Origin: Rhizophagus irregularis
Taxonomy: Eukaryota > Glomeromycota > Glomeromycetes > Glomerales > Glomeraceae
Assembly: GCF_026210795.1 (NCBI RefSeq)
Contig: NC_089433.1
Span: forward strand, 5,481,001 to 5,545,000
Direction of reading: 5' to 3'
Length of the DNA stretch: 64,000 bases
Part shown: piece by piece, positions 1 through 64,000 of the stretch
Position numbering within the stretch: position 1 is the stretch's first letter
How the letters are laid out: every line of letters begins with the position of its first letter
Translations under genes and position numbers: made by a program
Notes under the pieces: model-generated
Seen by the model: only the letters and a program-made list of their open reading frames with translations
Databases searched by the model: none
What the model was told of the DNA's origin: nothing

Positions 1-1065
1 TTTATCCTTGATCCTAAAGACCTAATTAAAGGAAAGAAATTGGATCTTGAACGCGATTTAATAAAACCAAAAAATAGATTTTTACACATACCACCCAGAC
101 CTAATAAAGGACAACTTCGTTTTGTTGCCAACTTCTATTCCTTTTCAAAATATCCAAAAACAACAAAATTTTTTAAAACTACTATTACTCTTTATAATTT
201 ATATAATTTGATAAATTACCAATGTACAGATGGTAATTTCGAACTAACAGACAAATTAGCAAAATTATTTAATTTTGATTCCAAAAATGAATTGAAAAAA
301 AGCATTCACTGCTACTATAAAGGATGATGAAAAAGTAAAATCTCTCCACAATGATATCTGGGGCACCGTATTAACTACAGGTAATTTTATTTCTTTCATT
401 ATTATTAACTTGCGACATTTATAATTTTATTAAAATTACATAAAATATTTTACTCGCATATTAAATTGTCACATATTTCTTTACCTAAAGCACTCCTTAA
501 AATTTTATATACGGATCACGTGATGTGGACGAATTCATTTAAGGAAGCTGAAGTTTACTTGAAGAAAATCGTTACAGATACAAAACAATTATATGGTTTG
601 GCTGAAAATTTTGCAAATGATCATTTTAAAATCAATGAAGAGGAAGTATTAGAACTTTCTTGGGCCAGTTGGATTGGTGAAGCTGCTATAGATGTATCTC
701 AATCAACAACAAAAACTAAAAGCAAATTCGAAGCTACTAAAGAATTTATTGAAAATATTCTTATAGAAACTACTAATAATCTTACTGGAAAACTCCTTGT
801 GCTTATACCTTGACTAAAGTCCATTTTCAAAAATGCTACTGTTTCAGATCAAGAAGTCAAGATCACTTCCATTTATCAATGTGGTGAAGAAATTGAAATA
901 ACTGTACCTGAAATTCAAAATAATGGAGAACAATCGAAGATGGTCAAAAATGAAGAGAAACCTACTATAATTGTTAGGAAACAGAAGAAAAAAGATCCTC
1001 AATGTGAAAAGGAAAGCCATGCCTATTGTCACCAAAACCAAGAAAGTGGAACTTACTGATATCAT
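1..1065 (+). pseudogene. Broken, unidentified coding remnant
   Basis: Two lysine-rich open stretches (about 40-327 and 466-813) and a third around 830-1060 in another frame have codon-like composition, but no ATG-started gene and no clean splice chain joins them. The proteins are charged and hydrophilic; I recognise no domain. Downstream to 1.8 kb the sequence decays into AT-rich noise. It looks like an old gene or element copy with several breaks, and it lies beside a cluster of mobile elements. It could instead be the 3' part of a real gene beginning before the window. Confidence 0.3.
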
Positions 1066-1833
1066 TTATAAAGTAGATTTTCCATCCACTACACCCACCA
1101 TACTACTATTATTGAAATCACTGTCACTTTACCAGTGAAAAGCACCAACACAGTCATTGTTAAATATACAACAAAAAAAGTAATCTTATCAAAAAAATTC
1201 AGAATCTGTAACTGAGGAAGAGTACATTAAGGTTATTAAAACTCAAACTGAAGATGGTTTATTTGATATTTTCAAACAAATCACTGATGATCTTGGCATA
1301 ACTACAAATGAAATATTTCATGAATAATTTGTATTGCTGATGAATATGTCAAAGAATTGAATACTAAAATATTGATCACATTCTTAACATTAGCTTATTG
1401 CAATAAAGTATTATATAAATATCAACAAAAATTTAACTCAAAATGAAAAAGCCTGTTCTTGGTTGCATATCCAAGTTAAAAATGAAAAAGAACTGTTAGA
1501 ATTTTGTGAAAAATTATTGTTGAGAGAGTTTTCAATATAAAGAAGAAAGAAAAATTTTCTTGATTTGGCAATATTCCAAAATGATAATTAATAAAAATAA
1601 GAAATATAAGATTATAAAAATCATTATATATATTACTCGAACTTTGATTTTTCTTTAATAGTAAATGAAATGGTAATAAATTTATCAAAAAAAAAAGAAT
1701 GGTAATAAATTAGTACAAAAAGATTTAGTTTTAAAGTTTAATAATTTTAAAAAGTTAAATTGTAATACACATAATAAGATTCATATTATCCTATTGGTAA
1801 ATTTATTTTTAAAAAATGTATATACCTTATGAT
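1066..1833. other. AT-rich spacer without a recognisable gene
   Basis: Stop-dense AT-rich sequence between the coding remnant and the hAT-like MITE. Short open frames on either strand have no ATG with a plausible continuation. Its last 8 bases are the left target duplication of the MITE. Confidence 0.5.
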
Positions 1834-2081
1834 AGGACCCCGCTTACTTATAATAAAAGTCACTGTAATTCTAAGGTAAAACCATTAAGAAAAAAATTTT
1901 GATGACGATCCTACTATAAATAAATAAATTATATCTAAAAAAGGAAATATTACACTGCATTATTATAATTTTTTTCCTTTTAAATCAATTAACCAATAAT
2001 ATTAAGAATTGGAGTAAGGTAAAATTACTAGTAAATTTGAAATTTTTCCTGGAAACCTTTATTAGAAGTAAGCGGGATCCT
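1834..2081. mobile_element. hAT-like MITE, 248 bp, 8-bp TSD
   Basis: The left end reads AGGACCCCGCTTACTTATAA and the reverse complement of the right end reads AGGATCCCGCTTACTTCTAA, about 22 of 24 terminal bases matching. It is flanked by a perfect direct repeat CTTATGAT at 1826-1833 and 2082-2089. An 8-bp duplication with short inverted ends fits the hAT superfamily. No open frame is inside, so it is non-autonomous. The perfect duplication and near-identical ends suggest a fairly recent insertion. The superfamily call rests on duplication length; a Mutator-like origin is less likely. Confidence 0.75.
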
Positions 2082-2370
2082 CTTATGATTTTAAATTTAT
2101 TAATATTTTTATAATACAGTTTGAAGAATTAGTAGATTGTATGTAACATCATAATGTTTTTCAAGTTTTTGATAGTTGCTTATCAAATTTTTAATTTTAA
2201 GCTTATATACAGTCAACTCTCTTTATAGTCACACATTTGGGACAGTCCATATTTGGTGATTATAAAGAGATGTGACTATATAAAAAATTTCTTATATTTG
2301 TATATCATAATTCCGGCCAAAAATTAACATAATTTTAGCCAGAATTATACTTAAACCTTTATTGTATCGT

Positions 2371-2811
2371 AACTTCGCCAATATTAATCGTAGAGAGATG
2401 ATCTTACCGCCATTCGATTCGTCTTGATGAGACGGTTCTAATGGTATAAAATACGTCGAAATCCAATCACTAGATTAATTTCCGAAATTAAAAAAATATT
2501 AATGGTTTTTGTGTGATAACTCTGTTAATATTGATCCTAGAAAGTCGATCTTACTACCATTCGATTCGTCTTGATGAGACGAATCTAATGGTATAAAATA
2601 CATCGAAATCCAATCACTAGATCAATTTCCGAAATTAAAAAATATTAAATGGTTTTTAAGTAATAACTTCGTCAATATTGATCACAGAGAGATGAGCTTA
2701 CCACCATTCGATTCGTCTCGATGAGGCGATTCCAACGAGCTATAAATCATCTTTTTACAATCACTAGGTACCGAGAAATCTAGCAAAATGTTAAATGGCG
2801 CAGTAAACGTA
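2371..2811. repeat. 147-bp tandem repeat, three units
   Basis: Units start at 2371, 2518 and 2665 with a period of 147 bp. Each holds an 'ACCATTCGATTCGTCT' core followed by TGATG and AGACG, forming a hairpin; in unit 2 the arms GATTCGTCT (2563-2571) and AGACGAATC (2577-2585) pair perfectly over 9 bp. A fourth, diverged unit is split: its start lies before 2875 and its core resumes at 12088 beyond the inserts. The repeats make up most of the host TIR element. Confidence 0.8.
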
Positions 2812-2874
2812 AATCAAGAAATATTATAATGCCGATGTTTAACATTTTGTTGAATAACTCGTCAGCCAGTGATC

Positions 2875-2891
2875 GGAAAAGGATAAAACTA
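2875..2891. repeat. Target-site duplication copy 1
   Basis: GGAAAAGGATAAAACTA, preceded by host-transposon sequence and followed by the LINE 5' end. Aligning 2855-2890 plus 12088 onward with repeat unit 3 shows that this block occupies the place of the unit's diverged 'ACAGAGAGATGAGCTT' segment, so it is host target sequence. Confidence 0.8.
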
Positions 2892-3030
2892 AAAAGAATA
2901 AAACAAAAACTCTCTCCCGTTCTGCTCACTTGACAATATTTACGAAAAAAATAAAAAATTTTTTCGGAGTTTTTTATTACTTTTTCTTTATAATTTCTTT
3001 ATTTTAGTTAACTACTACGACACTTTACAA

Positions 3031-5043
3031 ATGGGTAAAGATAACAAAAAGAAAAATAACCAGTCTAACAAAGATACTACATCTAAACGTCCTGCCTCTA
3101 GCTCTCCAACTGGCAACGTTTCTGGTCAAGGTTCCTCTATGTCTGGTCCTTCGAACACCCCACCTTTGACCACCTCTACTAATAAACGTACCAGAGTCAG
3201 TGCTGAAGACTCTGTCATGGATGTTGATAAACCTCTCACGCCTCCTGGCCCTGTTGAGACAACTTCCGCTGAGCTACCTTCTCAACCTGATACCTCCTCT
3301 CTTGATGCCTCTCAACACGCCCCTAGCGATAAAGGCAAAAGCCCAGATATTACTCCCGCAGTATCCTTCCCTGAACGTGCTGCCTCCCCGGACGCGTCCC
3401 AGGCTGCAGTACAGTCTCAACCTACACTTTTTTACGCCTCGGCTGCTCCTAATGACGTCGAAGGCTTTTGGACTCACTTCGCTTCGAACCGCGACGCGTG
3501 CGACGCGGTTGATAGGCAACTTTCCTTGTTTCCCTCTTATGGTAGTCGTGCCACGTGTAGTGGTTCCAACGATTTGAAGAGGATCATCGTCCACTTCCGA
3601 AAAAAGGATGATCTTGACAAAGCCACAGCTTCCGCTATGGATTCCTTGTTTGGCTTGCATTTCCATGCATATGACCCCCAGGCTATTAAGGCAGATGAAC
3701 ACGCGCGTACCCTGGTGGTTACCGATATCCCCCTTTTTATAACTGACGCTCTTTTGCGTGGTACTTTTTCTCGTTACGGCAATATTACTCGCTGCCATAC
3801 CCGTTTATCTAAACTTTATCGTACTGCATACATTACCTTTGAATCTACTGGTGCTTTACGGGACCTCGACTCTACCTGGGGCGTCCTTTGTGGAGGACAT
3901 TGTTTGCGTATCTGCCCCGCTACCTTCTCACCTGACCAACGTGCTGAAAGACGCGCTTATGTCGCTTTACTTGCCGGTCTTCCGCGTGGTACTATAGCGG
4001 TCGATCTTGCTGAAATTGCCGATGAAATTTCCGCTAAATCTGTCAATGTTCCCTTCTCTATGAATTCCTACAATCCGAAACCTTACGCTTATTGCCATTT
4101 TGCCTCTGAAACGGCTATGGAAAACGCTAAATCTATTTCATGTGCCCTTAAGAAAGTTGGCCTTACCTGGCATTCTCCGGATGAAGTTACTTCTCTTTGT
4201 CATCGATGTGGTCGCCCGAACTGTAACCCTGATCGATGTGGTTCTTCATCTAGACCCAACCGCCCTCCTCGCCCTTGGCAATCTAATGATAAATTACGTG
4301 CTTTATATAACAAGCATTTACCCCCTTCTCATCCTGCTAAACGACATAATCGTTTCGCTCGCCCTGATAACGCTGATGATGGACAAAGCCGTGCCAATGC
4401 TTCTCGCCATCGTTCAAAATCCAGACCCAATACCCGACAACAATCTCGTTCTCGTTCTCAACGTCGCCCATGGAATCGTGACAATCTCAATAACAATAAT
4501 AATGCTCAACGCCGTCGCATTCCTGATGCAAATGAACTTGATTACTATATTGATGGCATGGATGTTACATACCCTGCTCCTCCCACTGTGCTCACTGATT
4601 GGAAATCTATTGGTGCTGCTCTTGAAAAAGTAGTTGAAGAATTAGCCCTTCTTACCACACAATTTGCTTCTATGAACAGCCGCATCACTAATTTGGAATC
4701 TGCTATGGCTGCTCGTACTCCTATTCCTGGACCTTTTGTCGCTAAACCTTCTTCCTACATCCCTTCCTCTATGCAAGGATGGGATGATACAGTGAATCGA
4801 ACTGATAATAATATCCTCGTTGATATTAATTCTCCACCTTTGCAATCAACAAGTGGTTTTTCCCCGATTCCTCATTTTGCTCCCATCCCACCTTCCAATG
4901 TCGCTCCTTCCTCCCCTATTGATATGGAACAGCGTCTCTCCTCTCTTTCTGATACTGTTGCCTCTTTGGCTGGTTCTATTAAAGAAGGAATCCAACAAAA
5001 CAACCTCATCTTGGCTCGGCAACAAGGCCAAGCCAATCAATAA
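3031..5043 (+). CDS. LINE ORF1, RRM and zinc-knuckle RNA-binding protein
   Basis: A 670-residue nucleic-acid-binding ORF1 protein, expected to coat the element RNA. The first 140 residues are low-complexity Ser/Thr/Pro. Residues about 226-296 form an RRM (RTLVVTDIP as RNP2-like strand, RTAYITF as RNP1-like strand), and 308-380 look like a second, weaker RRM. A Cys cluster follows (C390, C393, C398, C403; C-x2-C-x4-C-x4-C), then an Arg/Ser-rich stretch about 425-485. A C-terminal helical heptad region (around ALEKVVEELALL) probably oligomerises. The ATG at 3031 is the first in the frame after the 5' UTR. The stop lies 49 bp before the first ORF2 ATG, so ORF2 may be reached by reinitiation. Confidence 0.88.
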   Translation: MGKDNKKKNNQSNKDTTSKRPASSSPTGNVSGQGSSMSGPSNTPPLTTSTNKRTRVSAEDSVMDVDKPLTPPGPVETTSAELPSQPDTSSLDASQHAPSDKGKSPDITPAVSFPERAASPDASQAAVQSQPTLFYASAAPNDVEGFWTHFASNRDACDAVDRQLSLFPSYGSRATCSGSNDLKRIIVHFRKKDDLDKATASAMDSLFGLHFHAYDPQAIKADEHARTLVVTDIPLFITDALLRGTFSRYGNITRCHTRLSKLYRTAYITFESTGALRDLDSTWGVLCGGHCLRICPATFSPDQRAERRAYVALLAGLPRGTIAVDLAEIADEISAKSVNVPFSMNSYNPKPYAYCHFASETAMENAKSISCALKKVGLTWHSPDEVTSLCHRCGRPNCNPDRCGSSSRPNRPPRPWQSNDKLRALYNKHLPPSHPAKRHNRFARPDNADDGQSRANASRHRSKSRPNTRQQSRSRSQRRPWNRDNLNNNNNAQRRRIPDANELDYYIDGMDVTYPAPPTVLTDWKSIGAALEKVVEELALLTTQFASMNSRITNLESAMAARTPIPGPFVAKPSSYIPSSMQGWDDTVNRTDNNILVDINSPPLQSTSGFSPIPHFAPIPPSNVAPSSPIDMEQRLSSLSDTVASLAGSIKEGIQQNNLILARQQGQANQ

Positions 5044-5092
5044 TTGTTCTCTTTTTCCCCCTTCTTTATTACCGATTTATCAGTGTGTAATA

Positions 5093-8000
5093 ATGATGGA
5101 CAACAATAAACATAATTTTTCCCCTCACCCCTCTCCCCTTATTAAATTTGGTCAATTAAATGTTAATGGTTTATGTTCCCCAGTTCGACAACAACATTTG
5201 CTTAATTTTTTTCTTCACTCCTCCTTTGGTGCTTTATCTATTAATGATACGCGTCTTTCCCCTTCAAATGCTAAATTTATTTTTAAAAATGAACACTCCC
5301 AACATCACTTTAAGTCCTATTGGGCTTGTTCATCTTCTTCTTCTCGCCCTCATGATGGTGTTGGTATTTTATTACGTAATCCCCTTCATAAACATGTTCA
5401 AACAATTGATCCTTGGAACGGTCGACTTCTTAAATTAGATTTGTTCTTTCATCAAACTAAAATTTCTATTATTTCTGTATATTATCCCCCTTCCGGCTCT
5501 GTTCATCAATCTATTTGCAATGATCTTATTGCCAAACTTCTTTCTTGGCTCGATTATGCCCGAGCTAATAATTATTTTGTAGTTATTCTTGGCGACTTCA
5601 ATGCTGATGTAATCGCTCATTCTAATTATTCACCTAATCATTTTAAGCTTCTTCGCTTGCTTTCCTCTCGGTTTTTTACCGATCATCAAGCTCACTCCTC
5701 TACAAATGGTCCTGATCCCACTTTCTTTCATGATAATGGATCTTCTCGACTGGATTATATTTGGTCTTCGCCTGGTTTTCCTGCCCCTGGTCTTTTTTCG
5801 CAAGTGGTTACTTGTCCGAATCTTTTTGATCGACCTTTCACCGACCACAAAGTTCTTACAACTGTTTTTGACTTTAATTCTTGTCTGGCCATTTTGGCTA
5901 AATCTCGTCTTAAACAAAAAAAAGAAATGCGTACTATTTTTTCTTATGCTTCCACTTCAGTTGAACAATGGAATAATTTTACCGTTGAAGTAGATGATTC
6001 TCTTGGAGTTTATTTAGATAGCCATTATCGCCCTAATTCTGATTTCTCTTCCCTTTCTCTTGATCGTATGTGGCATGCATTGAAAGCTGCCATAATTAGT
6101 GCTGCAATTGAAACATTACCCTTTCAAAAAGTCTCTAATACACACCGACATTCGTACTCTCCTGAATTAACTAAACTTATTGCTATTAACAAGTTTTTAG
6201 ATCGATTTTTATATCGCCTTACTACTCGTCGCTCTAATCGGCCCGCTCAGATTGCGCAAATGACTGCTGCCTTGCCTTCCCATCTTGAGAACCTAGCTTC
6301 CTTACTTCCTGATTATTCAGTTCCTACCTATTCCACCACCCCTGCATCTGTATTTAAATCGTTTTTACGATCACAGAAAAGTTTAGTTTCTGCCTTTTTG
6401 TCTACTAAATTCGCCCAACACCTTACGGACTCAGTGGAATACTATACTGCACTACGTGACGAACATTTTTCGACTTCACTTGGCTCATTTATAGATTCTG
6501 CCTTATCAGTAGAAAAACGTTCGATTATTCTTGACCGTATCCTGGTTGTTCTGGACTCAACTCCTACTTTATTAACGGATCCTTCGGATATTAAACAAGC
6601 CGCTATTTCTCATTTTCAATCGATTGTTTCTCCCCCGTTGGTCCACTATTCTTCCATCACTTCATTTCCCGCCCGATGGCAACAAGCTTACACTCCTCTT
6701 GCAAATGTGTCTGCTTCATTATATGATCCTGTTTTGGCGCCTATTTCTCTACAAGAATGGTCTGCTGTGATTTCCTCCATGCCAAATAACAAAGCTTCCG
6801 GCCCTTCAAAAATTTCTTATGAGATGATTAAACATCTGTCCGGTGAAGCCTTGGATTTTTCTCTCTTACTTGCCAATACCTGCCTTTCTCGCGGTGATAT
6901 TTCTGCTGACTGGCGTGAAGCTGTGGTTTATCCTATTCCTAAACCTCACGATTTTGATGCTCAACTGAAGAACACTCGACCTATTACCCTTTTGGAAACA
7001 ATTCGTAAATGTGTAGTTAAGGTCGTTACGAATCGTCTTTCTAATATCCTTGCTGATGGTAAAATTCTTCAAGGAGGTAACTTTGCTGGTTTACCTGGTG
7101 GTTCCACTGATGTCCCTATCAAAATGCTCGACGCGATTATTCATCAACAGAAGCATGACTCTACTGATGATCAAGAACTATGGATCGTTTCTCAGGATAT
7201 TTCTAAAGCTTTTGATTCTATGGATCTAAATATGCTTAAATTAGCTTTAGAAAGATTACATATTCCTGCACTTTTAGTGCGATTTATTTTAAATCTTTTT
7301 ACACGACGAAATAATAAGATAATTACTTGTCATGGCGATACAGCTGCTTACAGAGTACGTGTTGGTATCGATCAAGGAGAAATCATTTCCCCTCTTCTTT
7401 GGGTTATTTATTTGGATCCTTTACTTACTGTTTTGAATCAACAAGCACGAGATCCCTTTATTTTAAAATCTTCAGCCCTTTTAAATTATTCTCCACTTGA
7501 ATTTGAACAACATTCTTTACCGGTTTCACATTTAACGTTTATGGATGATTCTACACTCATTGCTTCTTCAAAATCTGGCATAGAAGACCGTCTTTCTATT
7601 ACTGCTGAATTTTATACTTTAAATAATGTTCAAGCTAATTCTGCGAAATATGTTCTCCTTTCATCCTCTTCCCCCTCCTCGAAGATTATTTTTGATCTTT
7701 CCCCTTCTCCTTTAGTTCCCATTCCTTCCCTTTCCCTTTCTTCTTTATCTGTTAAAACTTCGTTTCGTTTTTTAGGAGTATGGTTTTCTTTATCTGCCTC
7801 TTCTGCTTTTGTTCTCAGACAAGTGCGCTCCATGGTTAAAGATATGGCAGCTCTCCTGGGACCGAAGAAATTATTAGCACAGCATGTGGCCTATCTTTAT
7901 AATGCTGTCCTTCTTCCGCGATTGGAATTTCGCCTTCAAACTACCCTTTTTTCTGAAAGTACTATTCAAACAATTGTCAAGCCTATGTTTTCGGTACTTC

Positions 8001-10189
8001 GAAGAAAAGCTGGTCTTGCTGCGACTACCCCGTTACCTTTATTATTCCTTAAACTTCCCTTTTCTATTCAAAATGCTTTTTATCGCTTTCTTTCTTCCCA
8101 TATTGCATCTTGGCAAAAAATCTTCACTCACCCTGATTTCAAAAATTTTGCCCTTTATGCTATCTCCTATCTTCAAGGATATTTGGGTGCTGAGAGTTGC
8201 CCGACTACTATCAACTTAGAACCATGGTCACAAATCGTTTCTTTGCGAACGCACACTTTGTTTAATTCGTTATTGTTTTCTTCGCGTTTGAACATCACGT
8301 GGTCTCTTTCCTTCCGGCCTCCGAGGCATGATCTACAACCTGCTCTGCCACTCCGATCTATTCTACCTCATTCCATCTTTCAATCAAGTTGGAAACTTTG
8401 GAAAAACCTGAATATATTTGTGCTTGCTCAGTTGGTTTCTCCTTGTAGACGTTATCTTATGAATTGGCCTGACCTTCGTTATCTTGGCATCGTTGGTCGT
8501 AAAGGACAGATTCCTAATTGGTTTACTTTTATCAATAATAATTTTCTTTCTTCTTCTTCTTCTACTTTACTTTTATCTTCATATTTTATTAATTCTTCTT
8601 TTACTTTAGCTTTTCCTTGTTTATTAGATCATACTGTTAAAGATTATTCTTTTTATCCTCAATGGGCTATTAATCTTGACTCTGCTACCCAAACTTTATC
8701 TGTTGGTCGTGTGTGTATCACCTACAAGAAACAAAACTCGGCTATTATGTCGCATTGGCTTCCTGTATCTCCCTCGGCTGATGAACGATCCTATAACCCT
8801 TGTCCTGGTTGTGCTCTTAACATTCCTGCCTTATCCAAGAAATCTGCTATCAAACAACGTTGTAATAGTGAGAAGTGTTTTTTCAATATCACCCTGTCGG
8901 AAACTGTGGGTTACCCTACTAGAAACGCCAAAGTTTTTGCGGCCTACCTCCCCATCACTCTTTCTACTTCATGGAGTTATGCCACGTCCTTGGCCCTTGT
9001 TCATTTGATGAACCCGCCCTCAACCGCTTCTTTCACCCTTTCTCCTTCTGTTAAGGACAATTTAGATGATGATGTTTTGCCGTCTTCTGTGCAATCTTTG
9101 TATACCGATGGCTCTTTCCGTCCTGCCAATGATTCTTTATCCTCTTCCATGGCTTCTGCTTGGATTGCGCTCGATGATGATGGATTTATCCTTGAATCTT
9201 CATCCATGCATCTTCCCTCTTGTTTTCCTTCGGCTCTACGTTCTGAAATTTATGCTGTTTTATTAGGATTGACCGCCCTCTCCCGTGATTCTTCAATTTC
9301 TATCTATACTGATTGTAGTCAGTTAATTTCATTATGGACACGTTTTGTTGATGTTCCTTTCTCACCGAAGTTGCTTCGAGAACCTAATCATCTTCTTTGG
9401 CTTTCTATTCGACAACTTATTATGGATCGTAACCTCCATGTCGATTTGATTAAAGTCCCTGCTCATGGCGATGACATTTATAATGTACAAGCGGATTCTT
9501 TGGCAAAAGATGCTCATTCATCTATACAACCTTCTGTTTCGCCTTTGGCATTTTGTCATGCTCCATGCTTGTTAACTTTTAATTCTTTACCTGTTGACAT
9601 GAATATTCGTCACTTTCTTCGCTCTATAGCAGACGCTCGTGCTCTTTTATCTTTTTGTTCATTGGCACGTTTTACTGCTCTTGGTTCTCCTTCACTTTTT
9701 GATTGGGCTGGTATATATTTTTGCCTTTCACAAATCAAAGGTTTTGCTTCACATAAGAATGGTCGTCCGGAATTCTGGATCTTCCGTATCAAACTCCTTT
9801 TGGATATGTTGCCTACCTTAACTACTCTTCAACAACGCAAACCTTACTTATACTCTCCTGACTGGCTTTGTCCGCAGTGTAACTCTGCTCCAGAAGATTT
9901 GAATCATCTTTGGACTTGTCCTTATATTTTACCAGAATTAAACCCTTGTTTAACACACCGGTCTGAAGTCATTAAATTTAGAAATTCTTGTTTATCTTCC
10001 TTTCTATCCTTGAAATCTTTGGATATTTCCTTTCAAACTGAATTTTTTGCTTTGGAATGTTGGAACTATGAAGCTCCTTCTTTATCCTGTCTTTGGCTTA
10101 CTCGAGGATTGTTGCCTGCACATTTAACGACATTTTTGAATCAACACTTCTCTCTCTGTTATATACAAGACTATTTCTCCCCTTCTTAA
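5093..10189 (+). CDS. LINE ORF2: endonuclease, reverse transcriptase, RNase H
   Basis: A 1698-residue polyprotein for target-primed reverse transcription. The N-terminal APE-type endonuclease (about residues 15-260) shows LNVNGL, GDFNAD near 166, the SRLDYIW motif and TDHKVL. The reverse transcriptase follows: palm motif A is SQDISKAFDSMD, motif B has GIDQGEIISPLLW, and the catalytic box is FMDDSTLIA near 816, with Met where FADD is usual. RNase H begins near 1335 (SLYTDGS, LRSEIYAVLLGL, IYTDCSQ, DSLAKDAH). A C-terminal CPQC-x8-H-x4-C knuckle lies near 1592. I chose the tandem ATG at 5093/5096; the frame stays open upstream into ORF1 without a better start. No stop interrupts it. Confidence 0.92.
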   Translation: MMDNNKHNFSPHPSPLIKFGQLNVNGLCSPVRQQHLLNFFLHSSFGALSINDTRLSPSNAKFIFKNEHSQHHFKSYWACSSSSSRPHDGVGILLRNPLHKHVQTIDPWNGRLLKLDLFFHQTKISIISVYYPPSGSVHQSICNDLIAKLLSWLDYARANNYFVVILGDFNADVIAHSNYSPNHFKLLRLLSSRFFTDHQAHSSTNGPDPTFFHDNGSSRLDYIWSSPGFPAPGLFSQVVTCPNLFDRPFTDHKVLTTVFDFNSCLAILAKSRLKQKKEMRTIFSYASTSVEQWNNFTVEVDDSLGVYLDSHYRPNSDFSSLSLDRMWHALKAAIISAAIETLPFQKVSNTHRHSYSPELTKLIAINKFLDRFLYRLTTRRSNRPAQIAQMTAALPSHLENLASLLPDYSVPTYSTTPASVFKSFLRSQKSLVSAFLSTKFAQHLTDSVEYYTALRDEHFSTSLGSFIDSALSVEKRSIILDRILVVLDSTPTLLTDPSDIKQAAISHFQSIVSPPLVHYSSITSFPARWQQAYTPLANVSASLYDPVLAPISLQEWSAVISSMPNNKASGPSKISYEMIKHLSGEALDFSLLLANTCLSRGDISADWREAVVYPIPKPHDFDAQLKNTRPITLLETIRKCVVKVVTNRLSNILADGKILQGGNFAGLPGGSTDVPIKMLDAIIHQQKHDSTDDQELWIVSQDISKAFDSMDLNMLKLALERLHIPALLVRFILNLFTRRNNKIITCHGDTAAYRVRVGIDQGEIISPLLWVIYLDPLLTVLNQQARDPFILKSSALLNYSPLEFEQHSLPVSHLTFMDDSTLIASSKSGIEDRLSITAEFYTLNNVQANSAKYVLLSSSSPSSKIIFDLSPSPLVPIPSLSLSSLSVKTSFRFLGVWFSLSASSAFVLRQVRSMVKDMAALLGPKKLLAQHVAYLYNAVLLPRLEFRLQTTLFSESTIQTIVKPMFSVLRRKAGLAATTPLPLLFLKLPFSIQNAFYRFLSSHIASWQKIFTHPDFKNFALYAISYLQGYLGAESCPTTINLEPWSQIVSLRTHTLFNSLLFSSRLNITWSLSFRPPRHDLQPALPLRSILPHSIFQSSWKLWKNLNIFVLAQLVSPCRRYLMNWPDLRYLGIVGRKGQIPNWFTFINNNFLSSSSSTLLLSSYFINSSFTLAFPCLLDHTVKDYSFYPQWAINLDSATQTLSVGRVCITYKKQNSAIMSHWLPVSPSADERSYNPCPGCALNIPALSKKSAIKQRCNSEKCFFNITLSETVGYPTRNAKVFAAYLPITLSTSWSYATSLALVHLMNPPSTASFTLSPSVKDNLDDDVLPSSVQSLYTDGSFRPANDSLSSSMASAWIALDDDGFILESSSMHLPSCFPSALRSEIYAVLLGLTALSRDSSISIYTDCSQLISLWTRFVDVPFSPKLLREPNHLLWLSIRQLIMDRNLHVDLIKVPAHGDDIYNVQADSLAKDAHSSIQPSVSPLAFCHAPCLLTFNSLPVDMNIRHFLRSIADARALLSFCSLARFTALGSPSLFDWAGIYFCLSQIKGFASHKNGRPEFWIFRIKLLLDMLPTLTTLQQRKPYLYSPDWLCPQCNSAPEDLNHLWTCPYILPELNPCLTHRSEVIKFRNSCLSSFLSLKSLDISFQTEFFALECWNYEAPSLSCLWLTRGLLPAHLTTFLNQHFSLCYIQDYFSPS

Positions 10190-10735
10190 TGACTTCCAAG
10201 TCGAATTATATGGTGAAATTTGGCTATGCCGGAATGTTCTTTTTCATGCTTGGGAAGAGTCGCAGGGTATCTCGGCTGCTTCCAAATTACGTGGCCCTTC
10301 TACAAATTCTTCTTCTTATACTATCTCTCCTCATCGTCACGACTCCTCTTTGGCGACAGTTTCTCAGGATTCCTGGATTTCTTGGATATCCTCTTCTATA
10401 ATTCGGGGTGGATCATGGATCTCGCACCTGGATTTTCTGCGCCGCTTAACAGTTCAACCTCTTAGGATCTCTTTCTGGTAACGGACTGGATTTTTGGATG
10501 TTGGATAGTTGACTCACACTGGCCTTCGGGTAAAGTTGGGGTATGCGATTCTGTAATAGTTTAGTTTTTCTTTGCTTTAATTTATTTTAGTTTAGATTTC
10601 TTTACTTGTATGAGTCGTGAAGCTACTCTTTTTTATTTTTTATTAGTTTATTTTCTTATTTTTGTAATATTGTTCGATGTTATTTTCGAAGTTCTAAATA
10701 TAAATAAAAGATAAAGTCGTAAGACTGTTTGCACA

Positions 10736-10752
10736 GGAAAAGGATAAAACTA
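10736..10752. repeat. Target-site duplication copy 2
   Basis: Identical 17-bp GGAAAAGGATAAAACTA between the LINE 3' end and the short SINE-like element. Confidence 0.8.
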
Positions 10753-11067
10753 GCCTAAAATGGTGGTATGGAAGGGTACTAGATGGTTGATGTTACCTGT
10801 CGAAAGTCCTCCATGAAAGTAGATGCTCTCTAAAAGGTCGTTGAATAAATTGAGTATCGTATCGTACAATGGGTATAGGATGAGTAGGCGGCGTGTACTG
10901 CTTCAGATCGGCCTAAATGGCCCGAAGGGGGATGTCTTATAGTGGTGCTGTTACCTGAGGAATTAAGTACTCGGTTTAATAGTTGCCCATTGAAGATGAT
11001 AGGACACAGACCCGAGATTAGTCGCTAAGAGGCGAATGGGTGGTACGGCCGTAAAAGCACTTGCAAA
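10753..11067 (+). mobile_element. Short SINE-like element, 5'-truncated copy
   Basis: A 315-bp segment with no coding frame, noticeably richer in G+C than the flanks, bounded on both sides by the 17-bp target duplication. From CCTAAAATGG at 10754 to the end it is nearly the same as 11763-12071, the 3' third of the next element, differing by scattered substitutions and small indels. It ends GTAAAAGCACTTGCAAA, directly joined to the duplication, with no poly-A. The shared 3' end with a missing 5' part is what 5'-truncated target-primed insertion leaves. The orientation is taken from that 3' end. Confidence 0.65.
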
Positions 11068-11084
11068 GGAAAAGGATAAAACTA
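11068..11084. repeat. Target-site duplication copy 3
   Basis: Identical 17-bp GGAAAAGGATAAAACTA between the short and long SINE-like elements. Confidence 0.8.
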
Positions 11085-12071
11085 GGGTTGGTCACCCTAT
11101 CTTGGTGGTTAGTCGAGACCATCCGTTAAGCCTGAGTATGGTGAGGTTGCAGGTTCGATTCCCATGACCACGGAAATAAAAAGAATTTTACTGCGGACGC
11201 TACAACCAATAGCGTGAAGGTACAGGGATTAGTGTAGTTGGTTTACTGCATCATGGTGAATTAGTGTGTACAGTTAGGCCGCGGCATTTCAGGGGCGTAA
11301 GGGTCATGGTGCCTTCTTAACGTCCCTATGAGGCCATTGGCATGTGCGCAGTCCTGTCCATTCGAGGTCGCTACTATACCGGGGTGGGGGGACTTCCTGT
11401 GGGCTGGTGGTCACTCTGCGATGCCGCTTGGGGTCAGTAATGGCTAGATGGTCATCCATAGATGGTAAAGCTGAGGGTGCAATGTCTTAGTGGTAGTTAG
11501 ACTTCTGTTAGGTCTTAGGAACCAACCAAGGTGTTCGTGCACAGAACAGGTAGCATGGCTATGGGGTTCGATTCCCTACTCCTTGGGTCCTGGTTGGTTG
11601 ATCCCTGGTGGTTGATACCCACCATAAGGGGTGATCCTGGACAGATGCCTGCTACTTCCTGTCTGAGTGGTCACTTACAAAGTATACCACTTGGGGTAAA
11701 CAACTGTACTATCGGTGCTAGGTAATCGCGGGCTGTAGTGGCGCTTTGAGTGAGACTTAGTACCTAAAATGGTAGTATGGAAGGGTACTAGATGGTTGAT
11801 GTTACCTGTCGAAAATCCTCCATGAAAGTAGATGTTCTCTAAAGGTCGTTAAATAAATTGAGTATCGTATCATGCAATGGGTATAGGATGAGTAGGCGGC
11901 GTGTATCTGCTTCAGATCAGCCTAAAATGGCCCGATGGGAGATGTCTTATAGTGGTGCTGTTACGAGGAATTAAGTACTCGGTATAATGATTGCGCATTG
12001 AAGATGATAGGGCACGCCGAGATTAGTCTCGCCAAGAGGCAATGGGTGGTCTGGCCGTAAACACTTGCAAA
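11085..12071 (+). mobile_element. Long tRNA-related composite SINE-like element
   Basis: A 987-bp non-coding segment between 17-bp duplications. Near its 5' end, GGTCACC about 11090, an A-box-like CTTGGTGGTTAGTCGAG, a B box GGTTCGATTCC at about 11153 and ATGACCAC together resemble a degenerate tRNA with pairing ends. A second module near 11480-11585 has an A-box-like TCTTAGTGGTAGTTAGAC and a B box GGGGTTCGATTCCC. The last 309 bp repeat the short element next door. It ends GTAAACACTTGCAAA with no poly-A. RNA polymerase III promoters and lack of coding capacity fit a SINE mobilised by a LINE; nearly 1 kb is unusually long. Confidence 0.6.
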
Positions 12072-12088
12072 GGAAAAGGATAAAACTA
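12072..12088. repeat. Target-site duplication copy 4
   Basis: Identical 17-bp GGAAAAGGATAAAACTA, followed directly by the host repeat core CCACCATTCGATTCGTCT. This is the right border of the whole insert stack. Confidence 0.8.
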
Positions 12089-12370
12089 CCACCATTCGAT
12101 TCGTCTCAGTGAGACGATTCTAACAAGCTAGCGACACATCTTTGTACGATTATTAGATGCCAAGTTATTTAATATATTCTTTATATAACCGTGATTATAA
12201 ACGGTTCTTTTTAATATAAGATTTTTGAGGATAGGTGTGATAGTGACTATAGATAGATTGTGACTATATAGGATAGATTTTAATAATAAAGTGTTTTGAA
12301 CATTCAACTGGTGTGACTATATAGTAGAATGTGACTATAACGGGAGTGACTATAGAGGGAGTTGACTGTA

Positions 12371-13023
12371 ATTGCTTTACTTAATTTTTTACTTAAATAC
12401 AGGATTCTAAAAAATATATGAAACTGGAATCTGATTTTATATAATGAAACTGGTTTAATAACTCAAAGTTTGATTATTTGTATAGTAACCAATTGGCAAT
12501 TTAAAAGTTAGATATTTATTAATAGTTTGTTGATATTAATTAAATTATTATTTTTATATGTAATTTTTATTTTAAATATAATACTAATAAGATTTATAAT
12601 TATAAAAATCAAAATATTAAATATAGAATTTTATGATAATTTTAAATATAATGATTTTCTGTTAATATTAATTTACTTTACCTTAATAAAAATTAAATTT
12701 TAAAGTTTTTAATGAGTGAAAAGTAAGGTAAATTGCATATAACTTAAAAAAATGAAATTTAAAAAACTATATCAATATTTATATTAATGTAATTTTTGGT
12801 GAAATTTAAGGAATTAATCCAGGATATTATACAATTACTGGACTAGCATTATGTATATTGTTTGTATTTTTTAAAATAAGTACTATATATATAGTATTAA
12901 AACTTTACGTAATCTGTTAGAACCCTAAAGATCTACAAATGTGTCACAAAAGAAAAAGGGTATAGGTCGAGGAACCCTTTTTTGTTACCTGAAAGATATA
13001 TTTTAACGTTCCTTTTCTATAAT
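12371..13023. other. AT-rich spacer
   Basis: Strongly AT-rich and stop-dense in all frames. Nothing recognisable apart from the promoter region that must precede the small gene at 13024. Confidence 0.6.
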
Positions 13024-13467
13024 ATGGCAGAATCGGCAGAATCACAAAATTATGGATCAATAACTTCTCCTATCCCGCCACCATTCTCACCAACTTCACC
13101 TACTTCACCTGTTACGGCAGCATTTTCGCCAGATCCAAATATATCTCAACCTATTTCTGATGATAATTCTACTCGTTTACAAAAGATTGATAGTGAACAA
13201 GAAGAAATTAAACAGACTGCTGTAAATGCTTTACATCAAAATTCTATATTAGCTATGCATGTAATTGCAAGTGGTGAGGTAAATCAATTAAATAATTTTA
13301 CGATAGAAAAAAAAAAATCTTAAATCATACATTTTTATTTTATTTAGTCGCCTGCTAGAACTAGATTACGTATGTTGCGTTATTTAACAGGTTTGCCACA
13401 ACCTGAAAATAAAAATTTCATCACATCAACTTCATCATATAATGAAGGACCAAGTACAAGAGATTAA
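13024..13467 (+). CDS. Small orphan protein, Pro/Ser-rich N-terminus
   Basis: Two exons, 13024-13278 and 13348-13467, joined at a clean GTAAAT...TTTAG intron in phase 0, give 124 residues. Residues about 15-45 are Pro/Ser/Thr-rich (FSPTSPTSPV). Residues about 50-85 look helical and charged (TRLQKIDSEQEEIKQ). The C-terminal exon carries a basic stretch (ARTRLRMLRYLTGLP). I do not recognise the family. Without splicing the first frame would end just after the donor in a Lys run. It sits alone between the mobile-element block and the PHD gene, tail to tail with the latter. Real gene likely from the open splice join; function unknown. Confidence 0.6.
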
Positions 13468-13700
13468 AATTGAAGTGGGTCGATGATTATTAAATGATTA
13501 ACTTAATCAATCTTATAATTATTAAACCGTTTATTTCGTTACATTAATAATATATTTGGTTTTATTATTCATATTATTAATCCAATTAAGACAATTATTT
13601 TCTTTGGATTCATAGTTTTTAAATGTATCTTAAATTTAATAAAAAATTTTTTTTAAAATGTAAAATTATATACACTGCAAATTAGCAAAAAAGTTATGAT

Positions 13701-16700
13701 TTACATTTGACTGTTCCATCCCTGGATTTCGGGGACAGCCACTTTCTTCCCCTTAAATTCTGCTATCCCTCGGATCCTCCTACCACCAGCGATTATAGCA
13801 ACCGGCACAGCACTTGGTTGACCGGTGGTCAAAGCCGCTTTCTGTTTTTCATTCCCTTGATCCATTGGCATAATTCTTTCGTCGCATAAGGGACATTTAT
13901 AATTGGCATCGGTATTCTCAACTAATTCTTGATATTTTTCTGATGTGATGTCTTCATCACACCTTATATGGATCCACCTATCACATACATCACAGCAAAT
14001 CATTTCTTTATCATCTTCATTTTCTTCTCCATCTTCGGAATAAGTTTTCAAGCACATTGGACAGAACCTATCTTCGGAGAAGTTGAAATTGCATTTGTTA
14101 CATATCGTTGCCAAGTATATTGGAAATTTTGTTGATTCAGATGTTGCCTCCGCATGATGATAGTTGTTAGCAGCATCATTCAGCGAGATAGCTTTTTCTC
14201 CGCATGAATTGCATTGGGCACAAAGTGAACACAACCATGGGCCTATATTAAAAAAAAAATGTTATGATAAAGACTAAGGTGACTTAAATAAATCCAATAA
14301 ATTTCTTTACCTTGGGGAACTTCGGTAACTTTGGGATCACTACAATCAAGATGCCAGCCACGGTCACAGTCGTCGCAGATTAGAAGTGTTGATTCGTCTT
14401 CAGAAGAATGACATTTAACACAACTTTTGCAATCATTACATAGCCAAGAATATCCTTCCATTGCAATGATAGGTCGTGGGGTTGTAAGGCCTATGCAAAG
14501 CGGATGATACTTTCTTAAGCAATTTGCACATTTGCTCTTATATTCTTTTGAACATGATGCACCAGTACGGGGTACGGTGGCGTCAGGAGCAGTAATTGAA
14601 AAACATATCGCGCAAGAATTCTCAGGGAGAACGGGTAAAGGTTGAGCTACATTTGGAGTAGGTGCAACAACCGCGTAATTTGATGTAGCAACGTCATTTG
14701 ATAACTACAACAATAATTGTATATACTAATTAATGATAAAACGATAAATTTTGATTCACAAATTTAATATATTTTCTTACCGGGACTATACTGGAACCTA
14801 TTACAACAGGTTTAGTTCTTTCTAAGGTATTTCTATCCGAGGTTGCTTCAACATTTATAGGGTCACGCGGGTGTCCCTTATGATACATGCACCTGTCCCC
14901 CTCGAAAGACACCCCGCGTTTGCAAGGTTGTCCAGTTGTTGCGGTCAATACACCACAAATATACTGGGGAGGTGCTTTTCCAGTCGTATACTGAAACCTA
15001 TTCATAATATTACTTGTCTAAAAAAAAAAAAATAGAATATAAATTGTTTGAGAAATTATCATTAATATACTTGAAAAGTCTTGACGTACCGGATCAGGAG
15101 TATAATAGTAACGCTGTTCATATGGAGTCTCATTAGCATCATGTGACATAACAGATGATGGTTGCGGGGCAATTTCTTGGTGAGAGGCAACGGCCGAAGG
15201 GTGGTTTAAAACTCTGGGAAGATCTTGACCAAATCTTGTACGGTGACTATATCCATTTTATAAATCAGAGTATTAAATTAGTTTATAAAGGAAAACATGT
15301 TACAATTAAAAAATAATTACTTACATTGGATACCTATGTTGAAATTGGCCATCCATTAATGTCATAGGATATTTTTCCTCATGAGTTTGTCGTGTCCCCT
15401 CCTCCATTTTCATACTGTCAATAATCTGTCGGATCTCATGAGGTAAAACCTCCAAAACTTCTGGATTTAGCGTGCCAAAAGGATTGTGAGGGACCGTTTC
15501 AAAATGAATATCTGGATCCTTTGTTGCTATCGTAATATCACTTGATAGTGGTAATACTCTCGGCTGTGATAAGGCTTCAACTCGTATGCACGTAGGCTGA
15601 GTTGCCTGAGGTACTTGATCGATATTAGTATGAGGATCATAAAATCTTGGTTTTTCTTTCCTATGAATCTTTAATCTAGTATTATAATCTCTTGTCGATA
15701 AAGCTGTTTGATACATCCAATTTGTCTTATTGACAACTTTACGTGGTTTTGAACCCAAATATACTCGTCTTGAAAGAATATTACTAGCATTATCTGCTCC
15801 TGATGCCTCCCCTTTGTCACTCAGATCATCATCATTAAATCTAATTGATGATTCATAATAATCATCTTTCCTTCTTTTCCCCCCTACAATAATTTTCGAC
15901 CCAAACAGTTTGTACGTAGCTCTAGCTGAAACAAGTGTAATCGCTCTGCTTCTGAAATTTGATGGCAAAAATCCATGCGTGATAAGGTAATCACGTTCTT
16001 GATCTGTCGCATGTATTCGTTTCAAAGTTGGGTTCCGTAAAAAGAACAAATAACTGTCCCGAAAACCTAATAGTTTTGCAGGATCCATAGATAACATGTA
16101 CCAGATGTTTCCTCGAGATGGTAATTGAAAAACCTGTACTTTAAATTTACGACCACCTAATAACTCCCCGTCTTTCGTAATTTTTTGTTCCCCCTTTTCA
16201 TCAAGTTTACCATCATCTTCATCGTTATTGTTTCCTCCTTCAGCTTCATCAGCCTCCATTGGTTGTGTCGTTATCATTTGTTGAATTTCAACATTATTTT
16301 CGTCTGTTGGCTTATTACGTAATGTAGCATCGCCATTAACTTGCTTGCTCGACACTTCTAATTTCTTTCGACGTTTCGTATCAGCGTCGTCTTTCGTTTT
16401 CTTTCTACGTTTTGTGACACCACCATCATCTGCCTTTTTTTTACGTTTTGTGCTAGTAGGTGTGTTAATAATATTGTTAACAGATTCAGGATGCTTACGC
16501 GGTCGACCTGGTTTACGTTTTATCGGAGTTATAACTGTAGCCGTTGGCTGTGAAGGCTCGGGATTAACAGTATAACGTATTCTTAATCTCGGTTGCGGTG
16601 TTGGCTGTTTTTCTTGAGAAGTCTGATCAATGTCCATATCCATATTTGAATCTGTAGCAGTGGTATCTGTAATAGTTTGTGGAGTTTCTACTTGCTCAGT

Positions 16701-17003
16701 TTCAAGAGGGAGTGTAAGTGGTGTCAAAAGGGCTAATTTGTTGCCCTTACGTGCAGCAGAACGTGTTTGCCTTGGAATAGGAACAGGCTTAGAACGTGCA
16801 TTGCGCTTTGGTCTAGCTTCTCTTACTACATTATGTAAAATAAAAAGCGTTGTTAATGAGGTTATTTAGGAATATAGATCGACTATAACGCGAAAAAAAA
16901 GGCAGCACGATCTTAAAAGAATTATTTCATGGATTCGGTTCGTAAAAGTAAAGTAGTAATTAATAATTTGTAAATATAGTGAATACAAACCTCCTTGTGG
17001 CAT
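13701..17003 (-). CDS. RSC7/Swp82-type chromatin remodelling subunit with PHD fingers
   Basis: Six exons (17003-16991, 16825-15325, 15246-15090, 15017-14781, 14704-14311, 14242-13701) give 947 residues. The N-terminal part is basic with AT-hook-like KRKPGRPRKHP. The middle (KVQVFQLPSRGNIWYMLSMD to FGSKIIVGGKRRKDDYYE) matches the Npl6/RSC7-Swp82 family of SWI/SNF-type remodellers. Then comes a Cys/His cluster (ICGVLTATTGQPCKRG ... RCMYHKG), and the C-terminus has PHD fingers: CAICFS... and CVKCHSSEDESTLLICDDCD with WLCSLCAQC, and a further one with ICCDVCDRWIHIRCD. Yeast RSC7 lacks PHDs, whereas animal PHF10/SAYP pairs a related domain with tandem PHDs, so this looks like that architecture. 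Exon 1 codes only four full residues. Nuclear, nucleosome-binding role inferred. Confidence 0.82.
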
Positions 17004-17871
17004 TTTAATTATGAGTTATTAAAAAATTATGTAAAGAAATGTTACTTTATAGATTGTAAAAGACAATTTGAGTGGCTTTCAAAAAAAAACTACATTATTG
17101 ATTTCTTATTGGCTGTAAATAAATTGAGATAATTACCGTCAAGGTTTCCGTTCAATTTTCCTAAACTATTTTCATTAAGATAAATGATAAATACACGTGA
17201 TGAGAATTACCATAGTAACTGGTTTAACGACTTAACGACTGAACGTAAGAACGATGTTTAATCAAAATCATGTTCATTAAGTATCGAAGTATCGATAAGT
17301 GACTATCATATTGTGTACATAATATAATATAATTATTTAAATAATATTAATCGAATAGAATAATAGAATCGTTTATCGTTTTTCGCCTGTTAAAATAATT
17401 TACTTTTTAGTTTTGCAAATTGTAAGCGGTTTATGTTTATATATATTCTCTCAGTTCATCATTCCCAATTCCCAAATGTACTGTTAAACAGATTTAGACG
17501 CAGAAGTCTTATCAGTTATTGTTTCTATTAATGTAATAAGTTTTTTATCACGTTTCAGGTGGGCAACAATCATTTTAGATTTAGGTAAAATCGGTATAAT
17601 TTATTTGATTTCTTCCATTAATTGTAGATTAGCGCTACCATAAATAAAAATTAGGGAGTTTACATAGTTGTGATTTCACTTACGCCGATTCAAAATTTCA
17701 TGACGCCAAAGGCCGTAGATTGATATTTATAGTGAAATTTTGTGAAACCTTCATCAATTGTTTACATAATTTTTTTGAATGCTCAAGTACGTGTTCTCCT
17801 CCGTTCTTTTGTTGAATTTCAACTACTTAATGCTTACTACTCATTTGAAAAAGTTTTAAAACCTTTGTGTT
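17004..17871. other. Divergent intergenic region
   Basis: About 870 bp between the head-to-head starts of the PHD gene and VID27. AT-rich, stop-dense, no repeat ends seen. It must contain both promoters; no unambiguous element was picked out. Confidence 0.5.
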
Positions 17872-20800
17872 ATGAACGTCTTAAAATCTTTAGGCAAATT
17901 AATTTGGGGTAATTATGGGGGAATTTAGTGTTTGTTATAGCCATTGATCCATTAATTATAAAATAAATAAACATTTTATATAGGAAACCCTGATAACCCC
18001 GAACTCATAAAGATAACAAATGGAGAACTTTATCTTGTTAGACCAAATTTTAGTATAAAGGGAACCCGAGAGTGCATGTACGTGGTCTGATATTACGTTA
18101 CGCGTTTATCATGGAATAAATCCTTATATTTATATTATGAATTCAATGATTTCTTAGTTTTCATACCGCTCAAGCTACTGTTCGACGTACCGGAACAGAA
18201 TGGCAGTATCATATAGTGATCAGTAGGGTATTTGATGAAGGTGAAGAAGAGTTAGAGTTGCAAGATGAAGAAGAAGAACGTACGTGATCATTTTTATATT
18301 TCATTTTAGTTGAAAAGAATGACTAATTCTTTTATGATTGATTAGTCGAAGAAGAAAAGGTGTTCCTTATTGATGAATCTTTGAAGTTTCGTAAAGGACA
18401 AATTGAAGGATTGACCACATTTTCTTGGAGAGACTTATCCGGCGTAAGCATGACAGTATACTAATACTATATTTATGTATAAATATAATGCCTATTGATC
18501 TATAAGTCAATCTAATAAAATAGGATCCAGATGACTTATTCGAATTTGTTTGTGACATAAGTGTTACCGCGCATACTGTCAATGCTTTTGAATACACGGT
18601 ATATAATTGTATGTTTGAACGTAAATATCGAAAATCTAGAGATGAAGCGACTGAACAGGATATTCAAAGTTTTATTTTCGAGTGGGTTTTATTTTTTTAT
18701 TTTTTATTTATTTTTGTAGCTTATATAGCAAAATATAAATATCGCCAATTAATTATTAATTTATCCATTATAGCACAGAACTAAAAATAGATCAAAATGA
18801 TAAATCGCCCCCGTCAACTCCGAAGAATAGGTCTAGTTTTAATAAATCATTTACTACACCGACATCTGCTAGTACTACTCCAATGAAAGCGCGAAACATA
18901 GAAAGTCCATCTACTCCCACAAAGACTAGCATCAAATTAGAACTTCCTGGTGGTAGTTCATCGAAAATGACTTCAATTATAGATGTTGATGTTGAATTAC
19001 ATGTTTTCGATCCGAATACTGCTACGTTCTTAACGCAATCACCTCTAGCAACAGCGAGTATATTGAAAGGGAATAATTACGAATGTATCCTTACCATCTT
19101 TGTTAGAAAAAAATTTTTTTTTTATATACATGATTCTTGACACATAAAATTTATTCACAGATTGGCTTAATATCGAGGATGATAATCAAAGGCATGTAAC
19201 ACAGAAAATAGAGCCAAGAATGAATCCTGTGTTCAATTCAGTAAGCATCTTTGGAGCTATCGAAGGTTTCATTGTTTGGATTGAACATTAACATTTTTTC
19301 TTTATTTAGACACAACATTGTCTTATATGGGTTTACTTCGATGGTAAATTTCTATCGTTTCAATATATTACACAGATTAATGTCAGAATATAATAAAATT
19401 AAACGCTAAGGATATTATTCTGTAGGATTGGATCTGGTCTATTCCTTTTTAATTAAATTTCAGAACTTAGATAACGAAACCAACTTCAAAAAAAAATTTA
19501 CTTTAGCAATGTATGAAACTTTAAATGAAACGAAAGCCAAAGTTTGTATATCTTCAAATCTACGTAATTTATTGATGTTATTTAATGTCATTGACGTCCT
19601 ACTTATATTAGGAAGAAGAACAAGAATATCTTATGAATGCTTATCTAGATGAAGATGTTGAAATGGTCGATGCTGATGAAGAGGACTCGGAAGAAGGTAC
19701 TATGAATAATTACAATATATCATTCTTTTTTTCGGTTTTTATATCTATACTTCAAAACAAAATAGAAACAGGTTCCTCAGATGAAGACGACGATAACGAT
19801 ATTATTAACACTGAAAGTAAAGGAGACAATGTTAATACACAACTTTCTGTTGGGCAAAAGCTTGACAGATCCTTTATTCTTAAGGGCAATAAAATTGGTG
19901 TATTCAAACACACCGATGATGATAAGATAGAATTCACTAACAATATAGACAATATTTCTAAACCTCAGGGGAAGAAATTCAATCCTTCTAAGGTTATATT
20001 TCAATTGATTGTTTGAAATTGTATATTCATGAAGATATTTACGTATTACTTCTTTTTGTTGTAGATGATGTTGCATGAAGGAGATTCCAATATGATCCTG
20101 ATGGATGAAAATGACGAACATAGCCTTTTCAAGATGGACCTAGAATATGGCAAAGTAGTAGAAGAATGGAAAGTTCACGACATAATACCCGTTGAGAATA
20201 TTTTTCCTATAAATAAATTCGCCCAAACAACGGGAGAAAAATCAATTCTTGGTTTATCATATAATTCGATATATAGCATCGATCCTCGATTGCCAAATTT
20301 TAAATTGGTAAATGAGAAACGTCGGCAATATGTTACAAAAAATGATTTTATCAGTGGAGCTACTGACGCGAGTGGTCATATTGCCGTGGGGACTGAAAAA
20401 GGTGATATCAAACTATTTGATTCACTGGGAAAGATTGCAAAAACCAATTTGCCTGCCATGGGAAGTGCCATTAAAGGAATCGACGTGACTTCTGATGGTA
20501 AATGGTTGATTGCCACTACCGATAAATATTTACTGCTGATAAACACAGAAATTAAATCTGATCCTGAGGGCAGAACAGGATTTAAAAAAAGCTTTGCGAA
20601 AGACGAAAAGGTATTTTATTTTGTTAATTCAATATTCAAATAATAATGCAAATTTTATATAATTATTTATTCATTCTGTATTAGCCAAAGGCGAAAACAC
20701 TTCAGTTGAAGCCAGAACATTTAACTATTATGGGACATGATGTAAGCATTCGATCTTGTGTGGCTTGTTCTATAATGCATGATGAGTTCTTTTACTCATA

Positions 20801-21371
20801 TTTACTTTGAAAAATTTTAAGGTCAATTTCACACCTGCAAGATTTAATACCGGAGAACATGCGATGGAAAAAACTATTGTTACAAGGTAAAATATATTCT
20901 AAAAATTCTTGATTTCCATATAAATAATATAATGTAGGCATTTATAAGCTGTCACTTATTAGTACTGGACCATATGTTATCGCTTGGAATTTCCGACGCG
21001 TGAAACAAGGGAAATTGTTTGATTATCAAATCAAGCGTTACGATGATGATATAGTCGCAGACAACTTTAGGTTTGGACAAGATAAATCAATCGTCGTTAC
21101 ATTACCGCATGATGGTAAGTGAATTATTTAGTCATTATTTTACATTTTGATTATATTCATACTTAACATATGTTTTGTAGTTACCTTAACCAAAAAGACT
21201 CATTTATCAACTCCTACAAAATCAGCCCTTTCACCTTCAAAGGTATGTGTGTATATGTATTATTTACATTTGAGCTTAGTAATAATAATTAATTAAATGC
21301 AATTATAAATTTGTTAGAAATCTGCTTCAAGATCAAGAAATAATATTGCAAAATCACATGAAATTCATTAG
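17872..21371 (+). CDS. VID27: VID27 family protein
   Basis: Seventeen exons give about 765 residues. Exon 1 (17872-17908) reads MNVLKSLGKLIWG and continues into NPDNPELIKITNGELYLVRP, the usual Vid27 N-terminus. The middle has an acidic stretch (DEDVEMVDADEEDSEE). The C-terminal half (FILKGNKIGVFKHTDDD, IYSIDPRLPNFKLV, GHDVNFTPARFN, GPYVIAWNFRRVKQGK) is the beta-propeller-like Vid27 domain. Further exon starts: 17984, 18158, 18346, 18524, 18774, 19161, 19310, 19426, 19612, 19766, 20065, 20685, 20822, 20963, 21181, 21318. The acceptor of exon 11 is ambiguous (19766 or 19772, both in frame). Yeast Vid27 is a cytoplasmic protein linked to vacuolar import and degradation; its biochemical role is unclear. 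Confidence 0.9.
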
Positions 21372-21592
21372 CGTTACGATGAACTGATTCATTTGTATAA
21401 TTACTATTTGTGTGATTATAGAATCTAATAATTTTTTAATATTAAATATGATATATTATTCAAGATTCTATTCAAATTATATAATAAATTAAATTTATGT
21501 ATCGTTACACCAACTAAAAATCAATGCAATAGATCTGAAAATTTTTTTTTTTCATTATTTCAACGTCTTAAAATAAATTATTTGGAATAATC

Positions 21593-22783
21593 ATGTCACT
21601 TCCTACTAATCCAACATTATGTGTTCTTGGCTGTGGAACTATGGGTAGAGCTATCTTATCCGGAATTTTAGATAGTTTAAATGTAGCGCCAGCTAACGAG
21701 CCACCAACTTTAATTCCAAAAAAATTTATTGCTTGCGTATCAGGAGAGGAGTCAGCACAGAGAATTAAAGAAGAATTTAATGATAAAATTACATTATTAG
21801 TTGGAAATAATGTTGAAGGTGTCAAAGAAGCTGATATTATATTATTATGGTAATTGTTTTTATCAAGTGAATTGACAGTAAATATAATTCGACTAATTTA
21901 ATGCAAAATTTATGGATAGTACTAAACCTCAAGTTGTAAAAACTATCTTAACAGAGGAAGGAATGCAAAAATCGCTTGAGAACAAATTAATAATTAGTAT
22001 TTTAGCTGGGGTAACAATAGATCAATTAAAAGAATGGGCTCCTTCTTCAACTCGTATTATTAGAGCAATGCCAAATACTCCATGCATGGTAATTTTAATT
22101 TTATTTTATTTTTATTTTACTTTGTAAATGATATGTGACCCTTTGTTAATTTCTTTTCGTTCTTCCCCTTAAACTATTATACAGATTAGAGAAGGTATGA
22201 CAGTACTGAGTTGTCCTACAGATTGCAGTAAAGATGATAGATCATTTAGTATTTGGGTATTTTCTACATTGGGTAGAGCTAGAATCCTAGACGAAAAACA
22301 TCTAGATGCTGTTACCGGTCTTTCGGGAAGTGGTCCTGCATTTGCATGGTTAGTCATTTATTAGTGATCCTTAAATATTTTAATATTTTAGTATCGGGTA
22401 TATTTACTAATTTAATTTATTTTTAAGTGTTGTACTTGAAGCACTTGCAGATGGAGGAGTTATGATGGGCCTTCCACGTGAAGTTGGATTAGAATTAGCA
22501 GCTCAAGGTAATTTATTATTCCTTTCAACGTTTTACATCTTACACGGCACAATTTGTAACTTTCTATTTGTATTATTTAGCACTTCAAGGAGCAGCTCGT
22601 ATGGTACTTAAAACTGGTAAGCATCCAGCCGAAATTAAAGATAGTGTGACTACACCGGGTGGGTGTACAATTGCTGGCTTACTTACAATGGAAGATGGTA
22701 AAATACGTTCTACACTTGCTAGAACTATACAAGAGGCTACACAAGTTGCTTCTACTTTAGGAAATATACAATCTAAGAAATAA
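21593..22783 (+). CDS. PRO3: Pyrroline-5-carboxylate reductase
   Basis: Last step of proline synthesis: NAD(P)H-dependent reduction of pyrroline-5-carboxylate to proline. Five exons (21593-21849, 21920-22088, 22185-22348, 22428-22507, 22581-22783) give 290 residues, normal for the family. The N-terminal Rossmann motif is LGCGTMGRAILSG. LLCTKPQVV, AMPNTPCMIREGM, SGSGPAF and TPGGCTIAGL are hallmark P5CR segments at the active site and dimer interface. The ATG at 21593 starts directly before the dinucleotide-binding fold. No targeting peptide is visible, so cytosolic. It lies 221 bp after VID27 on the same strand. Confidence 0.95.
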
Positions 22784-23213
22784 TTCCTTATTTGTTAACA
22801 TATTTATTGATATTGATAAAATAATCTTAATGCTTAAATTTGCAAATATATATATGTTGCTTACCATAGAGAAATTTTAAAATTAATAATAAATACATAG
22901 TAGTAAAAATTTAGAATCTTTGCAATCTTTTTTAACTGTGTTGAGCGAATACTGCGGTCCGTGAAAATAGATGTACACGTGACATCTAATTTGATTATTA
23001 TTTTTTTTTTTAAAGAAAAAAAGAATAAATCAGTTGTTCTCATCATCGGTTGCAATAAGTGGTTTTTTTTTTAAAAAAAAAAAAGTGGAGCATTTATCTT
23101 TTAAAAAAAATTAAAGGGTATTCAAAATCTAGAGTTTATTGTTATTTTTTTTTACTTTTTTTGCTTGAAATTATTTATTTATTTATTTATTTATTGTTAT
23201 AGTATATATAATA
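22784..23213. other. Spacer with two T/A palindromes
   Basis: Intergenic DNA between PRO3 and the NAC gene. It contains T11-AAAG-A7 at 23001-23022 and T10-A12 at 23063-23084, the second inside a GTGG direct repeat, plus TTTA microsatellite runs near 23170-23195. No gene seen. Confidence 0.5.
23063..23084. repeat. T10-A12 palindrome
   Basis: A run of ten T directly followed by twelve A, flanked on both sides by GTGG. Self-complementary; one of six such sites in the window. Confidence 0.6.
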
Positions 23214-23947
23214 ATGAATCCGGAAAAACTTGCAAAATTGCAGTCTCAAGTTCGTATTGGTAAGTTAAATTAATACGATTAATTTATAATTTTTAAATCA
23301 ATCGGTAATTTAATTAATTAATTAATATAGGTGGTAAGGGAACACCAAGACGCAAAGTTAAAAAAGTTTATAAAACCGCTACAAATGATGATAAAAAACT
23401 TCAAACTACACTGAAAAAACTTAATGTTCAATCTATTCCGTCAATTGAAGAAGTTAACATGTTTAAAGAAGATGGAAATGTCATTCATTTTACTACTCCA
23501 AAAGGTGTATATATATTCTAATTTATTGTTTTCTTTATTAATTAAAGATTGAACACTTATTCTTATTTATTATTATTTCGATAAAAAGTTCAAGCATCTA
23601 TTCATGCAAATACTTTTGCTATCTACGGTCAGGGCGAAGATAAAGAACTTACTGAACTTGTACCGGGTATTTTGAATCAATTAGGACCTGATTCACTTGC
23701 TTCACTTCGTAAATTAGCCGAATCCTATCAACAATTAAATTTAGATTCTCAACGTGTACAATCCGAAAATACTGGCGATGATGATGATATTCCTGAATTA
23801 GTTGAGAATTTTGAAGCCGCTAGTGAACAGAAAAAAGAGGACGAAGTACCTGCGGCAGCATCTGCTAGTGGAAGTGGTACCGGTGGAACTGCTGATGCCA
23901 CCACTACTGAAAAAACCGAAGATAAAAATGTTGAGGAGGTTGATTAA
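23214..23947 (+). CDS. EGD1: Nascent polypeptide-associated complex subunit beta
   Basis: Beta subunit of NAC, the ribosome-bound chaperone that shields nascent chains. Three exons (23214-23259, 23331-23504, 23589-23947) give 192 residues. The ribosome-binding basic motif is present: [16 protein letters not shown]. The NAC domain follows, with [20 protein letters not shown] and [14 protein letters not shown]. The acidic Ser/Gly/Thr-rich tail ends NVEEVD. The start [16 protein letters not shown] matches BTF3/Egd1 N-termini closely. Family length is usually 150-170; the extra is in the tail. Confidence 0.95.
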
Positions 23948-24328
23948 AGTCATGTTAAAAAAAGTTATATATATATATATAATAATGTTATTTTCAGGAT
24001 GTTTTGAACGGTTTTTATGATGAAATATAAATATAATTAGCATCATTAGTGCATAAAACTATGTAGAAATTTATGTAGAAAGAAAAAATTGTGGATTTTT
24101 TTTCATTTATATTGTTTTGAAATGGTTTTTTTTTTAAATCAAATTTTAATGACTAATATATATAATATAAATATATAAAATATATATTATGGTTTAAATA
24201 GAGCATTGTAAATTGAGGGAAAAACTTACACCTTTAAATGAAACTCTTAATAAAACATATTTATTGTACATAATGTACATAAAAAGATTAATTAAATGAA
24301 TTAAATGGTATATTATAATAGGTCATTC
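23948..24328. other. Convergent 3' spacer
   Basis: About 380 bp between the tail-to-tail ends of the NAC gene and the farnesyltransferase gene. AT dinucleotide runs near 23965 and 24155-24190; AATAAA-like signals near 24250. No gene seen. Confidence 0.5.
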
Positions 24329-26386
24329 TTAAAAGTTTCTCTCCCCATAAAAATGTTCAATCATTTTCCGGACATTAGGCAAAGCAACATTATGAATTGG
24401 ATGCGTGGAATTCTAGCAGGAATCAAAGTATATAAACACATTAGTAACTTAGTAAATAACACCCAGAGAATTTATGTAATAAAGTTTTAATATTTACAAT
24501 TAAATTATTTGGATCTCCTAGTACAATTCGATTTGTAACATCATCTTTCCATAGTAATGATCTGGCTCCTGAATCTAAATCTTTTCCTTTCGCTCTTTCA
24601 AAATCATAAATTACATGATGTTGAGCAGTAGAAAGTCCACTAAGACAATAGCAAGTATGATAATGATCTGCACCACGCTTTGGCTTGTCAATCAATCCGC
24701 CCTTAGGACTTTGACAAGCGATTAAGATGTATTCTTGAAGTGCTTCTATATTATTTAATCACTGGTTATTATCGCTCTTGCCAAAACAAATAAAAAAAAA
24801 ATTGAAAACGTCATTAAAATTACCTCTGTCAAATAATGATTGAGCTGAATTAAATCAATGAAAAGATTGTTAATATATTTTTAAACAAGTTTTCAATGAG
24901 GATTAATAAGCATGTACCAATATACTTCGAAACTTCGGAGTTACTTTGTTCCACATCTTTCTCGGGAAGATTCCTTGTCATTATCGCTTCCAATAAAGGA
25001 AACAAGCCACCAACCCAGAACGAATAACAACCATCAACTAATTTATTCGGTCGTCCTTGAAAACCACCTTCCAATTGCATTTGAAGAGAGGTTGCCCAAC
25101 GCTAAAGTGAGTAAATACTTTAATATTTTTTTTTTGTGTGAATTCTTAACCTTTTACAATAAGAAATACATCACCAAAAGCAGCGGAATATCAAGTAAAT
25201 CAGTTTTTCCCATAATTTCCATGGCAGCAAGGCCACAAAACGTGTATCCGCCATGTCCTTCAATTCCTGGTTCACCTCCAATTCCTCCATCATAATTTTG
25301 ACATCTAATCGAAAATTAAAGGATTAGAGGATCACTTCAATAACCTTTAGACATCTTTAAACTGTGATACCGTTTAATCCATTCAGCAGTTCCTGCCGTC
25401 AGCTCTGGCGTAACCAAGTTTGTTAGCGTGGCCGCAGATAAGACACAATATGCCCCACTAGTAAATACTATAAATTAATAATAAACTAACGTTTTTAAAT
25501 ATATAAAATGCTAATTTCTTACCGCACATCAACTTCACCTCCCTCATGCATAACGAACGATCCATCTTCCCTTTTCAACTTAAGAAACCAATTATATAGG
25601 GTTTCCCTATATAACATAATAAATAATAAAAAATTTAAAATTATAAACTAAATGTAAACTTATTTTTGATTTTCAAAAATTTCGACCTGTCGATTAAATC
25701 ATAAGCTTCTTTGGTTCCTATAGTCGCCAACGCGTTTACAGCTGCATATGTGGCAGCGGCATGTGATATCTGACCCGGACCTCCTCCAAACCCACCGGTG
25801 GGATTTTGTAACTTAGTAATAGTCGAAATACCTCTACAGGAATAAAAATAATAAATAAAATACATTCGTGACGCGAATTATCTCTTCAACAAAGTCATCA
25901 AAATGTAAATACTAAGATATGGTACTTTTTAACTAAATCTTGAGATAATTCATCACCAAGTATATCCAGAGAATATAACATCCAAAAACATAACCAAGGT
26001 TTACTAGCATCCAATGCCACAAGATAACTAGGCAATCCTTTTAGACCGTCTTTTACATATTTAATATGAGATCCTCTGTTAAGCTTAATTCTACAATATA
26101 ATAATTAAAAAGTGTGGTTAAACGTAAATTCAAAATGAAATATTTTAACAATACTTACGTGTTTATCAATTTCTTGTCTCTTGCATCTTTGAACAATTCG
26201 TATACTGATACCTCAGTATCAGTCTAATATCGCGTATAAATTATTAAATAAACTTAAACTATAGTCGCGAGTGTCAAACAAAATCCTTTATGTTGAAAAT
26301 ACCTGAGCTTTTGAAGACTCGGTTGGAAGAGCATCGGTGTTAGTAAAAAGTTCTTCTAACTTACGAGAACCACTTAAAATTCCCAT
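24329..26386 (-). CDS. RAM1: Protein farnesyltransferase subunit beta
   Basis: Catalytic beta subunit that attaches farnesyl to CAAX-box cysteines of Ras-like proteins and mating factors. Eleven exons (26386-26303, 26223-26159, 26090-25926, 25833-25687, 25606-25523, 25457-25371, 25304-25175, 25101-24918, 24844-24824, 24745-24498, 24412-24329) give 432 residues, the usual length. The alpha-alpha barrel repeats include NPTGGFGGGPGQISH, NYDGGIGGEPG and GGFQGRPNKLVDGCYSFWVG. The zinc ligands are visible: Asp and Cys in VDGCYSFW and His in DHYHTCYCLSGLS. Exon 9 is only 21 nt. The gene lies 111 bp after the condensin gene on the same strand. STE14, a later CAAX enzyme, is in the same window. Confidence 0.94.
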
Positions 26387-26497
26387 CGCATTACTTATTA
26401 AATGTAAAGAACTATTAACAATCCATGCACAATATATAATATTTAAATCATGTGATTTATATTTTGTTTATTTTTGCTTATTATTGTAATTGATATA

Positions 26498-29157
26498 TTA
26501 CATAATCAAATCAATACATAGCTCCGATAATTGATCATTACTTGTTATATTAAGACCCTTCTCGTTTGCTAGATGTAATAAACATATAAAACAAAACGAC
26601 ACTGAAATATCTTTCATTTTTTTTTGAGGGTAGATCTTTTTAAGATTGTTAATTACTCTTGTAAATTTCAGTTCTTTTGATTTATTTTCGATTGAAAGTC
26701 TTTTTGATAATCTCATTTCATTTTCTTGGGGCTATAAAATTTGGAGATTTGTTAAATCCAATCACATTAATAATTATAATTGAAAATCTACTTACACAGT
26801 CAGTACAGTCAGTACAGTCGGTTAATGTTTTCCATATGTTTTCTTTCAATTTTTTAACATCGATCCTTTTCGCTGTCTTTGCGTATTTGATAAACTCAGG
26901 TTTATTCCTCTTTGTCTGAGCTACCAAATTATCTCCAAATTCACCTTCTTCTAATTGGTCGTCATATTCATCATTATAAAAGGTGTCTCCTCCCATATAA
27001 TTCGCTAAATTTTATCGGTTAAATGATTAGGAAATTATCTTTTTTATTTTTTTATTTTTTTAAACGAACAATAGTACTTACTAAAATCTGGAAAAGACGT
27101 TTCTACTGGATCATTAGAATAATTAGTTTTGTCAGCCCAGAAATTCCCTACATAATAAACGTAAAAATTTTATTAATTTATTAAATTTATACCAAATAAT
27201 TTATACAAAAAGTGCTTACTATCGTCAAGTTGCGCTTCATATCGACGTTTCGAGTTTAACTACGATAAAGAGCAAAGCGTATATCATATCTTAAAATTAT
27301 TGGGAAACATAATAAGTAAGTAGATTAATAATTACCATGAATTGAGGTTTTAAGAATAAGTTAAGTAAATTTTTAGACGAAAAATGCATATCCTCAGGAA
27401 GTAGATGACTATGTGATACTCTCTCTGCTAATTTAGGCGCATTTATTATACTTCCCCCAGAAGAAAAAATGATTCGCTCATCCAAATCTTCCGAATCAAT
27501 AAAATTAATAGAAACTGGTTCTTTCTTCTTCTTTTCTCTTGTCCCTCCCTCCATTTCTGTAGGCCCTTTAAAAGAAACAAAGTTATTTTAGTCTCACTAA
27601 AAAAAGAATAGTAACTTAGGAAATTTAATTACTTTTATTAACTTTCTTTAACTTCCAGTGTTCAGGACCAGCCCAATTACGCAAAAATGCAGAGTCGAAG
27701 TAAGAAAACAATTCGTTTTCGTTACTGATCATGGCCATAACATAATCCTTTTCCGTTAATCGTACATTTGGATTTATGTTTTCTTCATCGAATACTTCCG
27801 AGACATCATTGTTTGTATCTAAGTTATCACCTAAGATATCATTAATATTGATATTGGCATCGTCATAGTCGTTGTCATTGTCATTTACAAATAAGTCAGG
27901 ATAATTAACGCCTTCAGTTTCAGTCGATTCAGTCGAAGCATAAGCAAAGTCCAGTACATTATCTCCTGAAAATTTGAAATTTCTCAATGAAGGACAAATC
28001 TCCTTATTAAATATTTGATGAAGTCCAAAGATATACCTTGTTGCTATAAAGTGTAATTCGTTAATAATATTACCTGATTAATGACTTATTGCTCGAATAA
28101 TTAAATATATACTTACAGCGAAGTTTGAAAATTTCAATTTTTGGTTCATTGTCTTCTGTATCTATTCTATTGTCGTTATCCTCATCCGGTATAGCATCGC
28201 TTGAATCAAATATTATTTTACCATCCGTATCAACTGACAAATGATTTAACAATAAACCCTGTGCACCACCTTCATCAAAATCTGCAGAAGTCTTTTTAAA
28301 AAGAGGATCAATTGAAAATTCCAAGTCAAATTTCTTTATAGTTAATGAATTATAATCTTTGACCAGTGTCGTTTCCGATCTTGTATTCTACAGATAAAAA
28401 TATTTCAAATTATTAATATGTTATATTTAATTTTATAGCTACTTATATTATATTATTATTAACCCTTTTACGAGTATGCCTTTCAGGATCAGCATCTTCA
28501 CTATCTCTATCGTCGTCTTCATTGTTATCCCCTTCAAAATTTATGAGCAATTAAGAAATTTTAAGATTTAAATTAAAGATGCAAAAAAAAATGACTAACT
28601 GGAGTTACTGGCTAATCCACTCAAAAGTTTCCCTGTTTCAGTTGCGACAGAATCAACACGTAACGTATAGATCTTTACGCATCCATCCAAAGTACATGAA
28701 GCCTTTTGAAAATTTATTGAATCTCCCTCTTTTAATAATGACATTTCATGAAAGTAGTCAATTAAAGCAAGCTTCCAGCTATTGCTAGCATTGATTTTCT
28801 AGTAAAAAAATTTCTGTGTCAGATAAATTTACGCGAAATGATATAAAGATAACATACATTATCCGTTGCCAGTTTCATCCATTCCTCAAAATTGATATAC
28901 ATTTGTTCGGTGGGTATTATAGGCATGGGAGCGACGACTTCCAAAGGTCTAGGCGCGTTTCTTTCGAAGGCTCTAACAGGAGAAACATTACTTCCCAAAA
29001 AATTTGTTGGGCTCCGCATTGAGTTTGCAGCAGATTTTCTACGAGACCGGATTTCAGAAGCGTCGTCATTCAAGGGAATATTCGTATCTTTGACATTTTT
29101 TAACGAAGATCCGAATGAATGACGACGTTTTGGTGTATCAAAAGATGTAATAGGCAT
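26498..29157 (-). CDS. BRN1: Condensin complex subunit 2 (Brn1/CAP-H kleisin)
   Basis: Kleisin that bridges the SMC2-SMC4 heads for mitotic chromosome condensation. Ten exons (29157-28858, 28798-28609, 28531-28464, 28387-28117, 28043-27633, 27565-27336, 27259-27220, 27147-27082, 27004-26796, 26731-26498) give 672 residues, slightly short for the family. NFEEWMKLATDNKINASNSW, GDSINFQKASCTLDGCVKIY and RVDSVATETGKLLSGL form the conserved N-terminal kleisin region, ICPSLRNFKFS and NWAGPEHWKLKK the middle, and ISVSFCFICLLHLANEKGLN the C-terminal winged helix. Exon 9 ends in an in-frame 9-bp repeat (Thr-Asp-Cys three times). Head-to-head with PAC4 across 206 bp. Confidence 0.93.
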
Positions 29158-29363
29158 GTTCAATCGTTTATAATATAAGGAATGATACGTTCTGGATATT
29201 TGATATTTCGTATTTTGTATTTTGAAATTAAAAAAACGCGTTTGTGTTGTGACGCAATTACCTAAAAGGTGAGTTCACGTGACTACACTAAATTTGTAAT
29301 TTCGTCAAAAATCACGTGGAGTGAAAGATAAACTTTCCTCATTTCTTTATCTAGATTTAAGAA

Positions 29364-29819
29364 ATGCTATCTGAAGCTACTACTCCACGTTTTCAAGTTC
29401 ATACTTATAGTCATTTATTTCTTTCACAACAAATACATTTTCAACTGACAATCCTTCAAGATTCCGTGTTTATATGGATTGGTTCCGAAGGAAACGAAAT
29501 ACTAGGAAATTTGGCGATTGCCATGCCTTCACCTTTACGGAATAATAGTTCTACTTCGTCGTCATCGGGAACAACTGTACTATCAAATGACGTGGATGAA
29601 ACTTCTAAGCAGCTTGGACAAAGACTTGGTAATAATTATTAAAAATTAAATCTTATTTATTATTTATATTTTTTGAGATACTAAACTATTTTTCGTTTAG
29701 CTACTAAGTTTAATAAACAATTCTTTGTCAGCATCAATTTACCCCCAAGCACAGATCAAATGATGCTTTCTTTTGTTGAAAAGAAAGTTCTTGCTATAAT
29801 AAAGGGATTCTTTTCATGA
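29364..29819 (+). CDS. Proteasome assembly chaperone 4-like
   Basis: Two exons (29364-29628, 29701-29819) give 127 residues. FQLTILQDSVFIWIGSEGN and LGNLAIAMPSP match the PAC4/PSMG4 fold, the small chaperone that with PAC3 builds the 20S alpha ring. TKFNKQFFVSINLPPSTDQM and a C-terminal helix (VEKKVLAIIKGFF) complete the domain. A Ser/Thr-rich loop sits between. Length matches human PSMG4 (123). Identification is by motif resemblance and size, so slightly less certain than its neighbours. It shares its promoter interval with the condensin gene. Confidence 0.8.
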
Positions 29820-29920
29820 TTTATTAAATTTAATATATTATCTTAAAAAAAAATTAAATTATGAAAATTTAATTAAATTTTGTTAATCATGTAAATAGTA
29901 AATAATAAATTACACTATAA

Positions 29921-30862
29921 TCAACATTTTTTTTTCCTAATATTTCTTGTATTAGATTGGCTTGCAAGCTTTCTTTTCTTAAAAGTAACTTTACCCGAAT
30001 CATTATCCTTTAAAATGTCTTCGGGTATTTGATCATCCAATGGAAATGTTTTTTCGACTACTTTAAAATTCCTCAAATCATCTGGATCTTCATCTTCCTC
30101 ATCGTCTTGAAGAATTGCTTCTTGAGATGTTGATGTATTGTTTCCTTGATCGGTCTCTAATGCATTGTTTACTGGAGGAGCAGGTGGAGGAGCAGGTGGG
30201 GGAGTTACGGGTCTCCACTCTCCTATAACAGCTTCAGTCCCATCAGCACTTTTACCACTTTTACTTAATTCTGCTAACTCGGTATAATTTGTCGTTGAAC
30301 CTGCATATATAACATCATGTTCACTGAATGAACTTATAACGGGCGGAGCATTTGTATTACTAGTAGATTTTAATGAAGCAATTGAAGCTCCCGGAACTTC
30401 AAGTATGATATCTTTTTTATATTGTTTCATTGCTGCCTAATCATAGAAAAAATTTTTAATGTTAATATATTATTCTCGAGGAAAGGCAAAGATTGAAAAA
30501 TTACTACCCTTTCAATTCTTTCTAATTCTCGTCTAGTTTTTTCTTCTTCTTTGCGATTTTCATGATCTTTACGACGAATATTACGTAAAAATTTTTCAAC
30601 ATTTTCTTTATGTTTTTTGCCTTGTTCATGCATTGTACGGCTCTAAAAAATATGAAATATATAAATAATTAAAATATTATAGAATAAATCTTACATCGAA
30701 ACAATTCTTACGGGCTTATTGTCCGCAATATAAATGCGGCAATATTGGCACCAATGCTTTTGTTGTGATACCCAGTACTCTGACCTGTAAAGAAAAACAT
30801 TAAATTATCAATAATAAAATCAATACCATACAGTTGTAAACTCATAAACTCATAACTTACAT
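29921..30862 (-). CDS. WBP4/FBP21-like splicing factor with U1-type zinc finger
   Basis: Exons 30862-30861, 30784-30712, 30642-30508 and 30436-29921 give 241 residues. The N-terminus MSEYWVSQQKHWCQYCRIYI is the U1-C/matrin-type C2H2 finger of WBP4 (Cys-x2-Cys, then His in MHEQGKKH). A long charged helix follows (FLRNIRRKDHENRKEEEKTR), then a disordered region with GEWRPVTPPPAPPPAPP and a basic tail. No WW domain is visible, unlike animal WBP4, though the Trp-Pro segment sits where one ends. The start codon is split: AT at 30862-30861 is followed by a GTAAGT donor, and G opens exon 2. Nuclear pre-mRNA splicing role inferred. Confidence 0.78.
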
Positions 30863-31111
30863 TTTTTGAAATTAAATTTTCAGGAATTAAAACGATTAGA
30901 ACGACCTTATGTCTCTTTCCTTTTGATTGACTAATTAATGTGGTACAGCTGATTCATATTCGTCACGTCACTATTTGTCATCGGTGTGGCTTGGCTTAAA
31001 ACAACGCGTGACGTAATATACAACCAAAATATTCTTATTATTCACATATTCACATATTAAAATATTAATATCTAATATCTTTTGTCAAAACCCTTCTTTG
31101 AATAGTATAGA

Positions 31112-34100
31112 ATGGACCGAAAACAAATTGTTAGCACAACCCAACCCGAGCCGGTTAATAGTAAAGAATATATATCAAATGAACAAAAACTTATACCAGA
31201 GTTCTCTTCATTTGAACATCAAAAAGAGAATATATTACCAATAAAGCAAGGTAGAAGTGCCGCTACCTTATCTCAGATATTTTCAAGTGAACCTTCCACG
31301 CGTAATGCAGAACTTCAAGTTGGCAATAATAAGTTTAATGCAGAGCTTGAAAATCTTGATGAACTTGATGATCCCTTTGACGTGTATGATCGTTACATAA
31401 AATGGACAATGGAGAATTATCCGCAAGCATTTGGTCCTCATTCAAGAGTATGTCAACTTCTGGAGATCGCATCAAATAAGTTTGTAAATGATGCTCGATA
31501 TAAAAACGATCCTAGATATTTAAGATGCTGGCTACAATATTCGAAACATGTTGGAAAACATAAAGAACTTTTCGCATTCTTGAAATCTAATGGAATTGGC
31601 TTAGACCTGGCCACTTTTTATGAAGAATATGCTGAGATAATGGAAACGATGAAATGGTAAGATATTGTTCTTTATAATTTAAAAATTGATAAAGACTAAA
31701 AATATTAATAAAAATGAAAGCTATAAAGAAGCAAACGAAATCTATGAAACGGGAATAAGCCGTGGAGCACAACCGCTTGAACGTCTGAATAAACGCTACA
31801 AACAATTTTTAACGCGTATGACGTTAATGGATGTAAACCTTAACACTAATACTGTAGCAATACCAACACCACCAATACCGCAACAATTGAATCTAAATTC
31901 ACGAACAATTCTTGGCTCTAAATCTTCCTCATCTTCTACCCGATCACAGCCAATGAATGTTTTCCATCAAAGGAACCCTACTTCATATACTGTCTCCGAC
32001 ATTGAAAATGCAAGTTCACAAATTAGCACTTCCGACAACAATGAAAAATTAAATATCTTCTACGATCCTAATGGCGAAATAGGGAATTCTGCTTTGTCAT
32101 CCACAAATAGTAAAACTTCAATATGGAATAGTTACGGAACTTATTTGTCTAGGAAAAAAGAAGATATTCAAGAAGCAGAACAATGGAAAGGCGTAACTTT
32201 GCCTCAAAATAAAAAGGTTCACGCCCCGATGGCGGCCAAGCTTGAAATTTATCACGATAAGGTATACAGAAAAATCATACGTCAATACCTTGTTCTGTTA
32301 ATTTTACGTTTATACTGGTTTTTTTTTAGTCAATTGAATGTAGTTCAAATTCGTCAACAAATATTCGTCAAGCTACTGAACAAGTTGAAATACAGTCATT
32401 GAATAATAAAAACAATTGTTTGACGGAAGCTCTTAAAAAGTTAGTGGATATACAGAATAAACATGAAATATCTTCGGATATAGCTCAAACAAAGTCAAGT
32501 CAGTTTTCGCAGAATGAAAATAGTAACAAACCACAGCCTACATCTTCGGTTTCTCAAGAGAAAAAACAAGCTAAACGATACGAATTAGGGCCGAAAGAAA
32601 AATGTTGTGTAAAAATCGATAATTTTTATGGTGAAAATGGCGAAGAAATTTCCTTTGAAGAAAAGAGAGCTAAAACTTTGGGGTATCTTGAAAGTAATTA
32701 CAGTGAAAAGGTCGAAGAGAAGTTAGGAAAAAGAGAAAGTAAGGTTACGGAATTCAGTGTACCAATTCACGAGACAAGTCCAATACGTAGGTTTTAAATT
32801 ATTTACTCTTTGCAATTGATATGTTTCTAATCCAATTTCTTACGGCAAATCTTAGCTTCATATATAGAAAAAATTGAGAAAAAGCCATCCCCCACGATAT
32901 GTACAAGGGCTGCTTTATCAGACATAATAGAAATGTTTACTTTTACTCAACCGTTAAAAGACCTCCAAAATAATGATGATGATGATGAAAAGAAGACTTC
33001 AAATTCCAATGTATATCAAACAACACAATCTGGTTATCATCAAACCCCTTCAAGGACGAACGGATGTAAGGTAAATGATCAAGAAAATGATGTAAACAGT
33101 ACATCACTAGATTTAATTAACCGTGAAAATAAAGCGAAGTTCTTTGACCCTATGACGCCAATACAAGAAACAAGTCGTGAGTATAAGACTACTCCATTTT
33201 ATACATCCGAAGAATTTAATATTATGAATGTAAGATCTTTTATAAATACACCCAGAGTCGATGATATTAAGCTTGATTTGGCATCTCCAATGAAATTAAC
33301 AGCAGTAGATCACGAATCGAACATGCTAGAACCTCCTGCTTTTCCAAAGCTTTCGAATCCATGTAATCCAATTGATCCCAAAGTTATTGAACAAATTTTA
33401 GCCGCTTTACAACCTCCATTAAATCATTATAAAGGATTTTATGACGCTCGAAAACAGACTTGCAATAATGGATCAAAAATAGAGAAACTTGCACGTTGCT
33501 GGGACACACAAGGCCGACGATGTACAAATGTTTCAGTAAACATTGAAGAACCCGTTACATTCTTTAATGATTCATTTCTTATACGCCAAAAAATCGGAGA
33601 AGGCGGATTTGGCAAAGTCTATCTCGTTTTGGACACAGAAGATTATGCAGTTAACCAAAACGAAAAGAAATCATCACGTGCATTAAAGAGTGAAACACCT
33701 TCAAGTGCCTTGGAGTTTTACATTATACGTAAACTGCAAGAAAGAATCAACTCCCCAACTATTGATTCTATTATTTCTGTACATTCATTGTATTATTACA
33801 AGAATGAAAGTTATATGGTGATGGAATTTGTTCATCAAGGAACGATTTTGGATGCCGTTAATCGAGCTAAAAGGGAGAATACACAGTTAGACGAACTTTT
33901 GGTATTTTTCTTTACAATAGAACTATTGAAAACAATTGAGTCGATTCACGAAGCAGGAATAATACACGGTGATATCAAAGCTGATAACTGCCTGTTGAGA
34001 TTAGAACCGGTAGAAGAGTGGGATATACAATATGATCCATCCGGTGCGAATGGATGGTCAAAGAAAGGAATCAAAATAATTGATTTTGGGCGTTCTATTG

Positions 34101-34552
34101 ATGTGACTTTATTTCCAGACGATATGAAATTTATCGCTGAGTGGGTGACTGATGATCAAGATTGCGTTGAAATGCGTGAAGGTAGGCCTTGGAAATGGCA
34201 GGCTGATTATTATGGATTGGCTGGTATAGTACACTGCATGCTGCATAATCGATATATGCAAATTACTCCAGTATTAGTAGAAACAAATACTTTTATATCT
34301 GGACCAGCGACAATGGCAGTGAAGAAATATAAACCAATACTTTCATTTAAACGATATTGGCAAGGAGAGCTTTGGCAAAAATTATTTGATTTGTTGTTGA
34401 ATCCTTTATTGGTGACGAAAGATGGTCAAATGCCAATTACACAGCAATTAAAAAATATTCGTGAGGAATTTGAACAGCATCTAATACAGAATTGCGAAAA
34501 AAATGGAAAAAGTTTAATTGGAATGTTGAAGAAATTAGAAAGGAATCGGTAA
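31112..34552 (+). CDS. BUB1: Spindle-checkpoint kinase BUB1
   Basis: Kinetochore Ser/Thr kinase of the mitotic checkpoint. Four exons (31112-31656, 31721-32261, 32330-32786, 32856-34552) give 1079 residues. The Mad3/BUB1 TPR region is FDVYDRYIKWTMENYP through EANEIYETGISRGAQP. A GLEBS-type Bub3-binding motif, GENGEEISFEEKRAK, lies near residue 465. The C-terminal kinase begins near 755 with GEGGFGKVY, has HGDIKADNCLL near 884 (Gly for Arg of HRD, as is usual in Bub1) and DFGRSIDVTLFPDD near 924. Because kinase features are intact this is Bub1 rather than Mad3. The exon 3 donor is GTAGGT at 32787; the alternative 4 bp downstream breaks the frame. Confidence 0.93.
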
Positions 34553-34773
34553 AATGAATTTTAGTAATGCACATAATGTATATTTCATTTTTGAATATTG
34601 TCAAATATCAAATGATAGTTTATTCACTAAATTATTAATAAATTTAATTAATCCAACAACAAAACAAAAAAATGATAAACCAGTGGATTAAAATTATAGT
34701 CTTTGATTAAAGCATGATAAATTCCCCCTTGATAGCCTGGTTTTGCTGATACAGTAACAAGTAATTAAAGTAA

Positions 34774-35413
34774 TTATTCATCAAATTCAAATTCTTTATT
34801 AACACCAGTGATATTATATAAATCATTAGCAGTAATTCCACGTAATTCGAATCCTTTCATTTTTTTAATTTCGCCAGTTTCTAATTTTTCTAATTCCGTA
34901 GTTTTTTGTTTTATTGTATCTCTTAATGAAGAAATTTCTTTTTCAAGGTTCTTTTGATCTATTTATATTTCACAAGACAGAATTATTCGTTATATTCAGA
35001 TTATGCTACAAAAGAATTGTAAAAAAAGAGCATAATAACCTTTTACCTTTTTCTATATATGTTTTTACATTATCTTTTTCCAGCTTAACAAAGAAGTCTC
35101 CCAGATTTACCCATACATTTTTTTGAGAATTTAAAGGTTCTTTTTTAAGTTTAGCTAACGCTTCTCTATTAGTGTTTCTTGTTCTATCATAATCTATAGC
35201 CTTGAACAAAAAATTTGTAATTAGGCAATTGTAACTAAGTTTAAAATGAAGCACATTTTAAATTACCAATTGCTTGTTTGTTAAAATATCTTCAGCTAAG
35301 CGCTCGCGCTCAGTAAGAACTAAATTGTAACAAATCTATTTAACCATAACGTTTAATAATAAAATAAAAAGAAATTGAATAACAATTATATAAATACTTG
35401 GAATATATTCCAT
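34774..35413 (-). CDS. PDRG1-like prefoldin-family subunit
   Basis: Four exons (35413-35398, 35319-35267, 35200-35047, 34958-34774) give 135 residues. LTERERLAEDILTNKQL, YDRTRNTNREALAKLKK and NVWVNLGDFFVKLEKD match p53- and DNA-damage-regulated protein 1, a beta-prefoldin-like member of the R2TP/prefoldin-like (URI) complex. The coiled coil continues in exon 4 (KNLEKEISSLRDTIKQKTTE) and ends in an acidic tail. Exon 1 encodes five residues and part of a sixth. It is convergent with BUB1 and head-to-head with the proteasome beta-3 gene across about 170 bp. Confidence 0.8.
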
Positions 35414-35587
35414 TGTATTAATTGTATTTAAGATCAAAAAAAGTGAAGATAAATTGCTATCTGAAAAAAAAAACGTAATCCATATACGTAGTACTGATAT
35501 GCATATCAAAGATTTTTTTTTTTGACATTTGCATTTGCACTATAACTTAACCTATTAACCTGTTCTTTTTGAAATATTTTAGTCACC

Positions 35588-36580
35588 ATGGTAAATGATT
35601 CTATTAAAACTTTAAATATAAGCTGGACTTTCTTTTTAACGAAATGTACTATTTTGTATATTATAGTCGATTATGGAATATAATGGTGGGGCGATAGTCG
35701 CAATGGCCGGAAAGAATTGTGTTGCTATTGGATCTGATAAACGCCTTGGTGTTCAATTGATGACTGTGTCAACTGAATTTCCAAAAGTATTTCCCGCAAC
35801 AGATAAAACTTTTATAGGACTTCCTGGTCTAGCTACTGATATTCGAACTTTGTAAATAATATTCACATTTCAGTTCATTACGTTTCAATTTCTTAGTAAT
35901 ATATTTATATAAAAACATATTTTTTTTTACTTTTAATAGATCAGAAAGATTTCGTTTTAAAATCAATATGTATAAATTAAGTGAAGAACGCGAAATTGAA
36001 CCACGTACATTAGCACATATGGTATCCTCAACATTGTACGAAAGAAGGTAGCCATCCAAAAATTCTTAATATTTTTAAATATCAAAGAGGTTAACTTTCT
36101 CTTATTTTAAAATAGGTTTGGTCCATATTTTGTCGAGCCAATAATTGCCGGACTTGACAAAAATAATCAACCATTTATTTGTGGAATGGACTTGATAGGG
36201 TGTATTAACTTTGCAAAAGATTTTGTAGTAGGTGGATCAACTACAGATAGTTTATTTGGAGTATGCGAATCTTTATGGGAACCTGATTTAGAACCTGAAG
36301 ATTTATTTGAAACTATTTCGCAATCTTTATTGAATGCTGTTGATAGGGATAGTTTGGCTGGTTGGGGTGCTGTTGTCCATGTAGTGTATGTATTTAAAAC
36401 AATAGAGTAATTTTGAAGTCATGAATACTAAAGTAATTTTTTATTCATAGAACTCCTGAGAGGGTAATCACTCGTACTCTCAAAACTCGTATGGTAAGTA
36501 GATCTCATATTAACATTATATATTTCTTTTATTATGTATTCTTAATTAATTTATTTTAATTTATTTTATTTTAGGATTAA
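35588..36580 (+). CDS. PUP3: 20S proteasome subunit beta-3
   Basis: Non-catalytic beta subunit of the 20S core. Six exons (35588-35590, 35667-35851, 35940-36047, 36116-36385, 36451-36493, 36575-36580) give 202 residues reading MSIMEYNGGAIVAMAGKNCV, almost the conserved beta-3 start. FGPYFVEPIIAGLD, FICGMDLIGC, LFGVCESLWEP and AVDRDSLAGWGAVVHVV are diagnostic. There is no propeptide or N-terminal catalytic Thr, as in the family. The first coding exon is just the ATG, and the last codes only Asp and stop, so the C-terminal MD is split between exons. Confidence 0.95.
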
Positions 36581-37428
36581 AAAATTTTCATTCTTTGAAT
36601 AAATAGAAAATGACATATTCCATTATGTATTTTCAAATTTTCGGGGCAATTGAAATATTAAATTCACGATATTAAAAACATATGTAAAGTTTATGATAAA
36701 TAAAAAGATCACAATGTTTTATCGCGTTTAAAAAAATCACACTCCGGTCAATTCCCGTTCCATTAGTAATATTTTTTAAAGTCATCCGATATATCAAGAA
36801 ATCTGATATATCAAGAACAAATTTAATATATTATATAACTCTGTTATACCAAGATTTTACTTATGTACATCGAATTTCATTCATGTGAGCGCTTCCGATT
36901 ATTAAGAGACTAGCCTAGGTATAGAAAATGATAAATAAAAATTTCGCGAGGTTTTGATCTTTTTATTTAGAATAGTTTTGAATTGTTTATATTTTTTAAT
37001 TTTTTTGCTACTTGAAATCAAATAATTATTACAAAAAAGTAAAATTTTATACTAAGATTGAATGAAGTTGTGGATGATCTTTATATAGAAATCAGTTATC
37101 ATTGTAACACAATCTTAGATCTACACTTGGGTCGGATATCTTTCATAATGTAAGTAAACTGGTTTAAAACTTATTGCTATAGTGATTACTAGTTTTGTTT
37201 TTTTTAGAACACTCATATGGATTATTATCAAGCAAAAAAATCTTTAAATAAAAGGGTAAATTTTGAACTTTAATAGTATAAAAATTATTAATGCAATTTA
37301 TTGATTTGTTCCTAGTAAATAATAAATAAAAGGGGTATTGTTTACATATATAATACATTGTATATATATAAAAGTTTATCCCGTATGTAATTTGTAAAAT
37401 TTAACTAGCTGTTAATACATAAATTACT
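36581..37428. other. AT-rich convergent spacer
   Basis: About 850 bp. Contains a short direct repeat of ATATATCAAGAA (near 36788 and 36808) with a degenerate third copy, possibly a worn transposon end; no matching second end found. No gene seen. Confidence 0.45.
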
Positions 37429-38249
37429 TTAAACAATGACCTGTCTTTCTGATAATGCCGAAGCAATTATATCTGTGACTTCTTTTAGTTCATTTCCAAG
37501 ATCCAATAATACTCCTTAATATGATTATAGTCCGTTCGAAACAGAATTTAATTTAATTTTATTAAAATATTTTTTTTTTAAAAAAAAACAAAAAAGAATT
37601 TTATATACAAAACAATCTTCTCACCAGTATTAGACCCCGAATCAGCTACCAAAGTAGTTATCAAAGGCGTATGATTAAATTGTACAATTTGAAAAAGGCC
37701 AAATAAACTCACTATTGATTTATTCTTCTTCAAACCTAATTTTGATGCCTTAAAGATAATTAAGAAAAAGTAAATTAAATTTGCTTCTGACTTATTAAAG
37801 AATATGCTATAATAAATAAATCCTTACCTGATCACTTACTACAGAAAATGTTGTTGATAACGCTGGTTCAAGAACTCTCGGTGATACATCATTTGATACA
37901 GCTATTTAAATTTTAAAAAAAAGGTTATTTGTTATAGTTTTGTAAGAAAAAATAATAGAGGAAAGGAACAACAAGCACATTTTATTAATATAACGCCATC
38001 TCCGTCCGTGACGGTTACAGCTTTCAAACCGTCTATTCTATTGAAATAAGAGAATAATTTTGTTAAAAAAATTTTCAAATGGAAAAAATAAAGATAATAC
38101 GAGAAAAACTTGCCTAGTTAATAACTTATTAAAATAAGTTTGTAATTCCTTTAAGACAATATATATATTTATTTAAAAGCGTCAAGTATTATAAAAGAAA
38201 CCACAAATTACACGATATTCACAATAAAAATTGTAAATACCTCACCCAT
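37429..38249 (-). CDS. LAMTOR3/MP1-like Ragulator subunit
   Basis: Six small exons (38249-38241, 38148-38114, 38037-37979, 37901-37828, 37748-37625, 37514-37429) give 128 residues, none long enough to show as an open frame alone. The roadblock-type sequence MGEELQTYFNKLLTR, GLKAVTVTDGDGVILIK, LEPALSTTFSVVSDQASKLG, NKSIVSLFGLFQIVQFNHTP and GVLLDLGNELKEVTDII follows LAMTOR3 closely. In animals this Ragulator subunit scaffolds MEK1 and anchors Rag GTPases/TORC1 on late endosomes or lysosomes; here a vacuolar-membrane TORC1 role is inferred. Exon 1 is 9 nt. Intron 2 has a GC donor (AG|GCAAGT), the only junction that keeps the frame. Confidence 0.82.
37570..37588. repeat. T10-A9 palindrome
   Basis: Run of T followed directly by run of A inside the last intron of the LAMTOR3-like gene; one of six similar sites in the window. 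Confidence 0.55.
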
Positions 38250-38565
38250 TCTTTCGTTTCTTCTTTGGAATTAAAACGTGTAAATTTTATTTAATGTATT
38301 GAATATCGTAATTGAGGATGGTGAAGAATAATTTTTATAATTTTTAAAATGCTATGAAAGAACGCCAACTTCGTAAAAAATTGATCAAATATTACATAAT
38401 GTACATAATGTTGAACGTCATTACCATAAATCGAAACTAAAAAATCGAACACGTTTTTATCTAATCTAATCATATTACACAATACAGTAAGTATAAAAAT
38501 CTGGATAAAAATCTGGATCTGAAAAAAAAATCCATCTCAAATTGAATTTTCCTTCTTTAATAATT
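38250..38565. promoter_or_regulatory. Shared divergent promoter interval
   Basis: 316 bp between the divergent starts of the LAMTOR3-like gene and homoserine kinase. AT-rich with no coding. No specific element can be named. Confidence 0.4.
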
Positions 38566-39868
38566 ATGTCTTCTCCAAGTAAAATATTACAAATAAGAGT
38601 TCCTTGTTCCTCGTCAAATATAGGACCAGGTTTTGATGTACTTGGAGTTACATTGTCATTATATTTAACCTTAACCGTTAAAATTCTACCAAAACATTCG
38701 AATTTACCGAATTTTAATGAACATATAGTATTAGCTTATAGTGGAGAAGGTAGCTCACATGTGCCATTATCAATTAACCAAAATTTAATCACTAAAACAG
38801 CGTTATTCGTACTAGCTTCACATAATATAAATGGATTTCCTTCGCCAATGATCATAAATATTAATAATGAAATTCCATTTGGTAGAGGTTTAGGTAGTAG
38901 TGGAGCAGCTGTAGTTGCTGGTGTGATTTTAGGAGATATAGCAGGAGATCTCAAATTAACTAAAGATAGATTATTAGATCATTGTTTAATGATTGAAAGA
39001 CATCCCGATAATGTTACTGCTGCTTTAATGGGTGGGTTTGTTGCATCTTATTTACGCGAATTGGATTCTAAAGACATCGAAGCTCCTGCTATTCCTCATT
39101 CGGAAACTCTTGAAGATGGAATAACTGCTAATGAGCAAGCAGTTAAACAAAAAGAACTAACAGTACCGAATGGGATAGGTCATTATATTAGATTAAAATG
39201 GGCTAAAGAAATTAAAGCTATTACTATTATTCCTCAATTCGAAGTTGCTACTGCTACTGCTAGAAGTGTATTGCCAAATACTTACGAAAGACAAGATGTG
39301 GTATGCTTTAATCTCTTTATATTGATAATTAAAGTATGATCTGTATGATCTTTTACTAAAAACTTTTCATTATAATCCTTTTTAGGTATTTAATTTACAG
39401 CGATTAGCTGTTTTAACAACTGCTCTTTCGCAGTCACCTCCAGATGCTGATTTGATATTTCAAGCGATGCAAGATAAAATACATCAACCATACCGTATGG
39501 AATTGGTAAGTAATTATATTAATTTTATATTTCAGCTTATATTAAGTTAATAATATGCAAAATATAATATATATCGAGACTTAATTTTGTACTGATTTGA
39601 TCTTTTTTTTTCAATGTATTTTTTAAAGATTCCTGGATTATCAGAAATTTTATCGAGTGTAAATCCAAAAACAGTTCCAGGATTTTTAGGCATATGTTTA
39701 AGTGGGGCAGGACCAACGATTTTAGCTTTAGCAGTTAATAATTTTGATTTAATTGCTGATAGAATAACAGAAGTTTTAAAAAGAAAAAAAGACACTCAAG
39801 TGATTGTAAAAACGTTAGATATCGTTGATGAAGGTGCTCAAGTTATTGAATTGACCGAAAGTAGTTAA
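38566..39868 (+). CDS. THR1: Homoserine kinase
   Basis: GHMP kinase that phosphorylates homoserine with ATP, the committed step toward threonine. Three exons (38566-39300, 39386-39505, 39629-39868) give 364 residues, the family length. RVPCSSSNIGPGFDVLGVTL is the N-terminal signature, EIPFGRGLGSSGAAVVAG the ATP-binding GHMP loop, IERHPDNVTAALMGGF motif 2 and GICLSGAGPTILALA the C-terminal GHMP motif. I chose the ATG at 38566 because the frame has no earlier ATG. Cytosolic. It adds to PRO3 as a second amino-acid biosynthesis gene in the window. Confidence 0.95.
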
Positions 39869-40083
39869 AGTGATTGATTAAAAAATCATTATAGGTAGGA
39901 AGAATGTATTTTTTTATATTAAAAGTATTAGATTTAATAGAGAATTTTTTTTATAAAATATGCATATCATACCAAGGAATTATTATTATTAGAATATTTC
40001 ATTATAGAAAAATTGTAATTTTCATATTAGAGATATTTTAAGATATATATTTAAATAAAATTTTTATATACAGTTTAATTAAT

Positions 40084-41116
40084 TTACAAATCAGATCTAA
40101 CAAATTCACCAGGGCCATATGGTTTACTTGTTAAGGTAGTAAGACCAGATTTAGGTTCACAAGTAATACGACCAGACTGTGGTCCATGTTTTGGTATTTC
40201 ACCTTGTTTTAATGATTCTAATATTCTTATAGTTGTATCTGGTGTTAAATCCTCCTAAATTTACGATTAAAACATTTAATATATAATTTATATATGATTT
40301 AAAACAAAAAAAAATTGCTTTAATAGAACAGTAGTACTTACATAATAATCATCGTTAATAGTCAATACGGGAGCATTAACACAGGCACCAGCACATTCAA
40401 CTTCTACTAAAGTAAATAATTTGTCGGGAGTTGTTTCGCCCGGTTTAATTTTTAAATGATTTTTAATTGTTTCTAAAATTTCTGTTGACCCACATAATTG
40501 ACATGGTGTCGTTGTACAAAGTTGTAAAAAATATTTTCCGACTGGACTTCTATTTAAGATAAATTTAGAATTTAGTTTTAATAAAATTAATAGAAATATA
40601 TATATATTTATATACATACCGATTAAACATAGTATAAAAAGTGGCAACTTCATAAACACGCATAGGAGGCATTTCTAATAATTTAGCTACAGCATTCATA
40701 ACAGAGATACTCGTCCAACCTAATTGACGTTGACCTAAATCTAATAAAGGTATAACAGCAGCTTTTTTATATTGTGGTGGATAACGTGATATAATATCTT
40801 TCGCTCTTTTTAAACTATCTTCTGTAAATTCGAATGGAATCGACAAGTTATTTTCCGATGTATCTCGGTGCTATTTAAAATCAGGAATGGTGAACCGATA
40901 TTAATATTATTTTAAAAAAAAACTTTAAATTGTTAAAAATCTTACCAGAAATAATTGATCGGAAGTAGTAAAAGCACTGGCATGAAAAGGTCTTTTCGTT
41001 AACGCAACAGGAAAAGGTATTTTTACACCTTTTATAAATGATGTACTAGTTTTCAATACAGAACTAGTATTCAGATACCTTCTAGCAAGTATCCTAGAAG
41101 CAATCGCAAAATTCAT
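40084..41116 (-). CDS. NDUFV2: Mitochondrial complex I 24-kDa subunit (NDUFV2)
   Basis: Peripheral-arm subunit of NADH:ubiquinone oxidoreductase holding the N1a 2Fe-2S cluster. Four exons (41116-40946, 40870-40620, 40549-40342, 40254-40084) give 266 residues. Residues 1 to about 40 ([20 protein letters not shown]) are a basic, hydroxylated, acid-free mitochondrial presequence. [20 protein letters not shown] and [15 protein letters not shown] are conserved. Cluster ligands are in [12 protein letters not shown] (two Cys) and [11 protein letters not shown] (two Cys). Shares a 249-bp head-to-head interval with the next gene. Confidence 0.95.
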
Positions 41117-41365
41117 TATTAAAATTAATTAAATATCTTTAATCTTTTCGAATAATCTTTTTTAATAAAAAAAAAAATGTATGATGATGCACCGTTACAT
41201 GATCAGAATGTAGGAATGTAGATCTCATCATAAACAAACATATATAAATATAACCTATCAGTATCATATTGGCAAAAAACAAAATGGGTCCGATATCATG
41301 TTCGTAATATATATATATATTTTTTTTAAACACATTTTTTTTTTACTTAATTGAATTTTTGATTT

Positions 41366-41934
41366 ATGATAGATATTCCAGTAGCAGATTTAAAACCAGA
41401 TCAACATCAAGTAAATTTAAAAGTAAAAGTAATAGCACAAATTATAATAGGAGAAGTAGATGATTATCCCAGTTAGTGTTAAGAAAGAAATGAAAGAAAT
41501 TCTTTTATTGTTAAAAAATTATGTTAATATTTTTTTTAATTTTACGTAGCTTGGACTAAAATTAAAGTAGCAGAAATTTTAATTGGAGATTCGACAGGAT
41601 GTATAATCATGAAAGCAATGAACGGTAGTTATATAAAAAAATCATACTTGAATAGTTTCAAACATCCAAATATTATATTTATGTTTATTTTTTTTTTATC
41701 AAAATATAAATAGATCAAATAAATTTATTGCAACCAAATACTACAGTAAATATTCATAATGCAAGAGTAGAAATGTATCGTGGATTTATGAGAATAGTAG
41801 TTGATCAAAATACCAGTGCAGAAATTACAATTGAAAATAATAACGAGAATAGTATTAATAATATTAATTTAGAAAAAAATCTATCCTTAGTAGAATATCA
41901 ATACGTTCCTCATGTTGTCTTAAACGGGGATTAA
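41366..41934 (+). CDS. OB-fold single-strand-binding protein, SOSS-B-like
   Basis: Three exons (41366-41471, 41550-41624, 41714-41934) give 133 residues. The pattern DLKPDQHQVNLKVKVIAQII, WTKIKVAEILIGDSTGCIIM, NLLQPNTTVNIHNARVEMYR and FMRIVVDQ is that of an OB-fold like human SOSS-B/NABP or archaeal single-strand-binding proteins. The C-terminus ends LVEYQYVPHVVLNGD, comparable to the end of the SOSS-B OB domain. In animals this binds ssDNA in double-strand-break repair; here function is by analogy. A minisatellite follows its stop. Confidence 0.65.
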
Positions 41935-41946
41935 ATAGGATATAAA

Positions 41947-42099
41947 ATGAGTGGGATATTAAATAATGGGAATATTAAATGGGAATATAATATTAGATGG
42001 GAATATCAATCGGGAATATTAAATGGGAATATTAAATGGGAATATTAAATGGGAATATTAAATAGGAATATTAAATAGGAATATTAAATGAGAATATTA
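41947..42099. repeat. Minisatellite, about 14-bp unit ATTAAATGGGAATA
   Basis: At least seven units of GGGAATATTAAAT with variants (AGGAATATTAAAT, GAGAATATT) in the 3' flank of the SOSS-B-like gene, ending before the convergent phosphatase gene. The central units are identical, the outer ones diverged. Confidence 0.85.
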
Positions 42100-42137
42100 C
42101 GGTAGAAGTTCACTAAATTAATCATGTAATAATATAT

Positions 42138-43262
42138 TTATGAATAAATAAAGTACCAACCAATGAAAATACCAGTTGATGCAACAATTATTTTTGTCCA
42201 TTTTGTCCAAAATAACATCCATAATGATCCAAATATTTTAATAACAAAATTTCCAACTACTTTTTTCATAAATCTCCATTTATCAATCTTAAAATTATAG
42301 TTAGTAAAAAAATTAATTTTATTATTATTATTATAATAATCAAGAGATTCGTAATTAATCGTGAATAAAGCAGAAACTGGTTTATGATCTGATGTAATAT
42401 AATCATTATTAGATGTATAATGATTCAATTTAATTGATTCGATACGGCTAGAAAAATATAATATTCTATCGCACCATCCAGGAATCCTTTTTGAAGAATT
42501 AAACTCTGTACTACCAACATAATATTTGTAAGTAGGAGGAAATTTTATTTCACCTTCTTGAAATCCATTAAACGCCTGCCCTTTTCTTTTTTCAATATTT
42601 AATTGGTCACGTTTTATTACCGTTTGATATTCATTTGTATTTAATAGATTCATTAAATGTTCTTTTTTTTCTGCTTTTATCTCTATACGATAGTTTAAAT
42701 CTCCAAAAAGAAATACGTAATCATTATCATATATTGTACTTTTATCAATAAATATTACTCTCTCAATAATACTCTTAAAATTCTTATTCCTTTCCACTAC
42801 ATTATGTGAATGTGGTGCTAAATGTGCACATATAAAACAGACTGATATTGTATCATTTATATTTAATCGAGCTACAATCGCTCCCTTGTTACCAGCCCAA
42901 ATTGGTCCAACTCCAACCTGTTCTACTTCTATACTCTTTATCTCATTTTTAATTTCTTCATTTCTTACATAAATTACTAATGCTAACCCATTGAATATAC
43001 TACTACTTATTTTAAAATATTGTTCATTTGTATAATTAAGTATTGCTTTTTCAATCATTTCCTCACAATGTTTTATTCTATTTTTATTATTAATATTTAA
43101 AAATGCATTTGGATATTCGTTAAATTCTTGAAATCCTATTGCAATTATATCGGGTTTTTCTGGTAGGGATTGTGATGTTGGAGGGAACAACCATGTTGTT
43201 AGATCTTTTTCTAATAATCTTTGATTTAAATTATATGTCCCTACTAATACAGTAAGTGACAT
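42138..43262 (-). CDS. Inositol polyphosphate 5-phosphatase, tail-anchored
   Basis: A single-exon gene of 374 residues. GTYNLNQR, IIAIGFQEFNEYPN, IWAGNKGAIVARL, FICAHLAPHSHNVVERNKNF, FGDLNYRIE, FPPTYKY, RIPGWCDRIL and SDHKPVSALF are the ordered motifs of the Mg-dependent IPPc (endonuclease-like) fold that removes the 5-phosphate of phosphoinositides or inositol phosphates. The C-terminus has two hydrophobic stretches (WRFMKKVVGNFVIKIFGSLW and IIVASTGIFIGWYFIYS), suggesting membrane anchoring. No Sac1 domain, unlike yeast synaptojanins. Intron-free among intron-rich neighbours. Substrate not predictable. Confidence 0.88.
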   Translation of the reverse strand: MSLTVLVGTYNLNQRLLEKDLTTWLFPPTSQSLPEKPDIIAIGFQEFNEYPNAFLNINNKNRIKHCEEMIEKAILNYTNEQYFKISSSIFNGLALVIYVRNEEIKNEIKSIEVEQVGVGPIWAGNKGAIVARLNINDTISVCFICAHLAPHSHNVVERNKNFKSIIERVIFIDKSTIYDNDYVFLFGDLNYRIEIKAEKKEHLMNLLNTNEYQTVIKRDQLNIEKRKGQAFNGFQEGEIKFPPTYKYYVGSTEFNSSKRIPGWCDRILYFSSRIESIKLNHYTSNNDYITSDHKPVSALFTINYESLDYYNNNNKINFFTNYNFKIDKWRFMKKVVGNFVIKIFGSLWMLFWTKWTKIIVASTGIFIGWYFIYS

Positions 43263-43445
43263 TTTTAAATTTAGTAGTAAAAAAGGGAATTCAGCAGCAA
43301 TCAGTTATCAGCATAACAGGATTTATAAAATCATATGAATATCACATGATTTAACTATCTTCTCTGGCCGGCGCGAAAATTACAAAAAGAATTATTTGGT
43401 CATAAATTTTGGTTTGTTCTTTTTTATTATTTAAAATTTTATAAA

Positions 43446-44690
43446 ATGAAAAGAAAAAGTGAAATAGTTAAAACTGAAACTAAAAGTCCTTATTTTAATA
43501 GTTCCATAAGTTCCATAAATGGAGAAAATAAGAATAACGCGCCATTCAAGGACGCGTTAAATAAAGATATAACCAAAGATATATTTGATACTTTACTGAC
43601 AAATAAATCAGAAACAAAGTCAAAAATTCGAGATATTACATCGATCAAACGAACAGGAAAAATATCCAAATATTTTAGATCAATCAAAAAGGGATTTACA
43701 AAAAATGCTAGTACTTACTCCGCTAAACATATCAAATTTTCTGAAGAAGAAGCTTTTCTTTTCATGAATAACTTATCCAATATAGACATTGATTTAAAAG
43801 TAGACTCAGAAGCAACAGAAGGATCTATTTCAGAGATTGAATATCCTTCAGAAAAAGATTTAAACTTCAATTTTGAAGAATCTAAAAGTGGTGGCGGTTC
43901 AAGACTTCCAACTATGGAAGAAGCTAAAAAAGCTGCATCAATCGAAATTAATTATGTTCCAAAATTTATTCCTATGCCATCTCCTTTTAATCTTGTACAA
44001 GAAACTTTATATTATGATCCATGGAAGGTAACGTTATCATTTTATTATAACTATTATTTATTCTTATCTTAATATTATAACTGACGCGATTTACACATAA
44101 AAGTTATTAATAGCAACAATGTTTTTAAATCGTACAAGAGGTTCACAAGCATTACCAATAATGTGGAAATTTTTAGAAGAATATCCAACTCCACAAAAAG
44201 CTGTTTTAGCTGATGTTCATACATTAGCTGATTTATTACGTCCATTAGGACTACAGTTAAGTATCTTTATTGAACTATTTATTTTGAAATAAGTGTTATT
44301 CAATAATAATGATTATTATTGATATTTAGAAATTCAAGAGCCGAAAGAATAATAAAATTTTCATATGCTTACTTGCTGAATTCAAATTTCAAAACTCCAA
44401 AAAATTTATTTGGTATGGGTAAATATGCAGAAGATAGTTGGAAATTATTCTGTGAAAAAGATGATAATTGGATGGAAGAATATGGTCTTGAACCCGAAGA
44501 TAAAATTTTACAATTGTATGTTAATTGGCGTAGACATCAATATAAAATTTCTAGAGTAAAGGAAGAAGAAAGAGATTTAGGATTGAATTCACCTAATAAT
44601 ATAGTAAAAAAATATGTAAGTGAAAACGAAAATTATCTTTCTTTACAGGAATTAAACAAGTTAGATACATTACCAACAACTGACTTATAA
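43446..44690 (+). CDS. MBD4-type DNA glycosylase (HhH-GPD)
   Basis: Three exons (43446-44027, 44104-44255, 44330-44690) give 364 residues. The C-terminal domain LVQETLYYDPWKLLIATMFL, NRTRGSQALPIMWKFLEEYP, LADLLRPLGLQNSRAERIIK, FGMGKYAEDSWKLFC and LEPEDKILQLYVNW follows the glycosylase domain of MBD4, which excises T or U opposite G at methylated CpG. The catalytic Asp position (PEDHK in human MBD4, PEDKI here) is kept. The first 150 residues are Lys/Ser/Asp-rich and show no methyl-CpG-binding domain. Nuclear base-excision repair inferred. The donor of exon 2 is CA|GTTAAG. Confidence 0.85.
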
Positions 44691-45485
44691 GGATTCTTTA
44701 TTGGACGATACTTAGTATCATTTTTTGCGTAAGAGTAACAATACGCAATAGTATAATTCGCCATTTATGTGGAATATGCAAGACTTATATATACTGTTCA
44801 ATGAGGTTGAAAACTTAATATTTTCATTTTTGAATGTACATTTTTTTTTTTGCCATATGAATAAAATAGTAATATTATTAATTGGATTTTGTCAAATAAA
44901 GTTGCATTTATCATGTAATTGAGAGGACAGTGATTTGCTGTATAAAGAAAGCAGAGAATGTATTTAATTTCACATTAATTACTTAATATATTCTTAAAAT
45001 TTGATAATATTTGTAATATTCGCATGATTAATTGAATTGACTGAAGTTATTATTGATGCGGAGCAAATAATTCTCAGAACAAAAGTTTTAATATATGAGA
45101 TCGTAAATTTCAGATGAACAACAACAAAACTGGTTCTTAAGAATTCGATCTAGACCTGAGCCTACTGTTTTTCTGTTTTCTAACTTCATATAATAATTCT
45201 TGATAAGAACTTATTCTGAAAACCACATCGATGATCTACTTAAAAACACATTTCGATTTTTAAAGTTTACAATAAAATTATCATTGTTCTTTACAAGTAT
45301 GTAAATAGAGAATAATCATAATCTTTATTTTAGATTCAATGTATAAAAAATTAATTTATATTAATATCATGAATGATTATTGATCTACTTGCATCTGTGA
45401 AGTTGTATCTTCTTATAAAAAAATTAACAAAATCAATTAAATTAACTGTTAAGAATTTAAAATAAATTAATTTTATTTTATTTAA
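44691..45485. other. AT-rich convergent spacer
   Basis: About 800 bp, stop-dense, no repeat structure or gene recognised. Confidence 0.5.
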
Positions 45486-45807
45486 TTAATTTTGTTCACC
45501 TGTACGGATTTTCTCAATTATCATTTCTGCTCCTTCCATTCGGTGTTTTTGTTGCTGAAATACGATAAAAATAATAAATCATAATGTTCAATTTTTTTTT
45601 TTTCCAAGATAAAAATTATAGACTTACAAATTTAATTCGTCTATCAATTTTTTGTTGTTTCTTTTTAGATATACGTTTTCCATGAATCATAATTTCACTG
45701 GGTCGTAATTTGCCTGATGATTTTAAATTATTTATTTGTACTTTTCTACTTATTCGGTGTTTTTTTGTCAATTTATGAACTTTTCTTGGTGCATTGGTAT
45801 TACCCAT
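45486..45807 (-). CDS. Small very basic protein, possibly nucleolar
   Basis: Two exons (45807-45628, 45554-45486) give 82 residues rich in Lys and Arg: MGNTNAPRKVHKLTKKHRIS, RPSEIMIHGKRISKKKQQKI and an acidic-amphipathic end HRMEGAEMIIEKIRTGEQN. Size and composition suggest a ribosome-biogenesis or nucleolar factor, but I do not recognise the family with confidence. It is divergent from the Polo kinase gene across 291 bp. The open splice join and coding bias support a real gene. Confidence 0.6.
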
Positions 45808-46098
45808 GGTTATGACTTTATTTATAATATTGGCGACGTTTGAAAAAGTTGAAAAACTTTTTTATATACACGTGAACATTTTCCAAAAATGGTATAAGAA
45901 TCCTGAAAAGTCATGAACCGCAGCTGATCAATTGATATTCGATCTATGGAATTTTTTGATTGGCTGCAATTTCTAGATTTGAAACGTATGACGTCAGTCT
46001 TTTTGTTTACATATCAATCATTCCCTTCGATTTGTTGTTGAGCAGCTCTTAAATTCTTCTCGTAGGAACTCTCCATGATAATTATATAATATATTATT

Positions 46099-49011
<2,913 letters not shown>

Positions 49012-49325
49012 ATTTGTAATTAATTTTTTATAATTTAAAATATAATTTAAATACATTTATGTGGAAAGTCGAATATTGGAATAATATGGTCTTTTAAACA
49101 ATGTATAATTCTTACAACCTCAAAATAAAGGAACTCAAGCAAGGCTTAGTGGGTAGAGAGTGGCTTTTTCCTTTTTGATTTCTCTAATAGCAATAAACTT
49201 TAAATCCTGTAACCTGCATAACGTTTTTGTAATACATAGATATCCAATAAATGCATAGCACGTAACTACTGAGAATAATAAAATATATATGATTGCTTTT
49301 TTTTTACTTTTTTATCTGACAGATA
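49012..49325. other. Short spacer
   Basis: Between the Polo kinase stop and SPC2 on the same strand. Holds a weak A-box-like GCTTAGTGGGTAGAG near 49140 without a convincing B box or cloverleaf. Confidence 0.4.
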
Positions 49326-50237
49326 ATGGGGCAGATATTAGAAGAAACTGAAGCTAAACCATTAGTTCCTTCAACTGAGGGTACTTTAGAAATCCCTTTC
49401 AAAAGTATTTGTTTTATCATTATTTCTTTGTTTTAACATTCAGCTCTTTTTTTCTCGTAAAACATTAGAGGAAAACTCAAAAACAGAAGAAAAACCTACC
49501 GAAAAGGAAGAGCCAATTATTGTTAATAATTCAAACTTGATAGATTTGAAAAATGCATGTGACGATTATATTCAAAAGGTTTATATATATATTATTAACG
49601 AACTGGTTAAAATTTTAAATTAATTAGTAATAACAAATGCACATATATTTTTAACACGATTAGTTTTTCGTAAGTAAAGCTAACTTTCGTCAGAACAACA
49701 CTCATACTGATGTTAAGTTAGTGTTGGGATATTTAGCATGTGCTTTTGCCTTATCTGGCGGATATTATGGACATATAACACCATTCAATGAAGCAAAAGA
49801 AGTAACATTTATATGTATAATTGCGTATCCTTTATTTAATCTGAATTTTTGTCTTAATACAAAATCATATTCCCTTTAACTTAATAATTTAATAATTTAG
49901 ATATTTTGTATTGAATACACTACTTATTTTGTATTCTTTTATATATGAAAAGGAAATTATATTTGTAGGAAGCTGTGTGGAAAATGACAACAAATATACA
50001 ATTACAATTCAAACAAATACAAAAAGATATTCTGATATTTATAATATTATTTTTGAATATGTTGAAAAAGAAAAACAAGATTCATCTATTAAATTAAAAG
50101 ATTCTAAATATACAATTTCTAAATCTTTTGGAAATTGGTTTGATGTTAAAGGTGTAATGGATATTGAAAAGTTTGAAAGGGATTTATCTGAAGGATTAGA
50201 AATTGTTAAAACTGGAAATAAACCACATGAACAATGA
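49326..50237 (+). CDS. SPC2: Signal peptidase complex subunit 2
   Basis: ER-membrane accessory subunit of signal peptidase (SPC25). Four exons (49326-49380, 49469-49578, 49664-49824, 49901-50237) give 220 residues. NLIDLKNACDDYIQKFFVSK precedes two membrane helices (LVLGYLACAFALSGGYYG and FICIIAYFVLNTLLILYSFI), then a cytosolic domain with EIIFVGSCVENDN, IFEYVEKEK and SFGNWFDVKGVMD. The two-helix layout and the conserved 'W-FD-G' segment fit SPCS2. An acidic N-terminal tail of about 45 residues is variable in the family. Confidence 0.9.
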
Positions 50238-51053
50238 TGATGATTATTTTTTTTTTTTTAGAAAAAAAAAAGATTATTCGTGCCTTCGATTTTTACTTAT
50301 AAATTCTAATAAATATTATTCATCACCTAAAACTACACACATTTCATTTAATTTATTTCTAATATTTCTGAAATAGCCATTTTATTGGTTAAAATTATTC
50401 TTAAAGGAGGAAAAAGAAGAATAATAATTATGAATCTAAGAATGAAATATTGTTTTGTAAAAATTCTTCTACCAATTATTACAATTTAATGAAAAAAAAA
50501 GATATTTGGAAATTGAAGCAAATAATCTGGTTTTATTGATTTTTTTCTAAACTTGCAAAATTAATTAATTAATAAATACATACACAATATTTTTAACAAT
50601 TATCAAGGTTACAGGTAGTTTAACTTTCGTAGAAATTTATCTTCCATGATCAAAGTTCTCGTAATAGTTATTATATAATTTTTTGTGATAGATTTCTTTC
50701 AAATATTATCAGTTATAGAATTAGTTTTAAAGCAACTGAACCCAGTTTATTTTTTGAAATTAACTTATAAGAAATGTAACAATATTCCTAACCCTGAACC
50801 CTATAAATCTTAACTCTATTCTCTAATTTTAACCTCAGCTAAAAATTAATTAATAGCCACGATAAAATGCATATGCGCAAAAGATAAATTATCAAATTTT
50901 AAATTTAAACTAATAAATACGTATTTGGTATTTTACACCAAGAAACTTTGAATTATAACCAAACCAATCATCTATTGGAGTGATCGGGAAAATCGATCAA
51001 TATATTAAGAATAAATAATTATTTATTATCTTTAGTGTGATAGTGTCTATAAT
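50238..51053. other. AT-rich convergent spacer with T/A palindrome
   Basis: About 815 bp between the convergent SPC2 and carrier genes. T13-AG-A10 lies at 50247-50271 immediately after the SPC2 stop. No gene seen in the remainder. Confidence 0.5.
50247..50271. repeat. T13-AG-A10 palindrome
   Basis: Thirteen T then AG then ten A, ten bases after the SPC2 stop codon; could fold in the 3' UTR. One of six similar sites. Confidence 0.55.
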
Positions 51054-52927
51054 TTATTTTAATTCTAATTTACTTTTAGTTTTATCATAAACCATATATG
51101 TAATCGCTGCTGCAGGCACAACCTATTAGCAGTAAAATTGTTAATACCATTATCAACCAAGAAAATCTATTCAGATAATATTAATTGTTAATTATTTACC
51201 TTCACTAATGCTGGTACCAACCCTTTGTAAAAACCACGTAATCTTTCATTACTATAAGTTTTTTTAATTACATCAAATGCTCCGGTATAAGTTTGTGGAT
51301 GTCCAGGGGTTCCTTGTGCTTGTAACCTAACAAAGAAAATAAAATAAAATCAAAATTTGATATCTTTGAATGTAAAAGAGTAATGATGTGTAAATTGATT
51401 ATTATACCGTGTTCTCACAAGCGCTAAAGGATATACAATAGACGCGCCAATAGATCCTGAAATCATACCGCAACCTAAAGAAACAAAAACACTCGATGCC
51501 TTTTCATTATGAAGAGTTTTTTCATGATTAATATAAGCCAATTTAAGACCTTCATAAACACTCATGTCCACTGCAGCATAAGGAAAAACACCAATTAAGG
51601 CCGGTAATAATCCTTTATAAAATGAACGAAGTCCTTGTGTTTTCCACATCTCACTCGCTGTTTTTAGAAAAACACTTCCACCAGGTGAGGTATTTAATGA
51701 TAAACCTGATGAACTCATAATACGAGTTTTCATTGTTTCTAAAGGATATATAACAAACTGCGATATAACACCACCAAGACCACCTGAAAGGAAACGTCCA
51801 GACATTCCTATCGAATCAGTATCCTTTGCTCCCATTAGGTTTGCAACAGCAACCTTAGATTGTTCATAAGCAAAGAATTTTATTGCACTTTCTGGTGCAA
51901 TTTTTGCAACATTTAATCCATTACCACGAAAAAAATTAACTAATCCCCCACTTAAATATATGCTTTTTATAGCATTAGTAATACTATTAGATGCGGGGGA
52001 CACTAATCTTTTTGATGCTTGCGTTTCACTTTGAACAATCATGTTTTTGACTGTATTCGTAAGAAGTTGAGGCGATATGGTTTGAATTTGAAGATAAACT
52101 TTAAGTCTATCAAATGGAGCTGTTGCAGTACGACTTACTGCACCAGCTATCGCACCAGCGAGAAGATATTTTGGATCAGTTGGTGGTATTATTACTTCGC
52201 CATCCATACTAACTTGGGCTATGACTTTATAGTATTCGAAAATTTCTGACATTGTTGTTTCCCGAGGAAGAAGCTGTAATTCCATAGAAATATGAATCTG
52301 GTAGTATCACCTGACGAATTGTATAAAAGAAAAGTTCTTACCAAAAGAAAATCTCTCCATTCAGAGAAATCAATAACACCATTTTGATCTTTATCCATAG
52401 TATTAATGAATCTCTTTAGTTCAGCCTGTGTACAATTAATGCCTTATAAATGATTCAATGGATTAGCAAGCAAATGCTAGATAAGAAAAAAAAAAGTTTG
52501 CGTCAATTTAACGAATTTGACTTTTACCAGATTTTCTTAATGCGATCTCTAATTCTTCAGGTTGTAACTTCATATCATTTGATTTGTCGATTTCTAAAAA
52601 TAATTTGAATAATTCTTTTTCTTTTTCCTCGACGAAAGCTTTAAATTCATTAAAATCCACTACACCATCCGATGATACATCACATCTCTGTAACAATTCT
52701 GAAGCATATTTCTTCTTTGAAGGATGATTTTTCAATCTATTAAGTCCTTTTAAAATATTTTTGCGTTCTAAAACACCAGTTTTATCATAATCCAATTCCT
52801 CAAATAATTTTCTGATACGCGAAATTCTTTCAATTTCGCTTTCTGAATTTTGTGATAAAGCGGATAGTGATGATATTGATGATGAATCACTATTCGCCGC
52901 AATTGTTGAGGCTGAAGTCGTTGACAT
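51054..52927 (-). CDS. Calcium-binding mitochondrial carrier (SCaMC, ATP-Mg/Pi type)
   Basis: Inner-membrane carrier with an N-terminal calmodulin-like domain. Five exons (52927-52528, 52442-52342, 52273-51408, 51326-51200, 51122-51054) give 520 residues. Four EF-hand-like loops are visible: DYDKTGVLERKN, DVSSDGVVDFNEF, DKSNDMKLQPEEL and DKDQNGVIDFSEW. The third lacks some acidic ligands and may not bind Ca. Three carrier repeats follow, with PFDRLKVYLQ, PLETMKTRIM and PLALVRTRLQ signatures and FFRGNGLNVAKIAPESAIKF. The family exchanges ATP-Mg for phosphate under Ca control. The first ATG in frame is 52927; an in-frame upstream extension to 52975 lacks an ATG. Confidence 0.93.
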
Positions 52928-53179
52928 GTATCTACTAGTAATAATGAAAAAAAAGTCCGCATTATGATATGACAAAAAAATGAATTATATATTTATCATC
53001 TAGAAATAGCCTAATTCCAAAAAGGAATGTTCCGCATTTTAAGGAACATTTTTTGTATTAGCCAATCAACATTTGACAGATGAAACTGATGTCAACTTAC
53101 AACCTTGTGTAGCATTTTCACTGATATAAAAAGTTAATTGTTAATATTTTACCTTAATTTTTATATTTATCAACTGAGG

Positions 53180-54137
53180 ATGGTTAAGCATACAGTAATC
53201 GCTCGCGTTTCTGACGGTAAACTTGAGGATTTTTGTATCATACTGAGAGTTTTTTCTTTAGTTTACTTGAAAGAAACGTTTTTATTTTATAGGACTTCCG
53301 TTAGCGGCCTCGGTTGATGATGATCAGGTGTTAATTCCTTCTTTTCTAATACAAACACGATTTGTTTTAATATTGAGAAAGTGTTATTTATTAAATACTT
53401 TCGCTTTTGAAAATAGAATGGAGAAGCAGAACTCGCAGACTATAAGAACAAAGCCAAGCTTCTTTTTAAAAAAATGAATGAGAATTCTGAAGAAAAGTGC
53501 TCTATTGAGTCTGGAAACTATTATTTTCAGTAAGTGAATAAAGTATAATTTGTATCTACTTTTCCATAACACTAAATTGCTTTATTATATAGCTATTTGA
53601 TTCAAAATGGAGTATGTTATATGACAATTTGTGAGCGGTCATATCCACGGCAGTTTGCATTTAGTTATTTGGAAGAGCTCGCAAAAGAATTTTCAATGAG
53701 CTATGGGAATGAAGTAGAAAAGAGAAATTTAAGACCTTACGCTTTTGTAAAATTTGGTAACTAGCATTTAAACTTAAAAAATGTTCTTTACTTAAAAAAT
53801 GTAATTTAATATCTTGTGGGTTTTTTTAGATACTTTTATGCAAAAAACAAAGAAAGTATACCAGAATACACGAACGCAACATAATCTAGATCGACTAAAT
53901 ACAGAATTGAACGAAGTAGCTAATATTATGACAAAAAATTTAGAGAATGTTTTGTGGCGTGGAGAAGGATTAGAAAAGATGAGTTCACTTTCAGATCAAC
54001 TTCGATACGAGTCTCAAAAATACAAGAAATCAGCACGTGATCTTAATTTGCAATTGCTTTTGCGTAAATATGGACCATTAGTATTTATTTTTGTTATAAT
54101 TATATTAGTATTATATTGGCGATTTTGGTGGTATTAA
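53180..54137 (+). CDS. SEC22: Vesicle R-SNARE SEC22
   Basis: ER-Golgi SNARE. Five exons (53180-53216, 53293-53327, 53417-53529, 53593-53756, 53830-54137) give 218 residues, the family length. The longin domain runs MVKHTVIARVSDGLPLAASV through YYFHYLIQNGVCYMTICERS and FAFSYLEELAKEF. The SNARE helix is DRLNTELNEVANIMTKNLEN with the central Arg in LWRGEGLEKMSSLSDQL. A C-terminal membrane anchor ends the protein (PLVFIFVIIILVLYWRFWWY). Divergent from the carrier gene across 252 bp, convergent with STE14. Confidence 0.95.
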
Positions 54138-54228
54138 TAATAATTTATTTCTAAGAACATTTTAAAGATATACTACATTTACTCTTTCATTGTGTACATT
54201 TTATAAATATAATAATTTTAAAGTAGAT

Positions 54229-55098
54229 TTAATTGATTAAAGGAATATGAGTTGGAGTTTTCTTTTTGTATTCGATATATTCCTTACCAAAAAAATTAAT
54301 TAACAAAGGTTCTTCCTCCTCAATTCTATCCTTAAAGAATCGGTGTAATACAAAAAAAAAGCCGGCTAAACAAATAGGATTACAAAGTAATAGTTGAGTT
54401 CCTATAGCCCACCAATAAAAACCGAAATATGAAGGATGTCTCATATAAGCATATATCCCCGTTGTGACTAATACGTGATCTTGTTTTTTACGATATGCTA
54501 TCTTATGAGAAAAATTTGATTTAGCATGCCACATGGCAAGACTCCTTGCTGATTGTCCTATTACCATTATGATGAACCCTATTATAATTATTAAGTCAAA
54601 AGTATATGTTTTTTTTATTTAAAATAGATACTTTTCATACACATAATGATCACTATGATAACTTACCTATATAACGTATAAAACGGATATACTTTAACGT
54701 GGGGAATAAATATAACTCTATCAAGAATTCCGTAATTCCTGCTACGTGTGCAATATTATACTGATTTCCATTATTCAACAGAAAGGCTATTTTTTTTTTA
54801 AAAAAAAAAACCGATAAATATATTATTATATTAAAATATTTAATCCATAATTCGCAATAGGATCATAATACTGACCATCTAAACTTACAATGTCGGGTTT
54901 AAATAGAGCTGTCATCATGTATTCTAATTCATGGAATAAAGCTAAAGCAGAAAGAAATACTCCTAATTGTGGAATTGTTTCTGAATAATAACCTATTGCC
55001 AAACATACTCCAAATACTGCCCCAAAAAAAAAACTATGTGAAGAAATATTTTGCGGTGTATGTCTTCCATCAAATATTAATTTTTCCTGTTGTTGCAT
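54229..55098 (-). CDS. STE14: Protein-S-isoprenylcysteine O-methyltransferase
   Basis: ER-membrane enzyme that methylates the prenylated C-terminal cysteine after CAAX cleavage. Three exons (55098-54876, 54786-54667, 54578-54229) give 230 residues. Multiple membrane helices are evident (FFFGAVFGVCLAIGYY, LGVFLSALALFHELEYMMTA, YWWAIGTQLLLCNPICLAGF). The catalytic core has AMWHAKSNFSHKIAYRK, TTGIYAYMRHPSYFGFYWWA and RIEEEEPLLINFFGKEYIEY, the ICMT signature. It acts downstream of the RAM1 product, also in this window. Intron 2 ends in T10-A11. Confidence 0.93.
54790..54810. repeat. T10-A11 palindrome in STE14 intron
   Basis: Self-complementary run inside the first STE14 intron, adjoining the acceptor of exon 2 (on the minus strand T11 then A10 then TAG). 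One of six such sites. Confidence 0.55.
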
Positions 55099-55969
55099 TG
55101 TATTATCTTACTTTTTGCAAGGTGAAAATTTTCGGAATGTTGAATTGTAGTTTAATCGATATGATAAAATTTTAGAAAAAATGTGTTATTTATAAGTTAA
55201 TGAACAATTAGCTCTTACCAATTTTGATATTGTGTATAGATACAATATAATCTTTGTAATAAGTTTATGATTTTTTTATTGTACAATACTAACATAACAA
55301 TAATGCGATTTACCTAACAATAATATTCCGAATTGCAATTAATGATTGTTGTTTATAATAATTTCTGCGTTCTGTTCTGTCACATTTTTGATTATTATTA
55401 TTTGTTTTTGCTAAGGGTCTCTCTCGACCGGAATTAGTTTAGTTAAATTTCACCAGAAATTTATTATAATATGTTGCATTTCAAAATTTATTTGTATTTT
55501 TGTCGATCTTGTAAAGGTCAAAAACTACGGCTGGAATTTCATATAATAATATATTTGAGATAAATATAGTATTTCACATGACTTATTTACTTTAGTTAAT
55601 TTAATATTATTAACTTTTTTCCCTTCTTAATCCAAGTTTATGTATTTTGAAAAAAAAACAAAAATTCCATTTGATTATTGAATGTGATATAAAAGAGTGA
55701 TTATTTTCTACATAGACTTTCCATCAACTTTTCATCATACTTTTTTCATATTAAATAATCATTTAATAAATTTTAGTTTTTTGTATAAATAAATAAATAA
55801 TTGCTCTTTTCAGAAAAAATTCTCATTTATTTATAGTTTATAAGGATAATTTCTTCTCCTGGAAAAATAATAATAATAATAAAGTTATTGTTTATTTTAT
55901 ATTTTACAAAAGAAACTTCTATTTTTTTCCCTTCTTTTTATAAAAAAATTTGTCAAGCTGGAGCCAACT
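55099..55969. other. Divergent intergenic region
   Basis: About 870 bp upstream of both STE14 and the DUF262 gene. AT-rich, with poly-T and TAA runs near 55870; no repeat element or gene recognised. Confidence 0.5.
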
Positions 55970-57513
55970 ATGGATGAAGCACTTACAAAACCAAGAAATG
56001 TTACCCATACTATGTATAAGTTATATAACTGGTTACAAATGGGTATGATTGACTTGAATCCTGAATTTCAAAGAGGTATGTATGAAGTAATATTGACCGG
56101 TTTTAAAAAATATGCGAGATTATTGTTTGTTTTATTCTACATTTCGTTATGTTACTACAAAAAAAAATGCATATATGCATACTTAAAGAATAAGCGAATG
56201 TGGCGCAGTAGAGTAATTAATAAACAAATCTTTATACGCTTAGCTTTACTTATTTTCTTTTGTTCTATTTTATGATAGACATAGTATGGACAGGAATCAA
56301 GCAGTCACACTTGGTTGACTCGGTGCTTAATAACTTCTATGTCCCCCCCATAATCTTCTCTTGTAAAAAACTGGATAGCAAAAGATGGATGCGCGTTTGT
56401 ATTGACGGTAAACAACGCCTTACCGCTATCAGAAAGTAAGTAGTTATCTTAAATCACAATATTTTAGACATGATTAATTTTCTACGCAACAAATACGTTT
56501 ATTAATCTGAATTACAGATTCATGGATAATGAAATCCCTCATCTTAGCCCTTCTGATGGTAATATAACTAAGCGATATTATAGAAATCTTAATAATAGAC
56601 GTTCTTTGACAGAAGCGGAACGTGAAATGTTTGACTGTTCTGAGCTTCTTTGTGGTAAGATTCAAAAAATATTCTGGTGATGGTGATGATGATCGTAATC
56701 ACAAATATCACCTATAAAAGTAATGAGATTTCTTATTATCACTTTAAGAATTTATCATATTATTATTTTATCTTATATTATTTAGTTGAGTATTATGATC
56801 TTACTTTACACCAAGAACAAGAAATCTTCAGTCGTGTACAACTGGGAGTTGCATTAACTCCTGCTGAAAAACTTCAAGCCATTAGCAGTCCAATGGCTGA
56901 TTTCGCTCATACAATTTACAGTCAACATTCCACTCTTTCTTCCATAATGGATAATAAACGCGCTCGGCCTTTTCAACTTATTACTCAATCTTTACACATG
57001 ATTGAAACTGAACCGGAAAAATTCAATGCAACTCCTGCCACAATTACTAAATACTTGAAAGAAGATCGCGAAGTTCCTGAAGGTCTTAAGGCATTGGCTA
57101 AACAAATTTATACGACCATAGAAGAGATGATCGAAGACGATGCTGAATTATTTCATCGTGATCATAGATTGGCTCCAGTGGAATTTGTATTTTTAACTTA
57201 CATGATCGCTAAATTTCCCAAGTTACCGATCTTCCAATACCAAAATCGTCTTTTAGCTATGAAGAAACATGTTCGTGCTAAACATGATGATATTAGATTC
57301 AACAATAAGGTCTTTGACACATTGAAAAAGTTCGTGGATAATATGGAATATGAATTCGTTTCAAATCACCAAACTATTCCTTACGCTCCATCATCTCATC
57401 ACACAAATCATTCAAGCCACTCTAATAACTCGGTAACTTATCCAAATAATATTTATGATACTGCAGCTCCTTCATCTACTCAACGAAGAAAGAAAGCAAA
57501 GACCTCTAATTAA
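55970..57513 (+). CDS. DUF262 (GmrSD N-terminal-like) domain protein
   Basis: Four exons (55970-56075, 56279-56435, 56518-56654, 56786-57513) give 375 residues. IDLNPEFQRDIVWTGIKQSH, LVDSVLNNFYVPPIIFSC and VCIDGKQRLTAIRKFMDNEI are the ordered motifs of the DUF262/ParB-Srx-like fold, known as the NTP-hydrolysing part of bacterial GmrSD restriction enzymes. The middle (FSRVQLGVALTPAEKLQAIS) is typical of fungal DUF262 proteins. The C-terminal 50 residues are Ser/His/Asn-rich and end in a basic RRKKAK that could be a nuclear signal. No nuclease HNH half is present. Eukaryotic function unknown. Confidence 0.85.
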
Positions 57514-58304
57514 ATAAGAAACTAAGAACTGAAGAAATTAATACTGAAGAGATTGGAGAAAAAATTAAAAATAAAAAATAATACATTTTATTATACTTTT
57601 TCGTAATTGAATTAGATAGAAATTATCGTTGATTATTATAGTGTGATGGTTAAACGTTATATTGAACGTATTGTGCATTTAAATTTTTCTTTTTCTTGTG
57701 ATTAGTTTTAAAATCCCCTTTATTACATTCCCCTTATATATATTTTCTTTTTTTTATTTCTGTTTCATAAAAAATTAATAAATAAAAAAATTTGAAACTT
57801 AATTAAAATTGTGATTTTTATTATTAATATTTATGTAAAATCGAGGAGATCGGTATTATTTTGTATTATATAAATTTGCATAATAATAAAAGTGATTATT
57901 GAAATTTCATCAATAATAAGATTACGTACTACAAATATGCATTGGTTTAATTGACATTCATGTGAAAAAGATCGACAGTCAGCAGCATTATACAAAATGT
58001 GGCCCGAATTATCATGTTTAATTTCAGCAAGATCTTTTATAACTTTCATGATTTGCAGATCGAGATCTATTTAAATTTTTTTTTTTTATTTTTTTCAATT
58101 TCATCTATCCATCATCGTTCATCATTTTTGCTTTAGGGGAAAAGAGAAAAGTCATCATGTATGTATTTTTTTTTTTATTTTGTATTATCATTTATCTGTT
58201 ATTATTTATTTTAATGATAGTATAATCAATATATTAATTATATCATTTTTAAGTGAGGACGTCTGGATACCCGTTATAAAAAACACTAAAAAAAAATTTA
58301 GAAA
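57514..58304. other. AT-rich spacer
   Basis: About 790 bp between the DUF262 gene and RPS12, same strand. Poly-T tracts near 58075 and 58165. The sequence just before the RPS12 ATG ends AAAATTTAG, so a 5'-UTR intron is possible. No other gene seen. Confidence 0.45.
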
Positions 58305-58926
58305 ATGCCACCCATGGTAGAAGACCGAGATGATGAATCGGAAGTTGAAGATGTAGTTGGAGATGGAGCAAATCAACAGGAAGAAATCCTTGTTAGCTCT
58401 GACACTCCTGCTAAAGGCCAAATGGTAGGAATATCAGATTGATACGATATTATGATTCTATTGATAAATAATCAATTGATTCTTTTTAAATTAAAGACCG
58501 TCGAAGATGCTCTTCAGGACGTTTTAAAGCGTGCTCTTGTCGTTGACGGTCTCGCTCGAGGATTGAGAGAATGCGCCAAGGCTTTGGATAGGTAAGTCAT
58601 AAAATTTTTTTTTTTTAGGTCGTTAATTTCCTAATAATCCCGATCTTTTTTGTAATAACAGGCGTCAAGCTTTCTTATGTGTCCTTGTCGAAACTTGTAC
58701 CGAAAAAGAATATATTAAACTTGTTGAAGCATTATGTAGTGAACATAATATTCAATTAATTAAAGTAAGCGATGCCAAAAAGTTAGGAGAATGGGCCGGA
58801 TTGTGTAAAATTGATAGAGAAGGTAATCCCCGTAAGGTAGTAGCTTGTTCTTGCGTAGTTGTTAAAGATTATGGCGAAGATTCTGAAGCTAGGAACGTAC
58901 TTTTAGAATACTTTAAATCACGTTAA
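58305..58926 (+). CDS. RPS12: 40S ribosomal protein S12 (eS12)
   Basis: Small-subunit ribosomal protein of the L7Ae-like fold. Three exons (58305-58424, 58497-58591, 58662-58926) give 159 residues. [60 protein letters not shown] and [20 protein letters not shown] are strongly conserved. The N-terminal 40 residues are acidic and longer than usual ([20 protein letters not shown]), encoded entirely by exon 1. A second ATG four codons in is an alternative start. Confidence 0.95.
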
Positions 58927-59370
58927 GACTGGTTCAGAAGAGATATCTTCGTATTTGATATAATATATATGAATTGAATCAATAATAAATTTGTCATTTA
59001 AAAGTATTTACAAAATCACCTCTATATTATTTATATAATATTTATGTTAAACATATTTATATTCTAAATTTTTATTTACAAATTAAGGAGTATCCTTTCT
59101 CCAAATACTAACTGTGCGTGCTCATGTATTGATACATTTATATCTACAAAAAAAAAGAAAAGAGAGAAAAAATCTTATAAATGTTATAGTAATATAAGAA
59201 ATCATTAGAACATATCGTTAGATTTTTCTTAATTAAAAATAAAAAAGAAATTTTTATTTTACCATTCTTATTAATGTTAAACTTCAAACAAATTCATAAA
59301 TAATCACGTGATCGCCCATCACCGTCTCGTTCTTCTCCTTCGCCTATCGTCTTTACTCGGTAACATATAA
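58927..59370. other. Convergent 3' spacer
   Basis: About 440 bp between the convergent RPS12 and cyclin genes; AATAAA near 58981 serves RPS12. Nothing else seen. Confidence 0.45.
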
Positions 59371-61007
59371 CTAAACAAAATGTATTTCCGGAACAGTCGC
59401 AAACATATAGCGGACGGTGTGATCTTTTGATGCTCCGTTGATCATTTGCAATGAATCTCCGTCTGATAAAAAATGGAATATTTTAAAAACACAAATACTA
59501 GAAAAAGATTAAATTAAATTTAAATTCTTACTAGATTCAATATCTATATTGTTCATAGTTACATCTTCCATTGCCGCTTCCCTCACTTTAGCTTGTTGAC
59601 TTATAGATAATTTCAATTGTGTATATTCCTCATTAGCTGAATCATCGGGGTTAGATGATGATTCCAATATAAAATGATCCAAAATAAGATAACTTATTTC
59701 TATAAATAGTTTGAAAAAATGTGAATTGATGGAAATCCATAATAATACAGTCACTTTTTTTTTACCTTCGATATCTTCAATTTTAACCAAAAAAATCTTA
59801 TACCAAGGCATATTGTGAATTGTGAATGGGAAATTTTCGCGGTGCAATAATTTTGTAGCAAGAAAAATTGAAGCTGTTGCCATAGCAGCAGGAGGAAACC
59901 TAAGGCATACCGTTGTTTTGTAACTAGAAATATTTATTTATTTTTTTTTTAAAGAAAAAAAAAAATTCATTCACTATTGCAAGCTATCTAATAATAACGA
60001 TATAAAAAACTTCTTTTACCATTCGTTAACTATATTATATGCCTTAAGATACAAATATTTGTCACCTATTTTTATAATATGTAAAATATATACGAATTAA
60101 CATTAATTTTAATTATAAAAAATAAAATAAATAAAATAAAATAAAATAATTCAAAAGAAATAAATACCTTTTAGTTTCTTAACGAATTTTACAAGCAATT
60201 TATGAGGAAGCACAAATTGAAAATCGAAACATATAGTTTCGACTATCGTGCGCTCATTCTGTATAACACGACGTCTCTGTTCTTCTAACGTCTAGTTAAA
60301 ATAAACAAATAAATGATATAGTATAATAATTTTCTCATTATTCAAATATGATTACAAATTTCATTAAATGTACCTGACTTTCTGCATTGATTTCAGGCCC
60401 TTCAGGATGCTTAACTTGATATGCTGCCACTAAAATGTCTTTGAGTTTTTTATATGTCTCTTCAATCTTTGTTGAAACAAATAAACATGTGATACATAAA
60501 TCCTATTCGAATTGATATAACAATCAGGAAAAAATATAATCGTCATTAAACACCTAACCAAAAAAAAATGATAAATACAACATTACAGTTTTTTGCTTTG
60601 CAGATGCAAAGTCTTTTGAAGGTTGAAATAAAAAGAATCTATTATAAAGTAATTGTGCTGTGCTTATCGTATTCTGTGGTCTTTAATTTATAAAGAATCT
60701 CGTGAGACAGGACCATCAAATTGAAGAGAGGAAAAATTCAAGCATTTCTCTCTAAACTAATATATTCAACTTACAACCCAAGATTACTTCCTACAGCGTC
60801 TATAAAAGTGCACCATTGCGCTCTTGACATGTTATCCTTAGAATCACCAGAGCCCTGTTTTTCTGCACAACGGGTTACTTCAGCTTTAGTAAAATATGCT
60901 TTTGCTCGACGCTCTATAACGTTACAACGTTCTCCTATTACATCAGGACTCGAATTAGCTGCGAAGTTAAATTCTCCAATTGGAGAATTTACTGTGGGTG
61001 AAGACAT
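59371..61007 (-). CDS. Transcription-type cyclin (cyclin K/CTK2-like)
   Basis: Eight exons (61007-60775, 60680-60587, 60502-60374, 60291-60168, 60065-60020, 59923-59766, 59699-59532, 59462-59371) give 347 residues. The cyclin box reads IERRAKAYFTKAEVTRCAEK, LPQNTISTAQLLYNRFFLFQ, DLCITCLFVSTKIEETYKKL and NERTIVETICFDFQFVLPHK, with the Lys and Glu of the CDK-binding 'K-EE' signature. The second fold includes VCLRFPPAAMATASIFLATK. This resembles cyclins K, T and fungal Ctk2, partners of CTD kinases, rather than cell-cycle cyclins. Which of these is uncertain. A T/A palindrome lies in one intron at 59941-59965. Confidence 0.8.
59941..59965. repeat. T10-AAAG-A11 palindrome in cyclin intron
   Basis: Near-palindromic T then A run in an intron of the cyclin gene, close to the donor of exon 6's upstream neighbour region. 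One of six such sites. Confidence 0.5.
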
Positions 61008-61303
61008 GTTAGGTAGAATTTAACTAATTTAACTACAATCCCGAAGTAATTGGTAGGAGAAATACTCAAATTTGTTGATCCAAAAATCCATTATTTATAA
61101 TTTTTCGAACCACGTGTTTTGTAATTTAACTTAAATAGCACCATATTTTTATATTAAGAAAAAAAAAAAATTTACAAATCCGCAAATACGTATTATTTTA
61201 TATATTATTATTATGGCTAAACACTAATTTCTAATCATAAAAAAATTATTATTTTGTAGTAAAATTTTGCAAAAATATTCCTTAAGTAATAAAGTTCGTT
61301 TCT

Positions 61304-62308
61304 TTAATAACCACCTGCACCAGGGGCCTTTTCGTCTTTTTTCAAGCTCAAAAGCAACTCTTTGAATCTACTCACATCCTTAACATGCTTATTGGTTGTC
61401 TTACTTTGTGCTGTTGAAAGATCAACCTGTTTACAAATACGCTCCCAAGCTGTGCCAGAAGTAAGGTCATCTCGTTCGCGCAAAAACGTTTCTTCATCTT
61501 GTCTTATAAATTTAAACCATATATTAAAACAAAACTACTTCATAATTTAAAATAAATTTCATTGATTAACAATAAATAATAAATGAAAATTACTTGTTTT
61601 GTTCATGGGTACGAGCTTTCTTTTCATTGTATTCTTCATAGAATTTATCAATTGCATCGCGCGCAATAGACAGTGTTTCTCGTTTTTTTTCTTCAGATGC
61701 TTCATCGCGCTTGACGATAATCTCTCTTTGTCGTTCTTTCCATTGTCTATTTTATCAATTACGTTATATTTATATGTATTCAAAACGTCCAAATAATAAA
61801 TCATTAAATTTTAAATGTACCGGATAATTTCCGGATCTTCCTCTTCAACATTATGGATTATATTATTATCTGATGACAATGAAAGCGGAACCTTTCCATT
61901 GCTATTACTGTACAATGCCTGCAGAAAAAAAATATATATTATATATACCAATTGATTTACATATACTAATAATAAAATTCCCACTAAACTTGCCTGACTT
62001 TCAACCTCTACTGGTGGAAACTCTGAATGAAAAGCTGAATAATCAGAAACAGAATTGACAATAGAAGTGTTACTAACAGGAGGACTCAAAACGTTGCTTG
62101 TTGACGGTGAGGTAATGTCCGGGAAGCCTTCAAGCTCATTACTTGTTGATGTAATAGTATGATTTGAATTTGAGAATAAGGCCGCATCGGCTCCTAAGAC
62201 AGCTTGTTCTCTTGCTAAAAAGTCAGATTCCAAGTTTGCATTTTCATTTGTATTTGAAGAAGTGGGAAAATCTTCAAGAGGCGGAAATTCAGAGCTAAAG
62301 TCTGTCAT
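61304..62308 (-). CDS. CLC1: Clathrin light chain
   Basis: Regulatory chain of clathrin coats. Four exons (62308-61994, 61918-61821, 61746-61594, 61502-61304) give 254 residues. The N-terminal half is acidic and disordered (SSEFPPLEDFPTSS, ELEGFPDITSP). EEEDPEIIRQWKERQREIIV and EKKRETLSIARDAIDKFYEE form the heavy-chain-binding coiled coil. The C-terminal TAWERICKQVDLS and DVSRFKELLLSLKKDEKAPG are diagnostic. Intron 1 has a GC donor (CAG|GCAAGT), is 75 nt and contains no stop in frame. It is divergent from RPN10 across 179 bp. Confidence 0.93.
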
Positions 62309-62487
62309 CGCAAAACCTTAAGAAAAACGATTAGTTGAAAAATAGATCTATAATAGTTATTTAGACTGCCAAATTCCATATAAAATATCATCCAATTAAA
62401 TGTTCACACGATCAGCACCAAAGATTTAATGACTGCATAAACTGGGCTAGTCAAGTAAAGGCCGCTCAAAGATCTATCGAATTCAAA
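62309..62487. promoter_or_regulatory. Shared CLC1/RPN10 promoter interval
   Basis: 179 bp between the two divergent ATGs; must include both 5' UTRs and promoters. A proteasome-associated control element could not be identified by eye. Confidence 0.4.
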
Positions 62488-64000
62488 ATGGTTCTCGAAG
62501 CGACTATGCTAGTGTAAGTTTATCTAGCTTTAATTTCAAGATGTACACAACGAGTACTGCCTATTTTTTAACCTTGAAAGCTACCTTTTCATAGTTTGGA
62601 TAATTCGGAATGGATGCGTAATGGAGACTATACGCCAACACGTTTAGAAGCACAAAAAGATGCAGTTAATCTCATTTTTGGTTCAAAAACGAATTCCAAC
62701 CCAGAGAATACTGTAGGTTTACTTACTATGGCTGGCAAAGGGTATGTACAATTTTATCAAAACGGTAATATGAACATTTGACTTATGATTGGTAAATCGT
62801 TTATTTGTTTATAATAGTCCTGAAGTACTCGTTACTTTAACATCGGATATTGGTAAAATTCTTACAGCATTGCATAACATAAAAATTGGTGGGAAGGCAA
62901 ATTTAACGACTGGGATTCAAGTTGCACAGGTTGTATTTTTTATTATTTTGATTCATTAGGTTTAATAACGTTTTTTATATACGATCTAACAAAATATAAC
63001 CGTTTAAAGCTTGCTCTCAAACACAGACAAAACAAAAATCAACGACAAAGAATTATAGTATTTGTAGGTAGTCCTATTGAAGCCGATGAGAAAACATTAG
63101 TGAAGCTAGCTAAAAAGATGAAAAAGAATAGTGTAGCGGTGGATATCATTAATTTTGGAGAGGAAGCCGAAAACACCGCGAAATTGGAAGCTTTTATATC
63201 TGCAGTGAATAATAGTGATAATAGGTAAAGCTTTTCATATGTATTCATATGTAAATTATTCAATCAATTTTTAATTTTTAATTTAATTATGTATTTTAGT
63301 CACCTTGTACCAATACCACCCGGTCCGCATATCCTCAGTGACATATTGATATCATCTCCTATAATAGCAGGAGAAGATGGTGTTCCTGCTGGATTTACGG
63401 CTGGTGGAGGGAGCAATTTTGAATTTGGAGTTGACCCTAACCTTGATCCAGAATTAGCGCTGGTATGCTCGTGTTTTGATATTAAATATTTTATCAACAA
63501 GTAATCTAATAAACCTTTAGGCCCTACGTATATCTCTCGAAGAAGAGAAGGCAAGACAGGAAGCTGAGGCAGCTAAAGCCGCAGGTGCTACGGCCACTCA
63601 AGAGACACAGCCAACTTCAATGGACATTGACAAAACTGTTAGTGATAACCAAAATGATAAAACCGAAGATGATATGTTAGCTCAAGCCTTAGCTATGTCT
63701 TCAGCAGGCGAAACTCGAGTGTGTATTATATATTACAATCTTTTATTATCTATAATTTTTACTTTTTAATTTAAACAACATTTAATTTATTCAGGAAGGA
63801 GATGTTCAAATGGAAGAAGAAACTGAAGATGAACAAATGGCCCGAGCGATTCAAATGTCGATGGAAGGCGGATCTGTAAGAAATTAACAAAAATTATTTT
63901 CATTGCTGTTTATTTATTTATCAGATTTTACTTATTTTTAGGGAATGCATGATCAAGAATTTATGAGTGCAGTTCTGCAAACTTTACCGGGAGTAGATTT
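62488..64000 (+). CDS. RPN10: 26S proteasome ubiquitin receptor RPN10 (partial, 3' end outside)
   Basis: Ubiquitin receptor of the 19S particle. Eight exons are visible (62488-62513, 62595-62741, 62818-62929, 63010-63224, 63300-63462, 63521-63718, 63795-63875, 63942 to the window end). The VWA domain reads [60 protein letters not shown] and [14 protein letters not shown]. Three UIM-like helices follow: [28 protein letters not shown] and [15 protein letters not shown]. Budding yeast Rpn10 has one UIM and human PSMD4 two. The coding frame is still open at base 64000 (TLPGVD). Confidence 0.95.

Follow-up and report, generated by a model that had tools for sequence, protein, structure and literature searches.

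In Xenopus laevis the LINE Tx1L has a fixed insertion site within a multicopy DNA transposon, Tx1D; a target located within a DNA transposon is a trait of some members of the Tx1 clade only. LINEs of the R1 clade combine an APE endonuclease with a fixed target and a target duplication. The MoTeR and CRE types of fungi are also target-specific LINEs; their endonuclease is restriction-like and their targets are telomeric. Target-specific LINEs in general offer a test bed for the evolution of endonuclease specificity, and are candidates for safe gene insertion.

In the literature the Tx group of LINEs is termed target-specific (PMC3747384), and transposons are named among LINE targets, with R1 as a target-specific APE clade (PMC4640811). 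A published TE library of Rhizophagus irregularis has SINE, LINE/L1-Tx1, L1-R1 and LINE/I families (PMC11075540), and the LINE and SINE-like elements described here may be among them. The main text of that paper, in the passages searched, contains none of the terms 'target site', 'insertion site', 'site-specific', 'nested' and 'tandem'. In the literature searched (most subscription papers and Repbase notes lay outside its scope) we recognised no fungal LINE reported to target a DNA transposon, in agreement with the initial annotation, which knew of no described fungal case.

The window (the whole stretch of 64,000 nt of R. irregularis DNA that was analysed) contains an array of retroelements in a DNA transposon, and the arrangement would appear to work like that of Tx1L in Tx1D. 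The likeness is that of a fixed-site LINE in a multicopy DNA transposon. It had been suggested in principle from the window, and the LINE targets in R. irregularis (sites 1 and 2) do lie inside one TA-flanked DNA transposon. The arrangement differs from Tx1L/Tx1D in that the host is a fungus and that a pair of sister LINEs occupies two sites of one transposon, and also in the SINE-like elements at each site, the mixed arrays and the RNase H domain of ORF2. With R1-clade LINEs it shares the APE endonuclease, the fixed target and the target duplication, but the target is a DNA transposon here, and rDNA or telomeric repeats there. Like the MoTeR- and CRE-type elements these are target-specific LINEs in a fungus, but with an APE endonuclease and a DNA-transposon target. 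Our main reading, to which we assign a probability of about 0.93, is that two sister APE-type LINEs insert at strict, different sites of one multicopy, TA-flanked transposon of ∼961 bp. Beyond the initial annotation we find a sister LINE that has a site of its own in this transposon, and a SINE-like element at each of the two sites.

The array in the window and its host transposon

The features of the array are collected in Table 1. All four copies of the 17-mer are exact, and the order first read from the sequence (LINE, 0.3-kb and then 1-kb SINE-like element, with a common polarity) is borne out. In shuffles there is a mean of 0.07 matches to the 17-mer at ≤2 mismatches, and four matches were reached in 0 of 100.

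Table 1. Features of the array and of its host transposon copy (window positions)
Feature	Positions	Strand	Basis
Host DNA transposon copy	2210..12368	.	TIRs CAGTCAACTCTCTTTATAGTCAC / GTGACTATAGAGGGAGTTGACTG at both ends
Second target site ATAATCACCAAATAT, empty in window copy	2249..2263	-	Among empty site-2 matches, C5:5483236-5483268:-
Target site 1 / target duplication, copy 1, left of LINE	2875..2891	+	Exact 17-mer
Site-1 LINE, 7,844 nt	2892..10735	+	Limits set by target duplications
LINE ORF1, RRM domain	3031..5043	+	ATG at 3031 from sequence; open frame 2902-5043
LINE ORF2, APE-type endonuclease + reverse transcriptase + RNase H	5093..10189	+	ATG at 5093 from sequence
Target duplication, copy 2	10736..10752	+	Exact 17-mer
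5′-truncated SINE-like element, 315 nt	10753..11067	+	Alignment to 987-nt element
Target duplication, copy 3	11068..11084	+	Exact 17-mer
Full-length SINE-like element, 987 nt	11085..12071	+	Motif scan, recurring spacing
Target duplication, copy 4, then transposon right flank	12072..12088	+	Exact 17-mer

The host copy is bordered on either side by TA (2208-2209 and 12369-12370, read from the sequence). Without the three insertions, and with a single copy of the target kept, it measures 962 bp, compared with 961 bp for an empty genomic copy elsewhere. The right end is followed by TA in each of eight resolved loci (two of which are one locus) drawn from 14 empty-site loci, and TA is present on both sides at one further locus (L063), so that TA duplication and TIRs, as in the Tc1/mariner type, are found together. 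No transposase was seen in the window host copy (about 962 bp without the array).

ORF1 of the LINE matches Pfam RRM_1 (1.1e-06), and ORF2 matches RVT_1 (6.9e-18), Exo_endo_phos (7.2e-10) and RNase_H (4.9e-08). The window ORF2 stops early by eye compared with a sister copy (L091), and the likeness resumes downstream in a different frame. PDB neighbours of the RT are human L1 ORF2p (1.5e-17) and R2 (4.2e-17). Comparison of the endonuclease with solved structures gave two weak sphingomyelinase matches alone (E 0.18), and a single-sequence structure model of this domain had a pLDDT of 37. The four NCBIfam matches to ORF2 each fall under their cut-off, no relatives of the RT were confirmed in viral contigs, and shuffled sequences fold as well as the LINE 3′ region does (z −0.23).

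Target sites and sister LINEs across the genome

The 17-mer occurs 360 times in the 146.7-Mb genome, and its reversed control not at all. A genome search for the 17-mer and its flanks had been proposed as the check on the window array; for the first 30 of the 360, in genome order, transposon, SINE-like element or LINE lies on both sides in all 30. These comprise nine empty transposons, nine SINE–transposon, four SINE–SINE and four LINE–SINE contexts, together with two transposon–SINE and one SINE–LINE (BLAST). The last of the 30 has a SINE upstream; downstream, where BLAST gave no match, a LINE stub of 19 nt can be made out by eye. The genome contains 228 empty copies of site 1, in keeping with the multicopy DNA transposon anticipated as the landing place, of which the 961-bp TA-flanked copy is an empty example; right junctions of site 1 into the transposon number 490 genome-wide (≤3 mismatches).

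A sister LINE of the same architecture is inserted in the opposite orientation at site 2 (ATAATCACCAAATAT), which lies about 0.6 kb from site 1 on the opposite strand of the same transposon, near the left TIR (occupied copies in L071-L091). Identity between the site-1 LINE and its sister is about 78–80% in the RT, 71% in the endonuclease and 37% in ORF1. Of 1171 RT candidates, 94 were scored. The stretch between RT and RNase H diverges fast in this pair. Genome-wide there are 130 LINE-2 tails at site 2 and 444 empty sites, and two transposon copies have LINE-2 in site 2 with site 1 uninterrupted.

Every LINE tail read abuts a target (54/54, sets L031-L060 and L071-L090), 38 at site 1 and 16 at site 2. 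LINE copies with unrelated flanks, which the initial annotation had named as counting against it, are absent from this sample: 0/54 tails adjoin neither site. The pattern count of 338 LINE tails is given for scale, the tails read being 54. The junction counts of 161 and 130 (the latter LINE-2 at site 2) total 47 below 338; misses of this kind are to be expected, since the patterns permit substitutions only and some junctions have indels (5 of 30 main LINE tails, by eye). Random insertion is ruled out by the flanks of the first 30 17-mers and the 54 LINE tails read.

Partner SINE-like elements

The 315-nt element aligns to 678-987 of the 987-nt element with 288 of 318 columns identical, and is therefore a 5′-truncated member of the same family. 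The Pol III B-box motif is present twice in the 987-nt element, perfect both times (11152 and 11565); the A-box scan was unspecific. No tRNA was found in the window by ARAGORN, and an Rfam scan of the window at the gathering threshold found nothing. Genome-wide there are 328 SINE-1 tails (reversed control 13), and 279 SINE-1 tails joined to site 1; this junction count is 49 below the tail matches, 13 of these being background. SINE-2 tails at site 2 number 76. The SINE-like element of the sister LINE has a 5′ body like that of the site-1 element with a diverged 3′ part, and at both sites the SINE-like elements occupy the target site of the partner LINE.

A 3′ end in common with the partner LINE is a trait of many SINEs, but not of all. 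The 3′ regions of LINE-1 and SINE-1 are unlike (111 of 200 shuffles score equally high), and any similarity is weak at best for LINE-2 with SINE-2 (16/200 shuffles as high) and for LINE-1 with SINE-2 (8/200). We use the label 'SINE-like' because the 3′ end is not common with the partner LINE. That the LINE mobilises the SINE is thus suggested by the common site and by a short likeness of the termini, noticed by eye.

Arrays, target duplication and a proposed mechanism

At site 1 insertion is precise and of fixed orientation, between AGTGATC and G[G/C/T]AAAAGGATAAAACTA. The junction is also written as GATC followed by GGAAAAGG. The second base of the 17-mer varies (GG/GC/GT), and LINEs are present at all three variants. 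LINE copies truncated at the 5′ end keep an intact 3′ end, the smallest being stubs of 21 nt and, by eye, 19 nt. Arrays arise because every insertion leaves a full target on either side. Among the 100 listed of the 360 17-mers, neighbours <12 kb apart share a strand in 35 of 36 cases, and the main spacings are near 1.0 and 7.86 kb. A spacing of 982-1015 is found 17 times and one of 7850-7879 seven times, the window SINE-like element and LINE being counted in these respectively. From their coordinates, site-2 clusters contain as many as six interleaved elements in mixed order, as in a cluster of six on C12 near 2.29-2.31 Mb. Growth of the array by recreation of the target, as originally put forward, is consistent with both the duplicated site around copies (8/8) and the element-sized spacings that recur in clusters.

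Few insertions followed by unequal exchange or movement of loaded transposons, in place of repeated targeted retrotransposition, could also generate arrays, and we judge this improbable as a general account. Some clusters do have runs of like units (in one, three LINE-2 3′ ends are spaced about 8.01 kb apart), and a composite could be moved by the transposon ends. However, all four orders of neighbours are present at site 2 (LINE–SINE 21, SINE–SINE 20, SINE–LINE 15 and LINE–LINE 14), the LINE tails are followed by differing 5′ truncations and stubs, the two SINE-like elements of the window differ in 30 of their 318 aligned columns, and target variants GG, GC and GT each hold LINEs. These processes may contribute to some arrays, and unequal exchange could lie behind some of those built of like units.

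The 17-mer might instead be the 3′ tail of the elements themselves, travelling with each copy; it does follow the LINE 3′ tails and the 279 SINE-1 tails. Yet the 228 empty transposon sites have the 17-mer with no insertion, the sister LINEs have a nearly identical tail followed by different sequence, and the variant base is identical at the 5′ and 3′ junctions in all eight LINE copies with both ends (12 stretches were fetched, four of them without a 5′ junction). Since the variable base agrees at both ends of the LINE, the 17-mer is the target duplication and not a tail. The reading as element tail, raised at the outset as a possible objection, is rejected on this concordance and is given very little weight overall. 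The duplication is mostly 16–17 bp by eye, with up to 20 suggested by one junction. That the stack is an artefact of collapsed or mis-joined repeats is likewise highly improbable: repeats of such length are difficult to assemble, but identical junctions are present at many separate loci with differing flanks, lengths and variants.

Targeted insertion by the two sister LINEs thus remains the preferred reading. The site-specific homing of the initial annotation stands on 54/54 tails at two sites; its further part, that the choice of site is made by the ORF2 endonuclease itself, we infer. The endonuclease would nick the bottom strand opposite the junction between GATC and GG, and the nicked end would prime reverse transcription of LINE or SINE RNA, which would start at the 3′ end of the RNA. 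A cut in the top strand about 17 nt downstream would create the duplication. SINE-like elements are found inserted at the identical base as the LINE. There are two LINE/SINE pairs at two sites, and the transposon is thus a multiplying landing pad for both. On balance we favour a history in which the sister LINEs split by target-site switching and their SINE-like partners split along with them, the 5′ body being kept and the 3′ part changed, with the transposon as a renewable, partitioned niche.

The two related LINEs differ in their sites, which are separated by about 0.6 kb of one host transposon, and so the question of which part sets the target is directly testable. The pair provides a natural comparison for target choice in the endonuclease loops, the stretch between RT and RNase H, and the 3′ RNA. 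The site-sharing SINE-like elements and the self-renewing arrays may add to repeat growth in this arbuscular mycorrhizal genome.

Site 1 and its occupants

The initial annotation held that four identical copies of a 17-mer (site 1) bound a LINE and two SINE-like elements of one polarity. All four copies are exact and lie where they had been placed, and the three elements are all on the plus strand (see table); when up to two mismatches are allowed, shuffled sequences still average just 0.07 matches. The two SINE-like elements are identical in 288 of 318 alignment columns, and thus belong to one family (SINE-1), the shorter being 5′-truncated.

Features of the array and its surroundings in window coordinates
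Feature	Position	Length	Strand	Description
Host DNA transposon	2210-12368			TA on flanks, inverted ends
Site 2	2249-2263		-	Beside left TIR; empty
Tandem repeats	2359-2799	3 × 147 nt		Inside transposon; repeats 2 and 3 are 84% and 64% like the first
Site 1	2875, 10736, 11068, 12072	17 nt		Four copies
LINE (LINE-1)		7,844 nt	+	Bounded by 17-mers; ORF1 with RRM; ORF2 with APE-type endonuclease, RT and RNase H
ORF2 of LINE-1	5093-10189			
INDTRL in ORF2	5240-5257			NDT at QET-like position
Shorter element		315 nt	+	Between 17-mers; SINE-like, 5′-truncated
Longer element (SINE-1)		987 nt	+	Between 17-mers; SINE-like
Repeat piece	12087-12130	44 nt		Part of the 147-nt repeat, directly right of site 1
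Chromatin genes	13704-16865			Adjoin the array; PHD-finger and Rsc7/Swp82-like (chromatin-remodelling family)

The assembly searched (146.7 Mb, 32 contigs, including the window) contains the 17-mer 360 times, and its reversed control 0 times. The Rsc7/Swp82-like gene beside the array is in keeping with a fungal genome. The flanks of the first 30 in genome order were classified by BLAST. Upstream lies the left side of the transposon (11), a SINE end (15) or a LINE end (4), accounting for all 30; downstream lies the right side of the transposon (18), a SINE start (10) or a LINE start (1), accounting for 29, and the one 17-mer without a downstream match (in L016) is followed, by eye, by a 19-nt LINE stub and then another target copy. 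All four upstream LINE ends receive the BLAST label LINE2 because both LINE families described here have a common 3′ UTR; the end letters are visible for two of them (L019 and L027). The LINE tails found in these 30 stretches abut site 1 in seven of seven cases.

Nine of the 30 sites are empty. One empty transposon (L063) is 961 bp long; it has TA at either end and its target at offset 665. Empty-site loci were resolved at both ends, with loosely set edges, in 8 of 14 cases (two being one locus), seven measuring 964-965 bp and one 1,397 bp. Genome-wide, patterns match 228 empty sites vs 490 right-hand junctions, so that roughly half of site 1 is occupied, a rough share since the two patterns differ in stringency.

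Target specificity and target duplication

Probing the genome with the LINE 3′ end gave 347 candidates, of which 40 were scored; 30 loci were fetched. The main tail abuts the site-1 target in all 30, five of which have a small indel at the junction by eye, of a kind that substitution-only patterns can miss. A second set comprised twenty regions, 19 of them picked because their tail was absent from the site-1 junction list; of its 22 tails, seven abut site 1 and the other 15 run into a different sequence, ATAATCACCAAATAT. Across the two sets every tail read abuts a target (54/54; 38 at site 1 and 16 at this second site), and no LINE copy with unrelated flanks occurs among them. By pattern there are 161 LINE junctions at site 1 and 130 at site 2, totalling 291 vs 338 tails found with a wider tail pattern, a rough balance given that none of the patterns contains another.

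The second base of the target is variable (GC, GT or GG). LINE copies were chosen by their 3′-side variant and the stretches ~7.85 kb upstream were read; the 5′ junction is present in 8 of 12, the two ends of each copy being tied by distance, strand and an intervening RT match. The variant is equal at both ends in all eight (four GC, one GT and three GG). This concordance argues strongly against the 17-mer being part of the elements' own 3′ tails and marks it as a target duplication, because an element-borne sequence could not track the variant of the local transposon. Several site-1 LINEs (among L092-L102) have additional AAAACTA-like bases at the 5′ junction, which vary between copies and in part duplicate the target's end; this suggests slippage at the end of synthesis or re-copying of the target.

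A sister LINE at a second site

ATAATCACCAAATAT is the minus strand beside the left TIR of the same transposon, and has 444 empty matches. In the fetched stretch L091 a sister LINE (LINE-2) occupies this site, with the 15-mer at either side and the TIR beyond; site 1 is uninterrupted in that transposon copy (adjoining stretch L104), and likewise in a second copy on another contig (C2; L082, L105). LINE-1 and LINE-2 are oppositely oriented, and ~0.6 kb of the transposon separates their sites (window 2263 to 2875).

For the 94 RT matches scored out of 1171 candidates, identity to the window copy is either 85-100% or 77-78%. Compared with L091, the window LINE is identical at 230/625 positions in ORF1, and by 71% in the endonuclease, 80% in the RT and 60% in RNase H. 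Residues 1101-1300 of window ORF2 (frame from 5078), between RT and RNase H, are only 35-38% identical to L091, and this divergent stretch may participate in target choice. Similarity between the two 3′ UTRs is strong (score 375 vs a shuffle maximum of 136). LINE endonucleases usually have E in the QET-like motif; both the window LINE and L091 have NDT there. The L091 endonuclease may be inactive, because GNFNAD replaces the GDFNAD of the window copy.

SINE-like elements, arrays and a proposed mechanism

SINE-1 tails number 279 at site 1, and 328 when the target is left out of the pattern (reversed control 13). SINE-1 has two perfect B-box motifs. A second branch, SINE-2, has 76 tails at site 2. 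In the one copy aligned (L080, 5′-truncated) the body is close to SINE-1 by eye up to ~position 700, and the last ~280 positions are related yet strongly diverged (score 92, shuffle maximum 58). No 3′ likeness was found between SINE-1 and LINE-1 (111/200 shuffles score as high), and it is weak at best for LINE-2/SINE-2 (16/200) and LINE-1/SINE-2 (8/200). The putative LINE-SINE link therefore rests on the shared site, and it is here that the interpretation is least secure.

Of the neighbours among 100 of the 360 17-mers, 36 are less than 12 kb away, and 35 of these share the strand; spacings of 982-1015 (the SINE unit) occur 17 times and of 7850-7879 (the LINE unit) seven times. At site 2, 176 3′ ends (100 of the 130 LINE-2 and all 76 SINE-2) form 106 clusters defined by coordinates with gaps of ≤8,350 bases, 40 of which hold two or more ends. 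The largest by coordinates has six, in the order LINE, LINE, SINE, LINE, SINE, SINE, and the short mixed array of L080, read through, comprises a LINE, a SINE and a LINE stub with a 28-nt tail. All four neighbour orders are present (LINE-SINE 21, SINE-SINE 20, SINE-LINE 15, LINE-LINE 14), a mixture that favours separate insertions; some arrays may owe a share to exchange among repeats.

The site, orientation, duplication, 5′ truncation with an intact 3′ end, site sharing and arrays are established from the sequence. By analogy with established target-primed reverse transcription, the bottom strand would be nicked opposite GATC|GG, the nicked end would prime reverse transcription, and a second, somewhat loose cut would follow ~17 nt away. 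The junction ends vary (AAAACT, AAAACA or ACTACCA). Targeting information would lie mostly within the 17-mer and one flank, because arrays grow with an element at one side of the target.

The Tx group of LINEs is target-specific (PMC3747384); LINE targets include transposons, with Tx1 and R1 as APE-type target-specific clades (PMC4640811). The R. irregularis transposable element library includes LINE/L1-Tx1 and SINE families, and the main text describing it contains none of the words looked for on target or insertion sites and on nested or tandem arrangement (PMC11075540). No report of a fungal LINE targeting a DNA transposon was found in the literature searched. The initial reading of a LINE homing into a DNA transposon is right overall, and the system is richer: on sequence grounds, it comprises two sister LINEs, two SINE-like branches and two sites in one transposon. 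Tx1L inserts in Tx1D, and the likeness is that of a LINE targeting a DNA transposon; here, in contrast, the host is fungal, and there are two LINEs, two sites and SINE-like elements that share them.
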